Positions 1 through 64,000 of a stretch of 64,000 bases of DNA are shown here, piece after piece. Made by a program: the position numbers and the translations under genes. The stretch's first letter is position 1. The number at the start of each line of letters is the position of its first letter. Below the pieces are notes generated by a model. The model worked only from the letters and a program-made list of their open reading frames with translations. It was not told the origin of the DNA and ran no database searches. Source of the DNA: Herpetosiphon geysericola (GTDB lineage Bacteria; Chloroflexota; Chloroflexia; Chloroflexales; Herpetosiphonaceae); contig NZ_LGKP01000035.1 of NCBI RefSeq assembly GCF_001306135.1, forward strand, positions 186,001 to 250,000. Reading direction: 5' to 3'.

Positions 1-554
1 CGAATCGGCAAGAAGGTTTCAAAGGCAATTTGCTCAACGCTGGGAAAACGCAAGGTGCTCACCATCAAAAAGCCCGTAAAGCCAATTAATGCGGTTGCCA
101 CATATGGGTTGAGCGCACCAGTGTAGAGTGCCAACGAGGCAGCGGTCATGCCCGCCATCGGAATCGGCATGCCCACGAAGAAGCGCTTATCCGAGCTGGT
201 GATTAAGTTGTAGCGGGCTAAGCGCCCAGCGCCACAACAGACGAAAATCCCTGCGGCAATCGTGCCTAGCCAGCCGACCTCACGCAAAGAAACTTGATAA
301 ATCAGCAGCGCTGGAGCCGTGCCAAACGAAACCACATCGGCGAGCGAATCAAGCTCCTTGCCAAATTCGCCGCTGACGCCCAGCATGCGCGCTGTTCGGC
401 CATCGAGTGTATCAAAAATGGCAGCCAAACAAATCAGCACAGCGGCTTTGAAGGCCTCACCATCAACAGCAGCAATAACTGCTAAAAAGCCGCAAAACAG
501 GTTGCCCGACGTAACCAGATTGGGAACCCATGAACGGCGAAATTTCACAGCCAT
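1..554 (-). CDS. pssA: CDP-diacylglycerol--serine O-phosphatidyltransferase, 3' end outside window
   Basis: Makes phosphatidylserine from CDP-diacylglycerol and L-serine in the cytoplasmic membrane. Only the first 184 residues are present; the gene runs off base 1. The CDP-alcohol phosphotransferase signature is complete: D48, D51-G52, A55-R56, G65, D69 and D73 in the order DxxDGxxAR-x8-GxxxDxxxD. Hydrophobic stretches lie at about 18-47, 95-112 and 130-165. The ATG at 554 overlaps the psd stop by 10 bases, so the two are probably translationally coupled. psd decarboxylates the product, so the pair forms the phosphatidylethanolamine pathway. Read directly from the minus strand. Confidence 0.93.
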   Translation of the reverse strand, partial: MAVKFRRSWVPNLVTSGNLFCGFLAVIAAVDGEAFKAAVLICLAAIFDTLDGRTARMLGVSGEFGKELDSLADVVSFGTAPALLIYQVSLREVGWLGTIAAGIFVCCGAGRLARYNLITSSDKRFFVGMPIPMAGMTAASLALYTGALNPYVATALIGFTGFLMVSTLRFPSVEQIAFETFLPI

Positions 555-1207
555 GCTCCAATCTGAGTCAGCCCACCTTTGATGGCTTGACCCTTCTTAA
601 CAAAGACGTTGATTGAGCCGCTTGGGACCAAAATATCGGTGCGCGAGCCAAACTTGATTAAGCCAAAGCGCTCGCCAGCACCTAATTCTTCGCCAACTAC
701 TGGCCAAGTCACAATGCGGCGGGCCACCAACCCAGCAATTTGGCTGATCAACACTGGGCCATGCTCGGTTTCAAGCCCAATGTAGGCCCGTTCGTTAACA
801 ATATCGGCCTCGCCATCCCATGCCGCGCGAAATTCGCCTTGGACATAATCGCGATATTGCACTGTGCCAGCGCAGGGCGTGCGATTGATATGCACATCAA
901 ACACCGATAAGAATGTAACAATTCGGGTAGCCTTACCGCCAATAAAGCGTGGCTCATCGACCTCATCGATCATGGTGACATGACCATCGGCGGCGGCGTA
1001 GAGAATTGAACTATCGGCGGGGCATTCGCGGTCTGGGTCGCGGAAGAAATAGCTGGTAAACGCGGTAAGGGCGAGGGGTAGTGCCGCTGCCTTGCGACTA
1101 AATAACGCTGTCAGGGCGGTCAAGCCCAAGCCGGCCCCGATGAAAGGCATGCCTTCGATGGCGATACCTGGCAGTGAACGGCGAACACGAGCGCGGGTAG
1201 AAGGCAT
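545..1207 (-). CDS. psd: phosphatidylserine decarboxylase proenzyme (short type)
   Basis: Decarboxylates phosphatidylserine to phosphatidylethanolamine at the membrane. The 220-residue protein is of the short Psd class. It shows a hydrophobic N-terminal region (about 20-52), ADGHV around D74, DVHINRTP with H106, and the self-cleavage site G187-S188 in KFGSRTD, where the serine becomes the pyruvoyl group. D74, H106 and S188 fit the family's proposed triad. The ATG at 1207 is chosen over an in-frame extension to 1378 because AAGGAG sits seven bases upstream and the extension lacks family similarity. It is followed by overlapping pssA. Confidence 0.93.
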   Translation of the reverse strand: MPSTRARVRRSLPGIAIEGMPFIGAGLGLTALTALFSRKAAALPLALTAFTSYFFRDPDRECPADSSILYAAADGHVTMIDEVDEPRFIGGKATRIVTFLSVFDVHINRTPCAGTVQYRDYVQGEFRAAWDGEADIVNERAYIGLETEHGPVLISQIAGLVARRIVTWPVVGEELGAGERFGLIKFGSRTDILVPSGSINVFVKKGQAIKGGLTQIGAWL

Positions 1208-1280
1208 GAAGCGACTCCTTAAAAAACTATCAGACAGGCCTTGATGGGCGCTGTAACACGCATGCTTGAATTGAGGCGTA

Positions 1281-1289
1281 ATTATACCA
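1281..1289 (-). promoter_or_regulatory. extended -10 promoter element for psd-pssA
   Basis: On the minus strand the sequence is TGGTATAAT, a perfect TATAAT with the TGn extension, about 75 bases before the psd ATG. No good -35 is seen at the right distance, as expected for extended -10 promoters. The rest of 1208-1524 holds no gene that I can support. Confidence 0.5.
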
Positions 1290-1524
1290 TCGTGCTTTAT
1301 TAATGCTAGCTTGAATGAATCACCATTCGACAGACTTGGCTTGATTGCATACAATGCCAAGCGCTTGCAAGCCCACACCTAGGGCTTGAACTTAGCACAT
1401 ACGAACCCTGCAAAAAAAGGTTTCAACGATTTAGACTGTTGGTTCAGAGATTGCTTGCAACAATTGAACCACAAAGCGCGTCATATCGATAGCAAATACA
1501 GAACACAAGGTTCGGAGGCAAACA

Positions 1525-2091
1525 ATGCAACCACGGTTATTGCGCTCCTACTACGACCGCAAGCTTGCTGGCGTATGTGGAGGGTTAGGTGCTTATTTTG
1601 AAATTGATTCAACGCTGGTGCGTTTAGTCATGATTTTACTCATCTTTACAGGCTTAAGTTTCTTTATTTATCCTGTATTGTGGTTAATTATGCCAAGCGA
1701 AAAACCTGGGGCTATGCCACCACCTTTTATGCCACACCAGCAAGCGGGCGTCGTGCCACCACCACAGCAACCAATCAACGCTGCCCGCCCAGCATATCGC
1801 TATGACCCATTTACCGGCCAGCCAATTGCTGAGCAACCAGAGGCCTATACTGGCACAACCGTCCAAGTGCGGCCAGACCAGTATATGCCGCCATTTATGC
1901 AGGGCCAACAACCAGCGCCAGTCCCAACGCCAGCGCCACGTTCAACCCGCAACAACAAAAAGGTTCTTGGGTTGTTGTTGCTGGCATTTGGCTTGATTAC
2001 GATGCTCGATAAATTTAGCGGTGCTGCCGAATTCATTACGCCATTGCTCTTGATTGGTTTAGGAATAATGCTGTTTCGTCGGCGCGGATAA
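1525..2091 (+). CDS. PspC-domain membrane protein with LiaF-type transmembrane tail
   Basis: Envelope-stress protein of the PspC/LiaF kind, 188 residues. Residues 1-60 form a PspC domain: a short basic start, the RKLAGVCGGLGAYF motif, then a membrane hairpin ending LWLIMP. Residues 60-145 are Pro/Gln-rich and probably disordered. Residues 150-188 form two short hydrophobic segments (LGLLLLAFGLITML and ITPLLLIGLGIMLF) like the LiaF transmembrane region, ending in RRRG. GGAGG precedes the ATG by seven bases. It lies 14 bases before a second LiaF-like gene. A role in sensing membrane damage is inferred from the families. Confidence 0.82.
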   Translation: MQPRLLRSYYDRKLAGVCGGLGAYFEIDSTLVRLVMILLIFTGLSFFIYPVLWLIMPSEKPGAMPPPFMPHQQAGVVPPPQQPINAARPAYRYDPFTGQPIAEQPEAYTGTTVQVRPDQYMPPFMQGQQPAPVPTPAPRSTRNNKKVLGLLLLAFGLITMLDKFSGAAEFITPLLLIGLGIMLFRRRG

Positions 2092-2105
2092 GAGAGGGGT
2101 TTGCG

Positions 2106-2981
2106 ATGACAACTGTAACGGAGCAAACTCCGCGCCGTTCATTATTCTGGCCCTGTTTGCTGATTGGCCTTGGTTTGCTGGGCGCGCTTTCAGCAATCAA
2201 TCTTTTTGAGGCCAGTTTGTTCGATATCCTTGAGCAGTTTTGGCCAGTCTTGTTGATCGGGGCTGGCCTTGATTTGTTGTTGGTGCGCAATCGCCCGAAG
2301 TTTGGGCTTGGTTTGGCGCTGCTTGTGTTGGCAATTATGGGCGTTTATGGGCTTACCTACACTCAACCCAACTATGAAATCTATAGTGAAACCTTAGCAG
2401 CGCCACAAATGGCACGAGTGGTGGTTGATCAACGGGGGAGCACGCTTAACATCAAGCCAGAAGTTCTCGATGGCCAAGCCTCGATAGCTGGGATTGTTCA
2501 AGCAAGCAATATCAATGTGCGCGAATTGCAACCAGACAGCGATCAAATAACGATTGTCTTGGGCCAAGATGACCCATTTGGTGGCAATAAAGAACCGCAA
2601 ACAATCTTAGTCTCAATAAATCATCAGGTCGATTTCGATTGGGATTTAAGCAATGTAACCTTGGATGCTGATCTAACAGCGTTGCAAATTGGCAAACTTG
2701 AGGCAGAATTGCAGGCTGGAACTGCAACGATTGCCTTGGCTGAGCGCGGGGAATATCATTTTAATATTGATGCAACGACTTTAGCGCTAACCTTGCCGCC
2801 GGGCGTTCCGGTGCGAATTCATCGCGATGATACTGCTACTGCGTTCAACCTCGACCAAAGCTTGGATATTCAATTGATTGATGATGAAGTGTATAGCAGC
2901 CCAGGTTGGGAAGAGAGCGATGAAGCGTATCGTTTAGATATTTATCTTTCTGGCTCAGCTTCGAGCGTCAGCATTAAATAG
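2106..2981 (+). CDS. LiaF-like membrane protein with C-terminal adhesin-like beta domain
   Basis: Predicted membrane protein of 291 residues. It has three or four hydrophobic segments in residues 12-90, including WPCLLIGLGLLGAL and FWPVLLIGAGLDLLL, then a soluble domain (about 95-290). That domain has the repetitive beta pattern of the LiaF/toast-rack type: short strands such as LTALQIGKLEAELQAGTA and HFNIDATTLALTLPPGVPV. GAGGGG lies upstream of the ATG. With the PspC gene just before it, it probably forms a cell-envelope stress module whose partner sensor kinase is not adjacent. The exact ligand is unknown. Confidence 0.75.
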   Translation: MTTVTEQTPRRSLFWPCLLIGLGLLGALSAINLFEASLFDILEQFWPVLLIGAGLDLLLVRNRPKFGLGLALLVLAIMGVYGLTYTQPNYEIYSETLAAPQMARVVVDQRGSTLNIKPEVLDGQASIAGIVQASNINVRELQPDSDQITIVLGQDDPFGGNKEPQTILVSINHQVDFDWDLSNVTLDADLTALQIGKLEAELQAGTATIALAERGEYHFNIDATTLALTLPPGVPVRIHRDDTATAFNLDQSLDIQLIDDEVYSSPGWEESDEAYRLDIYLSGSASSVSIK

Positions 2982-3005
2982 CGTTTGTGCGTGCCAACCG
3001 AACCA

Positions 3006-3046
3006 AGCCCGCCACCATGACATTCATGGCGGCGGGCTTTTTGTTT
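3006..3046 (+). terminator. rho-independent terminator after the PspC/LiaF-like pair
   Basis: A 15-base arm at 3006-3020 pairs with 3024-3038, with one mismatch and a three-base loop, and is followed by TTTTTGTTT. It ends the plus-strand pair. The T-tract reaches into the last codon of the convergent amidohydrolase gene. Confidence 0.85.
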
Positions 3047-5027
3047 AGGCTTGGGCTAATTCGACGTACTCTTGTTTGATAATATGATCGGCGCTGACTC
3101 CTGCCAATTGCAACAATTCGCTGATAATTTGGGTTTTGCTTTCAGCATCGCGAGCCGACCAAGTGCGGCTCTTGATTTCTAAATAGGTGCCTTTGGCTGG
3201 TCCACTGGTGATCATGTCGATGTTGACCGCGAAATCAACCTCGCCATACATAATCCGCCAGCGGCGACGATATTTCTCGACTTCAAGCACATTGTCGGGC
3301 GAGAAATATTCGCGATAGAAACGCAACGAGCGATCAGCTGGGGCGGTGTAGCGAGCGCGGGAAAGCAGCACTGCCGAGGGCAGATCTTCGCGTTCGTTGG
3401 GCATCGTCAAGGTCAAATTATATTTTGGCTCAATCCGCGAGCCATCAACCCGATGATCCTCGCGGTAGCGAATGCGGCCACGGGTTGCATCATCGAAGAG
3501 CAGATAGGTATCGTATTGCTTGCGTTCGCTGGATTTGGTTATTTCAACTGCATGCGATGCCAACAACGCTTCGACGCCACTTGCATCTTCTAAACGTGCT
3601 TTGACTTGAACTTCGAAGATTTCGGCCTGCTTGACTCCGCCGATGGCCAAAATTTTATCCAACAAATTGACTTCGCGTTGGCTGAGAAATTGATTGATGG
3701 TTTCGGCGATGCGCATGGCATTGATGCGCACTTCGTTTTCATCAAGGGTCAATAATTGGCGATCTTGCATCACCCACGCGCCATCGATCAACACGTGGCG
3801 CACATCGCCCGAACGAGCTGAGTAGACCAAGTGATTGTAGATTGCATCTTGGTTGTAGTTGTAGGCTGGGGCTGGCACAACGTGCAATCCACCAAGCTCA
3901 ACAATCGTGATGTCGGCGCGTTTGCCTGTTTCAAGGCTGCCGACCAAATGGTCGAGGTGCACAGCTTTGGCGCCCATGCTGGTAGCCATGGCAAAGGCTT
4001 GTTTGGCAGTGACCACAGTTGGGTCGCCGGTAACACCTTTGGGCAAAATTGCTGCCAAGTGAACTTCCATCCACAAATCTTGGTCGTCGTTGGAGGCTGG
4101 GCCATCGGTGCCAAGCCCGACATTCACCCCAGCTTGCAGCATCTCGCCATATTTGGCAACGCCGCTAGCCAGTTTGAGGTTGCTGGTTGGGCAGGGTACT
4201 GCGCCAGCATTATGTTTTTTGAGCAATTGCATATCGCGTTTGTCGATGTGGACACAGTGGGCAGCAATACCTTTATCGGTAAAAGCATCCAAATCGGCAA
4301 CATAGGCGATTGGCGATTTATCGACCAACTGGCGAGCTTCTTCGACTTCGCGGGCTGTTTCGCTGAGGTGAGTTACCAGCGGCACATCGAACTCGCGGGC
4401 CAAATCGGCGGCGGCGCGATAGATGGTGCTATTGCAGGTGTAGGGTGCGTGCGGGGCAATCGCCGGAATCACACGCCCATGGTCTTTCCATTGTTCAAAA
4501 AAGCGGCGGGTGCGCTCAAGGCCTTCATCGTAAGAGGCAGCATCGGGGGTTGGCCATTTCATCACGGTTTGGCCACAGATGGCGCGCATACCTGCTTGGT
4601 CGGCGGCGCGGGCAACCTCTTCCTCGTAGAAATACATATCGACGAAGCTGGTAATGCCGCCTTTGATCATTTCGGCACACGAGAGGCGCGTGCCATGGTA
4701 AACGAATTCGGGGTTGACAAAGCGACTTTCGACCGGAAACATATACCCATAGAGCCACACATCCAGCTGTTGGTCGGCGACGATGCCCCGCAACAAGCTC
4801 ATTGGAACGTGAGCATGGCCATTGATTAAGCCAGGCACAATGGCATGATTGGTACAGTCGATCGTTTGATTGGCGGTATAACGCTCGCGTAATTCGCTGC
4901 TTGGGCCAACCGCAACGATAGCACCAGCCTGAATTGCCACCCCACCATCACGAAGGATCGTTCCTGCTGCATCCATTGTTACGACGATGCCATTAAGCAG
5001 CAGGGTATCAATTTGTTCTAAAGCCAT
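3045..5027 (-). CDS. amidohydrolase (MTA/SAH deaminase-like) fused to a CYTH-like domain
   Basis: A 660-residue two-domain protein. Residues 1-450 are a metal-dependent amidohydrolase of the MtaD/TrzN/guanine-deaminase group. It shows the metal-binding HAH at 71-73 in LINGHAHVPMSLLRG, APHAPYTCN, THLSET and GTDGPASNDDQ. The family deaminates 5'-methylthioadenosine, S-adenosylhomocysteine or related bases. Residues 467-660 look like a CYTH (triphosphate tunnel) domain: EVQVKA near its start, RIRYRED, RRRWRI, and the late LEIKSR. The second acidic residue of the usual ExExK is Q, so catalysis by this half is doubtful. GGAGG precedes the ATG. Substrate specificity cannot be read from sequence alone. 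The MtaD call is the best guess. Confidence 0.82.
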   Translation of the reverse strand: MALEQIDTLLLNGIVVTMDAAGTILRDGGVAIQAGAIVAVGPSSELRERYTANQTIDCTNHAIVPGLINGHAHVPMSLLRGIVADQQLDVWLYGYMFPVESRFVNPEFVYHGTRLSCAEMIKGGITSFVDMYFYEEEVARAADQAGMRAICGQTVMKWPTPDAASYDEGLERTRRFFEQWKDHGRVIPAIAPHAPYTCNSTIYRAAADLAREFDVPLVTHLSETAREVEEARQLVDKSPIAYVADLDAFTDKGIAAHCVHIDKRDMQLLKKHNAGAVPCPTSNLKLASGVAKYGEMLQAGVNVGLGTDGPASNDDQDLWMEVHLAAILPKGVTGDPTVVTAKQAFAMATSMGAKAVHLDHLVGSLETGKRADITIVELGGLHVVPAPAYNYNQDAIYNHLVYSARSGDVRHVLIDGAWVMQDRQLLTLDENEVRINAMRIAETINQFLSQREVNLLDKILAIGGVKQAEIFEVQVKARLEDASGVEALLASHAVEITKSSERKQYDTYLLFDDATRGRIRYREDHRVDGSRIEPKYNLTLTMPNEREDLPSAVLLSRARYTAPADRSLRFYREYFSPDNVLEVEKYRRRWRIMYGEVDFAVNIDMITSGPAKGTYLEIKSRTWSARDAESKTQIISELLQLAGVSADHIIKQEYVELAQA

Positions 5028-5046
5028 TTGGCCTCCTTATGTTGCA

Positions 5047-5073
5047 CAAAAGCACAAGCATCATCGCTTGTGC
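5047..5073 (-). terminator. terminator-like hairpin between two minus-strand genes
   Basis: On the minus strand, GCACAAGC (5073-5066) pairs with GCTTGTGC (5059-5052) around a six-base loop and is followed by TTTTG. It could end the transcript from the 5149-6039 gene. It also lies downstream of a possible promoter at 5120-5148, so it could act as an attenuator for the amidohydrolase gene. Confidence 0.7.
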
Positions 5074-5119
5074 CTTAGATGGCAAATTTGAGTCCCGTCT
5101 GGCGGGAGGTATTCAGGTC

Positions 5120-5148
5120 ATTGTACCACAATTTTGGTTAAATGTAGA
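5120..5148 (-). promoter_or_regulatory. candidate promoter for the amidohydrolase-CYTH gene
   Basis: Minus strand: TCTACA, 17 bases, then TACAAT with a TGG just before it (extended -10). The -35 overlaps the last codon region of the upstream gene. A transcript from here would cross the hairpin at 5073-5047 before reaching the ATG at 5027. Confidence 0.4.
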
Positions 5149-6039
5149 TCAAGCGATTGCTAAATGTTGGGCAAAAACATATTTAGTTGTGTTAACCAGG
5201 GTTTGTGCGCCCATAATAAACTCTTGGGTTTCTTGATAGTTGAGCACGCCATAGAGTTGGGCAATCCGTTGGCGCAAGGCGCTGCGGCCAGCATGCCAAT
5301 AGCCCCAACCAGTGGCAGTTAGGCGCAAGCCCCGATCGTCACGGGTGATCCATTGCTGGGCCAAGAGAGCTTCGATCGCGCTTTCGGCGCAGATGCCCAA
5401 ATAGGGCTCGACCGCGATCAGCAAATTGCAGCGCGAAATAGGGCTATGTTGTTTGATAATTGACCGCAAAATGATGCCTTGGGCTGGGCTAATGCCACAG
5501 GCGTGCCATGCCCAAGCTTTGGCATCGGCGCGATAGTTGCTCAGCGCTGTACAAACCAGCAATGCCCGTTCTTCAAAGGTGGCGGCTTTGTGGGCGCTCG
5601 GGCGGGGGCCATAGGCATACAGCAAATGGTCAAGGCAGGCTTGGGCTGGAATCGTTGCGCACAAACGCTCGCCATATTCGGCGACAGCTTGGGCTGCGGC
5701 AGTTGGCCAAAGATTCAATAATTCTTGAATTAAATCGGCGCGTTCGAGCAGATAGCTGGGATAGCGTGGCCCCGGCTCGTATTTGCCATGATCAAGCACG
5801 AGCCACCCTTGCTGCAAGGCCTTTTCGAGCACACTGGCAACAATCAACGGGGTGTAATAATGGAGATAATTGACATAACCGTGCAAGGTCTGGCGGGGAT
5901 AGCGAACAACCGACTCGATTAATAACAAATCGCGCCATGAACCGCAGGTTTGTTTGCCGAAGGTGTGCCAACGGGGGTGGTCGATCAAGCTATGGTAAAC
6001 AGCTTGGATGGCGGTGGGCAAAGAGTGTACTGTCATCAT
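5149..6039 (-). CDS. protein of unknown function, possibly winged-helix
   Basis: A 296-residue soluble protein that I do not recognise. It is rich in Ala, Leu, Trp and Tyr with no signal peptide or membrane segment. Two stretches resemble winged-helix units: around residues 60-110 (TPLIVASVLEKALQQGWLVL) and 225-265 (LLIAVEPYLGICAESAIEA followed by LLAQQWITRDDRG). Each has a helix followed by a short hairpin rich in aromatic residues. The ATG at 6039 is chosen over one at 6114 because GGAGG lies seven bases upstream. The gene stands between a DUF218 gene and the amidohydrolase, all on the minus strand. No function is assigned. Confidence 0.7.
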   Translation of the reverse strand: MMTVHSLPTAIQAVYHSLIDHPRWHTFGKQTCGSWRDLLLIESVVRYPRQTLHGYVNYLHYYTPLIVASVLEKALQQGWLVLDHGKYEPGPRYPSYLLERADLIQELLNLWPTAAAQAVAEYGERLCATIPAQACLDHLLYAYGPRPSAHKAATFEERALLVCTALSNYRADAKAWAWHACGISPAQGIILRSIIKQHSPISRCNLLIAVEPYLGICAESAIEALLAQQWITRDDRGLRLTATGWGYWHAGRSALRQRIAQLYGVLNYQETQEFIMGAQTLVNTTKYVFAQHLAIA

Positions 6040-6118
6040 CGCGTGGCCTCCTCTGAAAGCACATACGCTGACTTTGACGCACAGATGCTCAGCTTTTGGT
6101 ATGCCAAAAGTCACAATC

Positions 6119-6727
6119 TTATTGGTCTAAGAGTACATAGGCTAAGTAGGCCAAGGTTTCGCGGCTGGTAGCTTTGATACTAGCCCAATTCGTAGTTGGC
6201 GTATTGGCCTTGACGGGCGCGCCAAAGCTGGTAATGCCATAGTCGTGAGCCATTTTGAGCGCGCGCAAGAGGTGTGGCGGATCGGTCACAATTAATAAGC
6301 TATCGATCTGCTGGCGCTGCATTTCATCGCGTACTGCCAACAAGGTTGTGCGAGTGTCGCTGCCTTGGGCCACGCTGATGATTAAGGTTGGGTCGATTGA
6401 TTGCTCAATCAAAAAATCATAGGCCACCGAGGCCTCTGAGCGGGTGTCGTTGAGGCCAGTGCCGCCAGAAACGATGATCCGGCGAGCATAGCCCAAGCGA
6501 TACAGCCGAATTGCTTCGGTTAAACGGGCTTCAAGCACAGGCGATGGCTCGCCATCCCACTGAGCAGCGCCAAGCACCAACAAGGCATCAACTGGGCGCA
6601 ATTCTGCTCGGTCAGCTTGACGCGCCACAATATAGCCAGTGCTGATAAAGAGCACGCTTGCCAAACAGATGCTGGCGAATAGCCCACGCAGGCTGCGGCG
6701 GAGCCATTGTTTTGCTGGTGATTGCAT
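6119..6727 (-). CDS. DUF218 / YdcF-SanA-like membrane-anchored protein
   Basis: A 202-residue protein with an N-terminal membrane anchor (about 14-33) and a DUF218 domain. Visible family marks are DALLVLGAAQWDG, LEARLTEAIRLYR, RIIVSGGTG, SEASVAYDFL and SLLIVTDPPHLLRA. Members such as SanA and ElyC act in envelope integrity or carry vancomycin-sensitivity phenotypes, and their reaction is not well established. The active domain should face the outside. The ATG at 6727 follows AAAGGA. An in-frame extension to 6796 has no such site. It is divergent from the MtnA-like gene. Confidence 0.85.
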   Translation of the reverse strand: MQSPAKQWLRRSLRGLFASICLASVLFISTGYIVARQADRAELRPVDALLVLGAAQWDGEPSPVLEARLTEAIRLYRLGYARRIIVSGGTGLNDTRSEASVAYDFLIEQSIDPTLIISVAQGSDTRTTLLAVRDEMQRQQIDSLLIVTDPPHLLRALKMAHDYGITSFGAPVKANTPTTNWASIKATSRETLAYLAYVLLDQ

Positions 6728-6838
6728 TGCGATCCTTTGCCCTAGGGTTGCTGATTTTGGCCCTATACTACCACGCTCACACGAGTTGGCGTGCAATCTC
6801 TGCTACAATTTTAGCATTAACGAAGTATGAGGTTGCAA

Positions 6839-7918
6839 ATGACAGGACGTTTACCTTTGCTGACCCGCCGTGGCGATACCTTGCGCTACGACCGCGAAAA
6901 AGGCATTGTTGCTATATTAAATCGCCGTTTGTATCCAGCCGAAACTGTTTGGGTCGATTGCGCCGACCTTGAAGCTGTGGCGCGAGCGATTGAAACCATG
7001 GTAATTCAAGGCGGCCCGCCGCTGGCCTACGCTGCTGGCTATGGTTTGGCCTTGGCGCTCGATCACGCTAGTGATTATTCGTTGGCTGAACAACAAGCGG
7101 TTTTAGATCAAGCGCTTGAGCGTTTGCGCCGCACCCGCCCAACTGCCGACGATTTGCACACCATTTTGGCTGAAGCAGAACGCTTGGCCTTGCAGGCACT
7201 TAATCAAAATAAAGCGCCAAACGACGTGGTTTATGCTTATGTTGCTGACGAAATTCAGCGTGGCGACCGTTCGGCAGAGCGCTGTGGCGTGCGCGCTGCC
7301 GAGTTGCTGACCGATGGCGATACTATTTTGACGGTTTGCTACCCTGGCGCTGCGTTCAATTGGATGCTCTATACTGCCGTGGTTAAACAGGGCAAACAGG
7401 TGGCGGTAATGCCAACCGAAACTCGCCCATATGGCCAAGGCATTCGTTTGACTGCCTCGCAAGCCTTAGAAATTGGCTCGCAGGTGACCGTGATTAATGA
7501 TAATATGTCGGGTTTTTGTTTGAGCCGCGATATGATTAGCGTCTATATCACCGCTGCTGATCGGATTGCCCTCGATGGCTCGATTGCCAATAAAGTTGGT
7601 ACCTATACCAATGCTGTGCTTGCTAAACGCCATGGCGTGCCGTTTTATGTGCTGGGCTACGATGGCCCAGATATCAATACACCAACCGGCGCTGAGATTC
7701 CAATTGAGGAACGTAATGGCGATGAAGTGTTGATGATGAATGGCCAGCGGATCGCTCCAGCAGGCGTGCGCGGCTATTATCCAGCCTTTGATGTTACGCC
7801 ACCAGAACTGATTAGCAGCATTGTGACCGATCGTGGAATTTATCGGCCAGCAATGATTGAACGCTATTTGGACGATAGCAGCGATGCACCATTAGATGTT
7901 ATTCCATTGTTAGGGTAA
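6839..7918 (+). CDS. S-methyl-5-thioribose-1-phosphate isomerase-like protein (eIF2B alpha/MtnA family)
   Basis: A 359-residue member of the MtnA/eIF-2B alpha-beta-delta family. MtnA isomerises 5-methylthioribose-1-phosphate to the ribulose form in methionine salvage. Conserved stretches are VIQGGPPLAYAAGYG near residue 53, ETRPYGQGIRLTA, AADRIALDGSIANKVGTYT and GAEIPIEERN. The catalytic cysteine is in place in ILTVCYPG and the aspartate in ADR. The usual HCNTG context is changed to VCYPG and the following loop to AAFNWML, so this is a divergent member and may act on another sugar phosphate. The ATG at 6839 follows GAGG by six bases. A second ATG at 6827 is less likely. Confidence 0.8.
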   Translation: MTGRLPLLTRRGDTLRYDREKGIVAILNRRLYPAETVWVDCADLEAVARAIETMVIQGGPPLAYAAGYGLALALDHASDYSLAEQQAVLDQALERLRRTRPTADDLHTILAEAERLALQALNQNKAPNDVVYAYVADEIQRGDRSAERCGVRAAELLTDGDTILTVCYPGAAFNWMLYTAVVKQGKQVAVMPTETRPYGQGIRLTASQALEIGSQVTVINDNMSGFCLSRDMISVYITAADRIALDGSIANKVGTYTNAVLAKRHGVPFYVLGYDGPDINTPTGAEIPIEERNGDEVLMMNGQRIAPAGVRGYYPAFDVTPPELISSIVTDRGIYRPAMIERYLDDSSDAPLDVIPLLG

Positions 7919-7925
7919 ATAAGTG

Positions 7926-7958
7926 GCCCAGTGCAGAGTTTTGCGCTCCGCACTGGGC
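7926..7958. terminator. hairpin between convergent genes
   Basis: GCCCAGTGC (7926-7934) and GCACTGGGC (7950-7958) form a perfect nine-base stem, followed on the plus strand by TTGTTGGTT. It probably ends the MtnA-like transcript, with weaker use for the convergent GNAT gene. Confidence 0.7.
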
Positions 7959-7965
7959 TTGTTGG

Positions 7966-8388
7966 TTAATCGAGGCCAAGCCGAAAGTGATAGGCGTTGA
8001 TAGTCAAGCCTTCGCGAAAATAAAATTTATGTGCTTGCTCGCGTTGCACGCCGCTATCAAGATGCAGTTCGTTGCAACCTTGGGCTTTGGCTTCGGCTTT
8101 AAGCCAATCTAGCAGCGCCTTGCCATGGCCGCTTGAGCGTTGGCTGGCTGAGGTGATGAGGTCATCGACATATAACAACATTCCAGCGTACAACATCTCC
8201 ATAAAACGATAGCCTGCTAGCGCTTGAACTTCGCCATCTACCACAACTGCTGCCAAGTGATAGCCATGCTGTTGCATGCGTTGAATGCGGGCAACATATT
8301 CTGCCTCAACTAAGGCCGGGCGTAACTGCTGCATCACTGCAAAAGTGCTGGCAATCTCGGCGGCACTTTCCATGGGTTTAATTTGCAT
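7966..8388 (-). CDS. GNAT family N-acetyltransferase
   Basis: A 140-residue acetyl-CoA-dependent acyltransferase. The GNAT fold is visible: an N-terminal helix pair, HLAAVVVDGEVQALAGYRF for strands 2-3, LYVDDLITSASQRSSGHGKA for strand 4 and the acetyl-CoA pyrophosphate loop (here QRSSGHGKALLDW, a variant of Q/RxxGxG/A), and NELHLDSGVQREQAHKFYFREG for the C-terminal part. The substrate is unknown. The ATG at 8388 is chosen because GGAG precedes it. The longer frame to 8517 runs through the operator-like dyads. It is divergent from the membrane protein gene at 8562. Confidence 0.85.
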   Translation of the reverse strand: MQIKPMESAAEIASTFAVMQQLRPALVEAEYVARIQRMQQHGYHLAAVVVDGEVQALAGYRFMEMLYAGMLLYVDDLITSASQRSSGHGKALLDWLKAEAKAQGCNELHLDSGVQREQAHKFYFREGLTINAYHFRLGLD

Positions 8389-8470
8389 AGGTTTCTCCAC
8401 AACAGCACAATCGTGGCTATTATCGCAGGTTTTTGCAGGGCTTAACATTGGATTCTCGCACCAAAATCCT

Positions 8471-8506
8471 TGCACTTGAGTGCAGATAATCTGGCACTTG
8501 GGTGCT
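8471..8506. promoter_or_regulatory. pair of dyad-symmetric operator-like sites
   Basis: TGCACTTGAGTGCA at 8471-8484 and GGCACTTGGGTGCT at 8493-8506 share the core GCACTTGrGTGC. Their centres are 22 bases apart, two helical turns. They lie in the divergent region, just upstream of a TACAAT at 8519-8524, so a dimeric regulator binding two sites is plausible. Confidence 0.4.
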
Positions 8507-8561
8507 AGCCCAGCCAACTACAATCCAACCACACGGGTTCGATTCATTGCGAGGAAACTGT

Positions 8562-10052
8562 ATGGCACGCCAACAACGACTTGTGCTGGCTCTTTTACCA
8601 GTTGCGTTTGGATTAGGATTAATTGCCGATCTGCTGGGCTTGTTTCATCAAGCGTGGGGGATTAATTTTGGGATTTGGACGCTGCTCTCAAGCGCGGCGA
8701 TTGTTGGCCTTAGTTTTAAGCAGACTCAGCCGTTGGCCAAAGAAACATGGCTTTGGCTGGGTATCGCCAATCTAGCAAGTTTGGGCTTTGTGCTGCGCGA
8801 TAATGAAGCAATCTTGGTTTGGCTAGGCTTGTGTTGGGTGTTGGCGTGGATGTTGATTTTTACCCAGCCCTATCGTGCTCATTGGCAATTAGCCTCAATT
8901 CGGGGTTGGATTGTTTCAGGGGTTGTGGCTGGGCTTGGAGCGGCATTTTGCAGCTTTGGCGCAGCGCTGAATCTGCCGCTGCGAGGTGGTAATGGTACCA
9001 GCGCCAAATTGCGGCCAATTCTGATTGGCTTGGGCTTGGCCTTGCCGCTGTTGTGTATTTTTGGCGGCTTGTTTGCTTCTGCTGACGCGGTCTTTGAAAA
9101 TATCTTTGCCGATTTGTTTAATTGGAATTTGGATTGGCTGTTTGAGCATGTGTTTGTGGTGCTGTTTGCCACGTGGGCGATTCTTGGCTGTGGCTGGATT
9201 TTGTTTGCCGCGCCAAAACCTGATATTTCGTTTAGCGAACGGCCAAGTTTGTTTAATCTTGGTAAGGTTGAAGTTGGCATTATTTTGGGCTTGCTGAATG
9301 CGTTGTTTGGCTTGTTTGTGGTGATTCAAATTCGCTATCTGTTTGGCGGCGAGCAACAAATTGCCGAAGGCATTAGCTATGCAGATTATGCGCGGCGCGG
9401 CTTTTTTGAACTGGTAACGGTGGCGTTGTTGGTCTTGCCAACCCTGCTACTTGGCAGTTGGCTGATCGAACAACGAGCTGAAGCGCAACCGCTGTTTCGG
9501 GTTTTGGCATTAGTGTTGTTGGTGCAAGTTGGGATTGTCTTGGCTTCGGCTGTTTCGCGTATGCTCTTGTACATCGATGCCTATGGCCTAACCGAATCGC
9601 GGATCCAGGCGACGGCGCTGATGATTTGGATTGTGCTGGTAGCGCTGTGGTTTGTTGCAACGGTGTTGCGCCAGCGCGGCCACTATTTTGCCAATGGTGC
9701 CTTGGTTGCAGCGATGATTGTGCTAATCGGCTTGGTTCTGCTGAATCCAAGCAATTACATTGTGCGCTATAACGCCAGCCATCGTGGGGTTGCCAGCTTT
9801 GATGGCTATTATGTGGGCAGTTTGGCTGATGATGCTGATGCAGTGCCCGCCATTATCGAGGTGCTGCCAAGCTTGCCTGCTGAGCAAAGCTGCCAAATTG
9901 CGACCCAACTTTTAGGCTACTGGAACGATGCTGACGAAACTGATGCTGATTGGCGTAGTACTAATGTGAGCCGTAACAAGGCACGAGAACTTGTGCGCCA
10001 AAACGCACAAAACTTGACCCAAATGAGTTGTCCAATTGATCGCTCAATGTGA
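8562..10052 (+). CDS. DUF4173-type polytopic membrane protein
   Basis: A 496-residue integral membrane protein with about twelve hydrophobic segments between residues 5 and 425 and a soluble C-terminal tail (about 430-496). The overall pattern, with LGKVEVGIILGLLNALFGLF followed by QIRYLFGG and a YADYARRGFFELV segment, is that of DUF4153/DUF4173 proteins. Function is unknown for the family. The tail contains a cysteine pair and a VPAIIEVLPSLP stretch. The ATG at 8562 follows GAGGAAACTGT; an upstream in-frame start at 8502 lies among the operator sites. proS follows 120 bases later. Confidence 0.82.
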   Translation: MARQQRLVLALLPVAFGLGLIADLLGLFHQAWGINFGIWTLLSSAAIVGLSFKQTQPLAKETWLWLGIANLASLGFVLRDNEAILVWLGLCWVLAWMLIFTQPYRAHWQLASIRGWIVSGVVAGLGAAFCSFGAALNLPLRGGNGTSAKLRPILIGLGLALPLLCIFGGLFASADAVFENIFADLFNWNLDWLFEHVFVVLFATWAILGCGWILFAAPKPDISFSERPSLFNLGKVEVGIILGLLNALFGLFVVIQIRYLFGGEQQIAEGISYADYARRGFFELVTVALLVLPTLLLGSWLIEQRAEAQPLFRVLALVLLVQVGIVLASAVSRMLLYIDAYGLTESRIQATALMIWIVLVALWFVATVLRQRGHYFANGALVAAMIVLIGLVLLNPSNYIVRYNASHRGVASFDGYYVGSLADDADAVPAIIEVLPSLPAEQSCQIATQLLGYWNDADETDADWRSTNVSRNKARELVRQNAQNLTQMSCPIDRSM

Positions 10053-10172
10053 TCGTGGGTGCTGGTGGTAAGTGGTACAATTGCCCTCGCTATCGCCCAA
10101 ACGCGAAGCACCATGCAATCAGCGCACTCTGGCAATTGTTGCCAGCAGCACCAAAATGGAGAACTAATTCGT

Positions 10173-11885
10173 ATGCGAATGTCGAAACTGGCAACGAGTA
10201 CCACCAAAGAAGCACCAAATGATGCAGAATTAATTAGTCACTCGCTGTTGGTGCGGGCTGGCTATGTCAAGCAACAATCAGCTGGCATCTACTCGTTGCT
10301 GCCCTTGTGTGTGCGTTCGACCCAAAAAATCTCGCAAATTATTCGCGAAGAGATGGATGCGATTGACGGCCAAGAGTTGTTGATGCCAGTCGTCACTAGC
10401 GCCGATTTGTGGCGGGAAACTGGCCGCTACGAAGGCGTAAGCGAAGAATTGCTGCGCTTCAAAGATCGCAACAACAAAGATATGGTGTTGAACATGACCC
10501 ATGAAGAAGTGGTCACCGACATCATGCGCCGCTACATCAAATCCTATCGCCAAATGCCGGTGATGGTCTATCAGATTCAGACCAAATATCGTGATGAAGC
10601 ACGGCCACGTGGTGGGATTATTCGGTTGCGCGAGTTTACGATGAAGGATGCCTATTCCTTCCACGCCACAATTGAAGATCTTGACCAATATTATGAGCAA
10701 GTGCTCAATGCCTACAAGCGCATTTACCAACGCTGTGGCTTGCCGGTCGAAATTGTGCAATCTGACCCTGGCATGATGGGCGGCAAGATTGCCCACGAAT
10801 TTATGGCAGTTACGCCAGCTGGCGAAGATACGCTGATCTTGTGTCCAAGCTGTGGCTATTCAGCCAATCGCGAAGTAGCAGTTGCAGCGAATCCAACTTC
10901 AACTGCTGCGTTAGAAGCGTTGAGCCAAGGCGAAGCTAGCACTAAAGATTTGGCTGGCCACTTTGGGGTTGCGCCAAGCCGTGTGATCCAAATTAAGCTG
11001 TACAAAACCGCCGACGGGGTGTTGGTTGTGACCTATGCGCCAGCAGGCCGCGAAATCAACCACATCAAATTACAAAATGCGGTTGGCGCCGAATTGCAAA
11101 ACGTTAGCGAAGCCGAGCTTGCCACCTATGGTTTGAGTGGTTTTGCTAGCGTTGCGCCACGCAGCCTGAAGGCCAGCGAAAACGTGCGCATCTTGGTCGA
11201 TAGCGCCTTGACGACTGAACGCAATTTGGTTGGTGCTGCTGGCAAAGCTGGCCACTACGATCTCAATTTGAATTGGGAGCGCGATTTTATTGGCGAGGTC
11301 GTCGATTTAACCGATGTGCTCGAAGGCCAGCCATGTAGCCGCTGTGGTGAACCATTGACGATTGCCCGTGCCATCGAAGTTGGCAATATCTTCAAGCTTG
11401 GCACCAAATATTCAGCAGCAATGAAATGTATGTTTGCCAACGAAAAGGGCGAAATGCAACCAGCAATCATGGGCTGCTATGGCATTGGCGTGCAACGGAT
11501 TTTGGCCTCGTTGATCGAGAAATTCAACGACGCCCGCGGCATGATGTTGCCAATCACCGTTGCGCCATATCAAGTGCATGTGGTTGGTACCGATTATCAA
11601 AGCAATGCAGAAACCAAGAGCGTCGCCGATCAGCTCTATACTGATTTGCAAGCCCAAGGCGTGACGGTGCTGTTGGATGATCGCGATGTGAATGCTGGCA
11701 ACAAGTTTGGCGATGCTGATCTGATTGGCAATCCAATTCAGGTGATTATTGGCTCACGCGGCCTGAAAAATGGCCAAGCAGAGGTCAAAATTCGCAGCAC
11801 TGGCGAAACCACCATGGTTGCTTTGGCCGAGCTTCTGAGCCATGTTTTGGGTGTGCGCCAAGCAATGTTTGCCAGCCTCAGTTAA
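10173..11885 (+). CDS. proS: prolyl-tRNA synthetase, bacterial type with editing domain
   Basis: Charges tRNA(Pro) with proline in the cytosol. At 570 residues it matches the long bacterial form. Class II motif 2 is seen in YRDEARPRGGIIRLREFTM, motif 3 in GCYGIGVQRILASLIE, and the editing insertion lies between them (about 225-395) starting after the CPSCGYSANRE segment. The anticodon-binding domain is C-terminal (about 470-565, VAPYQVHVVGTDYQ). The ATG at 10173 gives MRMSKLATSTTKEAP, like other bacterial N-termini, with GGAG eleven bases upstream; the ATG at 10179 is an alternative. No T-box leader is visible. Confidence 0.96.
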   Translation: MRMSKLATSTTKEAPNDAELISHSLLVRAGYVKQQSAGIYSLLPLCVRSTQKISQIIREEMDAIDGQELLMPVVTSADLWRETGRYEGVSEELLRFKDRNNKDMVLNMTHEEVVTDIMRRYIKSYRQMPVMVYQIQTKYRDEARPRGGIIRLREFTMKDAYSFHATIEDLDQYYEQVLNAYKRIYQRCGLPVEIVQSDPGMMGGKIAHEFMAVTPAGEDTLILCPSCGYSANREVAVAANPTSTAALEALSQGEASTKDLAGHFGVAPSRVIQIKLYKTADGVLVVTYAPAGREINHIKLQNAVGAELQNVSEAELATYGLSGFASVAPRSLKASENVRILVDSALTTERNLVGAAGKAGHYDLNLNWERDFIGEVVDLTDVLEGQPCSRCGEPLTIARAIEVGNIFKLGTKYSAAMKCMFANEKGEMQPAIMGCYGIGVQRILASLIEKFNDARGMMLPITVAPYQVHVVGTDYQSNAETKSVADQLYTDLQAQGVTVLLDDRDVNAGNKFGDADLIGNPIQVIIGSRGLKNGQAEVKIRSTGETTMVALAELLSHVLGVRQAMFASLS

Positions 11886-11890
11886 TTTTT

Positions 11891-11954
11891 GATCCACGAA
11901 GAGCACTAAGCACTATTTAGCCCTACTTTGTGCTCTTCGTGTCCTTCGTGGATC
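11891..11954. repeat. inverted CACGAAG repeat acting as hairpin between proS and coaBC
   Basis: The arm at 11891-11906 is fully complementary to the outer parts of 11930-11954. The right arm carries one extra nine-base unit (GACACGAAG on the minus strand). The same nine-base repeat occurs at 38132-38196 and near 44888 and 45098. It lies between convergent genes and may serve as a terminator, although it has no clean T-tract. Confidence 0.7.
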
Positions 11955-11968
11955 ATAACTCCTAACCC

Positions 11969-13171
11969 TTATCTTCTCAAAAAACTACTAAATAAGGCGA
12001 TTAATTGTTGTGCCAACTCAGTTTTGGCTTGGCGCGCGAAATTCCAGCGCTGGCCATCGCGGCTAAACACGGTGACGGCGTTATCGCTTGCGCCAAGCGC
12101 GGTGCGGGCATCGTTGGCAACGATTGCATCAAGCCCTTTGCGGGTAAGCTTGGCTTGGGCATACTGCTCAAGATCATGGGTTTCGGCAGCGAAGCCAATT
12201 TTTACAAAGCCTGTGCGCTCTTTGAGGCTGGCCAAAATATCAGTTGTATGGGTCAATTGCAAGCTCAGCGATTGATCGCCTTGCTCGGTTTTTTTGATTT
12301 TATTATCGGCCACACTAACTGGGCGATAATCGGCCACGGCGGCAGCCATAATCAACATATCGCAGCCCTGCTCGATTGCGTGCTCGATTGCTGCTTGCAT
12401 GGCGGCGGCACTTTCTGCATAAATATGTTGGGTACCAAGCGGCGGGGTGGCGCTGGCTGCGCCAATAATCAAGCGTACATCTGCGCCAGCATCACGGGCG
12501 GCGGCGGCCAAGCCAAAACCCATTGCGCCCGATGAGCGATTGCCGATAAAGCGCACTGGATCGATCGCCTCGTGGGTTCCACCAGCGCTAATTACCAAGC
12601 GTTTGCCAGCCAACACGCCGAACTTTTTGCCAAGCGCTAAGCGGATTTCGGCCTCGATCTGATCGATCTCCGCCAACCGACCAACCCCAACCATTGGCTC
12701 GGCCATACGTCCAGCGGTTGGTGGAATAATCTGCACGCCACGGCTTTGCAAGGTTGCAACATTGGCTTGGGTGGCGGCATTGGCCCACATATTGACATTC
12801 ATGGCGGGAGCAAGCAAAATCGGCGCACGCGAGGCCAGCACGGTGGTGGTCAACATGTCATCGCTCATGCCCATGGCGAGGCGGGCAAGCGTGTTGGCGG
12901 TAGCTGGGGCAATGATGATTAAATCGGCGCGATCGCCAATCGTCACATGGCCAATATCGGTTCCCTCGGAAAGCTGCCACATATCGGTATACACTGGGCG
13001 ATGGGTCAAGGCGCCAAAGGTCAAGGGCGTGACAAACTTGGTCGCTTCTTCAGTCATTACAACATCGACCAAGGCTCCCACCAAGCTCAGATTGCGCGCC
13101 AATTGCACCACTTTATAGGCAGCGATACCGCCAGTTACGCCCAGCACAATCCGCCGATCAACCAATGACAT
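11969..13171 (-). CDS. coaBC: bifunctional phosphopantothenoylcysteine decarboxylase / phosphopantothenate--cysteine ligase
   Basis: Performs two steps of coenzyme A synthesis: CTP-dependent joining of cysteine to phosphopantothenate, then FMN-dependent decarboxylation. The 400-residue protein has the CoaC half first (about 1-180: LGVTGGIAAYK, APATANTLARLAMGMSDDML, LAPAMNVNMW). The CoaB half follows (about 190-400: SAGGTHEAIDPVRFIGNRSS, AAAVADYRP and KIKK, the CTP-site lysine region). The ATG at 13171 follows GAGG. An in-frame ATG at 13192 would add seven residues not typical of the family. It is followed on the same strand by the hairpin at 11954-11891. Confidence 0.95.
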   Translation of the reverse strand: MSLVDRRIVLGVTGGIAAYKVVQLARNLSLVGALVDVVMTEEATKFVTPLTFGALTHRPVYTDMWQLSEGTDIGHVTIGDRADLIIIAPATANTLARLAMGMSDDMLTTTVLASRAPILLAPAMNVNMWANAATQANVATLQSRGVQIIPPTAGRMAEPMVGVGRLAEIDQIEAEIRLALGKKFGVLAGKRLVISAGGTHEAIDPVRFIGNRSSGAMGFGLAAAARDAGADVRLIIGAASATPPLGTQHIYAESAAAMQAAIEHAIEQGCDMLIMAAAVADYRPVSVADNKIKKTEQGDQSLSLQLTHTTDILASLKERTGFVKIGFAAETHDLEQYAQAKLTRKGLDAIVANDARTALGASDNAVTVFSRDGQRWNFARQAKTELAQQLIALFSSFLRR

Positions 13172-13244
13172 AGCAAATACCTCAATTAACAATGGCCACT
13201 GCGCTGTGATTAAACAGCAACAATGGCCATAAGAGTTGCCAAAC

Positions 13245-14996
13245 TTATTTGAACAAAGGAGTGCCGAGCCATGAGGCTGCTTGTTGGCGTTGGCTTGCGC
13301 TTGGTTGGCTGACCAAACTCAAGCTCAAGTGATCGGGCTGTGGTTTGCTCAAGCTCACGGGCAAGTGCAATAATTCATCACGGCGGAAGAAACTTAGTTG
13401 CACGGTTGCGCCAATTGGATAATCGGCCAGCCGTTTGTTCAAGCTATCTTCGTCGATCCGCCAGCCATCGAGCGCAATCAATTCATCGCCTGCGGCCAAG
13501 CCAGCTGCGTCAGCATCACCGCCATCGAGCACATGAGTAATTTGCACCCGACCATCGACAGCTTTGGTACGCACGCCAAGTTGAGGCCGTGGATTGCCTT
13601 GCGCATCGCGATCTTTGTAGCCCCATTGGGTTTGGATGCCAACAGTGGCGAAAGCTTCTGCATAGGGCAATTCGCTTAATCCATCGATATACTTGGCGAA
13701 GTAAGTGCTCCAATCGCTGCCAGTGAGGTCTTGCAGTGCTTGCTGCATGCCATCGGCTTCGGGAATGCCCGGGCCTGTGAGGGGGTATTTTTGATACAGA
13801 TAGCGAATTAAATCGTCGAGCGATTGCTGGCCGTTGCTGTGCTCGCGCAATTGCATATCGAGCACCAGCGCTGCCAACGCGCCCTTGAGATAATAGGAAA
13901 CAGTGCTGTTGGGCGTTGATTCATCGGGCCGATAGAACTTGATCCATGCGTCGAACGATGAGCTGCTGAGACTATGCACCAAGCGGCCAGGCGTAGCTTG
14001 CAAGGTGGCAATATCATCGGCCAAGCGCTCAAGGTAGCGCTGTGGCGTCATCAAGCCAGCCCGCACCAACATCAAATCGGTATAGTACTCGGTAAAGCCT
14101 TCCATGACCCACAACAAGCGGGTGTAATTCTCACGGGTGTAATCGAAGGGGCCAAGTGGCGCAGCCCGTAGCCGCTTAACATTCCAAGTATGGAAAAATT
14201 CGTGAGCAATCAACCCTTGAGCGCGTTCATAGGTTTTGCTGGGTTTAAAAACATGGCGCGGCAATAGCAACGAGGTCGAATTGCGATGCTCTAAGCCGCC
14301 ATAGGTATTGGCTCCAGCCAGTAGCACAATAAATAAATAATAATCGTATGGCAACTCGCCCCAGAAGGCATGTTCAGTTTCGACAATTTGCTTGGTATCG
14401 GCCAAAACTTGCTCAATATCCTCGTTGCCATGGCCCCAAACCACCACCTCGTGGGCTTTTTCGGCTACCTCAAAGCGATAGCGCCGCAACTCGCCGACCT
14501 CAAACGGGCAATCCATCAACTCATCGAGATCGTTGGTTGAATAGCGGCCAGCGGTCAATTGCGGCAAGCCGGTGGCAATTTCCCAAGTGCTGGGCAATTC
14601 GAGTTGTACACTGTAGCTGCAATCCTGATAATCGGGCAAATAGAGCAAGGTGGCGGCTGGCACGATGTGAGCATGGGTTGCATCGACATGATTGGTGCGC
14701 ACGGTTAGTTCATAACCATACACTTGGTATGTTACGGTGATAGCGCTGGCTCCATTGGTTTGCACCTGCCAGGTTAAGCGATCGGTTTTGTTGATTGATA
14801 GGGCTTGGCCAGCGGCGTGGGCCTCGACAAAGCGCACATGGCGAGCATATTCACGGAGTAGATACGAGCCTGGTGTCCATGCTGGCAATTGCAATGACGT
14901 TTCAGAACCCGTTAAACCCTCAATCCGCAGTGTGACGTTGATGATATGGCGTTGAGGTTGAGGAATAGCGAGGGTGTAATCAAGGACAACAGACAC
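13245..14996 (-). CDS. M61-family metallopeptidase with C-terminal PDZ domain
   Basis: Predicted zinc aminopeptidase of the M61 (glycyl aminopeptidase-like) family, 583 residues. It has an N-terminal beta-rich domain (1-170), the zinc motif H265-E266-F-F-H269 in IAHEFFHTWNVKR, and a downstream glutamate in VMEGFTEYY (near 299-303). A PDZ domain follows at about 465-560 (DGGDADAAGLAAGDELIAL). No signal peptide is seen, so it is probably cytosolic. The start is a GTG at 14996 with GGAG seven bases upstream, which decides the codon choice. It follows a small membrane-protein gene by 12 bases and likely shares its transcript. Confidence 0.92.
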   Translation of the reverse strand: MSVVLDYTLAIPQPQRHIINVTLRIEGLTGSETSLQLPAWTPGSYLLREYARHVRFVEAHAAGQALSINKTDRLTWQVQTNGASAITVTYQVYGYELTVRTNHVDATHAHIVPAATLLYLPDYQDCSYSVQLELPSTWEIATGLPQLTAGRYSTNDLDELMDCPFEVGELRRYRFEVAEKAHEVVVWGHGNEDIEQVLADTKQIVETEHAFWGELPYDYYLFIVLLAGANTYGGLEHRNSTSLLLPRHVFKPSKTYERAQGLIAHEFFHTWNVKRLRAAPLGPFDYTRENYTRLLWVMEGFTEYYTDLMLVRAGLMTPQRYLERLADDIATLQATPGRLVHSLSSSSFDAWIKFYRPDESTPNSTVSYYLKGALAALVLDMQLREHSNGQQSLDDLIRYLYQKYPLTGPGIPEADGMQQALQDLTGSDWSTYFAKYIDGLSELPYAEAFATVGIQTQWGYKDRDAQGNPRPQLGVRTKAVDGRVQITHVLDGGDADAAGLAAGDELIALDGWRIDEDSLNKRLADYPIGATVQLSFFRRDELLHLPVSLSKPQPDHLSLSLVSQPSASQRQQAASWLGTPLFK

Positions 14997-15008
14997 AGGC
15001 AGACTCCT

Positions 15009-15170
15009 TTAATCTTTATCAGCGGCAACGGCATAGCCAACCGTGCTTCCGGCAATCAAGAGACCAGCGGTGGTGAGCATGGTGTCGTGTTTGGTGATTA
15101 TCGCAATCACCAAGCCTAAAACCCCTGCAAACCAGGTGATCCGAGCAAGTAATAAAGCCTCACGGCGCAT
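15009..15170 (-). CDS. small two-helix membrane protein, unknown function
   Basis: A 53-residue protein beginning MRREALLLARITW and ending VAADKD. Two hydrophobic segments (about 7-25 and 32-49) are joined by a short polar loop containing ITKHD. GGAG lies eight bases before the ATG and the stop lies 12 bases before the M61 GTG start, so the two genes are probably co-transcribed. It was read directly from the minus strand because it is too short for most ORF lists. No family is recognised. Confidence 0.7.
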   Translation of the reverse strand: MRREALLLARITWFAGVLGLVIAIITKHDTMLTTAGLLIAGSTVGYAVAADKD

Positions 15171-15202
15171 GAGCAGCACTCCTCTAAAAGTGAGTTGCTA
15201 TC

Positions 15203-15231
15203 AGTGTAGCTTAAAAAAAGTCATTCAACAA
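15203..15231 (-). promoter_or_regulatory. weak candidate promoter for the small membrane protein-M61 operon
   Basis: Minus strand: TTGTTG, 17 bases with a run of T, then TACACT, about 33 bases upstream of the ATG at 15170. The match to -35 is only partial. Confidence 0.35.
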
Positions 15232-15239
15232 AGTACGTT

Positions 15240-15267
15240 GGGGATCGGGGATCGGGGATTGGGGATC
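15240..15267. repeat. heptameric tandem repeat GGGGATC x4
   Basis: Four heptamers in register: GGGGATC, GGGGATC, GGGGATT, GGGGATC. It is the same family as the CCCAATC/CCCGATC runs at 34436-34520, 38215-38250 and 38400-38440. The stretch 15171-15336 otherwise holds only the candidate promoter. Confidence 0.85.
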
Positions 15268-15336
15268 GGAACTTATCAAGCAGCAGCGCAGATTTCAAGC
15301 TTGCAAACAATCAAAAGCCCATAGCCAAATCGCAAC

Positions 15337-15372
15337 AAACAAAAACGCCTATCGAAATGCTCGATAGGCGTT
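15337..15372 (-). terminator. rho-independent terminator of the flavoprotein gene
   Basis: Minus strand: AACGCCTATCGA (15372-15361) pairs perfectly with its complement at 15355-15344 around a five-base loop and is followed by TTTGTTTG. It lies 20 bases after the stop of the Tat-exported oxidase gene. Confidence 0.92.
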
Positions 15373-15392
15373 GGGGCGATTGAATCCGCTGC

Positions 15393-16844
15393 TTAGAAGA
15401 TGCCTTGGCCACCACCAAGGATATTGCATGGATCGTAGCGATTCTTGGCGCGGCGAAAGTCGTTCCAAACCTCGCCAAAGTGTTGTTTCCAATCGTTTTG
15501 GCTGAACTCGATTGCGCCGATCGCGTAGCGATTGCCGCCGAGATCGCGGTTGGTTTCGAACATCTCGCGGTTATCGGCCAACATCGCGTTGATCACTTCA
15601 GGGATGTTTGGCGCGGTGCGCAAAATATCAAACAAGAAGACGATTTCGCCATCGGGAACGCGGAAGAATGGCTTGGTAAACTTGTTGGTCTTGACTGGAT
15701 AGAGCAAAATTGGGCCTTGACCAGTATCTTCGAGGGTCAAGGTTTCCAAAATATTGCCAACAAAGTTGTTGACATGGCGGCTCTTGATGAAGAGGTCAAG
15801 CCATGGATGTGGCAAGAACCAAACTCCAATCGAGCGCAAGAAGGCTTCAGTTGGAGCCAAGCGATTCAAGAAATCGAAGTAGCTGGTATCGCTGATAACT
15901 TCGGTGCCTTGGGTATAGCGCAAATTGCGTAGCAAGCGGTTGTTGTTGGGCTGCTTATTGGCTGAATAGAAGCTGACTGCTTCGAGCATAAAGTTCCAGC
16001 CGCCGCCAGCTTTGGCCACAACTTGGCCTTCGACATATTCAAAGCGCCCATCGCGAATCAAACGAATTTGATCGTCGGTGAAGGTTTCGATGTCATCGTA
16101 GAACAGGTTGAAGACGCGGGCGCTGGTTTCGGCACGCACCAATTTGAGCTTAGCGCGCACGATAATTGCAAATTGACCCAAGCCACCAAGCACCGATTCG
16201 AATAAATCTTTGTTGCGGTTTTTTGAACAAGTTTCTAAGTTGCCTTCGCCGGTGACAACGGTCAATTCAAGCACGTTATCAATTTGCACACCGTGTTGAT
16301 GGCTAGCCCCGCCAATCCCGCCGACGCTCAATGTACCGCCGATTGACAGCTCGATATAGTCGGTCATGACTGGTGGTGTAAGGCCTTGGGCTAAGGTCGC
16401 ATCAAGCAGTTGGTGCCATTTCAGGCCTGCGTCGGCAATAACATAGTCGCGGCCAATTTCGTGCACTGTGGCTAAGGTGCTCATATCAATCACAACCCCG
16501 CCTTGAATTTGGGGTTGACCATAGGTTGAGTGTCCTTGACCACGGCCTGAGATTTTGATGTTGTTATTTTTGGCAAAGCGCACTAGTTTGACAATATCAT
16601 TGGTTGAGCCAGGCTTTAACACCGCATTTGGCGTGCGGTGAATGATGTGGCCATAATCTTCGGCAGCTTCGGCGCGAGTTGCAGTATCGGTGTAGAGCAC
16701 ACCATCGAACGTTGGGAAATTTGGCGCGAGTTGCTCGGCGGCGTGAGCTGAAGTGACCCACGAACTGGTAGCCCGATCAAAACCGACTACCACAGCACCT
16801 GCAACGAGACTTTTCAAGAATGTACGGCGGCTAAGTTGCGTCAT
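15393..16844 (-). CDS. Tat-exported FAD-dependent oxidoreductase, cytokinin dehydrogenase-like
   Basis: A 483-residue secreted flavoprotein of the PCMH/FAD_binding_4 family. It starts with a twin-arginine signal (SRRTFLK at 5-11, hydrophobic core 12-22, AHA cleavage region near 33-36). The FAD loop GRGQGHS (100-106) places H105 where cytokinin dehydrogenases attach FAD covalently. SVGGIGGASHQHG, SVLGGLGQFAIIVRAKLKLV and the end YDPCNILGGGQGIF also follow the plant and Rhodococcus cytokinin dehydrogenase pattern. Substrate is not proven; alcohol or sugar oxidases share the fold. GAGG precedes the ATG. It is a single gene with its own terminator. Confidence 0.85.
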   Translation of the reverse strand: MTQLSRRTFLKSLVAGAVVVGFDRATSSWVTSAHAAEQLAPNFPTFDGVLYTDTATRAEAAEDYGHIIHRTPNAVLKPGSTNDIVKLVRFAKNNNIKISGRGQGHSTYGQPQIQGGVVIDMSTLATVHEIGRDYVIADAGLKWHQLLDATLAQGLTPPVMTDYIELSIGGTLSVGGIGGASHQHGVQIDNVLELTVVTGEGNLETCSKNRNKDLFESVLGGLGQFAIIVRAKLKLVRAETSARVFNLFYDDIETFTDDQIRLIRDGRFEYVEGQVVAKAGGGWNFMLEAVSFYSANKQPNNNRLLRNLRYTQGTEVISDTSYFDFLNRLAPTEAFLRSIGVWFLPHPWLDLFIKSRHVNNFVGNILETLTLEDTGQGPILLYPVKTNKFTKPFFRVPDGEIVFLFDILRTAPNIPEVINAMLADNREMFETNRDLGGNRYAIGAIEFSQNDWKQHFGEVWNDFRRAKNRYDPCNILGGGQGIF

Positions 16845-17022
16845 AACGTCCCTCGTTTTCGGTAAAAAAAAACTGACCGCAAATTCACCACCTAAGAGCT
16901 ATGACGAAGGGCTGGAATGAGGTGTTTGGCGTGAATCTGCGCGTCAGCTTTTGCATCTGTCCTGACTGCATCTATTCTATTATGATGATAGTACTAGGCT
17001 CAATAGGCCAATAGTCTATGCT

Positions 17023-17718
17023 TTACATAGGCTGTATACGGTACTTAAGGGTACGCATGGCTGTCGAGAGTGCTTCTTGCAAATCGCTGGAGGTTTGAAA
17101 AATAGAAAGATCAATCCCAAGGCTTACAACCACTTGGGCAACATCAGGAGTCATACCACATAAAATAACGCCAGCTCCCAGCAAATTACACGATTGCGCT
17201 GCTCGAATCAGCACATTTGCAACTTGAGTATCAATTAATGAAACTGCCGTAATATCCAAGATCACGACCGAAGATCGGGTGCGCACGACATGCTCCAACA
17301 AGAGCGAGATCATGCGTTGGGCACGGTTGCTATCGATGGCCCCGATTAAGGGCATCAACACCACGTTGCTAAAAATATTCAGAATTGGGGTTGAAATTTC
17401 ATCGATAGTATACAGCAGCCGCTCCTCGGTTTCGCGGGCCGCCTTCAATTCCTCGACCCGAGCCTCAAGCTCAGCCAAGTGCTTTTGATCTTGTTCGCGT
17501 GAAATGGCTAGCTCTTTGCTAACCCGATTGACCATATTGGCCAAAATGCCGAGTTCATCAAGCCGATCAATGGTGAGGTGTTCAGCGGCCTCGCCTTGAA
17601 TAACTTTGCGTAAGGTACTCCCAATCGTGCGAATCAGCGCCCGATCTTCACGCGAAAGCCGCGGTTGGTTGGTCGATGCAGGAGGTGCTGGTTGCTCTGG
17701 GCGCTCTGATTGATCCAT
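17023..17718 (-). CDS. STAS-domain signalling protein (RsbR-like)
   Basis: A 231-residue cytosolic protein. Residues 1-30 are Pro/Gln-rich, 30-100 are helical with a coiled coil (about 75-100, EQDQKHLAELEARVEELKAA), and 110-225 form a STAS domain of the RsbR/RsbS type. The STAS domain has PILNIFSNVVLMPLIGAID, SSVVILDITAVSLIDTQVA and GAGVILCGMTPDVAQVV. The phosphorylatable position of RsbR-like STAS domains, before DT in ITAVSLIDTQVAN, holds an isoleucine, though S/T residues lie nearby. Start 17718 lies five bases after the upstream stop, so it is probably coupled to that gene; the ribosome site is weak. Confidence 0.82.
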   Translation of the reverse strand: MDQSERPEQPAPPASTNQPRLSREDRALIRTIGSTLRKVIQGEAAEHLTIDRLDELGILANMVNRVSKELAISREQDQKHLAELEARVEELKAARETEERLLYTIDEISTPILNIFSNVVLMPLIGAIDSNRAQRMISLLLEHVVRTRSSVVILDITAVSLIDTQVANVLIRAAQSCNLLGAGVILCGMTPDVAQVVVSLGIDLSIFQTSSDLQEALSTAMRTLKYRIQPM

Positions 17719-17723
17719 AGAAG

Positions 17724-18287
17724 TTATTTCCAAGAAAGATGTAACTCGCAAAAGGCAGCGCCATCGCGGATACATTTCGAATGCTCAATCTGAACATCGC
17801 GGGCATTGAAGCATTCTAGTGCGCCTTTCATTGCCCCTTGTTCAAACATACAATTATACGGTTGTTCCATTTCGATGATTGCGGTTTTATCGCCAGTTAT
17901 TCGGCTGCGCCATTCGCCACCATTGCCACGGGTTGCGTAGAGCCAAATCATCGGAATCGTTGTGATCACGTCTTCGGGCTTTTCGATGCCAACCGCGCGA
18001 AATTGGGCTTCCAGCGAATAATAAATATTCTTGCCAACATCGATCACCAAGGCTTGATCTTGATCTTCGAAGCTGTTGAGCATGGTTTCTAAGAGTTGGC
18101 CATGATACCATTTATCAGGATCAATCTCGTCCAAGACATCAAGCATCTCCGGTGTACAATGTTCGGAGGCAATGGTCGAAATTAATAAGAAGATACCACC
18201 TTGCGTTAATGGCGGGCCACTCCGGTCTTGACCAGGGTCAGCATAGGCAGTCAGGTCAAATGGTGCATGTCGTTCAAAACGATACAT
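17724..18287 (-). CDS. putative sensory protein of unknown family, partner of the STAS protein
   Basis: A 187-residue soluble protein. Residues 1-35 are polar, 45-110 mostly helical, and 115-187 alternate strands ending in FCELHLSW. This ending and the cysteines at C-terminal positions (CFNARDVQIEHSKCIRDGA) resemble V4R/heme-NO-like sensor domains of other multi-gene signalling loci, but I cannot assign it firmly. AAAGG lies eight bases before the ATG at 18287; the longer frame to 18308 lacks a site. It sits immediately upstream of the STAS gene and probably feeds it a signal. Confidence 0.65.
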   Translation of the reverse strand: MYRFERHAPFDLTAYADPGQDRSGPPLTQGGIFLLISTIASEHCTPEMLDVLDEIDPDKWYHGQLLETMLNSFEDQDQALVIDVGKNIYYSLEAQFRAVGIEKPEDVITTIPMIWLYATRGNGGEWRSRITGDKTAIIEMEQPYNCMFEQGAMKGALECFNARDVQIEHSKCIRDGAAFCELHLSWK

Positions 18288-18432
18288 TAGGGTGCCTTTC
18301 AGTTGCAATGGAGGTCAAAGCCTGAACAGTGCCATTATACGCGTTCTTGCAAGAGTTCCTGAACTGAATTTTTGGCTTTTATTAGTTATGTTTTCCTATT
18401 TTTTGGCTAGTACGGGTGAGGATTGAGTTGCC

Positions 18433-18446
18433 ATATCAGGTGATAT
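18433..18446. promoter_or_regulatory. perfect palindrome in a divergent promoter region
   Basis: ATATCAGGTGATAT is a 14-base inverted repeat (ATATCA/TGATAT) that lies 36 bases before the aldolase ATG. A minus-strand TATAAT is at 18334-18339. Operator function is inferred from position only. Confidence 0.35.
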
Positions 18447-18482
18447 AGCAGGCTTTTATCCACCTTTGAGGGGATTTTTCGG

Positions 18483-19166
18483 ATGAATTTTGATCAAGAA
18501 CAGCAGTATCGCCACGAAATGGTGCAAATTGGCCGCTGGCTCTATGAACGCGGCTGGACTCCTTCGTATAGTGGCAATTATTCAGTTTTGCTCGATGAGC
18601 AACGAATTTTAACCACCCCAACGGGGTATTGCAAAGGCTTGCTCCAACCAGCCGATTTAATTATCGTCGATCGCCAAGGTGTCCCGCTTGACCCACAGAC
18701 CCCCTTACCATCGAGCGAATTGTTGATGCATTTGGCAGTTTATGCTGAACGCCCCGATGTGCACGCCTGTGTCCACGCCCATCCGCCATGTACTATTGCC
18801 TGTAGTATTGCTGGCATCGAGCTGACCCAACCATTGTTAGAAGATATTATTCTGACTTTGGGCAAAATTCCAACTGTGCCCTATGCGCGGACTGGCACGG
18901 CAGCCTTGGGCGAGGCGATTAAGCCGTTTATTCGTGATCACGATGCGTTGGTGTTGGATCATCATGGCTCGTTGACCGTTGCTAGCAGCTTAACCAAAGC
19001 CTTCCATCGGACTGAGCAAGTTGAACAAGCTGCCACAATTATCTCCACTGCCCTCAGTATGGGGCGCTTGCAACCCTTAGCTGCTGAACATGTGGCCGAT
19101 CTGTTGGCAGTGCGGCGTGCTCGCGGAGGTAACCCCAAGGCTGAGCCGTTGTTGCCTGAAGCTTAA
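18483..19166 (+). CDS. class II aldolase/adducin-domain protein
   Basis: A 227-residue zinc-dependent aldolase or epimerase of the FucA/AraD/MtnB superfamily. It has the phosphate-loop SGNYSVLLDE, ILTTPTGYCKG, the catalytic glutamate in PSSELLMHLA, the zinc pair in HAHPPCT, and the third zinc histidine region LVLDHHGSLTV. Possible substrates are fuculose-1-phosphate, ribulose-5-phosphate or methylthioribulose-1-phosphate; sequence does not decide. GAGGGG lies upstream of the ATG. The MtnA-like gene 11 kb away would make the substrate of the third option, which is only suggestive. Confidence 0.88.
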   Translation: MNFDQEQQYRHEMVQIGRWLYERGWTPSYSGNYSVLLDEQRILTTPTGYCKGLLQPADLIIVDRQGVPLDPQTPLPSSELLMHLAVYAERPDVHACVHAHPPCTIACSIAGIELTQPLLEDIILTLGKIPTVPYARTGTAALGEAIKPFIRDHDALVLDHHGSLTVASSLTKAFHRTEQVEQAATIISTALSMGRLQPLAAEHVADLLAVRRARGGNPKAEPLLPEA

Positions 19167-19235
19167 CCGCTTGGGCTAGCCCACGTGCCCCCAAACAGAT
19201 TAGGCTGTTGGTACTATGTTTGCTCTTGGAGTTGG

Positions 19236-19264
19236 TTGATCTGCATGCTATTTTGTGCTATGTT
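19236..19264 (+). promoter_or_regulatory. candidate promoter of the seven-GAF phosphatase gene
   Basis: TTGATC, 17 bases, then TATGTT with a TGC just before it (extended -10), ending 30 bases before the ATG at 19295. Confidence 0.45.
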
Positions 19265-19294
19265 TGCGCTGGTAAAACTGCTGCGGTTCTGCTT

Positions 19295-22200
19295 ATGACC
19301 CAACGTACTCGTAAACCCACGCTCAAAAGTCGGGTGGAAGCCCTTGAGGCTGAACGCCATCAAACCCAACGTGCTCTCGATGCGCTCTATCGCATTGGGC
19401 TTGCTTGTCGTGGGCAACAGGATTCGTTTGAGTTGTTGCGCACTATCTACCAGGAATTGCAGACAGTTTGGCAGTTTGACGCCTGTTTTATCGCCCTTTC
19501 CGACCAATATGACGATAGCGCCTATCGCATTGCTATGTTGGTTGATGAAGGGGTGATTGAGTTTAGCGAACACGACCCGATTGGCCCGCTGACTGGCTAT
19601 TTGATTCACCAGCGCCAGCCGTTGTTGTTTCGCGACCTGACGATTGAGCGCGAATCGATTGGCTTGCCCCGACTGTTGCAATTTGGCAGCGATAAGCTCT
19701 CGCGCGGCTGGATGGGCGTGCCTTTGGTAATTGGCACCTCGGCACTGGGCGTGATTTCGCTCCAAAGCTATACGGTTGGCGCATTCGACGAGGCTGATCT
19801 TGATCTGCTGACGCGGATTGCTAACTCGATGGCGGTGGCGCTGGAAAATGCGCTGCTTTCGCATCGCCAAGCTGAATTAACTGGCTCGTTAGAGCACCAA
19901 ATCGAGTTGCGCAACGCCGATTTATTCGTGATCAGCGATATTGCCGCGATGCTAACCCAGCAGCTGCCATTAACCGAGATGTTTGGGCTGGCGCTCGATT
20001 TTATGCTGGAATTGATGCATCTCAATGCTGGCGTGGTCTGTTCGCTCAATGGCAACGAGTTGCAGCCGATTGTGCAACGTGGTTTGCCCAACGGTAGCTT
20101 GCCCGAATCGTTTATGGCGCTGGATTCGATTTTTGGAATTGCAATTAGCAGCAATAGCGCAATTGTTGATCATCAGAGCCAATCCAAATATTGGCAAATG
20201 GCCCAACTCAACCACCTTGCTACCACGCTTGCCATCCCATTGCGCCGCCATGAAACCGTGATTGGCGTGCTCTTGGTTGGCCAAACCGAGCAACGGGATT
20301 TCAAAACCGAAGAAGTTGAATTGCTCCAAGTGGTCAGCAATCAATTGGCTTTGGCCCTAGAGCATGGCAATATTCTGGCGCAGCAACGCCGCCAAATTGC
20401 CGAATTAGAGGCGCTGAGCGCGATTAGCGCCGCAACGGTACGCGCACTCAATCTCTCAACCTTGCTGCATCAATTAAATGATGCGATTCGCTCGTTTTTG
20501 CCAGTCGATGTGTTTTATATGGCGATTTACGATCCCGAACGCCAATTATTAACTGATAGCATTGCGATTGAGGACGATAACGAAGCGACCTATCTGAGCG
20601 AAGAGGCGATGCCGCGCAAAGGCTCATTTACCGATTGGGTGCTGAGCAAATGTGAGCCATTATTTTTGCGCCATGTTTCGCGTGATATTCGCCATTATCC
20701 GACGATTATTCGCCGCACGATCAAAGGCGCGCCGTCGGAAAGCTGGCTGGGCGTGCCGATGCTCGATGCCAATCGTCGGCCTTTGGGCGTAATTGCGATA
20801 CAGAATTATCAGCCCTATGCCTTCAGCGACCGCGACCGCTTTTTTCTGCAATCGGTGGCGAGCCAAGTCAGTTTGCATGTGTTGAACGTGCAGCTCTATC
20901 AGCAGCGCGAACGCCAATTGGCCGAACTCAACGCCTTGCAACGCATCAGCAGTTTGCTTGGCTCAACGCTTGAAATTGAGGCCATGCTGCGGGCGATTGA
21001 TGCAGTATTAACTGAGTTTTTGCATATCGATGGTTTTTTTGTGATGTTGAATCAGCCAAAAACTCACATGGTCGAGGCAGTGTATGCTTTGAATCGTGAG
21101 GGCGAGGGCGATTTTCGTTGGATGATTGGGTTAATTCCACCAGAGCACACGCCAACGTGGGAAGTATTGCATACCCGCAAGCCATTGCGTTTTGGTGATA
21201 TTTCGCAGGAAACCGCAACCGAGGTTGCGGCTGAAGATAATAATGTGCGAATTTCCTCTGAGCGTACCAAGGCATGGCTCGGCGTGCCGCTGAACGACCA
21301 AACCACCAACGTGATTGGGCTGATTGCGATCCAAAGTTTTCAGGCCAATGTATTTAGCACCCGTGATGAGCAATTTATGGCGCAGCTTGGTCAACAGCTG
21401 ACCTTGGCGATTCAAAATGCGCGCTTATTTGCCCAACGCGAACGCCAATTAAACGAGTTGAATACGCTCAAATTGGTTGGCGAATTGCTCAACCGCACCA
21501 TGGATATTCACGAGATGTTCCGTGGACTGAACCCATTGTTGACGTCGTTTCTCAACATCGATGGCTTTTATATCTTATTAAATAATCCCAAAACCTATGT
21601 CATTGAAGATTTGTGTGTGGTTGAGCGGGGTGAGTTGCTTGATTATGGCTCGATGATTGGGACATCGCTGCCCAAAAATACACCCACAGCCTGGATTTTG
21701 CGCAATGCCAAGGCGCTGCGCTTCAACAACACCATCACTGATATTCCCACCCTCTATCCTGAATTGAAAACCGTGCAGGTTAACGATGAGGTGGCCTTGT
21801 CATGGCTTGGCACGCCGTTGATCAACCACCGTGGCGAGGTGCTCGGCGCAATCACGACCCAATCGTTGAATGCCAGCCATTTCAGCGAGAGCGACGAGCA
21901 ATTTATGTTGCAGGTGGCGCATCAATTGGGCTTGGCAATTCAAAATGCCCGTTCGTTTGCGCAACGCGAGCGCCAATTAGCCGAGCTTGATGCTCAACAA
22001 CGGATCACGCAATTGGTCACCTCGACCCTCGATTTGTATGAAATGCTGCGTTCGTTGGATCTGGTGTTGCGCAGTTTCCTCAATGCCGATGCCTTCCAAG
22101 TGGTGATTGGCAGCGCCGATCGGGTTGAAACGGCAGTGGTGCTCGAAGAAGGCCACGAAGTTCAAACGGCGGTAATCGGCCATCCCTTGCCTGAAGGCTC

Positions 22201-23737
22201 GCTGACCCGCTGGACGTATCTGCATGTCAAGCCGCTGCGCATGAACGATATTTATCGCGATTGGGCGTTGCACCCCGATTTAGTCGAGCCGCCAATTCCG
22301 ACCAACTCTGGTTTTATGCACTCGTGGCTGAGCGTGCCGCTGATTGCTTCGGCCCAACCTTTGGGCGTGCTGGCAGTGCGGGCAACGCGGCCAGCGGCGT
22401 TTGGGCCAAGCGATGAGCAATTTTTGTTTAATGTTGGCCGTCAGTTGGCCTTGAGCGTGCGCAATGCCCGTTTGTATGCTGCTGAACAAACTGCCCACCG
22501 CACCGCCGAAACCATGCGCGAAATTGCCCGCGTGCTCAACACGACGTTCAATCCCGATGAAGTACTCGATTTGATTTTGCGCGAGTTGCGCAAAGTGATT
22601 ACCTTCGATTCGACCTCGGTGATGTTGCCATCGAATAATTTACTGCGGATTGTCGCCCGTCAAGCCCAAGATGAGCAATTAGCGGTTGAATGGCGCGAAT
22701 TGACCTTCCCTCTTGATCTGACGAGTGGTGCAGGCCGGGTGATGCTGAGCGGCAAGCCGTTGGTGGTTCCTGATACGGTTAGCGATCCGCAATGGACGCG
22801 CTCGCCGATGCCCAGCGTTGTGCGCTCGTGGATTGGCGTACCCTTGATTAGCAAAGGGGTTGTGCTGGGCGTGCTGAATATTAATTCGTTGCAGCCCAAT
22901 GCTTTTACCCAAGGCGATACCGAATTGGCCATGACTTTTGCCAACCAAGCAGCAACTGCGCTAGAGCATGCTCGGCTCTATCAAGAATCGGTGACGCGGG
23001 TTGAGCAAGAATTAGAGATTGCGCGCCAAATTCAGAGCAACTTGTTTCCGCGCAGTTTGCCTATGGCCCAAGGCGTCGAGTTGGCAGCCGTCTGTTTGCC
23101 AGCCCGCGAAACTGGCGGCGATTTCTACGAGGTGACCGAGTTGCGTGATGGCCGTTGGGCCTTGATGGTCGGCGATGCTTCGGGCAAGAGCATTCCAGGC
23201 GCGATGTTGATGGCGGTGGCGCGTTCGATTGTGCGCTCGGAAGCATGGGATCACGAAACACCACAAATCGTCATGCAAGAAACCAATCGCTGGGTCACAA
23301 TGGATATTCCACGGCATACCTTTGTGGCCTTGGCCTATGCGACCTTCGATATTGCTGATAATACGTTGGCCTTGGCGAATGCAGGCCAGCTTGATCCAAT
23401 TATTCGACGGGCGAATGGCGATTTGGTCTATGCAACTGCGCCCGGCCCGCACTTTCCCCTGGGAATTATGGCTAACACGCCCTACGAAACCGCCAGCTAT
23501 CAGCTTGAGCCAAACGATATGGTCTTGTTCTACACCGATGGCGTAGTTGAATCGAAGAATAACAGTGGTGATATGTGGGGCTTTGAGCGCTTCGAGGAGT
23601 TGCTGCGCCACCACAATCATAGCCTAACTAGCGCTGAATGGGTTGATTTGGTAATTAACGAAATTAATCAATTTATCGGTGATCATCCACAACACGACGA
23701 TATTACGCTAGTGGCGCTTAAAGTTGCTGGCGCTTAA
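19295..23737 (+). CDS. seven-GAF sensor with C-terminal SpoIIE-type PP2C phosphatase
   Basis: A 1480-residue cytosolic signalling protein. After a short coiled coil it has seven GAF domains in tandem, starting near residues 32, 212, 374, 551, 728, 905 and 1077. Each is linked by a helix of the QRERQLAEL type. A SpoIIE/RsbU phosphatase domain follows (about 1258-1478), with metal-binding D residues in ETGGDFYEV, VGDASGKSIPGAMLMA, LFYTDGVVE and HDDITLVALK. GAF3 to GAF6 are similar enough to suggest recent internal duplication. RsbU-like enzymes dephosphorylate anti-sigma antagonists with STAS domains; the STAS protein at 17023-17718 is a possible target. The start is the ATG at 19295; its ribosome site is weak and the N-terminus is uncertain. 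Confidence 0.92.
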   Translation: MTQRTRKPTLKSRVEALEAERHQTQRALDALYRIGLACRGQQDSFELLRTIYQELQTVWQFDACFIALSDQYDDSAYRIAMLVDEGVIEFSEHDPIGPLTGYLIHQRQPLLFRDLTIERESIGLPRLLQFGSDKLSRGWMGVPLVIGTSALGVISLQSYTVGAFDEADLDLLTRIANSMAVALENALLSHRQAELTGSLEHQIELRNADLFVISDIAAMLTQQLPLTEMFGLALDFMLELMHLNAGVVCSLNGNELQPIVQRGLPNGSLPESFMALDSIFGIAISSNSAIVDHQSQSKYWQMAQLNHLATTLAIPLRRHETVIGVLLVGQTEQRDFKTEEVELLQVVSNQLALALEHGNILAQQRRQIAELEALSAISAATVRALNLSTLLHQLNDAIRSFLPVDVFYMAIYDPERQLLTDSIAIEDDNEATYLSEEAMPRKGSFTDWVLSKCEPLFLRHVSRDIRHYPTIIRRTIKGAPSESWLGVPMLDANRRPLGVIAIQNYQPYAFSDRDRFFLQSVASQVSLHVLNVQLYQQRERQLAELNALQRISSLLGSTLEIEAMLRAIDAVLTEFLHIDGFFVMLNQPKTHMVEAVYALNREGEGDFRWMIGLIPPEHTPTWEVLHTRKPLRFGDISQETATEVAAEDNNVRISSERTKAWLGVPLNDQTTNVIGLIAIQSFQANVFSTRDEQFMAQLGQQLTLAIQNARLFAQRERQLNELNTLKLVGELLNRTMDIHEMFRGLNPLLTSFLNIDGFYILLNNPKTYVIEDLCVVERGELLDYGSMIGTSLPKNTPTAWILRNAKALRFNNTITDIPTLYPELKTVQVNDEVALSWLGTPLINHRGEVLGAITTQSLNASHFSESDEQFMLQVAHQLGLAIQNARSFAQRERQLAELDAQQRITQLVTSTLDLYEMLRSLDLVLRSFLNADAFQVVIGSADRVETAVVLEEGHEVQTAVIGHPLPEGSLTRWTYLHVKPLRMNDIYRDWALHPDLVEPPIPTNSGFMHSWLSVPLIASAQPLGVLAVRATRPAAFGPSDEQFLFNVGRQLALSVRNARLYAAEQTAHRTAETMREIARVLNTTFNPDEVLDLILRELRKVITFDSTSVMLPSNNLLRIVARQAQDEQLAVEWRELTFPLDLTSGAGRVMLSGKPLVVPDTVSDPQWTRSPMPSVVRSWIGVPLISKGVVLGVLNINSLQPNAFTQGDTELAMTFANQAATALEHARLYQESVTRVEQELEIARQIQSNLFPRSLPMAQGVELAAVCLPARETGGDFYEVTELRDGRWALMVGDASGKSIPGAMLMAVARSIVRSEAWDHETPQIVMQETNRWVTMDIPRHTFVALAYATFDIADNTLALANAGQLDPIIRRANGDLVYATAPGPHFPLGIMANTPYETASYQLEPNDMVLFYTDGVVESKNNSGDMWGFERFEELLRHHNHSLTSAEWVDLVINEINQFIGDHPQHDDITLVALKVAGA

Positions 23738-26025
23738 TTATGGTCTGGCATGCTGATGGTAAAGGTCGTGCCTGATTCTGGATTACTGACCACCCCAATT
23801 GTGCCCTCGTGAGCTTCGACCGCTAATTTACAGAAATATAAGCCTAAGCCTGTGCTGCGTTGGCGGGCATATTGCTGCTCGCTCAGCGTCGTAAAACGAT
23901 CAAACAGCGAGTCTTGCAAGGCCTCAGGAATGCCAGGCCCATTATCAATCACTTGGAAATTAATGGTTCCAGCTGTTTGATAGGCAATTAATTTAATTTC
24001 AGTTTGAATTGGCGTATGCTTGATGGCGTTTGAAAGCAGATTGCTCAAAACCCGCCGCATCAAATCGCCATCGATCGTCGCATATAGCTCTGCATCTGCC
24101 TGAATTGAAATAACTTTGGCTTCTTGCTCAGCCCACGAACGCAGCTCGTTGGCCACATTATTCAGGAGTGGGGCGATTGGCACATGTTCGCGGTTGATGC
24201 TCATATGGCCTTCTTGCAAGCGTGCAGTATCCAATAAATCGGAAACCAAGCCAACCAAGGTGCGCGATGAGCGCCGTGCACCCTCGACCAACTCGCGTTG
24301 GCTTTCTGGCAAGTTTTGGCGCCGCAGCAAATCAAGATAATTGATGATCACGGTCAGCGGATTTTTGAGATCGTGGACAACCATCTGATTCATTTGTTCG
24401 CGCAATTGCTCGCTGCGTTGCAATTGTTGGTGCTCGGTTTGCAAGGCGCTATACAAGCGGCTATTGATAATACCGTTGGCAAGGTGCGCCGCAACCGATT
24501 GCAACACGCCTTCGCTGCGAGCATCAATCTGTTGATCAGCATTGAGTTGTAAGAACAAAATCCCAATCAACTGGGTGCGGTGTTGTAATGGAATCAAGTA
24601 GGCTGGTTGTTGATTGACTGCTAAGGGCTTGAGTGGGCCGGTAAGCGCGCTTATATAGGGTAAATCGGTAACGGTCAGCCATTCCATTGGGAAGGCGCTA
24701 AGCGGCAGGCTCAAGGCTTGGTGCGATGGCTCGCCTTTGATCAAATAATGTTGAGCTTGAATCTGCAAATGCTCTGTATCAAGCAAGCCAACTGCGGCCA
24801 AGGCTGGTTGCAGCATATTGGCCAAGCTGGCAACCACGCGACTGATCAAAGCATCTGCTTCTAATTCGAGCGTCACGGTATAGCTAATATCGACCAAGGC
24901 TTGCAAACGGCGGCTTTGCTCGCGATCTTGGGCCACCAAGCCGACTGCTTGCTGCAAGAGGTCGAGTTGATCTTCGGCCAAGGCAAATTGTTGGCTGAGT
25001 TCGCGGCGCAAACTTGGGCTGGTGCTGCGGTCGCCTGCTTCAAAGGCATTCAGCAATTGGCTCATGGCGTTCTGAAAGCCTGCTTGTTGGCGTTGCAACG
25101 TGCTTTTGAGCAACAGGCCCTCGACGGCGCTGGTCAACGAGCCAGTGCGCTCCACGCCGCGAATCACGCCATAGGTAATGGTGCCAATCGCCGCGAGCAA
25201 CAGCACATGATAGCTCCAAAATGATAATTGCCATAGCTCGCCATACAAGGCAGCCAAGGCTGTTTCGGCCAACAGAATCGCCGCAATGATAAACGTTGCT
25301 AAGGGCAAGGTTGGGTTGGCTCGCCATTGCTTGCCATAAAACCAAGCCGTCCAACCAAACAAGGCCACCGTAAGCCAAACGATAAACGGAAAGACGTTTG
25401 GCGCAAGGCTGCGCATTTCGTTATGCAATGAATGCTGGCTAGCGTTGCTGATTGGTTGTGGCGTTGTAACTGGCACAGGCGCTGTGTCGGCGCTAAGCTG
25501 GGTTGGCTGGGTGGTTGGCGCTGGCGCAGTAATGGTGCTCGGAATATAGGCCATCATCAAGAGCGCATACGCGATCCACAGCCCAAAGCCAAACAGCATC
25601 CAGCGTTGCCACGAACGAATTAGGCCTTCTGCCAGCCGTTGGCTCATGCTCAAGGCAAAAATGATCGAGGCCACGAAGAGCGCCAAGGGCGTCGACCATT
25701 GGGTTGCAACCGAGGTATTGCTAAACATCACCCCGGGCGTGGCGATCGCATGCACCAAAAACATCAGCGACATGGCCAAAAAGCCTAAGCCAAGCATTAA
25801 TGCCCGACCATCGCGGCGCACTAAGGCTGCCCGAATCATCAAACCAATCATGCCTAAACCGATTAACAGGGCAATTGTGACGATCCAAAAATGGCCAGCT
25901 GGCGATTGAACCCGCAGATCGAGCGCAGGAAACAGCCGCAGGATAATCAGCAGAATTGGGCCTAACGCCAGCCCGCCGATCAAACTCCAGGCAATTGTTG
26001 GTTTTGGCTTGCTTGCGTGCGCCAT
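23734..26025 (-). CDS. membrane sensor histidine kinase with GAF domain
   Basis: A 763-residue hybrid-less kinase. Residues 1-300 contain about eight membrane segments with a Pro/Thr-rich loop near 170-195. Then come a coiled coil (about 310-365), a GAF domain (about 370-530), and a HisKA region with phospho-acceptor H551 in MVVHDLKNPLTVIINYLDLL. The HATPase domain (about 655-760) shows NLLSNAIKH, DNGPGIPEAL and RSTGLGLYFCKLAVEAHEG. No receiver domain or adjacent response regulator is present. Its stop overlaps the convergent phosphatase gene by four bases. AAGG lies upstream of the ATG at 26025. Confidence 0.92.
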   Translation of the reverse strand: MAHASKPKPTIAWSLIGGLALGPILLIILRLFPALDLRVQSPAGHFWIVTIALLIGLGMIGLMIRAALVRRDGRALMLGLGFLAMSLMFLVHAIATPGVMFSNTSVATQWSTPLALFVASIIFALSMSQRLAEGLIRSWQRWMLFGFGLWIAYALLMMAYIPSTITAPAPTTQPTQLSADTAPVPVTTPQPISNASQHSLHNEMRSLAPNVFPFIVWLTVALFGWTAWFYGKQWRANPTLPLATFIIAAILLAETALAALYGELWQLSFWSYHVLLLAAIGTITYGVIRGVERTGSLTSAVEGLLLKSTLQRQQAGFQNAMSQLLNAFEAGDRSTSPSLRRELSQQFALAEDQLDLLQQAVGLVAQDREQSRRLQALVDISYTVTLELEADALISRVVASLANMLQPALAAVGLLDTEHLQIQAQHYLIKGEPSHQALSLPLSAFPMEWLTVTDLPYISALTGPLKPLAVNQQPAYLIPLQHRTQLIGILFLQLNADQQIDARSEGVLQSVAAHLANGIINSRLYSALQTEHQQLQRSEQLREQMNQMVVHDLKNPLTVIINYLDLLRRQNLPESQRELVEGARRSSRTLVGLVSDLLDTARLQEGHMSINREHVPIAPLLNNVANELRSWAEQEAKVISIQADAELYATIDGDLMRRVLSNLLSNAIKHTPIQTEIKLIAYQTAGTINFQVIDNGPGIPEALQDSLFDRFTTLSEQQYARQRSTGLGLYFCKLAVEAHEGTIGVVSNPESGTTFTISMPDHN

Positions 26026-26286
26026 AAAAATACCTTGTATAAAGTCCCTAGCCCATTATAGAGCCAAACCCGCTAGAACGTACATTACCGTTACATGATG
26101 ATCGTTCAAATGTCGCCTTTGGTTTAACCTTTAAGCGTGATTTTGGCCAATTTAGGATTTTCTAATCTTCATTAAAATGCGTTTAGCCACTGTTCATAGC
26201 GTGTGGATAAGCAAGTTTTGCACCGTTAGAATCTGCTAAATAGCCAACGATTGTAACTCGTTTTTTTAGGCCACTTTCCATAAAAA

Positions 26287-26334
26287 TTACTAGATGTAGT
26301 GTTGACAGCTAAAAAGACATACTATATATTGGAT
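26287..26334 (+). promoter_or_regulatory. tandem NrdR-like boxes upstream of the ribonucleotide reductase
   Basis: Two 16-base sites, 26287-26302 (TTACTAGATGTAGTGT) and 26319-26334 (ATACTATATATTGGAT), match the NrdR consensus acaCwAtATaTwGtgt at about 12 and 13 of 16 positions. They start 32 bases apart, three helical turns, as typical NrdR box pairs do. Together they bracket the promoter. Confidence 0.7.
26302..26330 (+). promoter_or_regulatory. sigma-70-type promoter of the ribonucleotide reductase gene
   Basis: TTGACA (26302-26307), 17 bases, then TATATT (26325-26330). It is the best -35 in the window. The -35 shares its first base with NrdR-like box 1 and the -10 lies inside box 2, so repressor binding would block RNA polymerase. 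Predicted start of transcription is near 26337, giving a leader of about 310 bases. Confidence 0.75.
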
Positions 26335-26388
26335 TGCAGAACCCTTCACTGCTTTCAACGAAGCACAGGTTATAACTGATTTTGTGTG

Positions 26389-26417
26389 GCATTACCAAGC
26401 GTAACGCATCTTTTTTT
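26389..26417 (+). terminator. first terminator-like hairpin in the reductase leader
   Basis: GCATTAC (26389-26395) pairs with GTAACGC (26401-26407) with one mismatch and a five-base loop. Three bases later comes a run of seven T (26411-26417). The stem is short, so use is uncertain. Confidence 0.4.
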
Positions 26418-26426
26418 GAGTGTGTA

Positions 26427-26466
26427 CAGTAAGCAAGAGCATCCAAATCTCTGCTTGCTGTTTTTT
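26427..26466 (+). terminator. second terminator-like hairpin in the reductase leader
   Basis: The arm 26427-26439 pairs with 26449-26460 through about 12 pairs (one G-U, one bulged A), followed directly by TTTTTT at 26461-26466. This is a credible intrinsic terminator between promoter and ATG, so attenuation is possible. Confidence 0.65.
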
Positions 26467-26528
26467 AATGGGAAGGCTTACTCGCTCGATACTCGTGGTT
26501 GCCCCAATGCAACCGAATAAATGGATTG

Positions 26529-26548
26529 CTCTGCGCCTCTGCGTTAAA
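26529..26548 (+). repeat. copy 1 of the 20-base CTCTGCG element
   Basis: CTCTGCGCCTCTGCGTTAAA, one base different from the copies at 34377-34396 and 44860-44879. It lies in the reductase leader. The rest of 26467-26645 shows nothing I can name apart from the ribosome site GAAAGGA before the ATG. Confidence 0.8.
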
Positions 26549-26645
26549 GCTCATTTAAATCCTGCTATCAATGGGCACAATCATTTATTGATTGCACCCT
26601 TAATTTTTTGTTGTCTTTATTTTGGATGTTTGAAAGGACTTGGTT

Positions 26646-29600
26646 ATGACGGAACAGGTCACCTTGACCCCGCTCGATGACCGCCAAGTAACGCCGCCTG
26701 CCACCATTATTAAGCGTGATGGTCGTGAAGTGGCATTTGATGTAGCCCGAATTGAACGTGCCCTAACCCGCTGTTTTGCTGGTTTAGGCCGTCAACCACA
26801 TATCACCGTTGGCGAATTGGCCCAACGGGTGGTCAATATTTTGGCTGCCAAATATACCACTACGCCAACCGTCGAAGCTGTGCAAGATACAGTCGAGGTG
26901 ATGTTGCAAGCTGCTGGCGAGTTTGATGCCGCCAAGAGCTATATTCTCTATCGCGCCGAACATGCCAAAAAGCGTGAACAACGACCTGTGCCTGAAGCGA
27001 TTCGCCATGCCTTTGCCGAATCAGACCAATACTTTCCCTCGCCGTTGCAGAAATTCCAATTCTTCGATAAATATTCGCGCTTCGATTACGATTTGGGCCG
27101 CCGCGAAACTTGGATCGAAACCGTCGATCGCTCGGTGAATTTCTTGCGCGAGATTTCTGACAATAAGCTTGCTGATGCCGATTACAACCGCGTGCGCCAA
27201 GCCATTCTCGAAATGCGCGCCATGCCGTCGATGCGCTTGTTGGCGATGGCTGGGCCGGCTGCTCGCCGCAATAATATTGCCATTTACAACTGCTCATATT
27301 TACCAGTCGATAGCATCGATTCGTTTGTCGAAGCCTTGATTATTTCGATGAGCGGCTGTGGCGTGGGCTTCTCGGTCGAACACAAATACATCGAGCAATT
27401 CCCCCGCATCAAGCGTCAATCGGGCGCGCCTGCCACCCAATATGTAGTCGAAGATTCAGCTGAGGGTTGGGCCGATGCACTACGCTTTGGCTTGCAAACC
27501 TGGTTCGATGGCAACGATGTTAGCTTTGATCTTTCGCAATTGCGGCCTGCTGGCGCACCATTGCGGATCAAAGGTGGCCGTGCTTCAGGGCCTGAGCCGT
27601 TCCGCCAGATGCTCGATTTTGCCCGCTCACGGGTTTTGGCACGCCAAGGCTCGTTCCTGCGCTCAATCGATGCTCACGACATTATGTGCTCGGTTGGTAA
27701 TGCAGCGGTCAGTGGTGGCGTGAGACGCTGTTTACCTGCTGGTACACGAGTTCACACCAAACGAGGTGCGATTCCAATTGAGCAAGTAACGACTAATGAT
27801 GAAGTGATGACATCGGATGGTTATAAAAAAGTAACCGGATGGGTCGATCAAGGACGGCAAGGAATTCTTGAAATTGTTACCGAATCAGGCACAATTTTCC
27901 GGTGTACTCCTCATCATCGAGTTGCAGTACTTAAAGATGTCCGTGGTGGATATGAATTTAAGTATGCCAGTGAATTAAATGAAGATGATCGTTTGTTATT
28001 TATAACGAATCCTATTGATGGTGAAGATCAAGAATTGTTGCCATTACCAACAAAACGAGATGCTGATAATAGTGGATCGATTATTTTACAACCAACGCTT
28101 AATACAGAAACTGCATGGTTTTTAGGTAAGTTCTTTGCAGATGGATATGTTGCGCTTACTGAACATAATGAAAAAGGTAAAGGTGGAAACACAGAGTTTG
28201 CCATTGCTTGTCATATCAACGAAACTGAACAAATCGATAGAATAACGGCATGGATGGAAGATCACGGAATTACTGCCAGGATTGTTCACCAAGATGGTAA
28301 CTGGATATCCATCCGTTCTGGGAATCGCCAAATCGCTCGATGGATGCATCAGTATAAACAAGCTAAACAAGAGTTAGTAATTCCAGAGGTATTGTGGCGT
28401 AGTTCACAGGCAACAAGAGCTGCATTTATTGCTGGCATTATGGATGGTGATGGATGCTACTCGGATAGGCCTGTAACAATTGTTGCAACTATCTATGAAA
28501 ATTTTGCTCGTGACGTGGTTAAACTTTTGGCTACACTTGGTATTGTTTCAGAAATTCGTATGCGACGGCCTGAAACAGAACAAGGTTGGAATGCACAGTG
28601 GGTTGTGAGTATCAAAGATGCCTTAGCCTTACAAAAGGCTATTGTCATTCTGGGTGAACATTCATGCGGTGAATGGATTCCTCGTCATGGTAAACAAGCT
28701 GGATATACCGTTCCTGGCTGGATGGTTAAACGTGATGTTGCCTATAAAGAGTATTCACGAGTTTGGCCAAGTGGTCGTGACGCTAATATGAATAGCGCAA
28801 CTCTAACTGCTATGGTTGATGCTACCCATTATGTACCAGTTTCAATCAAAGAACTCCGTAATGGTGGTGATGCACATACCTATGATATTGAAGTTCGTGA
28901 TGGAAGTATGTTTGTTGCTGAAGGCGGCTATCTCGTTCATAACACAGCAATGATCAGTCTGTTCGATTATGATGATCACGATATGCTGACTGCCAAAGAT
29001 GGCGATTTCGACCGCGAAAATAGCCAACGCTGGAACGCCAACAACTCAGCAGTTTGGCCAGCCCGTGGCTTGACCCAACTCGAAATTATCGAGCAAGTCT
29101 TGACGATGGTGAAATCCGGACGCGGCGAACCTGGCATTTTCAATCGCCAAAGCGCGATCGATATGCGCCCAGCCCGCCGCAAGCCCGCCGAATTTGGCAC
29201 GAATCCATGCGGAGAGATCATTCTGCGGCCTTACCAGTTTTGTAATTTGACGGCAGCGGTTGCCCGTGCCGACGATACCTTTGAAACATTGCGCGAAAAA
29301 GTCGAAGTTGCCACGATTATCGGTACAATCCAATCGATGGCTACCCACTTCCCAGGCTTGCGGCCTCAATGGTCGGAAAATTGCCAAGAAGAACGCTTGC
29401 TCGGCGTAGACATCACTGGCCAAATGGATAGCACCGTGGCCCAAGATCCAGAAGTGCAGCGCCGTTTGCTCGAAATTGCAATTGAAGTCAATCGCGAGTA
29501 TGCCGAAAAGTTGGGCATCAATCAATCGGTATCGATCACCTGTGTCAAGCCAAGCGGCAACAGCAGCCAACTGCTGGATTGTGCTTCAGGCTTGCACTCA

Positions 29601-30128
29601 CGCTGGGCTCCATACTACATTCGCAACGTGCGGGTCAGTACGCACTCGCCAATTTACAAAGTGTTGCGCGATGCTGGCGTGCCGATGGACCCTGAAAATG
29701 GTCAAACCCGTGATGATGCAACAACCTGGGTTGTGCACTTCCCAGTCAAAGCGCCAGAAAATGCGATTACCCGCAACAGCCGTGGGGCGATTGAGCAATG
29801 TAACTATTGGTTGCAAAACAAACTCAATTGGACTGAGCACAATCCATCGGTGACGATTACCTACAAGCCCGATGAAGTGATGGAAGTGATGAAGTGGATT
29901 TGGGAAAACCGCGAGGTGATTGGTGGGATGGCCTTCTTACCATCGTTTGATGCCAATTATGCCCAAATGCCGTATGTGGAGATTGGCCGCGAAGAATACG
30001 AAAAACTGGCGGCAGAATTCCCGCCAATCGACTTCTCGAAAGTCTATCGCTACGAAGAAGAAGATTTGACCACGGCGGCGCAAGAATTGGCCTGTATGTC
30101 AGGTGCGTGCGAAATCGATTTCCTTTAA
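26646..30128 (+). CDS. nrdJ: adenosylcobalamin-type (class II) ribonucleotide reductase, intein-containing precursor
   Basis: Reduces ribonucleotides to deoxyribonucleotides using a B12-derived radical, without an NrdB partner. The precursor is 1160 residues; removing the intein (362-766) leaves 755, the size of the single-chain class II enzymes. Residues 15-100 form an ATP-cone (TIIKRDGREVAFDVARIE). Reductase marks are NCSYLPVDSIDSF, MSGCGVGFSVE, the radical-site loop FGTNPCGEIILRPYQFCNLT and the C-terminal ACMSGACEIDFL, whose two cysteines fit the reactivating pair. No nrdA, nrdB or nrdR lies nearby. The ATG at 26646 follows AAAGGA. Whether the substrate is the di- or triphosphate cannot be settled here. 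Confidence 0.95.
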   Translation: MTEQVTLTPLDDRQVTPPATIIKRDGREVAFDVARIERALTRCFAGLGRQPHITVGELAQRVVNILAAKYTTTPTVEAVQDTVEVMLQAAGEFDAAKSYILYRAEHAKKREQRPVPEAIRHAFAESDQYFPSPLQKFQFFDKYSRFDYDLGRRETWIETVDRSVNFLREISDNKLADADYNRVRQAILEMRAMPSMRLLAMAGPAARRNNIAIYNCSYLPVDSIDSFVEALIISMSGCGVGFSVEHKYIEQFPRIKRQSGAPATQYVVEDSAEGWADALRFGLQTWFDGNDVSFDLSQLRPAGAPLRIKGGRASGPEPFRQMLDFARSRVLARQGSFLRSIDAHDIMCSVGNAAVSGGVRRCLPAGTRVHTKRGAIPIEQVTTNDEVMTSDGYKKVTGWVDQGRQGILEIVTESGTIFRCTPHHRVAVLKDVRGGYEFKYASELNEDDRLLFITNPIDGEDQELLPLPTKRDADNSGSIILQPTLNTETAWFLGKFFADGYVALTEHNEKGKGGNTEFAIACHINETEQIDRITAWMEDHGITARIVHQDGNWISIRSGNRQIARWMHQYKQAKQELVIPEVLWRSSQATRAAFIAGIMDGDGCYSDRPVTIVATIYENFARDVVKLLATLGIVSEIRMRRPETEQGWNAQWVVSIKDALALQKAIVILGEHSCGEWIPRHGKQAGYTVPGWMVKRDVAYKEYSRVWPSGRDANMNSATLTAMVDATHYVPVSIKELRNGGDAHTYDIEVRDGSMFVAEGGYLVHNTAMISLFDYDDHDMLTAKDGDFDRENSQRWNANNSAVWPARGLTQLEIIEQVLTMVKSGRGEPGIFNRQSAIDMRPARRKPAEFGTNPCGEIILRPYQFCNLTAAVARADDTFETLREKVEVATIIGTIQSMATHFPGLRPQWSENCQEERLLGVDITGQMDSTVAQDPEVQRRLLEIAIEVNREYAEKLGINQSVSITCVKPSGNSSQLLDCASGLHSRWAPYYIRNVRVSTHSPIYKVLRDAGVPMDPENGQTRDDATTWVVHFPVKAPENAITRNSRGAIEQCNYWLQNKLNWTEHNPSVTITYKPDEVMEVMKWIWENREVIGGMAFLPSFDANYAQMPYVEIGREEYEKLAAEFPPIDFSKVYRYEEEDLTTAAQELACMSGACEIDFL
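27729..28943 (+). other. intein with LAGLIDADG homing endonuclease domain inside nrdJ
   Basis: A 405-residue in-frame insertion. It begins at C362 (CLPAGTRVHTKRG, block A) and ends with VAEGGYLVHN before Thr (block G; +1 residue T). Block B is seen as TPHHRVAVL. LAGLIDADG motifs are FLGKFFADGYV (block C) and FIAGIMDGDGCYS (block E), so the endonuclease core looks intact. The insertion site is the conserved GGVRR/TAMISLFDYDD segment. Codon use is visibly more AT-rich than the flanking reductase, as expected for a mobile element. The extein reads smoothly across the junction. Confidence 0.95.
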
Positions 30129-30249
30129 GCTGAATATTCTACTGAATTGAATTTTTTGCGAGCTGAATGACTATGGGTTACAACTATAGCTTGTTCAGCC
30201 CGCAACTTTAGCAATGATGGTAAACGATCGAATTACGAGGATGGACGAA

Positions 30250-31026
30250 ATGAAAGCAAATGATTGTTATTTTTTCGTGGATGAATCTGGTGATCCGACT
30301 TTTTACGATAAACGTGGTAACTTGATTGTTGGTGAACAAGGATGCTCAAAAATATTAATCCTTGGCTTTATTAAAACCGCTAATCCAGCACGCTTGCGCA
30401 GCCATGTTCAGCAATTTCAGCAGTCTGTTGTGAATAAGCCTGAATATCAGCAGATTCCATCATTGGCTAAAACCAAGAAGGCACTGCATGCAAAGAATGA
30501 TGTGGCCCAAATTCGCGATAGCTTTTTCGAAGAAATTGCGACGATGGAATTTAGTGCCCAGTTTGTGGTTGCGCGGAAGGTAGAAAAAGTTTTTAGGAAT
30601 AATTTTCAAGCCAAAGAAACCCAATTTTATCATCATCTTGTGAGCGTCTTATTTCAAAATAATTTGCATCTGCATCATACAAATCATATTTATTTTTCTT
30701 AGCGTGGTTCTAGTACTCGCCAAGAGCCACTGAATACTGCGATCAATGAAGCAGTTACAAGGTTTGAGCAGAAAAATAATCGAATTATGCATAATCAACG
30801 CCAGATCTATGCCCAAATTCCTAGTGCTGAACCATGTCTCTCAATCATTGATTATATGAATTGGGCTGTTCAGCGCGCATTTATCTATCGTGAAATTCGG
30901 TATATTGATATTGTTCGTTCAAAAATTAGCCTCATTTTCGATTTATACGATACAAAAGCAAGAGAACGTGAAAAATTTTATGATCGAAAAAATAGTTTTG
31001 AGTTAAATAAAATTGCTCCATTATAG
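30250..31026 (+). pseudogene. DUF3800-like protein gene interrupted by one in-frame TAG
   Basis: One reading frame from ATG 30250 (MKANDCYFFVDESGDPTFY) to 31026 is broken only by TAG at 30700-30702. Before it are 150 residues, including the DESGDP start typical of DUF3800 and a long central helix-rich part. After it come 108 codons (RGSSTRQEPLNTAINEA ... DYMNWAVQRAF ... IAPL) that complete the same domain. The intact protein would be about 258 residues. A single base change (for example from CAG, GAG or AAG) would explain the stop. GAGG lies nine bases before the ATG. The first half could still be translated alone. The family is often found in mobile or defence contexts, but its role is unknown. 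Confidence 0.8.
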
Positions 31027-31090
31027 CTAGGCTCGTTTACCGAGCGCACGGCATGGAGCCGACTTTCGCATATAATGGAGCAAATTTTTT
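31013..31090 (+). terminator. long-armed hairpin with inner stem-loop and T-run at the end of the broken gene
   Basis: TTGCTCCATTATA (31013-31025) pairs perfectly with 31071-31083, enclosing 45 bases that contain a second hairpin (GCTCG/CGAGC). T6 follows at 31085-31090. The left arm covers the last codons and stop of the DUF3800 frame. The remainder of 31091-31157 shows nothing. Confidence 0.7.
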
Positions 31091-31157
31091 CGATACTGCG
31101 ATCATAGCATGGCTACCCCTCGCTGTCAATGAAATGTGTTGAATATTCTACTACTAG

Positions 31158-31195
31158 AAACAATGAAGGTCGGGTTATCCCGACCTTCATTGTTT
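31158..31195. terminator. perfect 17-base hairpin after the XRE gene
   Basis: A 17-base arm (31158-31174) and its exact complement (31179-31195) surround the loop TTAT. It lies one base beyond the minus-strand XRE stop codon. A clear T-tract is missing on both sides, so strength is uncertain, but symmetry suggests it serves both strands. Confidence 0.7.
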
Positions 31196-31196
31196 C

Positions 31197-31409
31197 TTAG
31201 TCTTTACTTCCGACTGAGAGAAGCATCAGCGGGCTAACTTGGAGCGCATTCGCGATTTTCTCAAGGTTCTCGCGGTCGATGCGCTTCGATTCATCGTGCC
31301 ATAGTTTGCGAACCGTTTCGGGGTTGACTTTGGCTGCGTCGGCTAGTGATGTGATGTTGAAACCCTTTTGTTGCGCCACTTCGCGTAGCACTACTCGAAT
31401 CCGTTGCAT
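31197..31409 (-). CDS. small XRE-family DNA-binding protein
   Basis: A 70-residue helix-turn-helix regulator of the Cro/CI type: VLREVAQQKGFNITSLADAA followed by KVNPETVRKLWHDES and ENLEKIANALQVSPLMLLS. It has no other domain. GGAGG lies eight bases before the ATG at 31409; the longer frame to 31442 lacks a site. Such single-domain proteins often repress their own promoter. It stands beside the broken DUF3800 gene and upstream of murF-alr, divergently. A target cannot be named. Confidence 0.88.
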   Translation of the reverse strand: MQRIRVVLREVAQQKGFNITSLADAAKVNPETVRKLWHDESKRIDRENLEKIANALQVSPLMLLSVGSKD

Positions 31410-31615
31410 AAAACATCCCTCCACGAGATAAAATACCAACACACACTGCGATTATACAACCGTTCTACTTGGCGCTATGCACATATCCTGATAGGACGAA
31501 AGTCGCCAATTTTGGCTATAATGCATCCCCATAAGTAGGGAAGCCATGTGGGATACGTGGCTGGAGATCGCTGGCCCAACCAACTCGGTTGGGTTGTATG
31601 TTGAGTAGGAATTTC

Positions 31616-34171
31616 ATGATTCACGTTATGGATTTAATTGCCGCCAGAGCGCAGCTAGTGCAGGCTGGCGACCAAATACAATGGTCAGGTTGGGCCTATG
31701 ACTCGCGTCTCGCCCGAACTGGTGATTTATTTATTGCGCTGCAAACAGCGCGGGCTGATGGCCATGGATTTATTCGCGATGCAATTGCCGCTGGTGCTAC
31801 GGGAATTGTCTGCCAATATGCACCAAGCGTCATTCCTGCATCAATAAGTGTCTTGACCTGTGACGATCCGTTGGGCTTGTTACAGCGTTGGGCCAAAGCT
31901 CAGTTTGCCAAACACGCGCCGCGCACGGTAGCGATTACTGGCAGTGTTGGCAAAACCTCGACCAAACGGGCGGTTGCCCAGGTGTTGGCGAGCCGTTATG
32001 CAGTGCTGCGTAGCCCGCGCTCGTTCAATGCCGATTTAGGTTTGTCGGTAACGATGGCCGAGCTTGAGGCTCAGCAATGGGCAGTTTTGGAGTTTGGGGC
32101 CGATCATCCAGGCGAAATTCGCCAGCTCTGTCAGCTGTTTCCCCCCGAGATTGGCATTGTCACCAATGTTGGTTCGGCACATTTTGGGGCCTTTGGCTCG
32201 CAAGCCGCAATTGCCCACGAAAAGGCCGCGATTATTCAACAGTTACCCGCCCACGGTTACGCAATCTTGAATGGCGATGATCCCCTTGTGGCTGTGATGG
32301 CTGAACAAACGCACGCTCGCCTTCTGCGAGTTGGGCAGAATGCAGCGTGCGAAATTCGTTGGAGCGATGTGACCAGCACCGTTCAGACAACCAGTTTTAC
32401 TATCCACATACCTGAACATGCCCCTGAACGTATTCAACTTTCAGCAAGTGGCGTGCCAAGTGTCCAAGCGGCTACGTTTGCAATTGCGGTTGGCGTTATT
32501 GCGGGCTTGAGTTTGGCCGAAATGAAGGCAGCCCTAGCCGATTTAGCCCCAGCTCATGGCCGTTTCAACCCGTTGGCGGGTCGCAATGGCGCAACAATTA
32601 TTGATGATACGTTTAATGCAGCCCCTGAATCGGTCTATGCTGCGCTACAAACCCTTGGTTCGTTGCCAGCCCGCCGCCGGATTGCAATTCTGGGCGATAT
32701 GGCTGAATTGGGCTCTGCCAGTCCTCATTTTCATCAACAAGTGGGCCAAATCGCCGCCGAGCATGTTGATTTGTTAATTACCAAAGGCGACCAAGCAGCG
32801 CTCGCGGCCAATCGAGCACGTGAAGCGAGCTTAACCAGCGGTTATCAGATTAACACCATCAGCGTGCATAGTGCTGCGGCGGCACTTGCCGCAGTACCGA
32901 GCGATCTTGGCGCAGGCGATTTGGTGCTGGTCAAGGGGGCTGCCGAAGCACGCATGGAACATGTGGTAGCTGGCTTATTAGCGCCAACCAGCGATCCGCG
33001 CCACGTCTTGGTGCGGCAAGAACATGTTTGGCGTAACGTGCGGATTGGCCTGCCCGATCGGCCAACGACCGTGCGGATTGATCTTGATGCCTTGGCCGCG
33101 AATGTGCAGGCGATTCGCCAAGCAGCTGGTGTGCCTGTGATGGCGGTGCTCAAAGCCGATGCCTACGGCCATGGCGCAGTGCGTTCGGCGCGCACTGTGC
33201 TGTTGCATGGTGCAAGCGAGTTGGCGGTGGCAACCTTGGGCGAAGCCTTGCATTTGCGTCAAGCAGATATTGCGGCGCCGATTTTGATTTTGGGTTATAC
33301 GCCTGCATGGCAAATGCGCGAAGTGCTGCTCAATCGGATTAGCGTGGCGCTGTTTGATCGCCATGTTGCTCAATCGTTGCATGAACAAGCCCTAGCCTTG
33401 GGGATGAAAGCCCAAGTTCATGTCAAAATTGATACTGGCATGGCGCGGCTTGGTTTGGCAATCGAGCAAGCTGTGGATTTTATCGCATGGCTGAATGGCT
33501 TGGCGGGCATTGAAGTTGTGGGTATTTTCACCCATTTTGCCAATGCCGATGAAGCTGATCCTAGCTTTTTTGAATTGCAACAACAGCGTTTTCAGCATGT
33601 GCTTGATCAATTAATTGAGCGTGGATTACGCCCGCCAGTTGTACACGCCGCCAATAGTGCTGCGGCGATGGCCCATCACAGCGCGCGCTACGACATGGTG
33701 CGGGCAGGCATTGGCTTGTATGGCATCGACCCAAGCAGCGATGTGCGTTTGGGCTTACAACCAGTTTTGGAGTTTCAGACCGAAGTCGCTCAAGTGCGCC
33801 AACTGGCGGCTGGCAGCCCAATTTCCTATGGCTGCACCTTCGTTACCAAGCGCGCTTCGCAGATTGCGACGATTCCGGTTGGCTATGCCGACGGTTTTCG
33901 GCGTGCGCCTCAGCCGTGGCGCGAAGTGCTGATTCATGGCCAACGAGCGCCAGTCGTTGGTCGGGTGTGTATGGATTACGCCATGATCGATGTAACCGAG
34001 CTGGAGCACGTGCAGCGTGGCGATCAGGTAGTGCTGATTGGTCAACAGGGCGCTGATCGGATTCGCGCCGAAGAAGTGGCTGAGTGGTTGGGCACGAACG
34101 CCTATGAAGTGGTTTCGGCAATTTTGCCACGCGTGCCACGTGAGCCTGTTGAGCATTTTGCCGAGCGCTAA
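31616..34171 (+). CDS. murF-alr: bifunctional UDP-MurNAc-tripeptide:D-Ala-D-Ala ligase / alanine racemase
   Basis: Cell-wall precursor enzyme of 851 residues joining two activities. Residues 1-450 are MurF, with AYDSRLARTGDLFIAL, the ATP loop ITGSVGKTSTKRA, SPRSFNADLGLSVT, and IIDDTFNAAPESV. Residues 470-851 are alanine racemase: RIDLDALAANVQAIR, the PLP lysine K513 in AVLKADAYGHGA, HFANADEAD, SYGCTFVTKR with the catalytic tyrosine, and GRVCMDYAMIDVT. Such fusions are known in Bacteroidota. Racemase supplies D-Ala for the dipeptide that MurF adds. The ATG at 31616 follows AGGA. The leader contains a TATAAT at 31517-31522 without a clear -35, and the hairpin CCCAACC/GGTTGGG near 31576-31594. 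Confidence 0.95.
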   Translation: MIHVMDLIAARAQLVQAGDQIQWSGWAYDSRLARTGDLFIALQTARADGHGFIRDAIAAGATGIVCQYAPSVIPASISVLTCDDPLGLLQRWAKAQFAKHAPRTVAITGSVGKTSTKRAVAQVLASRYAVLRSPRSFNADLGLSVTMAELEAQQWAVLEFGADHPGEIRQLCQLFPPEIGIVTNVGSAHFGAFGSQAAIAHEKAAIIQQLPAHGYAILNGDDPLVAVMAEQTHARLLRVGQNAACEIRWSDVTSTVQTTSFTIHIPEHAPERIQLSASGVPSVQAATFAIAVGVIAGLSLAEMKAALADLAPAHGRFNPLAGRNGATIIDDTFNAAPESVYAALQTLGSLPARRRIAILGDMAELGSASPHFHQQVGQIAAEHVDLLITKGDQAALAANRAREASLTSGYQINTISVHSAAAALAAVPSDLGAGDLVLVKGAAEARMEHVVAGLLAPTSDPRHVLVRQEHVWRNVRIGLPDRPTTVRIDLDALAANVQAIRQAAGVPVMAVLKADAYGHGAVRSARTVLLHGASELAVATLGEALHLRQADIAAPILILGYTPAWQMREVLLNRISVALFDRHVAQSLHEQALALGMKAQVHVKIDTGMARLGLAIEQAVDFIAWLNGLAGIEVVGIFTHFANADEADPSFFELQQQRFQHVLDQLIERGLRPPVVHAANSAAAMAHHSARYDMVRAGIGLYGIDPSSDVRLGLQPVLEFQTEVAQVRQLAAGSPISYGCTFVTKRASQIATIPVGYADGFRRAPQPWREVLIHGQRAPVVGRVCMDYAMIDVTELEHVQRGDQVVLIGQQGADRIRAEEVAEWLGTNAYEVVSAILPRVPREPVEHFAER

Positions 34172-34175
34172 ATAA

Positions 34176-34230
34176 ATGAGGGGTCAGGGATAAGGATTCA
34201 GGGGTCAGGTTTTAACGTAGCGGCGCAGAG
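34176..34230. repeat. GGTCAGG heptamers and copy 2 of the 20-base element
   Basis: Heptamers GGTCAGG, GATAAGG, ATTCAGG, GGTCAGG run through 34180-34210. The minus-strand copy of the CTCTGCG element lies at 34211-34230, with one mismatch. No gene is supported in 34172-34522. Confidence 0.75.
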
Positions 34231-34376
34231 CACGAATGGCTAGAGGCGCTGGGCTTTTGGCTTTTGGATGAACGATTGGCGGGAAAGCCCACCGATCTTC
34301 CGCTAGCCAAGAGCCTGTAGCCTATAATCACTCCTTATGTTCTATGTTCTTTCGTTTAGCCTCCATACTAAAAAAG

Positions 34377-34426
34377 CTCTGCGCCGCTGCGTTAAATGCC
34401 TGTTCGTTTAACGCAGCGGCGCAGAG
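34377..34426. repeat. perfect inverted pair of the 20-base CTCTGCG element
   Basis: CTCTGCGCCGCTGCGTTAAA at 34377-34396 and its exact reverse complement at 34407-34426 are separated by ten bases, giving a perfect 20-base-pair hairpin. Copies 3 and 4 of the element in this window. No T-tract follows. Confidence 0.9.
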
Positions 34427-34435
34427 TTACATTTC

Positions 34436-34520
34436 CGCTCCCCAATCCCCAAATCCTATGTTCTATGCTCTATGCTCTATGTTCTGGCTTTCATCCCTCA
34501 TCCCTCATACTTCATCCTTT
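34436..34520. repeat. heptameric repeat mosaic (CCCAATC, TTCTATG, TCATCCC types)
   Basis: A run of degenerate heptamers: CCCAATC-like units, then TTCTATG/TCTATGC units, then CTCATCC/TTCATCC units, all in a seven-base rhythm. The 34321-34349 stretch contains the same TTCTATG unit. It ends next to the stop of the minus-strand gene at 34523. Confidence 0.85.
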
Positions 34521-34522
34521 TA

Positions 34523-35116
34523 TTAGGCTTCGATTGGCAAGTAGCGCGTAGCTTGGTTGGCGTTGAACGAGGCGCTTTCGCGTTCGTACAAGCCACTGAC
34601 CACCGCCGAATTCATCACGCTATGCACTAGTGGCCGTACCCGATCGTGCTTGATGATCAAGCGTGGGTTGGCGGTGCGTAGCGCCATTGTAATGTCGTAA
34701 GCCGTAAACATTTGGCCTGCGGTGATCCATGTGCCAATTTGCTCGGCAATCAATAAACTTAATTGTTGATCATCGACCGCGTGCCAATCGTCATCGTCGT
34801 TGCCTAGCGCCACAGGTTGGTTTGAGGGCGAGGCGACCCGCCGTTGCCGACTGCGGCGTGGTGTTGGTGGGCTGGTTGGGGTCGCATCGTGTGGAAACAC
34901 CCGATAAGCGCGATGCAACGATACTGCCACAATCAAGACTGGCTGGGGGTTGGCTAATTGGGGCGGATTGCCGCCAACCACATCATAGACATTGCGCACG
35001 CCAATCACCATGCCACGGCGTACCCGACCCATATTTTGGGTTGATGGGCTGCTGCCTGGGCCTTTTGATTGTTTGCTGACAATAATTTCAAATTCAACCC
35101 AATCACCAAGTTGCAT
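34523..35116 (-). CDS. conserved-looking protein of unknown function next to PARP
   Basis: A 197-residue protein with two parts. Residues 1-70 look beta-rich (MQLGDWVEFEIIVSKQ, GRVRRGMVIGVRNVYDVVGG), possibly an SH3-like barrel. Residues 70-115 are basic, Pro/Arg/Ser-rich and probably disordered. Residues 120-197 look like a winged helix (GQMFTAYDITMALRTANPRL, HDRVRPLVHSVMNSAVVSGL). GGAGG lies five bases before the ATG. It follows the PARP stop by 23 bases on the same strand, so the two are probably one operon. No family is recognised. A DNA- or PAR-related role is inferred from context only. Confidence 0.7.
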   Translation of the reverse strand: MQLGDWVEFEIIVSKQSKGPGSSPSTQNMGRVRRGMVIGVRNVYDVVGGNPPQLANPQPVLIVAVSLHRAYRVFPHDATPTSPPTPRRSRQRRVASPSNQPVALGNDDDDWHAVDDQQLSLLIAEQIGTWITAGQMFTAYDITMALRTANPRLIIKHDRVRPLVHSVMNSAVVSGLYERESASFNANQATRYLPIEA

Positions 35117-35139
35117 ACAAGCCTCCAAAAATTAATAAG

Positions 35140-36399
35140 CTAGCGGTCGAAAAGCACCAAATAGCGCAAGCTTTGTTGGGCTGATTGATAGACAATAAAT
35201 TCATCGTATTGCAATTTGCCACCCCAAGCAGTAGTGTGCTGAGCCTTGCCCCAAACTGAATCAAAGCCCTTGGGCGCTGCCCGAAAATCGCTCTGGGCGG
35301 TTGGCGCAACGAAAGGATTGCCCAGCGCCACATCGGCCAAAAAGAGAAACATGGGGCGATTGCGGCGCCGCACCGAGCAATAATTGGTTGATTTGGTGGC
35401 TTTATTGGCAAAATAAATCCCGTGGCCAAACATGCGGCCATTCGATGGCGTGCGTGGGCAAACCAAGCCACTGCGCAAGATGTGGCGCACATTTTGGCCC
35501 GCTGTGCCGTGGAAGAGCAATTGCGTATTGCTACGCCCAAGCTGATTTTGCTCGAAATTACGGCGCTCGGCTCCAATCTTGAGCGTAAAAATACTGTTGA
35601 CCCGCACTTTATAGCCATGAACGCTGGTGCGATCCACGTAATCGCAAATGTGGCGATAGCGATCATCGTTCTGCGCCAGCAGATCAAGCTCAGCGCCCAA
35701 GATTTCGTAGCGTGAAACCTGCGGATTGCGCTGTTGGGCGCTCATGGTGGCGATTGCTGCTTCTAATTGATGCAAACGCGTTTCTTGCTCGTCGAAGTCG
35801 TTGCAAAAATTCTCGATCACGGTTTCGCGCTTGATCTTGCTGGGTAATTTGGTTGGCACAGTGTTATAAAAATGCTGAACTGTGTTGCTAAGCAAGGCCA
35901 AATTAGCTGGTGTTTGGCTTTGTTGCCATGTGCTATGTTGCAATTGGGCGAGGCTGAGCAACTTGCGGCCATGCTCAATTTGCTCAGCAGAAATTGCATC
36001 GAGGCCAACTGCCAAGTACGAAGCAATACCCTCGCCAGCCTCATCGAAAATATAATCAATCACCTTGCGAATTGGCTCGGCCAAGGTCACAACTGGCTCT
36101 GGCGCTGCTGCCACAACGCTTGGGCGGTGTAAGGCCACCTCGTGATAGCCTTTTTTGACCTTTTCGCGAATTTTGCGCTCGATCCATTCGTGGTTCGTCA
36201 CCCTCTCATCCACTTGGGCGACGGAGCCAACTCGGCCATAGGTGGCGCGAAAAAAAACATCATTCGCTGCAAGCTGCCACATTTCAACCAGATAGTATTT
36301 GTTGTTGTTGCCATCTAGGTTGGTCAGCTGGAACTTGCGGCGCTGGGTTGGTTCGCCTTGGGGCGCACCGATTGCAGTACCCACAATTGCACCTCGCAT
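35140..36399 (-). CDS. poly(ADP-ribose) polymerase with WGR-type domain
   Basis: Transfers ADP-ribose from NAD+ to proteins and builds chains. A 419-residue protein with a WGR domain (about 20-85; YGRVGS replaces the W-G-R core), a helical regulatory domain (about 110-220) and the ART catalytic domain (about 230-419). The H-Y-E triad is complete: H297 in LLFHGT, Y329 in GHGIYFANKATKS, E400 in YDEFIVY. E400 is the residue needed for chain elongation. Bacterial PARPs are rare; one from Herpetosiphon has been reported active. The ATG at 36399 is preferred; a GTG at 36444 would add 15 residues, and neither has a strong ribosome site. Confidence 0.94.
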   Translation of the reverse strand: MRGAIVGTAIGAPQGEPTQRRKFQLTNLDGNNNKYYLVEMWQLAANDVFFRATYGRVGSVAQVDERVTNHEWIERKIREKVKKGYHEVALHRPSVVAAAPEPVVTLAEPIRKVIDYIFDEAGEGIASYLAVGLDAISAEQIEHGRKLLSLAQLQHSTWQQSQTPANLALLSNTVQHFYNTVPTKLPSKIKRETVIENFCNDFDEQETRLHQLEAAIATMSAQQRNPQVSRYEILGAELDLLAQNDDRYRHICDYVDRTSVHGYKVRVNSIFTLKIGAERRNFEQNQLGRSNTQLLFHGTAGQNVRHILRSGLVCPRTPSNGRMFGHGIYFANKATKSTNYCSVRRRNRPMFLFLADVALGNPFVAPTAQSDFRAAPKGFDSVWGKAQHTTAWGGKLQYDEFIVYQSAQQSLRYLVLFDR

Positions 36400-36514
36400 A
36401 TACTCAAACCATCGTCTAACGCTCAAACCTGTGCATTGTGCCACTTGGTTTTGCTGGCCTTACTTTAGCAAGCAGCTGTGTCAAACAAAGTCACAGTTTT
36501 ATGCTTGCGGCCAG

Positions 36515-36549
36515 CAATAAAAAACCCTTGCTCAATTCAAGCAAGGGTT
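36515..36549 (-). terminator. terminator of fumC
   Basis: Minus strand: AACCCTTGC (36549-36541) pairs with GCAAGGGTT (36531-36523), with a nine-base loop that can partly close, followed by TTTTTATTG. It lies 27 bases after the fumC stop. Confidence 0.9.
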
Positions 36550-36576
36550 CAACGCTATTTGATTTTGGGCTGCGGT

Positions 36577-37998
36577 TTAGCCGCCAGCGCCGCCACCGCC
36601 AAAGATACCGCCTTCGGTCATCGCCCGCACGTCGAGCAAGCTATCTGCTTCTTCTGCACTCAGGTAGCCTTTTTCAACCACCACTTCGCGGATGGTGCGG
36701 TTGCTGGCCATGGCTTCTTTGGCAACTTCAGCACCTTTGAGATAGCCAATCGTTGGGTTGAGCGCCGTCACCAAAATGGCGTTCTTGGCCAACCAGCCAG
36801 TGGCTTTTTCTTCGTTGGCTTGAATGCCCAAGACACACTTTTCGGTAAAGGCTTTGACTGCCCCGATCAGCACATCCATCATTTGGAAGATGTTATAGCC
36901 GATGATTGGCATCATCACGTTGAGTTCCAATTGGCCAGCTTGAGCAGCCAAGGTCACAGCGTGATCATTGCCCATTACATGGAAACAAGCTTGATTGAGC
37001 ATTTCGGCCAACACTGGGTTGACTTTGCCAGGCATAATTGATGAACCTGGCTGGACTGCTGGCAAGCGAATTTCATCCAAGCCAGTAGCTGGGCCAGAAG
37101 CCAACAAACGCAGGTCGTTGGCAATCCGAATCAGACTAACACATAAGGCACGCATTGAGCCTGAGAAATCGGCTTGGTCGCCCATGCTTTGCATACGTTC
37201 AAACAAATCGTCTGAGGTGCGCAATTCAATGCCGGTTAAGCCCATTAATTTGGTGACCATACGAGCGTGATACTCTGGGTGCGCGTTCAAGCCCGAACCA
37301 GTAGCCGTGCCGCCGATGCCGAGTTCGCGCAAGCGATCGCCAGCAGCTTCGATCCGTTTGGCATCAAGGCGAATCGCCTTGGCATAGGCATTGAATTCTT
37401 GGCCCAAGCGCACTGGCACTGCATCTTGCAAGTGGGTGCGGCCAGATTTGAGCACATGGTCAAATTCTTGGCCTTTGGCAGCCAAGGTTTCGGCCAAGCC
37501 CAAAACCGTGTTGACCAACTCATCTAAGCGCCATAAGGCACCCAATCGCAAGGCAGTTGGGATGGTGTCGTTGGTGCTTTGGGCCATATTAACGTGATCG
37601 TTGGGGTTGACTGGCTTTTTGGGATCATCAATGTCGAAGCCCAAAATTTGGTTGGCCCGATTTGAGAGCACTTCGTTGATATTCATGTTGTGCGATGTGC
37701 CAGCGCCAGCTTGGAAGGGGTCGACCACAAAGTGATCGTTCAATTTGCCAGCGATCACTTCATCTGCTGCTTGCACAATTGCTTCAGCCATGTTGGCATC
37801 GAGCAAGCCCAAATCTTGGTGGACAAGGGCGGCAGCTTTTTTGATTGTCGCCATTGACCAAATGAATGCAGGATACTGTTTCAGGCCGCTGATTGGGAAA
37901 TTCTGCACTGCTCGTTGAGTCTGTGCTCCATACAATGCCCACGCTGGCACCTGTACCTCACCGAGCGAATCTTTCTCCACACGAAACTCAGCCGACAT
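36577..37998 (-). CDS. fumC: class II fumarate hydratase (fumarase/aspartase superfamily)
   Basis: Interconverts fumarate and malate in the citric acid cycle; cytosolic, 473 residues, normally a tetramer. Family marks are GAGTSHNMNINEVLSNRANQ, NDHVNMAQSTNDTIPTALR, and the mobile catalytic loop GSSIMPGKVNPVLAEML. GAGTSHNMN leans slightly toward aspartase, while HVNMAQSTNDT and the substrate pattern favour fumarase, so aspartase remains a lesser option. The tail ends in a Gly-rich GIFGGGGAGG. GGAGG lies four bases before the ATG. It is divergent from the ribosomal-protein operon across a 790-base spacer of repeats. Confidence 0.88.
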   Translation of the reverse strand: MSAEFRVEKDSLGEVQVPAWALYGAQTQRAVQNFPISGLKQYPAFIWSMATIKKAAALVHQDLGLLDANMAEAIVQAADEVIAGKLNDHFVVDPFQAGAGTSHNMNINEVLSNRANQILGFDIDDPKKPVNPNDHVNMAQSTNDTIPTALRLGALWRLDELVNTVLGLAETLAAKGQEFDHVLKSGRTHLQDAVPVRLGQEFNAYAKAIRLDAKRIEAAGDRLRELGIGGTATGSGLNAHPEYHARMVTKLMGLTGIELRTSDDLFERMQSMGDQADFSGSMRALCVSLIRIANDLRLLASGPATGLDEIRLPAVQPGSSIMPGKVNPVLAEMLNQACFHVMGNDHAVTLAAQAGQLELNVMMPIIGYNIFQMMDVLIGAVKAFTEKCVLGIQANEEKATGWLAKNAILVTALNPTIGYLKGAEVAKEAMASNRTIREVVVEKGYLSAEEADSLLDVRAMTEGGIFGGGGAGG

Positions 37999-38089
37999 AA
38001 AACCTCCACGTGAAAGCTCGAATCAATAGTGTGCTTATTATACGCGATGCTTTTCACAATGCTGGTCGACACTTGCCAAGCAAAAGTGG

Positions 38090-38530
38090 CGGGTTTAACC
38101 ACGAAGCTGTTGGGGATTGGGAGCGAGTTTTGATCCACGAAGGACACGAAGGGCACGAAGGATGGGAACCGCGAAGCACACGAAGATCACGAAGGACGAT
38201 TTTTCAATAGTCCATCGCCTAATCCCCGTCCCCTGATCCCCGATCCTCAACTCCTATGTTCTATACTCTTCATCCCTCATAATTCATCCTTCATCCTTTA
38301 TTTTTAGCCACAGATTTTTGGGATTATGTTCTATGTTCTTTGCTCTATGTTCTTTTATTTTTAGCCACGAATTGCACGAATGACACGAATGCTTATTTTT
38401 CAAAAGCCCAGCTCCCGATCCCCGATCCCCAACCCCTATGTTCTCTGTTCTTTTGATTTCTGCCTTTTGCCTTTTGAATTAAGTTTCGTCCCTCATAATT
38501 CATCCTTCATCCTTATGCTCTATGTTCTAT
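38090..38530. repeat. intergenic mosaic of 7- and 9-base repeats between fumC and rpsF
   Basis: In order: a GGGGATTGGGAG heptamer start near 38112. Next CACGAAG nonamers at 38132-38196 (GATCCACGAAGGACACGAAG and on). Then CCCGATCCC units around 38220-38248, TTCTATG and TCATCCTT heptamers at 38257-38300, and CACGAATGACACGAATG nonamers near 38365-38390. More CCCGATCCCCGATCCCC follows near 38410-38430 and TCATCCTT/TTCTATG again to 38530. No credible gene lies in it; small open frames here are made of the repeats. Confidence 0.85.
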
Positions 38531-38537
38531 GTTCTCG

Positions 38538-38566
38538 TTGCTTAGGCGCAACTTTTATGCTATACT
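38538..38566 (+). promoter_or_regulatory. extended -10 promoter of rpsF-ssb-rpsR
   Basis: TTGCTT (38538-38543), 17 bases, then TATACT (38561-38566) preceded by TGC. Transcription should start near 38573, giving a leader of about 220 bases. Confidence 0.65.
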
Positions 38567-38637
38567 GCGGCGGCCTTTCTGCTCCGTAGGCTTGTGGCCA
38601 CCAAACCCAACGCCAAAACGGGGCAAACCCGAAGGAA

Positions 38638-38712
38638 GGAGTCTTCGAGTGGTTCCATGCGAACCCTCCCCGCACCCTTGGGTGCTTGTTGCCTTGGCAA
38701 CACCTTGACTCC
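38638..38712 (+). ncRNA. structured leader upstream of rpsF (four-way junction-like)
   Basis: GGAGTC (38638-38643) can pair with GACTCC (38707-38712). Inside lie three hairpins in a row: GGTTC/GAACC (38651-38665), GCACCC/GGGTGC (38672-38685) and TTGCC/GGCAA (38689-38700). Leaders that bind S6-S18 are known in bacterial rpsF operons, but I cannot confirm the conserved CCG bulge here. Confidence 0.45.
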
Positions 38713-38792
38713 ATGCATATAACTCAATTGGATATTGGCGGCCCCGTGCCATGAAACGGTGGCATTTAATGTTTCATGTAGGTGAAAACATC

Positions 38793-39098
38793 GTGCGTGC
38801 ATACGAAATGATGACCGTCCTGCGCCCTGATTTGGGTGGCGAGGAAGAACTCAACACGACCATCGAGACCATCCAAGGCTACATCAAAGCTCAAGGCGGC
38901 GAAGTTGCCAGCACCGAACAAGGCGCTCCTTGGGGCCGTCGCAAATTGGCTTACCCAATCGACGACTACACCGAAGGCTTTTACTTCTTGACCCACTTCA
39001 GCTTGAACGCTGATCGCGTGACCGAAGTGGAACGCCACTTGAAATTGGCTCCACAAATCTTGCGCTATTTGTTGATCCGCGACGAAACCAAGCGCTAA
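38793..39098 (+). CDS. rpsF: 30S ribosomal protein S6
   Basis: Binds 16S rRNA in the platform of the small subunit with S18. The predicted start is the GTG at 38793, giving VRAYEMMTVLRPDLGGEEEL, with AGGTGA seven bases upstream. It matches S6 N-termini (RxYExM). In-frame ATGs at 38751 and 38769 would add residues without parallels. The protein is 101 residues, with the usual GAPWGRRKLAYPIDDYTEGF segment and a C-terminal ILRYLLIRDE. It is followed by ssb 19 bases later and rpsR, the classic gene order. Confidence 0.93.
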   Translation: MRAYEMMTVLRPDLGGEEELNTTIETIQGYIKAQGGEVASTEQGAPWGRRKLAYPIDDYTEGFYFLTHFSLNADRVTEVERHLKLAPQILRYLLIRDETKR

Positions 39099-39117
39099 AA
39101 CCAACGGGGAGGAAACC

Positions 39118-39615
39118 GTGGCGAAAGATTTAAATAAAGTGATGATTATTGGTCGCTTGGGCAAAGATCCTGAAATGCGCTTTACGCCGCAAGGAACCCC
39201 CGTGACCAACTTCACTGTCGCCGCTGGTCGTCAGTGGAAAGACCCCAATGGCGAGACCCGCGATGAAACCGAATGGTTTTCGGTCGTGGTCTGGAACAAA
39301 TTGGCCGAGATCTGTAATCAGTATCTGACCAAAGGCAGCCGCGTCTATATCGAGGGTCGGCTGCAAACCCGCTCGTGGGATGACGATAGCGGCCAAAAGC
39401 GCTTTCGCACCGAAGTGGTTGCTAGCGATATGATCATCCTTGATCGCAGTGATCAGCAACAGGGCCAAGGCCAAGCGCGTAGCGGTGGCTACCAAGCTGG
39501 CGGCAATTCCCGCCCGCCACGCGATAACTCCGCCAATGATTATAATCGTGGCGGCAGCTATGGCGGTGGCTACACCAACGAGCCAGATATCGGCGATGAC
39601 GATATCCCTTTCTAA
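39118..39615 (+). CDS. ssb: single-stranded DNA-binding protein
   Basis: Coats single-stranded DNA in replication and repair. 165 residues: an OB fold at about 1-112 (NKVMIIGRLGKDPEMRF, ETEWFSVVVWNKLAEICNQY, GSRVYIEGRLQTRSWDD), then a Gly/Gln/Arg/Ser-rich linker, and the acidic tip GDDDIPF that recruits partner proteins. It starts with GTG at 39118 behind GGGGAGG, which decides the codon. Position between rpsF and rpsR is conserved in bacteria. No sign of damage. Confidence 0.96.
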   Translation: MAKDLNKVMIIGRLGKDPEMRFTPQGTPVTNFTVAAGRQWKDPNGETRDETEWFSVVVWNKLAEICNQYLTKGSRVYIEGRLQTRSWDDDSGQKRFRTEVVASDMIILDRSDQQQGQGQARSGGYQAGGNSRPPRDNSANDYNRGGSYGGGYTNEPDIGDDDIPF

Positions 39616-39655
39616 TTTGAAATTCACTTACTAGAACATACAAGGAGCCGTTCGC

Positions 39656-39916
39656 ATGTCAGATCAACGCCGTAAGTCGGCAGGTCGCCGCAAATACACA
39701 CCACGTCGCAAAGTGTGTGTCTTCACGGCTGAAGGTATTGTGCCAGATTACAAAGATATCAAACGCTTGCAACGCATGGTCTCCGATCGTGGCAAGATTT
39801 TGCCCCGCCGCCGCACTGGCACATGTGCTAAATATCAACGCAAATTGAATGTTGCAATCAAACGCGCCCGTCACTTAGCGCTGTTGCCATTCGTTTCAGA
39901 AAATACCCGCGGTTAA
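39656..39916 (+). CDS. rpsR: 30S ribosomal protein S18
   Basis: Pairs with S6 on the 30S platform. 86 residues with a basic N-terminal tail ([20 protein letters not shown]), the core [20 protein letters not shown] and the [20 protein letters not shown] segment. It is slightly longer than E. coli S18 because of the N-terminal extension. AAGGAG precedes the ATG. rplI does not follow; the operon ends at the terminator downstream. Confidence 0.97.
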
Positions 39917-39942
39917 TTCTGCGTCGTTGGTTTAACGAAGCT

Positions 39943-39983
39943 CAGGCACAGTCGCGAGATCCGCGCTGTGCCTGCTTTACTTT
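39943..39983 (+). terminator. terminator of rpsF-ssb-rpsR
   Basis: CAGGCACAG (39943-39951) pairs with CTGTGCCTG (39966-39974), and inside it CGCG pairs with CGCG, followed by CTTTACTTT. It ends the ribosomal operon 30 bases before the next ATG. Confidence 0.85.
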
Positions 39984-40013
39984 AGATTACCCCCATTGGA
40001 GTAGGCAAGGATT

Positions 40014-41435
40014 ATGGCAAAGAACGATAACGTGCAGCCCGCAAAGCCCATGACCAAACGGCAACGAGCGCGCTGGGATCAAGAACGTAAGCAAAGCTCA
40101 CAGGTATTGCTGATTGCCGCTGCCGCAGTTGGCTTGGCTGTGTTGTTAATTGGCATCGGCTTGGTCATCCAAAAGGTGATTGTGCCCAACAAAACCGTGG
40201 CAAATATTGCTGGGGTTGAAGTGAGCAACGCTGAATATCAACAATATCGCCAAATTATGCAAGCCCAACAAGCAGTTAACTTGGCTCAGCAAATTCAGCA
40301 ATATGCCCAATATCAATTGCAAGGCACCGAGCAGTTTGCAACTGATGTAACCAATTATATTGCTGGCTTGAAAGATAAAAATGCCCCGCTTGATTATACT
40401 GTGCTCAATCAGTTGATCAACGATAAGGTGCTTGAAAGCAACGCTGCCGCTGAAGGTATCACGGTGAGCGACGAAGAATTGCAACAAAGTTTGGCTGCTA
40501 AATTTGCGCCTGCCAACGAAGTGATGAACCCAGTCGCCCCAGTTACCTCAACGAATGGCTTGACTGATACCGCTTCGTTGACCCCAACCCAAACGCCAAC
40601 CCCAACCTTGAGCGAAGCAAGCGCTCGGGTTGACTCGGCCATTACCACCTATTTTGGCACGTTGCGCGAATTTATTGAAGAAACTTCAAGCTATGGCTTG
40701 GCTACTTTGCCATTCGATCGCAATGCCTTCAAAGATTTTGTGTTGCATCAAGAACGCCTGCAATTGCTCCGCGAAAAGCTGGGCGAGAAGTTGGTAACCG
40801 AAGATCAGGCAACCAAGGAAATTTATGCAGATGCCCAGCAAATTTTTGTAACCGCTGGGATTACTGAGCCAACCGACCCCTTGACCGCGACCAAGTGGGC
40901 CCAAGCCAAAACCAAAATTGATGATGTTGCTGCTCAGTTGACTAGCACCGCAGTCTTTACTGATGTGCAGTTGGCGAATACCACCAATAATGCAACTGAT
41001 AACCCAGCTACTGGGATGCGACCGCTGACCGAATATGCAGCCTTAGGCATCACTGAGCCAATTTCAACCCAACAGGTTGGAGTCATTGGTGAGCCATATC
41101 AATCTGCCCAAGGCTGGCACATTGTGTTGGTGCATCAACGCGAATTGCGCCCAAGCCAAAGCGATTTGGCAACCAAGCGAGATGAAGCGGTGACGAAGTG
41201 GATCGAGGAGAAACGGGCTGCCGCCAATGTTCAGCGTTTCCCAGAACCAACCGCAACCACCGTTCCACCAACAATTGAGCCAATTCCAACCACGATTCCG
41301 CAGCCAACTACCGATCCTGCTGCGGCAACCGCAACGCCAGCAAGCGAAGCGACCCCAACCACGGATTCGGCTGCGCCAACGGCAACCACAGCCAGCGAAG
41401 CGACGCCAACTACGGTCGTAACGCCAACACCATAA
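40014..41435 (+). CDS. membrane-anchored SurA/PrsA-like foldase with Pro/Thr-rich tail
   Basis: A 473-residue protein. A basic start (KPMTKRQRARWDQERKQS) is followed by one membrane helix (about 28-52), so most of it is outside the cell. Residues 60-180 form a SurA_N-like helical chaperone region (IAGVEVSNAEYQQYRQIMQA). Residues 220-400 end in QSAQGWHIVLVHQRELRPSQ, which matches the last strands of parvulin prolyl isomerases. Residues 405-473 are Pro/Thr/Ala-rich with ASEATPTT units, a probable flexible extracellular tail. GGAG-like GGAGTAGGCAAGG lies upstream. Full prolyl isomerase activity is uncertain because the parvulin core is poorly conserved. Confidence 0.8.
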   Translation: MAKNDNVQPAKPMTKRQRARWDQERKQSSQVLLIAAAAVGLAVLLIGIGLVIQKVIVPNKTVANIAGVEVSNAEYQQYRQIMQAQQAVNLAQQIQQYAQYQLQGTEQFATDVTNYIAGLKDKNAPLDYTVLNQLINDKVLESNAAAEGITVSDEELQQSLAAKFAPANEVMNPVAPVTSTNGLTDTASLTPTQTPTPTLSEASARVDSAITTYFGTLREFIEETSSYGLATLPFDRNAFKDFVLHQERLQLLREKLGEKLVTEDQATKEIYADAQQIFVTAGITEPTDPLTATKWAQAKTKIDDVAAQLTSTAVFTDVQLANTTNNATDNPATGMRPLTEYAALGITEPISTQQVGVIGEPYQSAQGWHIVLVHQRELRPSQSDLATKRDEAVTKWIEEKRAAANVQRFPEPTATTVPPTIEPIPTTIPQPTTDPAAATATPASEATPTTDSAAPTATTASEATPTTVVTPTP

Positions 41436-41452
41436 GCAAAAACAGGTAGAAT

Positions 41453-41488
41453 AGTGGCGGGTCAATGCCGACCCGCCACTTGTTGTTT
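41453..41488 (+). terminator. terminator between foldase and PH-domain genes
   Basis: AGTGGCGGGTC (41453-41463) pairs perfectly with GACCCGCCACT (41470-41480) around a six-base loop and is followed by TGTTGTTT. The next ATG is 25 bases on. Confidence 0.9.
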
Positions 41489-41504
41489 AATCTGAGGAGT
41501 TCCC

Positions 41505-42419
41505 ATGAATCGATGGTGGGCCAAACGAACTTTGCGAGTCTGGGTTGCCCTAGTAATTACGCTGCTCGTAATTGTGGCAACAATTTGGGCAACCATGCAA
41601 TTACTCGCCGATATCAGCGGTGCTGCAACGTCATGGCGCATCGATTTAACAACCTTTGCTTGGTTTGCAAGCGCAGTTTCGGGCTTTTTGATCAGCTTAA
41701 TTATGCTCTATCGGGTTGGTAGCGCCTTAACGTTGCATTATCGGGTCGACCGCAATGCCTTGACGATTCACTGGCTTGGCAATACTGCTGTTGTTCCAAT
41801 GAACTTGATTACCGCGGTTGAGCCAAGTGTCAGCGTGAAACAAAAGCCCGGCCTTTTGACCAGATTTGCCTATACAACTGGGGTTGGCCAAGCTGCCGAT
41901 GAGCAGGTGTTGAATTTCTTTAGCACCCAGCCCATCGCCCAAGCCTTGCTCTTGCGCACCACTGGCGGCAGTTATGTGATTACGCCCGCCCAACGTGAGA
42001 GCTTCATCCAAGAGCTTGAAAGTCGGCTCAACTTGGGGGTTGTGCAGGTTCAAAGCGAAGGTGTGGTACGCTCAAGCCGCATCGCCTACGATTTTTGGCT
42101 AAATAATGCAGTTCGCTGGACTTTAGTCGTTGGGCTGTTGCTCAATTTTGCGGTCTGGGGCTTAATTGCTTGGCGCTATAACCAATTGCCTTTAGAAGTG
42201 CCAATTCGGATCGACGCAACTGGCGCGGTGAGCGGGGTTGAGGCCCGCGAACAATTATTGGCCTTGCCGCTGGTTGGCTTGTTGGCGTGGTTGATCAATG
42301 CAGGCTTTGGCGCGTTGGTCTATCGCTCTTCACGAGCTGGCGCATTTGCTTTGTTAATTGGCAGCGCGGTGATTCAACTCTTTTTGGGGGTTGCCGTGTG
42401 GGTGGTGGTGCGCGGCTAG
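41505..42419 (+). CDS. bacterial PH-domain membrane protein
   Basis: A 304-residue protein. Membrane segments lie at about 10-30 and 48-68, a bacterial PH-like domain at about 75-180 (LTLHYRVDRNALTIHWLGN, VVPMNLITAVEPSVSV, ALLLRTTGGSYVITP), and three more hydrophobic segments at about 200-222, 248-265 and 272-300. The arrangement matches bPH/DUF1648-type proteins of unknown function. GGAG precedes the ATG. It stands alone between two terminators or convergent genes. Role: unknown, possibly envelope-related. Confidence 0.75.
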   Translation: MNRWWAKRTLRVWVALVITLLVIVATIWATMQLLADISGAATSWRIDLTTFAWFASAVSGFLISLIMLYRVGSALTLHYRVDRNALTIHWLGNTAVVPMNLITAVEPSVSVKQKPGLLTRFAYTTGVGQAADEQVLNFFSTQPIAQALLLRTTGGSYVITPAQRESFIQELESRLNLGVVQVQSEGVVRSSRIAYDFWLNNAVRWTLVVGLLLNFAVWGLIAWRYNQLPLEVPIRIDATGAVSGVEAREQLLALPLVGLLAWLINAGFGALVYRSSRAGAFALLIGSAVIQLFLGVAVWVVVRG

Positions 42420-42452
42420 CTGCTGCAACCAGCCGCGCAGTTTATTTAATGA

Positions 42453-44549
42453 TTAAAGTTTGCCGCGTGAGCGACCTTTAACTTTGCGCTTGCCCGGATC
42501 TTCGACTGCAACTGGCGCAGCGCCACGTGGTTTGTGGTTCACGCTTTCCAGCAAGGCCGTGTTGTCGATCAAGGCCAAAGTTTGGCGCATTTGGGTCAGT
42601 TGGTCGCGCAGCAAGGCCGCTTTTTCAAACTCTAGGTCTTTGGCAGCTTGTTTCATCTGCTTTTCCAGCTCGCTGATCAGTTTGAACAGCTCTTCTTTGG
42701 TCATGCTATCAGGATTTTCGCTGGTTTTGTATTGTGCTGATTTTTCGGCAACCTTCTTCATGCCTTGGGTCAAATCGCGCACCGCTTTGACAATCCCTTT
42801 TGGCTCGATGCCATGTTGTTGATTGTAGCGCTCTTGAATTTGGCGACGGCGGCGAGTTTCACTAATGGCATAATCCATCGCTGGCGTGACATTATCGGCG
42901 TACATCAGCACCGTGCCATCGATGTGACGAGCTGCCCGCCCAATAATTTGCACCAACGACGATTCTGAGCGTAAAAAGCCAGCTTTATCAGCATCAAGAA
43001 TCGCCACCAAGGAAACCTCGGGCAAATCCAAGCCTTCACGCAGCAGGTTGATGCCAACCAGCACATCGTACACGCCCAAGCGCAAATCGCGCAGAATATC
43101 GATGCGCTCAATTGTATCGACATCGGAGTGCAAATATTGGGTGCGCACGCCCATTTCTTTGAGATAATCGGTCAGATCTTCGGCCATTCGCTTGGTGAGC
43201 GTCGTTACCAACACCCGCGAGCCAGTATCAACCCGCTGTTTGATCTCACCAAGCAGATCATCGATTTGGCCACGGGTGCGGCGCACTTCAACCATGGGAT
43301 CAAGCAAGCCAGTTGGCCGAATAATTTGCTCAACCACTTGTTCATGATGTTGATATTCGTACACACCAGGCGTAGCTGAAACATAAATTGCTTGATGCAC
43401 ATGCTTGGAAAATTCATCAAACATCAATGGGCGATTATCGAGCGCTGAGGGCAAGCGAAAACCAAAATCAACCAAGGTTTGCTTGCGCGAACGGTCGCCA
43501 TTGAACATCCCGCGAATCTGTGGCACCGAAATGTGCGATTCGTCGACGACCAAGAGAAAGTCATCAGGAAAGTAATCGAGCAAGGTCCACGGCGTTTGGC
43601 CCTCGCCGCGCCGATCCATATGCCGACTGTAGTTTTCAATCCCTGAGCAATAGCCCAATTCTTCCATAATTTCCAAATCGTAGAGCGTGCGTTGCTTGAG
43701 CCGTGCAGCTTCGAGAATTTTGCCTTCGCCTTCAAGGTGAGCGACTTGGTGCTCTAGCTCAAGCCGAATGTCATTCAGCGCGGCCTGCATTTTTTCTGCA
43801 TTGGGAATAAAGTGCTTGGCCGGAAAGACTTCGATGTGATCTTTTTGGGTTAAAATCTCACCAGTTAACGGATCGACCTCGACCATGCGCTCAATTTCAT
43901 CGCCCCACATTTCAATCCGAAAAGCAGTTTCTGCATTGGCAGGGAAGATTTCGAGCGTATCACCGCGCACGCGGAAGGTGCCACGGTGAAAATCAATATC
44001 GTTACGCTCAAATTGCAGATCGATCAGTGTGCGCAACACTTTATCGCGGTTGCGAACCTCGCCTGTTTTCAGCTTCAATGCAACCTGACCATAATCGGTT
44101 GGCGAGCCAAGCCCATAAATCGCCGAAACCGAGGCGACGATAATGACATCGGTGCGGGTAAACAGCGCTTGGGTTGCTTCGTGGCGCAAACGATCAATTT
44201 CTTCGTTGATTTGGGCTTCTTTTTCAATATATAAATCCTTCGATGGCACGTAGGCTTCGGGGGTGTAAGCATCGTAATACGAAACGAAGTAGCCGACGGC
44301 ATTATCAGGAAAAAATTCTTTAAACTCTGCATACAATTGGGCGGCCAAGGTTTTGTTGTGGGCCATTACCAAGGTAGGCCGTTGAACTTGTTCGATAACC
44401 CGGGCAATTGTATGGGTTTTGCCAGTCCCTGTTGCCCCCAAGAGTGTTTGGTGGACAAGCCCGCTGTTCAAGCCATTGACTAATTGGGCGATGGCTTGTG
44501 GTTGATCGCCACGCGGTTCGTAGGGTGCATGGACTTTTAATGGTGGCAT
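42453..44549 (-). CDS. uvrB: excinuclease ABC subunit B
   Basis: Damage-verifying helicase-like subunit of nucleotide excision repair. 698 residues with Walker [11 protein letters not shown] near residue 38, the beta-hairpin region [70 protein letters not shown] and [13 protein letters not shown] motif sits near residue 635 ([20 protein letters not shown]), followed by a basic tail ending [17 protein letters not shown] precedes the ATG. A minus-strand TATAAT lies at 44574-44579. uvrA and uvrC are not in the window. Confidence 0.97.
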
Positions 44550-44718
44550 ACGACCTCCTAAATCACATCATTAATTATACTGCGCTTGCTGCTATTTATG
44601 GTCGTTCTTGCGACTGATTACCGAACAATTGTGTTATTATAACGATTTTTTAGCATTGCTCGAGTCGATCGGGATTGGCGTTTTTTGGCTTTGTCAATGA
44701 TTTATTGATACTTTTGAT

Positions 44719-44844
44719 TCGCCACCCTTCCGTCCCTCCGCCGGAGGGAAACGCCGGGGGTTTTCATCCCCCAGCACCCCCTAATATTTGTTTTGTGGAT
44801 TGTTTCTGTGTTGTCTATTCCCCCGATGTCCGATAGCCAAAAGC
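44719..44844. repeat. 126-base direct repeat, copy 1
   Basis: Nearly identical to 44949-45075; the copies start 230 bases apart and differ by one C in a C-run and one C/T. Each contains the palindrome CCCTCCGCCGGAGGG, a GGGGG/CCCCC hairpin and the stretch GTGGATTGTTTCTGTGTTG. No open frame of note. Confidence 0.95.
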
Positions 44845-44948
44845 CAAGAGCCTCACTTTCTCTGCGCCGCTGCGTTAAAACTCCCTTCGTGTGCTTCGCG
44901 CCCTTCGTAGTTTCGTTTTTATTAATCGCTGAGTGCTTTAAATTCGTT
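44845..44948. repeat. spacer between the direct repeats with other repeat units
   Basis: Contains copy 5 of the 20-base element at 44860-44879 (CTCTGCGCCGCTGCGTTAAA) and CTTCGTGTG/CTTCGCGCC nonamers up to 44913. The 44550-44718 stretch before it holds the uvrB promoter region; no gene is seen in it. Confidence 0.8.
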
Positions 44949-45075
44949 TCGCCACCCTTCCGTCCCTCCGCCGGAGGGAAACGCCGGGGGTTTTCATCCC
45001 CCAGCACCCCCTAATATTTGTTTTGTGGATTGTTTCTGTGTTGTCTATTCCCCCCGATGTCCGATAGTCAAAAGC
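44949..45075. repeat. 126-base direct repeat, copy 2
   Basis: Second copy, one base longer in the C-run. Downstream to 45135 are short AGCCCATAGCC units, a CTTCGTGCTCTTCGTGGATC nonamer piece and a CCCGATCCCCAATC heptamer piece, all shared with the mosaics near 34 and 38 kb. Confidence 0.95.
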
Positions 45076-45178
45076 ACATAGCCCATAGCCTTATCTTCGT
45101 GCTCTTCGTGGATCAAAACCCGATCCCCAATCATATAAAATCGTGGATAATAGCCTCAATCTGCGTTGGGAGGTCGGT

Positions 45179-46573
45179 GTGGCACGGATTTGGCGTTGGC
45201 TTGGGCCAAGTTTAATTATGATTCTCGGGTTGGCATTGCTGGTGCAGCAACCGCCAAGTTTGGCGCGCCAAGCAGCCCAAGCTCGTTTAGCTGGCAAGTG
45301 GCACCAAGCCACACGCCTGTATCAGCAATTAATCAAAGCCCAGCCCAGCGTCCCTAACCAACTCCTGCTTGCTGAGCTTTATTTGACCCGTGGCGAGTGG
45401 CAAGCAGCGCACAATCAACTAATCGAGGTTTTTCGCCAGCCATTGAGCCTTGAACAGCATCAACAAGCCTGGCAGTTCTATGCGTGGGCTGGCTTGCAAC
45501 GTGGCGATCAAGCAACGGTTCAAGCAGCACTTAAAACCTTGGCAGCTACGCCATGGAGCCATATGCTACGGGCAGAAATAGCGTTACGGAGCGGCGAACT
45601 AATCAGTGCAACCAACCAATTGAATCAGGCTCAAGCGTTGCAACAGCCATGGCAGAATTGGGCTTGGTTGCGGAGCGCTGAGCTGGCATTGCCCAATGAT
45701 CCACAGCTTGCCCAAGCCATCGTAGCTCAAATTCAGTTCCAGCCGAACGGCCTGCAATTGGCAAATCCATGGCAATTGCAGCAACGGCTGCAACGTCTCA
45801 AGCAGCTTGTGCCCCAAGATTCCGCCCAACGCATGCTTGGGGTGGCCAGTTTATGGAGCGATCAAGGTCTCTGGCAGGCTGCCGACATCTTGCTGAGCCA
45901 AATTCCTAGCAACGATTCGATGGCAAGTTTTGCAGCCAACCAGCGGGCCTTGCTACATTGGAGCGCTGGCGATAGTGCAACCGCCTTGGCCTTGATCGAG
46001 GCTGCTCAAGCTCAATGGCCCAACGTTGCAACCTTACCGCGAACTCAAGCCAAAATTGCCGCCAGCAGCGGCCAACCCGATTTAGCGCTTGCCGCGTTGC
46101 AACAGGCAGTTAATTTGGAGCCAGGCAGCAGCGAAAATTACCTTGTTGCAGCAACGATTAGCCTAAGCCAAGCAGATTTTAATGGCACTGCTGCCGCCTA
46201 CGATCAAGCGCTTGCAACTGGGCCAATGAGCGGAACGTTGGCCCTAGAAGCTGCCAATTTTTATATCAACACACCGTTGCGCCGCTGTAGGAGTGGCCTG
46301 AAGTATGGCCGCCAAGCCTTGAAGAGTGCGGTTGATGATTTCGCGCGGCGGGTGGTGGCTAGCGTTGCTTTGCAATGTTCGCTGCCTGCAGAAGCAGAAC
46401 AACTCATTGCCCCGCTCTATCAGGCAAATCCTGCTGAGCCACAATTGGCCTATCTTTATGCGCTTGCTCGTTGGCAACAAGCCAAGCCCGATAGTCAATT
46501 ATTGCTGGAACAAGCAGCAGACCAAGCGATTCAAACTCCATGGCTATCACAGCTTGAGTTTTACATAAAATGA
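45179..46573 (+). CDS. TPR-repeat protein with N-terminal membrane anchor
   Basis: A 464-residue protein. One hydrophobic segment (about 7-22, LGPSLIMILGLALLV) is followed by helical repeats of about 34 residues. Examples are ARLAGKWHQATRLYQQLIKA, LAELYLTRGEWQAAHNQLIE and IAASSGQPDLALAALQQAVN. This is the tetratricopeptide pattern and suggests protein-protein contact outside or at the membrane. The GTG at 45179 is chosen because GGGAGG lies five bases upstream; a GTG at 45143 has none. It is isolated, following the repeat region. The partner is unknown. Confidence 0.78.
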   Translation: MARIWRWLGPSLIMILGLALLVQQPPSLARQAAQARLAGKWHQATRLYQQLIKAQPSVPNQLLLAELYLTRGEWQAAHNQLIEVFRQPLSLEQHQQAWQFYAWAGLQRGDQATVQAALKTLAATPWSHMLRAEIALRSGELISATNQLNQAQALQQPWQNWAWLRSAELALPNDPQLAQAIVAQIQFQPNGLQLANPWQLQQRLQRLKQLVPQDSAQRMLGVASLWSDQGLWQAADILLSQIPSNDSMASFAANQRALLHWSAGDSATALALIEAAQAQWPNVATLPRTQAKIAASSGQPDLALAALQQAVNLEPGSSENYLVAATISLSQADFNGTAAAYDQALATGPMSGTLALEAANFYINTPLRRCRSGLKYGRQALKSAVDDFARRVVASVALQCSLPAEAEQLIAPLYQANPAEPQLAYLYALARWQQAKPDSQLLLEQAADQAIQTPWLSQLEFYIK

Positions 46574-46616
46574 AGCTAACTAGATGAAAAATTAATAAGA
46601 TGCAGCTATCTACGTT

Positions 46617-46645
46617 TTGGCATAATCCAAAAATCATGCTATAAT
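46617..46645 (+). promoter_or_regulatory. strong extended -10 promoter before the DEAD-box helicase gene
   Basis: TTGGCA (46617-46622), 17 bases, then TATAAT (46640-46645) preceded by TGC. Start of transcription should be near 46652, 167 bases before the ATG. Confidence 0.8.
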
Positions 46646-46670
46646 TGGATCTAACGCTAAGCAGAGAACG

Positions 46671-46702
46671 AAAACGCGGGCGGTATAGCCCCCGCGTTTT
46701 TT
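46671..46702 (+). terminator. terminator in the helicase leader
   Basis: AAAACGCGGG (46671-46680) pairs perfectly with CCCGCGTTTT (46691-46700), loop of ten, and T6 at 46697-46702. It would stop transcripts about 50 bases after the promoter unless overcome. Confidence 0.85.
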
Positions 46703-46735
46703 GTGTCGTGCGCGTCGCTTGCTTGCCAATTCGGG

Positions 46736-46790
46736 GGGTTAGGGCGACTCCGCACGCTGCGGGACGGTAACAGCAAAGGGCTGTTAACCC
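46736..46790 (+). ncRNA. branched leader RNA upstream of the DEAD-box gene
   Basis: GGGTTA (46736-46741) can pair with TAACCC (46785-46790), enclosing CCGCA/TGCGG (46750-46762) and AACAGC/GCTGTT (46769-46785, partly overlapping). The two larger pairings compete, which is what a switching leader would show. It lies after the terminator and before the ribosome site. Confidence 0.4.
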
Positions 46791-46818
46791 TACATTCACC
46801 GAAAGGATACTCTTTTTA

Positions 46819-48564
46819 ATGACTACGTTTACGGAACTTGGGCTAGGCGAAGCGACGTTGCGGGCAATTACTGAACTTGGCTATGAAGAACCAACCCCAA
46901 TCCAAGCCCAAAGTATTGGTTTGATGCTCAGTGGCAAAGATATTATCGCTCAAGCACAAACAGGCACCGGCAAAACAGCAGCTTTTTCGTTGCCAACAAT
47001 TGAACGCATCGACCCCAAGGCCATGGGTGTGCAAGCCTTGATCTTGACCCCAACTCGCGAATTAGCCGTCCAAGTCTCGGATGCTATTTCGGCGTATGGC
47101 AAATATTTGAACATTCGCGCCTTGCCAGTTTATGGTGGTCAGCCAATTGATCGCCAATTACGAGCTTTGAAGCGCGGCGTTAATATTGTGATTGGTACGC
47201 CTGGCCGTTTGATGGACCACATGGAACGTGGCACGCTTGATCTTTCAACCGTGCGCACCGTGGTGCTCGACGAAGCAGACGAAATGCTCAACATGGGCTT
47301 TGTTGACGATATTGAATATATTTTGGAACGCGCGCCCAAAGATCGCCAAACTGCGCTGTATTCGGCAACCATGCCCGATGAAATTGCTCGTTTGGCTCGC
47401 AAATACTTGAATTCACCCCAAATGGTGACGATTGAGCGCGAACAATTGACCGTGCCCCAAATTCGCCAAGTTTATTACGAAATTGGCGCACGCGATAAAT
47501 TTGAAGTCTTAACCCGCATCCTCGACCTTGAAATGCCAACCTCGGCGATTATTTTCTGCCGCACCAAGGCGATGGTCGATGAGCTTGGTGAAAAATTGTT
47601 GGCTCGCGGCTATGGGGCTGAATTGTTGCACGGCGATTTGAGCCAAGCAATGCGCGACCGCGTGATGAAACGCTTCCGCGAAGAACAAGTTGAAATCTTG
47701 GTTGCAACCGACGTAGCTGCCCGTGGTTTGGACATCGAACATGTCAGCCACGTAATTAACTACGATATTCCGCTTGATCCAGAAGCCTATGTACACCGGA
47801 TTGGCCGCACCGGTCGGGCTGGCCGTTCAGGGGTTGCGGTTACCTTGGTAACGCCTCGCGAACGCCGCCAATTGCGCACGATCGAGCGCATGACTGGCTC
47901 GCCAATTCAACGCTTGCGCTTGCCAACGATTGCCGACGTGGTGGCTCGCCGCCGCGAAGCCTTCAAGGACAACTTGCGCGAGTTGATTGAGCAACACAAC
48001 GAACACGGTGGTTTGGAGCAATACTTGGTCTTGGCCGAAGAATTGGCCGAACAATATTCACCAACCGATTTGGCCGCTGCCGCTTTCAAAATGATGCTCG
48101 GCGAACCAGATTTGACCGCCGAAGATCCATTGGAAATGGTCGAAGATGAATCAACCTTCGATGCACGTCGTGGCGATCGCCGCGATAGCCGCGATAACGG
48201 TCGCCGTGGTGACCGCCGCGAACGTGGTGGTGACCGGCCTGGCGAACGGACTGGCGACCGTGCTGCCCGCGCTCCTCGCACCGGCGATCGCAATGGTGGT
48301 GGCCGCTCGTTCCGCGAAGAAGGCATGACCCGCTTGTTTGTGGACATTGGCCGCGAACAAGGTGTACGCCCTGCTGATATTGTGGGCGCAATTGCCAACG
48401 AATCTGGCTTGCCAGGCCGCGCGATTGGAGCAATCGACATTTTCGATAACTTCACCTTTGTCGATGTGCCAGACGATGCCGCTAACCGTGTCTTGGCTGC
48501 GCTTGGCCGAACCCAAATTCGGGGCGTGAAAATCACCCCAACCTTGGCTCGCCCACGCCGCTAA
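46819..48564 (+). CDS. deaD: DEAD-box RNA helicase with DbpA-like RNA-binding domain (CsdA/DeaD type)
   Basis: ATP-dependent RNA unwinding in ribosome assembly and cold adaptation. 581 residues with helicase motifs AQTGTGKTAAFSLP, PTRELA, DEAD in VVLDEADEMLNMGF, SAT, RGLDI and HRIGRTGRAGRSG. From about 445 to 500 there is an Arg/Gly/Asp-rich linker of the RRGDRR type. A DbpA RNA-binding domain follows at about 505-575 (RLFVDIGREQGVRPADIVGA). AAAGGA lies 11 bases before the ATG, a little far. Regulation by the leader is suggested by the terminator and branched RNA upstream. Confidence 0.95.
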   Translation: MTTFTELGLGEATLRAITELGYEEPTPIQAQSIGLMLSGKDIIAQAQTGTGKTAAFSLPTIERIDPKAMGVQALILTPTRELAVQVSDAISAYGKYLNIRALPVYGGQPIDRQLRALKRGVNIVIGTPGRLMDHMERGTLDLSTVRTVVLDEADEMLNMGFVDDIEYILERAPKDRQTALYSATMPDEIARLARKYLNSPQMVTIEREQLTVPQIRQVYYEIGARDKFEVLTRILDLEMPTSAIIFCRTKAMVDELGEKLLARGYGAELLHGDLSQAMRDRVMKRFREEQVEILVATDVAARGLDIEHVSHVINYDIPLDPEAYVHRIGRTGRAGRSGVAVTLVTPRERRQLRTIERMTGSPIQRLRLPTIADVVARRREAFKDNLRELIEQHNEHGGLEQYLVLAEELAEQYSPTDLAAAAFKMMLGEPDLTAEDPLEMVEDESTFDARRGDRRDSRDNGRRGDRRERGGDRPGERTGDRAARAPRTGDRNGGGRSFREEGMTRLFVDIGREQGVRPADIVGAIANESGLPGRAIGAIDIFDNFTFVDVPDDAANRVLAALGRTQIRGVKITPTLARPRR

Positions 48565-48586
48565 AATCGTTTATCCGTCCAGTGCT

Positions 48587-48620
48587 CCGGCTCCTTGGTT
48601 GCTACCAAGGAGCCGGTTTT
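48587..48620 (+). terminator. terminator of deaD
   Basis: CCGGCTCCTTGG (48587-48598) pairs perfectly with CCAAGGAGCCGG (48605-48616), loop of six, then TTTT. Confidence 0.95.
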
Positions 48621-48662
48621 GGTTAACGTATAATTGCGCCAACTATTTTAGTGAGGTTGGCA

Positions 48663-49559
48663 ATGCAACTTGATCTACTCGAACGCTTGCAGCAATGGCG
48701 TACCCCAGTGCTGGATCAGCTGTTTTTATGGGTAACCAACATTGGCGGCGAGGATTTTTACCTGTTGTTAGGGCCAATTATCTTTTGGTGTGTTGGTATC
48801 AACTTGGGTGTGCGCTTGCTGCTGATGCTGCTTGGTTCGTTTTATACAAATGCCTGGCTCAAAGATTGGTTTGATACGGTTCGACCTGCGGCTGCCTATC
48901 CAGAGCGCTTCCCGCTGAGCGAGGCCGCCAAAGCAACCGCGCTTAATCCCGATGGTTCGTGGATTCCTTCGTTTCCCAGTGGTCATGCCCAACATACCTT
49001 GGTTTTTTGGGCGTTTGTTGGGTTGTGGCTGCGACAACGCTGGGTTTGGGCTTTGGCGGGCCTGATGATTGTGCTGGTGAGCTTTTCACGGCTCTATCTG
49101 GGTGTGCATTGGCCAATTGATGTGCTTGGTGGCTGGTTTTTTGGCAGCTTGATTGTGGTTGCCAGCATCTATCTTACGCCACTGATTAGCGCTTTGCCAC
49201 CGAAAACCCAAGAAGGTTTGGCGTTGGGGTTGGCTGCCATTTGTTTGCTTGGGTTAATGCTTGATTCTGGGGCTGATCGGGTCAAGATGCTGGGCTTTTT
49301 GGCTGGTTCATTGGGCACATTGGGTTTGCAACAGCGCTATGCTCAATTTCAAGTGCGCAGCGTTTGGTGGCGCCAATTAATGAAAATCATCATTGGCATT
49401 AGTGTCGTGTTTGTGCTGAGGGCAGTGCTCAAAAGTATCTTGCCCGAAACGCTATTGGCCGATGGCTTGCGCTATTTGATTATTGGGATGTGGACGACCT
49501 TTGGCGCGCCATTGGTCTTTCGGCTGACGCTAGCTAAACCTGGGGCAACACCAGCCTAA
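48663..49559 (+). CDS. PAP2-family membrane phosphatase
   Basis: A 298-residue integral membrane lipid phosphatase. The three PAP2 signatures are present: KDWFDTVRP, PSFPSGHAQH, and SRLYLGVHWPIDVLGG, whose histidines carry out phosphate transfer. About seven hydrophobic segments surround them. Likely substrates are undecaprenyl pyrophosphate or phosphatidic acid derivatives; sequence does not decide. The C-terminal third (about 170-290) adds extra membrane helices beyond the PAP2 core. GAGG lies upstream of the ATG at 48663; a GTG at 48651 is less likely. The end overlaps the convergent kinase gene by 26 bases. Confidence 0.9.
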   Translation: MQLDLLERLQQWRTPVLDQLFLWVTNIGGEDFYLLLGPIIFWCVGINLGVRLLLMLLGSFYTNAWLKDWFDTVRPAAAYPERFPLSEAAKATALNPDGSWIPSFPSGHAQHTLVFWAFVGLWLRQRWVWALAGLMIVLVSFSRLYLGVHWPIDVLGGWFFGSLIVVASIYLTPLISALPPKTQEGLALGLAAICLLGLMLDSGADRVKMLGFLAGSLGTLGLQQRYAQFQVRSVWWRQLMKIIIGISVVFVLRAVLKSILPETLLADGLRYLIIGMWTTFGAPLVFRLTLAKPGATPA

Positions 49560-50829
49560 TCTGTGCCCCGCCTTCAGGCCGATTGCTAAAGTGTGCAGTG
49601 CCACCGTGAAGCATCGCAACATGGCGAATTAAGGGCATGCCCAAGCCGCTGCCACCGATTTTGGTTGTCCAGCCCAAGGCCTGATTTAACGATTGGGCCT
49701 GGTTCAAATGATCGAGTAAATCGTTTGGAAAGCCCTTGCCTGTGTCGTAAATAACAATTGTAGTTTGCTGCGCTGTTTGCTCAACCTGAATGAAAATTTG
49801 GCCTTCGCCAGGGTAGCGCAACAGCGCCTCAAATGCATTTTGTAAAATTGTATGTACTGCTAAACGCAAAAAAAGTGCATCGCCAATCACAATGCACTCA
49901 ACAGGACAAGCGAGCTGAATTGTTGAATTAAGCCCATGGCGTTGCATTTCTGCTTGGCTTTCGGCCTGTTCGCTTTGCAGCAAGGGCAAAAGTTGAATCG
50001 GCATGCGTTGTTGGGGCAGCAATTGGCCTTCGCGCGTAAGTACTAGCAATTCAGTCGTCAGTTGGCGAATTGAATCGGCAGTGCTTTGGAGCACGCTTAC
50101 CAATTCTTGCGGCTGAATTGTCGATTGTTCAAGCGCTGGGCGTTCGCTAAGCTGTTGATTGAGCATTGGCAGCAACACATCAAGGCTATTGCTATATGAA
50201 CGTAATTCGTGCTGAAAGAAGCGCATAAATTGGCGAACTTGTTGCTCTTTGCTCAATTGGGCTTCGGTTTTGACTCGCGCTTTGGCAAATTGCACAGCTT
50301 GCGAGGTTACGCCCCAAAGCATCAAAAACTCCAAAATATTAAATGCGATAATTGCTGGGGTAAATACTTGCCAACCACCAGCGTGCAGTGAGGCCACAAT
50401 CGTCACGGAGAGCGGGTAAAAGGCGATTGGCCACCAACGCCGACTCGCTAACATGGCCATCAAAATCGGCAACATGGTCAAAACCACCACCGCTGCATCT
50501 GAAGGAATTGTGGCCAGCACATAAAAACATGCTAAGGTCAGCACTGCTACCACAATCCAGCGCGGCCACATCGCGCTTTGTTGGCGGAACATCCACCAAG
50601 CCAAGCCACCCAAACAGAGCGCCACCCCAAAATCAAGCAAGATAACGCCTGTTGGTGCGCCACCATAATCCAAATTGAATGCGCCCATAATACCAATCAG
50701 CCCAGTAAACAAGGCCAAAATTGCTGTTAAGGTCGCAAATGGATCGGCACCATGGACAATATCCTGCCACCACTGTTTCATCCAGCGCCATCCACGGGCT
50801 TTCCAGCTGAGCGGTGCTTGCTTGGGCAT
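49534..50829 (-). CDS. membrane sensor histidine kinase
   Basis: A 431-residue kinase. Residues 20-185 have five or six membrane segments with no large outside loop. A probable phospho-acceptor region is FFQHELRSYSNSLDVLLPML, a variant H-box, followed by an HATPase domain with ILQNAFEALLRY (N box), DTGKGFPNDLL (G1) and GGSGLGMPLIRHVAMLHGG (G2). No response regulator is adjacent. The ATG at 50829 is chosen; a TTG at 50847 is in frame and neither has a good ribosome site. It probably senses a signal within the membrane. Confidence 0.88.
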   Translation of the reverse strand: MPKQAPLSWKARGWRWMKQWWQDIVHGADPFATLTAILALFTGLIGIMGAFNLDYGGAPTGVILLDFGVALCLGGLAWWMFRQQSAMWPRWIVVAVLTLACFYVLATIPSDAAVVVLTMLPILMAMLASRRWWPIAFYPLSVTIVASLHAGGWQVFTPAIIAFNILEFLMLWGVTSQAVQFAKARVKTEAQLSKEQQVRQFMRFFQHELRSYSNSLDVLLPMLNQQLSERPALEQSTIQPQELVSVLQSTADSIRQLTTELLVLTREGQLLPQQRMPIQLLPLLQSEQAESQAEMQRHGLNSTIQLACPVECIVIGDALFLRLAVHTILQNAFEALLRYPGEGQIFIQVEQTAQQTTIVIYDTGKGFPNDLLDHLNQAQSLNQALGWTTKIGGSGLGMPLIRHVAMLHGGTAHFSNRPEGGAQIRLVLPQV

Positions 50830-51284
50830 AGATTTGCTTTCTTGCAATCAGGGTGAGTGCGGCTAAAGGTTTTATTAATGATTAACTCTAACACTTTTTA
50901 ATAGTTTATTAATCCTATCGTGATCTAGTTCCTTTTGAAGCGCGTACAAAGCTTGTTGCGCCTAGCCAATACCTAGCACTTAGTCCTATCCAAAATAAGT
51001 CCTTATGGCTACTTGTGGCAGCTAAATAGATCATGATTTAATAGCTCTATCCACAGTAACTGTTATCAATTGTTGCCGTCATTTTGTTCACCAATTGTCT
51101 TTTGGCTTATTAAAATAATTGAAATAAGGAGCCAGATTATCCCAACTCTGTATTATCGACGCAGGATTCTTCACGCTCTACCGCCGCGTTCTGCAATTCA
51201 TCGTAACACTACCTCTTGTTATGCAGTACAGCTGTTTCTAGTTATTGAATCCGTTAGTCTTAATGACTAAGACGGGAGCAGTAT
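50830..51284. other. intergenic region before the sigma factor gene
   Basis: An AT-rich divergent spacer with no supported gene. TTAGTC (51254-51259) and GACTAA (51265-51270) form a short hairpin directly before the ribosome site GGGAG of the sigma factor gene. A weak TTGTTC/TTATTA promoter pattern lies near 51086-51114. Confidence 0.5.
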
Positions 51285-52127
51285 ATGAGTATGTACGCTG
51301 ATACTATTGGAGATATAGTAAGCCAATTGAATCGACACCATGGTTGGCAATTAGATGGGGCAGGATGTCAGCTTCTTTGCCAGCGCAGTTGTGAAATTTT
51401 GCAACGCAATCCCGCCTCAAATCCAGCCAAATATCCCGATATTGTTACCAATATCTATCACGATTATGCCACTGTTGCCGCTGCTTGCGATCCGCAACAT
51501 CCCCATCACGAAATTATCTGGGTTTCAATTATGGATGAGATTCTGAGCTGGTATCGCTGCAAACGCTTCTCATTGGGCAATGGCTCTCAATTATGCGAGC
51601 ATTCACCAGATTTAGTCGCCTACGAGAATGTTAAGCGTTCGTTGCCGCAGTTTCGTTTTGAAGCTCGCTTACGCAGCTATATCCACACCATTGCCGATCG
51701 GGCAATTATCCATTGGTGGCGAGCCAAAGATGCCAAGAAACATGGCGGCTCTGGTGGCCGCAGAATTCATGAAAGCGCCAATGTGTATACGCCAAAACCC
51801 CAAGATCAAACCTATTATCTGAGCCAAAGTAGTGGTCGCGACTGTCAACGTGAGTTAGGCGATACTATTGCTTCTCCCGATCTTCTGCCACACGAGCATG
51901 TTGAGCGCTGTGAACTCCAACGGCATATGGCTGCTGAAGTTCACGCGATGGTCGATGATCCGTTGTATCCAATTGCCCAGCAGTATTGGTATGCCTTGTT
52001 GTGCGAGGATAACAACATTACTGCCTTGGCCAAACAGCTTGGTTTGCAAGCCAACGAGCTGTACAATTTGCGCGATCGGCTACGGCGGCGTTGTAAACCA
52101 TTTTTAGTCCAATGGTTTTTAGCCTAA
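51285..52127 (+). CDS. ECF-like sigma-70 family protein
   Basis: A 280-residue RNA polymerase sigma factor of the extracytoplasmic type. A divergent N-terminal part (1-85) precedes a region-2-like helix set (about 90-170, FEARLRSYIHTIADRAIIHW, WWRAKDAKKH). A polar linker follows, then a region-4 helix-turn-helix (about 235-275, NITALAKQLGLQANELYNLR). The length exceeds simple ECF sigmas. GGGAG lies six bases before the ATG. No anti-sigma gene is adjacent. The stop overlaps the convergent NuiA-like gene by four bases. Its target promoters are unknown. Confidence 0.75.
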   Translation: MSMYADTIGDIVSQLNRHHGWQLDGAGCQLLCQRSCEILQRNPASNPAKYPDIVTNIYHDYATVAAACDPQHPHHEIIWVSIMDEILSWYRCKRFSLGNGSQLCEHSPDLVAYENVKRSLPQFRFEARLRSYIHTIADRAIIHWWRAKDAKKHGGSGGRRIHESANVYTPKPQDQTYYLSQSSGRDCQRELGDTIASPDLLPHEHVERCELQRHMAAEVHAMVDDPLYPIAQQYWYALLCEDNNITALAKQLGLQANELYNLRDRLRRRCKPFLVQWFLA

Positions 52128-52501
52128 GTTTCTACCAATTGGGTTTTTAAGCCAACCAGCTTGCCAGCACTATCCTTGCCCAAAATATAGGCATCAATGT
52201 TAATTTCGCCCAGCCGATAGACCTGAATGTCAGTTAATTCGGCCTTGAGCACTTCGACCAACTGCTGAAATTGGCTAACTGTCGCTTTTTCGGCCTCGCC
52301 ATGCCAATCTTGCACGCTGGTAGCATTTTTAAAGAATTGCTCAAGGCTAATGGTTTGGATCGGCTGGCCATTAGCGAGCGCTTCGGGGCTGAATGGAGTC
52401 GTCGCATCCCAGGTATAGGGCGTGAATGGCGCATCGGTTTCGCTCATCATCTGCAAGCCATCGGCTGCGGCAGTAATGTTCTCTAGACTTGTTTTGGCCA
52501 C
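52124..52501 (-). CDS. NuiA-like nuclease inhibitor family protein
   Basis: A 125-residue protein resembling NuiA, the Anabaena inhibitor of the sugar-nonspecific nuclease NucA. Shared stretches by memory are ADGLQMMSETDAPFTPYTWD, SLEQFFKNATSVQDWHGEAE, QLVEVLKAELTDIQVYRLGE and IDAYILGKDSAGKLVGLKT. The start is a GTG at 52501 with AAGGAG five bases upstream; a frame open to 52564 has no site. It would act in the cytosol. No nuclease gene is next to it, so its target could be encoded elsewhere or it may have another role. Confidence 0.8.
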   Translation of the reverse strand: MAKTSLENITAAADGLQMMSETDAPFTPYTWDATTPFSPEALANGQPIQTISLEQFFKNATSVQDWHGEAEKATVSQFQQLVEVLKAELTDIQVYRLGEINIDAYILGKDSAGKLVGLKTQLVET

Positions 52502-52619
52502 AAGAACTCCTTGTTTAAGTCGAATTGGGCTGATCCGCCCGCGACGTGGACGACGAAAGGACATAGGCTGCTCCAGCTATCATTGGCTGAATGCGGCTAG
52601 TATAGGGCATTTTTCGCGC

Positions 52620-52654
52620 CAACAAAAGCCCCCATCACGCTACTGATGGGGGCT
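52620..52654 (-). terminator. terminator of clpB
   Basis: Minus strand: AGCCCCCATCA (52654-52644) pairs perfectly with TGATGGGGGCT (52637-52627), loop of six, followed by TTTGTTGG. It lies 13 bases after the clpB stop. Confidence 0.95.
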
Positions 52655-52667
52655 GAGTTTGATTGAT

Positions 52668-55247
52668 TTAGTTGAAAATCAGTTTGCCTGCATCGACATC
52701 GACGCTTACGCTTGTGCCTGCTGGGAAGCGACCTTTGAGCACTTCCAAGGCGAGCGGGTTGAGCAGCTCGCTTTGTACAGCGCGTTTGAGTGGCCGTGCC
52801 CCAAAGACTGGATCATAGCCAACGTGGGCGAGATGTTGGCGGGCTGCTTCACTCAGGACTAATTTGAGTTTGCGTTCGCTCAAGCGTTTGCTTAGCCGAT
52901 CAACCTGAATATCAACAATATGCTTGATTTCAGCTTGGGTCAATGGCTTGAAGATAATCACATCGTCAATCCGATTGAGGAATTCTGGGCGTAGCTCGTC
53001 GCGTAATTCTTCCATTACTGCTTCGCGCATTGCTTCTTCATCATCAACCAAACTTTGAATGCGGCTACTGCCAATGTTCGAGGTCATAATCACCACCGAA
53101 TTGGTAAAATCGACCAAGCGGCCTTGACCATCGGTTAAGCGACCATCATCGAGCAATTGCAACAGCGTGTTGAACACATCAGGATGGGCTTTTTCAATTT
53201 CATCGAACAGCACCACGCTATATGGGCGACGGCGCACGGCCTCGGTCAATTGGCCGCCTTCTTCATAGCCAACATAGCCTGGAGGCGCACCAATCAGCCG
53301 GGCGACAGCGTGGCGTTCCATATATTCCGACATGTCGATCCGGACCATGGCTGCTTCGTCATCGAACAAAAATTCAGCTAAGGCCCGGGCCAACTCGGTT
53401 TTACCAACCCCGGTTGGCCCGAGGAAGAGGAACGAACCAAGTGGTCGATTGGGATCTTGCAAACCTGCCCGCGAACGGCGCACTGCATCGGAAACGGCTT
53501 TGACCGCTTCGTGCTGGCCAATAATGCGGGCATGCAGCCGTTCTTCCATTTTGACCAGCTTTTGCAGCTCGCCTTCCAAAAGTTTGGAAACCGGAATACC
53601 AGTCCATTTGGCGACAACTTGGGCAATATCCTCTTCGGATACTTCTTCGTTGAGCAGCATGCCATGTTCTTGCATATCGCGAACTTTGGCTTCGGCCTCG
53701 CCGAGCTGTTGCTCTAAGGTATTGAGCGTGCCATATTGCAACTCGGCGGCGCGGTTGTAATCGTATTGGCGTTGGGCCTGCTCAATTTGCACCTTAGTTT
53801 GGTCAATTTTTTCCTTTAGTTGAGCGATGGCGTTAATTGCGCCGCGCTCACTCGAAAGCTTGGTATCCAGCACCGCTTGTTGTTCGCGCAAGTTGGCCAA
53901 ATCGCGTTCGAGCCGCTCCAAACGCTCCTTGGACGCAGGATCTTTTTCACGTTTCAAGGCTTCGCGTTCTATTTCCCATTGCATGCGTTTGCGCTTGATC
54001 TCATCAAGTTCAACCGGATCGCTGGTAATTTCCATGCGCAGTTTGGCAGCAGCTTCGTCGATCAAGTCAATTGCTTTATCAGGCAAGAAACGATCGGCAA
54101 TATAGCGGTTGGATAAGGTTGCTGCGGCCACAATTGCAGCATCGGTAATCCGCACATTGTGGTGCGTTTCGTAGCGTTCTTTCAAGCCACGCAAAATCGA
54201 GATTGTATCTTCAACCGTTGGCTCTCCGACCAACACAGGCTGGAAGCGGCGCTCCAAGGCTGGATCTTTTTCAATATATTTGCGATATTCATCGAGTGTG
54301 GTTGCGCCGATGGTGTGCAATTCGCCGCGAGCCAAAGCTGGCTTGAGCATATTCGAGGCATCCATCGAGCCTTCGGCTGCGCCTGCGCCAACCACGGTAT
54401 GCAACTCATCGATAAACAAAATTACGCGGCCTTCGGCGTTGGTAACTTCGCTGAGCACTGCTTTGAGCCGTTCTTCAAACTCGCCGCGAAATTTCGCGCC
54501 AGCGACCAACGCGCCCAAATCGAGCGCAATCAAGCGTTTGTTGCGCAAGGCTTCAGGCACATCACCGCGCACAATCCGCGCAGCAAGGCCTTCGACGATG
54601 GCAGTTTTGCCAACACCTGGTTCGCCAATGAGCACTGGATTATTTTTGGTGCGGCGTGAAAGCACCTGAATCGTGCGCCGAATTTCTTCATCGCGTCCGA
54701 TCACGGGGTCAAGCTTGCCACGCTGAGCCAAGGTCGTTAAATCGCGGCCATATTTTTCGAGCGCCTGATATTTGCCCTCGGGATTTTGGTCGGTAACCCG
54801 TTGATTGCCGCGAATGGCAGTTAAGGTTTTGAGAATTGCATCTTTGGTAATACCAAACGATGTGAGTAAACGCTGAGCTGGCCCTTTGGCGCGCTCGCTG
54901 GCGAGGCCAAGCAAAAGGTGCTCGGTCGAAACATACTCATCGCCCATGCCTTTGGCTTCATTTTCGGCAGTCTGCGAAACTTGATCAAGCCGTTGGCCGA
55001 TGCCAGGCTGCATTTGGGTGCCACTGACACGTGGCAAACGCCGAATTTCATCGTTAAGCGCCGCAACTAAGGCTTGCGGATCGCGATCCATTTTCGTGAT
55101 AATTTGCGGAACCACGCCATCTGCTTGTTCGAGCAAGGCCACAAGCACATGTTCTGGTGTGATTTCGCTTTGGCCATTGCGAGAAGCGATGCTTTGGGCA
55201 TCAAAGATAGCTGCGCGTGATTTTTCGGTGTAAATATTCAAATTCAT
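52668..55247 (-). CDS. clpB: ATP-dependent disaggregase ClpB
   Basis: Hexameric AAA+ chaperone that dissolves protein aggregates with DnaK. 859 residues: N-terminal Clp repeats (1-145), AAA1 with Walker [14 protein letters not shown] and [18 protein letters not shown], the coiled-coil M-domain (about 400-525), and AAA2 with [20 protein letters not shown] and [12 protein letters not shown]. The C-terminal small domain ends [19 protein letters not shown]. It lacks an IGL-type ClpP-binding loop as expected. GGAGG lies ten bases before the ATG. The promoter region holds an imperfect palindrome (55310-55324), but no CIRCE element is recognised. Confidence 0.97.
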
Positions 55248-55309
55248 GAGTGCGAAACCTCCCTATTCAGTTGTAACTGCGCTAAGCATAGCAGAGCGAT
55301 GTTAAAAAT

Positions 55310-55324
55310 ATAGTAGGCCACTAT
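55310..55324. promoter_or_regulatory. imperfect palindrome in the clpB promoter region
   Basis: ATAGTAGGCCACTAT is an inverted repeat with one mismatched pair, lying 63 bases upstream of the clpB ATG near minus-strand TACTAT. An operator role is inferred from position. Confidence 0.3.
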
Positions 55325-55484
55325 TAGAAGATTGTCTGAACATAATCGTTGTTTGGTTTCAGCAAAATATCAGCATATGGTTGGTATTTTTGCGCTATGC
55401 TAAAGCGGCGTTGATCGGCTTGACAAGTAGCGTAGAGCATAGGAGCCATGGCAATTGGCATGATGCCCGTTTTCAGCCAGCATA

Positions 55485-55493
55485 TGCTACAAT
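55485..55493 (+). promoter_or_regulatory. extended -10 promoter of tsaE, suggesting a leaderless mRNA
   Basis: TGCTACAAT ends only seven bases before the ATG at 55501. Transcription would begin at or one base before the start codon. No ribosome site is visible before the ATG, which fits. Confidence 0.5.
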
Positions 55494-55500
55494 TGAGCCT

Positions 55501-56016
55501 ATGAAAGCACGTATTCCTGCCATTTTAGAGCCTGATAGCATCGATGTGGTGAGCCATGGGCCAGCCCACACGGTGCGGATTGGTCAGCAAATCGGCGCAG
55601 CCTTAACTGCTGGCGATTTAGTGCTGTTGTTTGGGACGTTTGGCGTGGGCAAAACCCACTTAACCAAAGGCATTGCCAGCGCATTTGGTATCCCTGAAGC
55701 AGACGTTACCAGCCCAACTTTTGTTTTAGTCAATAACTATACTGCCGATAAAACCCATGGCCGTACCCGCATTCACCATATTGATCTGTATCGACTTGAG
55801 GGCAATGCCAAAGATTTCGATTCGATTGGTTTGGAAGAATTATGGGACGATAGCGCCATTTGTGTGATCGAATGGGCCGAGCGGGTTGCCGATTCGTTGC
55901 CCAGCGAATATCTGGAAATTCGGATCGATCACTTGGCCGAAACCAAACGCATGATGCGGCTCAAACCGCATGGCGAGCGCTATAAACAATTGATTCAGCG
56001 CTTACGTGGTAAATAG
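55501..56016 (+). CDS. tsaE: tRNA t6A threonylcarbamoyl-modification ATPase TsaE
   Basis: ATPase that works with TsaB and TsaD to make t6A37 in tRNAs reading ANN codons. 171 residues with a Walker A at LLFGTFGVGKTHLTKG, the family segment VTSPTFVLVNNYTA, HHIDLYRLEG and VIEWAERVADSLP (usual W-E motif). The ATG at 55501 is preferred over in-frame upstream codons because the promoter lies between them. tsaB follows 40 bases later. The gene pair is a conserved arrangement. Confidence 0.95.
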   Translation: MKARIPAILEPDSIDVVSHGPAHTVRIGQQIGAALTAGDLVLLFGTFGVGKTHLTKGIASAFGIPEADVTSPTFVLVNNYTADKTHGRTRIHHIDLYRLEGNAKDFDSIGLEELWDDSAICVIEWAERVADSLPSEYLEIRIDHLAETKRMMRLKPHGERYKQLIQRLRGK

Positions 56017-56056
56017 ATCAGGCTTATTGCCTGGGTTATTAGATTGAGATTGCGTT

Positions 56057-56728
56057 ATGTTACTTGCCTTTGATACCGCCACCGACACTGCTGGCGTAGC
56101 GATTTATGATGCTCAGGGTTTACGTGCAGAAGCCAATTGGTTTGCTGGGCGTGGTCATTCAACCCAGCTCTTGCCAATGGCGCAACAGTTGCTCAGCAAC
56201 CTGGATCTGACTCCTGCTGAATTAACTGGCGTTGCCGTTTCGGTCGGGCCTGGCTCGTGGAGCGGCATTCGGGTTGGCATGAGCAGCGCCAAAGGTTTAG
56301 CCTTGGCCCACGATTTGCCCTTGCTCGGCATTAGCAGCCTTGAAACCTTGGCCTATCCACATCAACGGATTGGGCGCAGCGTGGTGGCGGTGATCAAACT
56401 TGGCCGCGATCGCTATGCCATGGCTGAATTTCGCTTGCGCCGCGCTTGGATGCGGATTGGCCAAGAGCGCAATGTTTCGCGGGATGAACTGTTGGCGGCG
56501 ATTCCTGAATTGGCGTTGGTCTGCGGCGATGTCGACCCACGCTTGGCCTTGGCAATCAACGAAGCTCGTGGAGCTGGAGTGGTGATTCCATCGCCAGCAG
56601 TTGGTTTGCGGCGGGCAGGCTTTGTGGCCGAGCTGGCTTGGAATCGGCTGCAAGCAGGCGAACGCGACGATTTGACCAGCTTAGAGCCTTCGTATTTGGG
56701 GGCGGCGGTCAAGGAGTCGACCAAGTGA
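56057..56728 (+). CDS. tsaB: tRNA t6A biosynthesis protein TsaB
   Basis: Non-catalytic partner of TsaD in t6A synthesis. 223 residues with an ASKHA-fold N-terminal half: LLAFDTATDTAGVAIYDAQG, GRGHSTQLLPMAQQLL, VSVGPGSWSGIRVGMSSAKG. The C-terminal half is variable, as is usual. The ribosome site is weak. Its TGA overlaps the GTG of the next gene by two bases, so translation is coupled. TsaD is not in the window. Confidence 0.93.
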   Translation: MLLAFDTATDTAGVAIYDAQGLRAEANWFAGRGHSTQLLPMAQQLLSNLDLTPAELTGVAVSVGPGSWSGIRVGMSSAKGLALAHDLPLLGISSLETLAYPHQRIGRSVVAVIKLGRDRYAMAEFRLRRAWMRIGQERNVSRDELLAAIPELALVCGDVDPRLALAINEARGAGVVIPSPAVGLRRAGFVAELAWNRLQAGERDDLTSLEPSYLGAAVKESTK

Positions 56729-57252
56729 AAAGCATCCAGCGGGTGTTGATCTTTGGCTCGATGGGTTCGGGCAAAAGTACGCTGGCAAAGCGACTTGGCG
56801 CTGTATTAAATTTGCCAGTCATCCACCTTGATAGCTATTTTTGGCGGCCAGGCTGGGTTGAGCCAGATCGCGAGACGTTCCGAGCGCAACAACGTGAATT
56901 GGTGCAAGCGTCACAATGGATTATGGATGGCAATTATTCAGCGACGCTTGATGAACGTTGGCCCTACGCTGACACGGTGATTTTTCTCGATCAGCCGCGT
57001 TTGCGTTGCTTGTGGCGGGTGATTAAACGCCGAATTATGTATCATGGGCGTTCGCGGCCTGATTTGGCGGCAGATTGCCCAGAAAAACTTGATTGGGTTG
57101 CCTTCGACTTTGTTTGGACGTATCCACGGATTCGGCGTCCAAGGACGTTAGCCGGTTTGGCGGAAGCCAGAGCAAATAAATTGGTTTTTCATCTACGTGG
57201 TGATGCGGCGATTGAGCAATTGCTCCTTGATCTCTCGCAGATGTCAGCGTAG
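56725..57252 (+). CDS. P-loop kinase of the adenylate kinase/FlaR-like group
   Basis: A 175-residue nucleotide-binding protein. The Walker A is LIFGSMGSGKSTLAKRLG at 8-25, and IHLDSYFWRPGW, WIMDGNYSATLDERW and DTVIFLDQPRLRCLWRVIKR follow the layout of the DNA-topology-modulation protein FlaR group of P-loop kinases. The start is a GTG at 56725, overlapping the tsaB stop, with AAGGAG eight bases before. The substrate is unknown; the topology label of the group is historical. It is probably in the tsaE-tsaB transcript. Confidence 0.82.
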   Translation: MKSIQRVLIFGSMGSGKSTLAKRLGAVLNLPVIHLDSYFWRPGWVEPDRETFRAQQRELVQASQWIMDGNYSATLDERWPYADTVIFLDQPRLRCLWRVIKRRIMYHGRSRPDLAADCPEKLDWVAFDFVWTYPRIRRPRTLAGLAEARANKLVFHLRGDAAIEQLLLDLSQMSA

Positions 57253-57279
57253 CAGTCTCCTGCGCACGGAGGTTTATCG

Positions 57280-58008
57280 ATGAGTGCATTATCACGCTTT
57301 GAACAATTTATGGAAGGCATGGTTGAAGGCAATGTGGCGCGCTTGTTTCGCAGCCCAATTCAACCAGCTGAAATTGGCAAGCGCCTTGAACGGGCGATGG
57401 AAAGCCAACAAACGATTAGTATGGATCGGATTTTGGTGCCGAATGCCTATAAAGCGCATTTGCACCCTGACGATTACAAAGCCTTTGAGCCGGTTAAAAC
57501 CAATTTGCAGCATGAAATGGCTCGCTACTTAGCTGAGCTAGCCCGTGAGCGTGGTTTTACGATGGTGCATCATCCGAATGTGGAGTTGGTGGCTGATCCA
57601 GCGGTGAAGCAACGCTCAATTATGATCGATGGCCAAATCAGCGAAGCGCCAGCTCATCTTGGCGGCAGCACTCAGATGATTGGGCCAACTGGGGCGGCGA
57701 TTAGCGGCCAACCAACCCCGCCGAAAGCCAACTTAATCTTGTATACTGACCAAGGCGAACACCGCATCCCAGTTAAAAAATCGGTGACCAATTTAGGTCG
57801 CGGTTTAAACAACGATTTGATTCTTGAAGATAGTCGCGTTTCGCGCGAGCATGCCCAGCTGCGCTATCGGGCGCGGCGCTTCTGGATTAGCGATGTGCGT
57901 TCGACCAATGGCACGTTTGTCAATGGTGATCCGGTGCAAGAACGGGAACTGCGCAACGGCGACATTGTGTCGCTTGGTGGTTTGGAATTGCGTTTTGAGG
58001 AGGCCTAA
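57280..58008 (+). CDS. FhaA-like protein: DUF3662 plus FHA domain
   Basis: A 242-residue signalling protein. Residues 1-115 are a DUF3662 domain (LSRFEQFMEGMVEGNVARLF, PAEIGKRLERAMESQ, VPNAYKAHLHPDDY), 115-150 a flexible linker and 155-242 an FHA domain with the phosphothreonine-binding residues in LGRGLNNDLILEDSRVSREH and RSTNGTFVNG. In Actinobacteria this protein acts with serine/threonine kinases on cell-wall synthesis. GGAGG precedes the ATG. The second FHA gene follows with no gap. No kinase gene is in the window. Confidence 0.93.
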   Translation: MSALSRFEQFMEGMVEGNVARLFRSPIQPAEIGKRLERAMESQQTISMDRILVPNAYKAHLHPDDYKAFEPVKTNLQHEMARYLAELARERGFTMVHHPNVELVADPAVKQRSIMIDGQISEAPAHLGGSTQMIGPTGAAISGQPTPPKANLILYTDQGEHRIPVKKSVTNLGRGLNNDLILEDSRVSREHAQLRYRARRFWISDVRSTNGTFVNGDPVQERELRNGDIVSLGGLELRFEEA

Positions 58009-58485
58009 ATGGGTCAGAGCATCACCAGTGCTACGCTTGATTTTGTGATCTTGCTGTTACGAATTAGCGTGATCTTTTTCTTGTACTTCTTTTTATATCA
58101 GGTAGTACGGGTTATTCGACGCGAATTGCAGGTAGTTGGCACTGGAACTGGTGGTGCGGGCGTGCTGGCGGGAGCGGCGCAAAATTTGTATGGCAAGTTA
58201 ATTGTCATGTCGAGCGGCGATACTGGCTTGCAGCGCGGCTATGCCTTTGAGCTTGGTGCAGTGAATATGATTGGGCGGCGGCCTGATAGCGATGTAGCCC
58301 TAAACGACTCATTTTTATCCTCGGAGCATGCCTTGTTGGAATGGCGCGGCGATAGTTGGTGGCTAGAAGACCAGCGTTCGACCAACGGCACCTTTATCAA
58401 CGACATTGAAGTAGCCGACCCAACCCCGATTGTCTATGGCGACATCATTCGGATTGGGCGGATTGAGCTAAAACTCTCCCGTTAA
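58009..58485 (+). CDS. membrane-anchored FHA-domain protein
   Basis: A 158-residue protein with one N-terminal membrane helix (about 9-30), a short linker and an FHA domain (about 62-158). The FHA domain shows ELGAVNMIGRRPDSDVALND, SFLSSEHALLEW and RSTNGTFINDIEV. The FHA side should be cytosolic, because it reads phosphothreonine. GGAGG lies five bases before the ATG, which overlaps the region directly after the upstream stop. Together the two FHA genes resemble the FhaA/FhaB pair. The transcript ends at the terminator at 58493. Confidence 0.9.
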   Translation: MGQSITSATLDFVILLLRISVIFFLYFFLYQVVRVIRRELQVVGTGTGGAGVLAGAAQNLYGKLIVMSSGDTGLQRGYAFELGAVNMIGRRPDSDVALNDSFLSSEHALLEWRGDSWWLEDQRSTNGTFINDIEVADPTPIVYGDIIRIGRIELKLSR

Positions 58486-58492
58486 GTGCCTT

Positions 58493-58530
58493 CAGCAGCA
58501 TTGAGCTTGGCTTGATGCTGCTGCCCTTTT
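58493..58530 (+). terminator. terminator of the tsaE-to-FHA gene cluster
   Basis: CAGCAGCAT (58493-58501) pairs with ATGCTGCTG (58515-58523), loop of 13, then CCCTTTTTT. The rest of 58531-58656 is AT-rich with a TTGACA at 58583 that lacks a partner -10 at normal distance. Confidence 0.9.
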
Positions 58531-58656
58531 TTAGCCCAAAAATCCCCATGCACGACTGCTTGCTAACGCCCCAGATGAGAACTTGACATAATTTAATTTT
58601 TTAGAAATAGCTGATTATAAAGGGCTAAAAACGACCTCTTGAGGGGTGAAAGGTAT

Positions 58657-58685
58657 TTGTCAGTTTAATCTGCCTGTGATATACT
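58657..58685 (+). promoter_or_regulatory. promoter of the nuo operon
   Basis: TTGTCA (58657-58662), 17 bases, then TATACT (58680-58685) preceded by TGA. Predicted leader is about 98 bases to the nuoA ATG. Confidence 0.75.
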
Positions 58686-58789
58686 TCGCAATGGCTGCAC
58701 GGTGTTAGTGCAATTGTGTACAGCGAGTACTGGGGCTACCCGTCTCGCTCTTTGTGTGTTTGTAACGGGCATCACTAGGAGACCGACCT

Positions 58790-59146
58790 ATGCTTACAAA
58801 CTATGCGTTTATCGGAATCTTCGCGGTTGCCGCGATTACCTTTCCGCTTTTGCCTCTGGTGCTGTCGTCCTTTTTACGACCAAATCGCCCAACACAGGTT
58901 AAACTTTCGACCTACGAGTGTGGTTTGGAGGCGATTGGCGACATCTGGGTCCAGTTCAAAGTTCAATACTACTTGTATGCTTTGGCCTTTGTGATCTTCG
59001 ATATCGAAACGGTCTTTTTGTATCCATGGGCAGTGGCTTATGGGCAACTGGGCTTGTTTGCCCTCTTTGAAATGGTGGTCTTTTTAGCAATTCTGACCAT
59101 CGGTTTGGTGTATGCCTGGAAAAAAGGCGCACTTGAGTGGATCTAA
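58790..59146 (+). CDS. nuoA: NADH-quinone oxidoreductase subunit A
   Basis: Membrane subunit near the quinone site of complex I. 118 residues with three helices (about 5-27, 63-85, 88-110). The conserved [20 protein letters not shown] and [20 protein letters not shown] segments include the loop linked to quinone access. GGAG lies upstream. First gene of the operon. The 88 bases to nuoB hold a TAGGCC/GGCCTA hairpin near 59190. Confidence 0.97.
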
Positions 59147-59234
59147 ACGACGAATAGGGGCGTGACGGCGCGGAGGCGGCGCGACTGCGCTAGGCCTTGG
59201 CCTACTTCAATTCACCAATTTGCCCGGAGGGCGT

Positions 59235-59987
59235 ATGTCTGATCTACAAACGCAAATGGATCTTGAGCAGCAGGGGGTGCTGTTTACGACCATCAATAAG
59301 CTGTACAACTGGGGTCGCCGCTCTTCGGTGTGGCCGATGCAGTTCGGGTTAGCTTGCTGCGCGATTGAGATGATTGCTGCAGCAGCTTCGCGCTATGATA
59401 TTTCGCGCTTTGGCTCGGAACTCTTTCGCGCCTCACCCCGCCAAGCTGACGTGATGATCGTTGCTGGAACTGTGACCAAGAAAATGGTGCCACAGGTTGT
59501 TCGTTTGTTTAACCAAATGCCCGAACCACGCTATGTGATTTCGATGGGAGCGTGTGCGACCTCTGGTGGCCCCTTCCGCGATGGCTATAACGTGGTGCGC
59601 GGGGTTGATTTATATGTGCCTGTTGATGTGTATATTCCAGGCTGCCCACCACGGCCAGAAGCGTTGTTGCACTCGTTGATGACCTTGCAAGCGCAAATCG
59701 ATGTCCAAGCGTTGCAACAAGTGCGCTGGTATGGCGATGACGAAGGCGTGGTCAACGAGTTTCCAATTCCGGTCTTTGGTGCTGAAGGCTTGGAAGTTGC
59801 GGGCATCCCTGGCACTGCCGACCCAGTTGGCGGCACGCCAAAAATGCCGCCGTTTGTTAGCCCAGCCTTGGGTGGCAAAGGCGAACGCGACGCATCAATC
59901 AAGGCCTTGGAAGGCAATCAGCCCAAACCAATGTTGCGGGCTGGCACGGTAACGATCGAGGAGGTAGGCCATGGCATTGCTGGCTAG
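59235..59987 (+). CDS. nuoB: NADH-quinone oxidoreductase subunit B
   Basis: Peripheral subunit carrying the N2 iron-sulphur cluster next to the quinone site. 250 residues; the cluster cysteines lie in [10 protein letters not shown] (tandem CC), [11 protein letters not shown] and [12 protein letters not shown]. The C-terminal extension after about 170 is Pro/Gly-rich and longer than in E. coli. The ATG at 59235 follows GGAGGG; an upstream in-frame ATG at 59220 is rejected. Its stop lies inside the nuoC start region, so translation is coupled. Confidence 0.97.
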
Positions 59988-60507
59988 AGGCGAACTGCGC
60001 TCGATCCTGCAAACCGAATTGCCCAACGTGCTCGATAGCCGTTGGGATACCCAAGCAACCGACCAAGCAGAAGCCCATGGCGAAGGCCAAACCGTGCTGC
60101 TCGATTTCGACGCAGTGGTTAAGGCGGAGGCGATTGTCGAGGTTGCTCATTTCGTCCGTGATAAATTTGGCTACGATTTCCTTTCCAACATCACTGCGGT
60201 CGATTACCTCAAGCATGGCATCATTGAATTGGTGTATCAATTTTATAATGCTGCTGAAGGTGGCCCCGACCTGCGGGTGCGGGTGCGGATTGGTCGTAGC
60301 CCAGAAGAGTGCATTGTTCCATCGCTAACGCCTACATGGCCTGGTGCCGATTTGCAAGAACGCGAAGCCTACGATATGTATGGCGTGGTGTTTCCTGGCC
60401 ATCCAAATCTGGCACGGATCTACATGTGGGATGAGTTTAAGGGCTTTCCAATGCGGAAAGACTTCCCCAAGACGGGCGATAAATATACCCACGTCACGGG
60501 AGAATAG
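59971..60507 (+). CDS. nuoC: NADH-quinone oxidoreductase subunit C
   Basis: Peripheral-arm subunit. 178 residues with [40 protein letters not shown], the family signature region [20 protein letters not shown], and PMRKDFP. The ATG overlaps the nuoB stop by 17 bases and has GGAGG six bases upstream. The N-terminal 60 residues are poorly conserved. Not fused to nuoD, which follows three bases later. Confidence 0.96.
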
Positions 60508-60510
60508 TCA

Positions 60511-61623
60511 ATGCTAAAGACTGAAGAACTGCAAATTAATATTGGTCCTCAGCACCCTTCAACTCACGGTGTGTTCCGGATGCTTGTTACCGTCGATGGC
60601 GAAACCTTGGTTGACCTTAAACCAGTGTTTGGCTACTTGCATCGTAATCACGAGCAGCTTGGTGAAGTAAATACCTATTTGCAAAATATGCCCTTCACCG
60701 ACCGCCTTGATTACTTCAACTCGATGGTCAACAACCATGCCTACGCCCGTACCGTTGAGACGCTTGCCGGCGTTGAAGTGCCTGAACGCGCCCAATACAT
60801 TCGCGTCATTATGGATGAGCTTTCGCGAATTTTGAACCACGCTACCGCAATGGGCTTTATGCTCGGCGACATGGGCGCGTGGCAAACTGCATTGCTCTGG
60901 GGTATGCGCGAACGGGAAAAGATTCTCGACATGTTTGAATATGTGTCGGGTGCTCGCATGATGTGTAACTACTGCCGCTTTGGTGGCGTGGTGCGCGACA
61001 TCGACGATTGGTTTATCACTGAATTGAAGAAGTTGATGCAGGGTCTACCGCACTACTTCGACGATTTCGAAGGCTTGCTGCTCAACAGTGAAATTCTTTT
61101 GGCGCGCGCGCGCAACATCGGCGTGTTGCCCAAAGAGTTGGCGCTAGCCTATAGCGTGACTGGCCCAGTGCTGCGTGGTTCAGGCGTTGCCTACGATATT
61201 CGCAAAGCCGAGCCATACGCCGTCTATGATCGCTTCAAGTTCAAAGTGCCAGTTGGCACCGTGGGCGATGTTTACGATCGCTTCTTGGTGCGGATCGCCG
61301 AAATGCGCGAATCGTACAAAATTCTGGAGCAAGCGCTCGAACAATTGCCCGATGCAACTGGCGGCTTTATCAATCCCAAAGTCAAGCAACAAAGCCTCAA
61401 GGCTCCTGCTGGCGAAGCCTATGCCCGGGTTGAATCACCCAAAGGCGAGCTAGGTTTCTATGTGGTGAGTGATGGCACGGGCAGCGCCTATCGCTATAAA
61501 GTCCGCGCCCCATCATTCATCAACCTCTCGGCCTTGGCCGATATGTGCAAGGGCTACACGATTGCCGACGTTGTGGTTATCTTGGGTAGTATCGATATCG
61601 TGATGGGCGAGGTAGACCGATGA
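60511..61623 (+). CDS. nuoD: NADH-quinone oxidoreductase subunit D
   Basis: Forms the quinone-binding cavity with NuoB. 370 residues: the start [18 protein letters not shown] is diagnostic (HP-STHG), followed by [30 protein letters not shown] and [15 protein letters not shown]. The C-terminal [12 protein letters not shown] is the family end. No hydrogenase-type cysteine pair, as expected. GGAGAA lies nine bases upstream. It overlaps nuoI by four bases (ATGA). Confidence 0.98.
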
Positions 61624-62618
61624 CGTTGAGCCATTTAGCAACTGAAGACGTGTTTGTTGTTGAACGCAATGACGCGGATTTTCGGGGTGGTCAGGGGATG
61701 ACCAAGGGCTTGGGAATTGTGTTTCGCAAATTCCGCAAAGCTTTGTTTGGCAAGCCCAACAGCGACCGCGCCGATACCGAAGGCCAATTCAACGTGCAGT
61801 ATCCCGAAGAGCGGCTAGCGATTCCTGAAGCCTATCGTAATATGCCAATTTTGCTCTACGATGATGCAACTGGTCATGAATTGTGTACTTCGTGTTTCCA
61901 ATGTGAGCGGATCTGCCCTCCTCAGGTGATTCACATTACCCAAGCCAAAGATCCCGCTACCGGCAAGCCAGTGCCAGCCGCCGCCAAATTTGTGTTGGAA
62001 TACGACACCTGTATGTCGTGTGGCTACTGTGCTGAAGTCTGTCCATTCGATGCAATCAAAATGGACCACGATTTTGAATTATCAACTGCTAACCATCCAG
62101 AGCTTGATGTAGATTACAACCGCTTGTTGCGCCCCGTTTCCTACTACGAAACGATTGCGCCAACCATGTGGTCGGAAGTCAAAGAACAAGCAATGAAGAA
62201 GTTGCAAAACAATATCAAACGTCGCCCAGGCGATATTGGTCGCGACCATGGTCAAAAGATCAAGGGTGGTGCACCAGTCGCCGCCGCTGCAACTCCAGCA
62301 GCAGGCGCAGCTCCAGCAGCAGGCGCAGCCAAGCCCCGTGGTCCTGTGGCCGCAATTGGCAAAAACATGTCGGAAGACAAAACCGCCAAGTTGCTGGCAA
62401 TTCGGGCCGCTAATGCTGCCAAGCGCGGTGGCGGTGCGGCAGATGCTGCGCCAGTCGCTCAAGCTGCGCCAGTGGTTGAAACCGTGGCCGATGCGCCAGC
62501 AGCAGCAAGTGCTGCGCCAACTGGCCCAGTTGCGGCGATTGGCCAAAACATGTCAGAAGACAAACGTGCCAAACTTGAGGCAATTCGCGCTGCGAAACGT
62601 GCCCAACGAGGAGAATAA
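61620..62618 (+). CDS. nuoI: NADH-quinone oxidoreductase subunit I with repeated C-terminal tail
   Basis: Carries two 4Fe-4S clusters, N6a and N6b, on the path to N2. 332 residues. The ligand sets are [13 protein letters not shown] and [13 protein letters not shown]. The first 220 residues look like ordinary NuoI. The remaining 110 residues are an Ala/Lys-rich tail unlike most NuoI proteins. A motif GPVAAIGxNMSEDKxAKLxA is present twice, near residues 241 and 302, separated by an Ala/Pro-rich linker. The tail is probably flexible and may bind a partner. ATGA overlap with nuoD. Confidence 0.95.
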
Positions 62619-62621
62619 TCG

Positions 62622-63863
62622 ATGGCTGATGCACTAACACAACTAGGCTTTGCATCATGGCTGAGTGTTCTGATTGCCAGCATCATTAAAGTAACCCTCA
62701 TTCTCGTGGGCGGTTCAGTTGGCATGATGTTCCTGACCTGGTATGAACGTCGCTCGATTTCGTATATGCAAGACCGCCGTGGCCCCAACCGCGTCGGCCC
62801 GCAAGGGTTGTTGCAGCCAATTTCCGAAGCCATCAAAACGATGACCAAGGAAGATGCAACTCCGCGCGATGCTGATAAAATTGTGCACTTTTTGGCTCCA
62901 GTGGTGATGCTGGGGGCCACCGTGCTGTCGTTTGCGGTCATTCCGTGGGGGCGTATGTTCCCCGTCGATTTGAACGCAGCAGTGTTGTTTGTGATCGCCA
63001 CTGGCGGCTTGCACAGCATCGGCATGATGATGGCTGGTTGGGGTTCCAACAATAAATTTGCCTTGCTTGGCGGGATGCGCGGGGTTGCGCAATTGATCAG
63101 CTATGAAATTCCCCAAGTTATGGCAATTATCCCAGTGGTTTTGATGACCGGCTCGATGTCGCTGCAAAAGATTGTCGAAGCCCAAAACGATTTTGCTGGC
63201 TTGGGCTGGTATGTCTTTTCGCCAGTGGGTTTATTGGGTTTTGCCTTGTTCTTCACGGCTAGTTTGGCCGAAGGCGAACGGACACCCTTTGACATTCCCG
63301 AAGCAGACTCGGAAATTATTGCAGGCTATATGACCGAATATAGCGGCATGAAGTTTGCGGTCTTCTATCTTTCAAACTACATGAGCAACTTGGCAGTGTG
63401 TTTTATCACCGCAACCTTATACCTTGGTGGCGGCAATGGACCTGGCGTTGATGCGCTTGGTGGGATTGCTGGCGGTTTGCTCTCACTCATCTACTTCCTG
63501 CTCAAGTCCTTCGCGCTGTTCTTTGTGATGGTGTTGATCCGTGCGACTGTACCACGCTTGCGGGTTGACCAACTGATGAGCTTTGCTTGGAAGTTCTTGC
63601 TGCCCTTGGTTTTGGTCAACATTCTGAGCGCCTCGTTCTGGGTAGCATTGCTGCGCTGGGACCAACAATGGCCGAAATTGACCGAATGGTTTGGCGCGCC
63701 AAGCACTGCTGACGCGACCAACTGGGGTCGTTTGGCGATTGCCATTGTGCTGACCTTGTTGATCAACGCGGGAGCTGTGGCGCTGATTATGCGCCTGACC
63801 AACCGCAACGTTCAGAAACACTTATACACAACCGACGAAGAACTTGCTCTTGGATTATCGTAA
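62622..63863 (+). CDS. nuoH: NADH-quinone oxidoreductase subunit H
   Basis: Membrane subunit that completes the quinone chamber. 413 residues with about eight to nine helices. Conserved marks are YMQDRRGPNRVGPQGLLQPI near 45-65, ISYEIPQVMAIIPVVLM, AEGERTPFDIPEADSEIIAG and YSGMKFAVFYLSNYM, which include the acidic residues of the E-channel. GAGGAG lies upstream of the ATG, three bases after the nuoI stop. An intercistronic hairpin follows at 63875. Confidence 0.97.
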   Translation: MADALTQLGFASWLSVLIASIIKVTLILVGGSVGMMFLTWYERRSISYMQDRRGPNRVGPQGLLQPISEAIKTMTKEDATPRDADKIVHFLAPVVMLGATVLSFAVIPWGRMFPVDLNAAVLFVIATGGLHSIGMMMAGWGSNNKFALLGGMRGVAQLISYEIPQVMAIIPVVLMTGSMSLQKIVEAQNDFAGLGWYVFSPVGLLGFALFFTASLAEGERTPFDIPEADSEIIAGYMTEYSGMKFAVFYLSNYMSNLAVCFITATLYLGGGNGPGVDALGGIAGGLLSLIYFLLKSFALFFVMVLIRATVPRLRVDQLMSFAWKFLLPLVLVNILSASFWVALLRWDQQWPKLTEWFGAPSTADATNWGRLAIAIVLTLLINAGAVALIMRLTNRNVQKHLYTTDEELALGLS

Positions 63864-63874
63864 AAGCGCAAGCG

Positions 63875-63904
63875 TGAAGGATGGGGCGGTTGCTCCATCC
63901 TTCA
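63875..63904 (+). other. intercistronic hairpin between nuoH and nuoJ
   Basis: TGAAGGATGG (63875-63884) pairs with CCATCCTTCA (63895-63904), with extra inner pairs. There is no T-tract, so it more likely affects mRNA stability or translation than termination. Confidence 0.65.
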
Positions 63905-63922
63905 TACGGAAGGACTAGCTTG

Positions 63923-64000
63923 ATGAACCCGATTGCGATAGGTGTTTTTATTGTCATCGCACTGCTGACGCTCGGTTCGGGCATTATGGTCGTGACAGTT
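63923..64000 (+). CDS. nuoJ: NADH-quinone oxidoreductase subunit J, 5' part
   Basis: The first 26 codons of a membrane protein lie before the window edge: MNPIAIGVFIVIALLTLGSG and further hydrophobic residues. GGAAGG lies upstream. NuoJ normally follows NuoI/NuoH and begins with a membrane helix like this, so the call rests on position plus one helix. The gene continues beyond base 64000. Confidence 0.75.
   Translation, partial: MNPIAIGVFIVIALLTLGSGIMVVTV

Follow-up and report, generated by a model that had tools for sequence, protein, structure and literature searches.

A winged-helix protein encoded beside WGR-PARP genes in Herpetosiphonaceae and large bacterial viruses

Introduction

PARPs have already been described from Herpetosiphon and from a handful of jumbo phages (PMC4245714, PMC5966428, PMC7824862). 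The enzyme of Herpetosiphon aurantiacus, HaPARP, has been assayed and is reported to be DNA-dependent, to be active with activated DNA and to make long PAR chains (PMC4245714, PMC5966428). WGR-PARPs also occur in large phages, an example being that of the jumbo phage XacN1 (BBA65562.1; PMC7824862). A parallel can be drawn with eukaryotes, where PARP1 works with a dedicated accessory protein, HPF1 (PMC10317172).

Here we describe a gene pair lying in a 64,000-nucleotide stretch of DNA from the soil bacterium Herpetosiphon geysericola (hereafter the window), in which a WGR-PARP is followed by a two-domain protein. A term search of the two HaPARP papers found no mention of an operon partner (PMC4245714, PMC5966428), and it is absent from the PARP passages of the phage report (PMC7824862).

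Results

The WGR-PARP and its operon

The first-pass annotation had described the first gene as a PARP with a full H-Y-E triad and a WGR-like domain, and both assignments hold. H297, Y329 and E400 were found, the catalytic domain exceeds the Pfam cut-off for PF00644 (E=8e-36), and the WGR domain matches PF05406 with E=9e-7 and 29.4 bits for a cut-off of 22. The helical regulatory domain PARP_reg gives a weak match under its cut-off (E=0.11), and PARP1 among the PDB sequences matches the Herpetosiphon protein at 9e-20. An alternative GTG start further upstream, at 36444, would extend the protein to 434 residues. The PARP is 91% identical to its counterpart in the H. aurantiacus genome (G002) and displays the same domains and triad as HaPARP. 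Judged from its sequence, it is the HaPARP orthologue, and this half of the pair is already known. A PARG gene is present in 6/6 Herpetosiphon genomes, and no PARG match was found in G008, a Herpetosiphonaceae genome of another genus that carries the PARP and the partner.

The partner gene starts 23 bp after the PARP gene, as had been annotated, and the proposal of a single operon is supported by an intrinsic terminator and a probable second one that bracket the genes (Table 1). Their position, upstream of the PARP and after the partner, delimits a two-gene unit. The hairpin found 3' of the partner is probably the terminator of this operon and may also serve the convergent gene on the plus strand.

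Table 1. Features of the PARP-partner locus in window coordinates.
Feature	Coordinates	Strand	Evidence
WGR-PARP gene, 419 aa	35140..36399	(-)	Pfam, PDB match; HaPARP orthologue
WGR domain, PARP residues 23-88	36136..36333	(-)	Pfam PF05406
PARP catalytic (ART) domain, residues 248-417	35149..35658	(-)	Pfam PF00644, triad H297/Y329/E400
Partner gene, 197 aa, two domains	ATG 35116, stop 34523	(-)	ORF, 7/7 adjacency, AlphaFold2
Partner N-domain, residues 1-81, predicted Tudor/SH3-like beta barrel	34874..35116	(-)	AlphaFold2, fold match
Predicted disordered linker, partner residues 89-110	34787..34852	(-)	pLDDT under 50 (AlphaFold2)
Partner winged-helix (wH) domain, residues 116-194, common to phage PARP-associated proteins	34535..34771	(-)	Profile, AlphaFold2
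GGAGG ribosome-binding site, in the gap before the partner ATG	35122..35126	(-)	Direct reading
Intrinsic terminator, between the upstream fumarase gene and the PARP	36522..36550	(-)	Direct reading
20-bp hairpin and CTTTTTT (U-tract) 3' of the partner	about 34367..34425	(-)	Direct reading; fold -43.7 kcal/mol over 120 nt

Whether the two genes stay adjacent elsewhere had been put forward as a check. Adjacency and gene order are kept in all seven Herpetosiphonaceae genomes having either gene, namely six Herpetosiphon and G008; in the latter the flanking genes differ and the pair is retained, which indicates that the pair is the unit. Comparison with H. aurantiacus gave a dN/dS of about 0.07 for the partner and 0.08 for the PARP, denoting purifying selection on both. 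These low values, together with adjacency in 7/7 genomes, argue that the pairing is not due to chance. In a survey of about 300 Chloroflexota genomes, this PARP, the partner and its wH domain were all confined to those seven. Weaker and different PARP-domain matches are present in two other genomes (G100 and G223), with no wH in the 3.3-3.6 kb of sequence near them. A match in a further Chloroflexota genome (G044) was dismissed as chance, as it contains an internal stop and sits in a ribosomal-protein gene region.

Sequence and predicted structure of the partner

The partner had been described as a beta-rich N-terminus and a winged-helix-like C-terminus joined by a basic linker. The AlphaFold2 model (mean pLDDT 81.5) agrees with this reading of the two ends of the 197-residue protein; the linker is indeed basic at its start (RRSRQRR), but an acidic stretch (NDDDD) follows. 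Searches of Pfam, NCBIfam, PHROGs and the PDB sequences gave zero matches. The predicted N-terminal strands cover residues 6-81, and the resulting barrel best matches the Tudor domain of PHF19 with a middling score (Z 7.8 over 55 residues, rmsd 2.5), the fold alone being common to the partner and the PHF1/PHF19 Tudor domains (18% identity). The C-terminal domain displays the wH order H1-H2-H3-wing, with helices at residues 116-132, 139-149 and 157-173 and a two-strand wing at 177-194. Its structural matches are PadR/LmrR, Hop2 and the cullin WH domain, with Z 6-7; since these families match about equally, we name none of them as its own.

Residues 108-197 contain the motif FTAYDIT..ALR...H..VR..VH, and a set of polar residues is kept in the wH domain (D141, R147, H157, R/K161, H165 and R179) beyond what the fold core needs. 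H157, R/K161 and H165 follow one another at intervals of four residues along helix 3 and would thus share one face, which makes them a natural candidate surface. Altogether, the predicted folds support a DNA-binding-type architecture, in partial agreement with the annotated suggestion that the protein may bind DNA or poly(ADP-ribose) or target the PARP.

From sequence comparison, the two halves of the partner appear to have different histories. The N-terminal barrel (residues 1-80) is also encoded alone, as proteins of ~89-106 residues, on two contigs of this genome that resemble prophages (G000 C44, L019 8925-9245; C24, L020 9053-9322), where it belongs to the early region and has genes for a serine recombinase or for replication close by. 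A third stand-alone barrel is found on the IMG/VR viral contig 3300044849_000009 (L034).

Viral homologues reached through the wH domain

The partner gave no matches by tblastn against phage and plasmid collections, nor did the full-length protein when scanned over viral sequences; a scan of the wH motif alone worked. It used a degenerate DNA pattern derived from the Herpetosiphon wH alone and was run over IMG/VR, PARP not being a criterion. Four of its five matches are true homologues, phage proteins of 220-245 residues with the wH at the N-terminus, and the fifth (L042) was discarded as a spurious 98-residue ORF. All four lie on PARP-bearing contigs: three are 14-510 bp downstream of a WGR-PARP with its catalytic motif, and the PARP of the fourth is about 14 kb distant. 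A profile built solely from the Herpetosiphon wH picks up three of the four as well as the huge phage LR756511 (E=1e-7 to 2e-5), in which the order is PARP, two small genes, DNA ligase, wH protein. A last wH-first scan, with seeds taken from PARP-adjacent genes, added seven contigs, all with a PARP 45-923 bp upstream, cut by the contig end in one case. A PARP is thus present in 13/13 viral records reached via the wH (the four motif homologues, LR756511, one more and the seven later contigs), a pattern-limited and partly non-independent count in which the seven later contigs form two near-identical groups. The phage partners that were tried match a single record, again LR756511, in a collection of 50,697 phage records, 17 of which have a PARP match. 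Partner homologues lying mostly away from PARP genes, the outcome that would have spoken against the annotated pairing, are not what we observe, as every wH homologue that was found belongs to a PARP-bearing genome or contig.

Viral and plasmid loci reached through the PARP

The reverse search covered 67 viral PARP loci, that is 61 viral contigs found with a PARP profile and six phage records. In 21 of them a wH protein is encoded downstream of the PARP in the same orientation, at a distance of between -6 and about 3000 bp; in 7 more it lies elsewhere in the record, which gives 28/67. The remaining 39 show no wH protein, many of the contigs being fragments. These viral counts, too, are pattern-limited and partly non-independent. 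Reversed-sequence decoys scored at best E=0.88 against the wH profile, and three candidates that may be highly divergent wH proteins but score no better than the threshold (L121, L130 and L112) were left out of the counts. When neighbours were clustered by BLAST, blind to the motif, the wH family came out as the commonest PARP neighbour, with 13 loci versus 8 for the next. The jumbo phage XacN1 carries a WGR-PARP as here, but it is without the wH protein.

No wH protein was found beside the six megaplasmid PARPs that were checked. WGR-PARP genes were seen in 20 records of 300-1170 kb plasmids typed as non-mobilizable (e.g. L059-L064), from Vibrio, Pseudomonas, Variovorax, Paenibacillus and other hosts.

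Genes resembling ATP-dependent DNA ligases recur beside phage PARPs, in a cluster of 7 loci with two Pfam-confirmed members, and their recurrence points to strand-break repair. Some ligases near phage PARPs (L053 5849-6997, L081 5869-7059, L086 and L112) look WGR-like by eye at the N-terminus, where they read KNxGraNxTT...A..EA...KK..KGY; the profile score is weak and Pfam reports no WGR, so that we do not claim this domain for them. In one phage PARP clade that lacks the wH protein (L084, L090-L092, L095, L097, L098 and L104), a T4 Rnl1-type RNA ligase and an unnamed family of 212 residues recur nearby.

A constant wH domain with variable attachments

AlphaFold2 also predicts winged helices in the phage partners, and the matches to PadR/LmrR, Hop2 and cullin wH folds concern the Herpetosiphon and phage models together. 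Across the family the wH stays constant while the attached domain varies: Tudor/SH3-like in Herpetosiphon, and MraZ-like double AbrB, wHTH or other small domains in phages. In most phage partners the C-terminal half is predicted to be the MraZ-like double AbrB; for the partner VIA the match is middling (Z 8.6 over 91 residues), and the best five fold matches of this half are all MraZ. The resemblance to MraZ and AbrB regulators is thus confined to a half that is fused to the wH in phages, whereas the Herpetosiphon partner has no such half. A second wHTH precedes the wH in four phage partners (L107, L110, L111 and L115), and L122 has an N-terminus judged SH3-like by eye. The same four proteins carry an acidic stretch and a common C-terminal tail of the YDG-x-x-x-L type, which may be an interaction tip.

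The Herpetosiphon PARP is nearest in the tree to those of L110, L115 and L122, with modest support (81) and long branches, and the partners of these three, like that of Herpetosiphon, have the wH placed after another domain. Members of the wH family are scattered among several deep clades of the PARP tree. Distances between the PARPs correlate with those between the wH domains (Mantel r=0.44, with 0/5000 permutations as high), a correlation to which shared host-genome descent alone could contribute. This spread and this correlation fit an old pairing that has been repeatedly kept, with losses.

Discussion

The PARP and the wH protein are associated by adjacency, by direction, by near-exclusive co-occurrence and by co-divergence. 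The wH protein also accompanies the PARP in numerous large viruses of bacteria and therefore seems to be a dedicated PARP partner outside eukaryotes. A wH that stays constant and tracks the PARP, combined with a second domain that varies among DNA- or chromatin-binding types, suggests an adaptor. We infer such a mechanism, and we would give an even chance to the proposal that the two genes form a PARP module in which the partner is a DNA-binding adaptor, docking via its wH and targeting PARylation to DNA. The DNA-activated WGR-PARP would sense a strand break, and the wH would dock on the PARP or on the DNA next to it. The interchangeable second domain would then put the complex on DNA or on a DNA-bound protein, choosing the site. 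PARylation of the partner and its surroundings could mark or protect this site for repair, and in Herpetosiphon the product of the separate PARG gene could reverse the mark and make the cycle reversible. What weighs against this proposal is that 39 of the 67 viral PARP loci and all six megaplasmid PARPs show no wH protein, that the fold matches are middling (best Z 7.8 and 8.6) and that G008 gave no PARG match. Since HaPARP is reported to be active with activated DNA and we saw no partner mentioned in those reports (PMC4245714, PMC5966428), the latter is probably not essential for catalysis.

It seems unlikely that the partner is instead a transcription factor in control of the PARP operon, perhaps with PARylation as its switch. 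Winged helices, MraZ-like/AbrB domains and wHTHs are modules that regulators typically contain, and the phage half finds its closest fold match in MraZ, itself a known regulator. However, a local regulator would hardly be expected to track one enzyme across such widely separated phages with a DNA-binding half that changes type, and a dedicated single-gene repressor is unexpected in lytic jumbo phages. Moreover, the N-domain of the Herpetosiphon partner is predicted to resemble Tudor barrels rather than a sequence-specific DNA binder.

Another hypothesis, quite improbable in our opinion, is that the wH meets the PARP active site and that the partner behaves like HPF1, as a factor for catalysis or acceptor specificity, or is the main PARylation acceptor. 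HPF1 provides the precedent of a PARP accessory factor (PMC10317172), the polar set that exceeds fold-core needs belongs to the constant part of the protein, and the charged disordered linker could bear acceptor residues. On the other hand, Pfam returned no HPF1 match at E up to 10, and in the reported assays HaPARP makes long chains (PMC4245714). The two systems also differ in that there is no sequence relation to HPF1-PARP1 and that the partner here combines a wH with a swappable DNA- or chromatin-type domain.

That the pair is a toxin-antitoxin or defence system, in which the PARP would be a toxin that consumes NAD or modifies DNA and the partner its AbrB/MazE-type antitoxin, is very unlikely: the weak MazE/AbrB matches in its favour concern phage partners only and the AbrB half is absent from the Herpetosiphon partner (Pfam, AlphaFold2), while the PARP comes first and the partner second, an order reversed in most toxin-antitoxin operons, all six Herpetosiphon possess the PARP along with PARG, and many phages keep the PARP without the partner.

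The adaptor reading can be extended to a widespread two-component PARP system of phages and bacteria. The wH protein would be a prokaryotic accessory factor comparable to HPF1 or XRCC1 that docks via its constant domain, swappable DNA or chromatin readers would direct PARylation, and with the DNA ligase genes that lie next to it in some phages the whole could form a phage cassette for strand-break signalling and repair. We put this extension forward tentatively, and find it possible though somewhat doubtful.

The pairing had been noted as unfamiliar, and we found no description of it or of the partner in the open-access literature, subscription papers and preprints falling largely outside this scope; the pairing is real, conserved and far wider than one genome. 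For non-eukaryotic PARPs, activity has been reported but targets and helpers have not, and a dedicated partner gives a concrete handle that can be used for co-purification, for deletion or as bait. The motif FTAxDxT...LR...H..VR..VH offers a sequence marker to find prokaryotic PARP systems, and the pairing bears on the origin of DNA-break PARylation.
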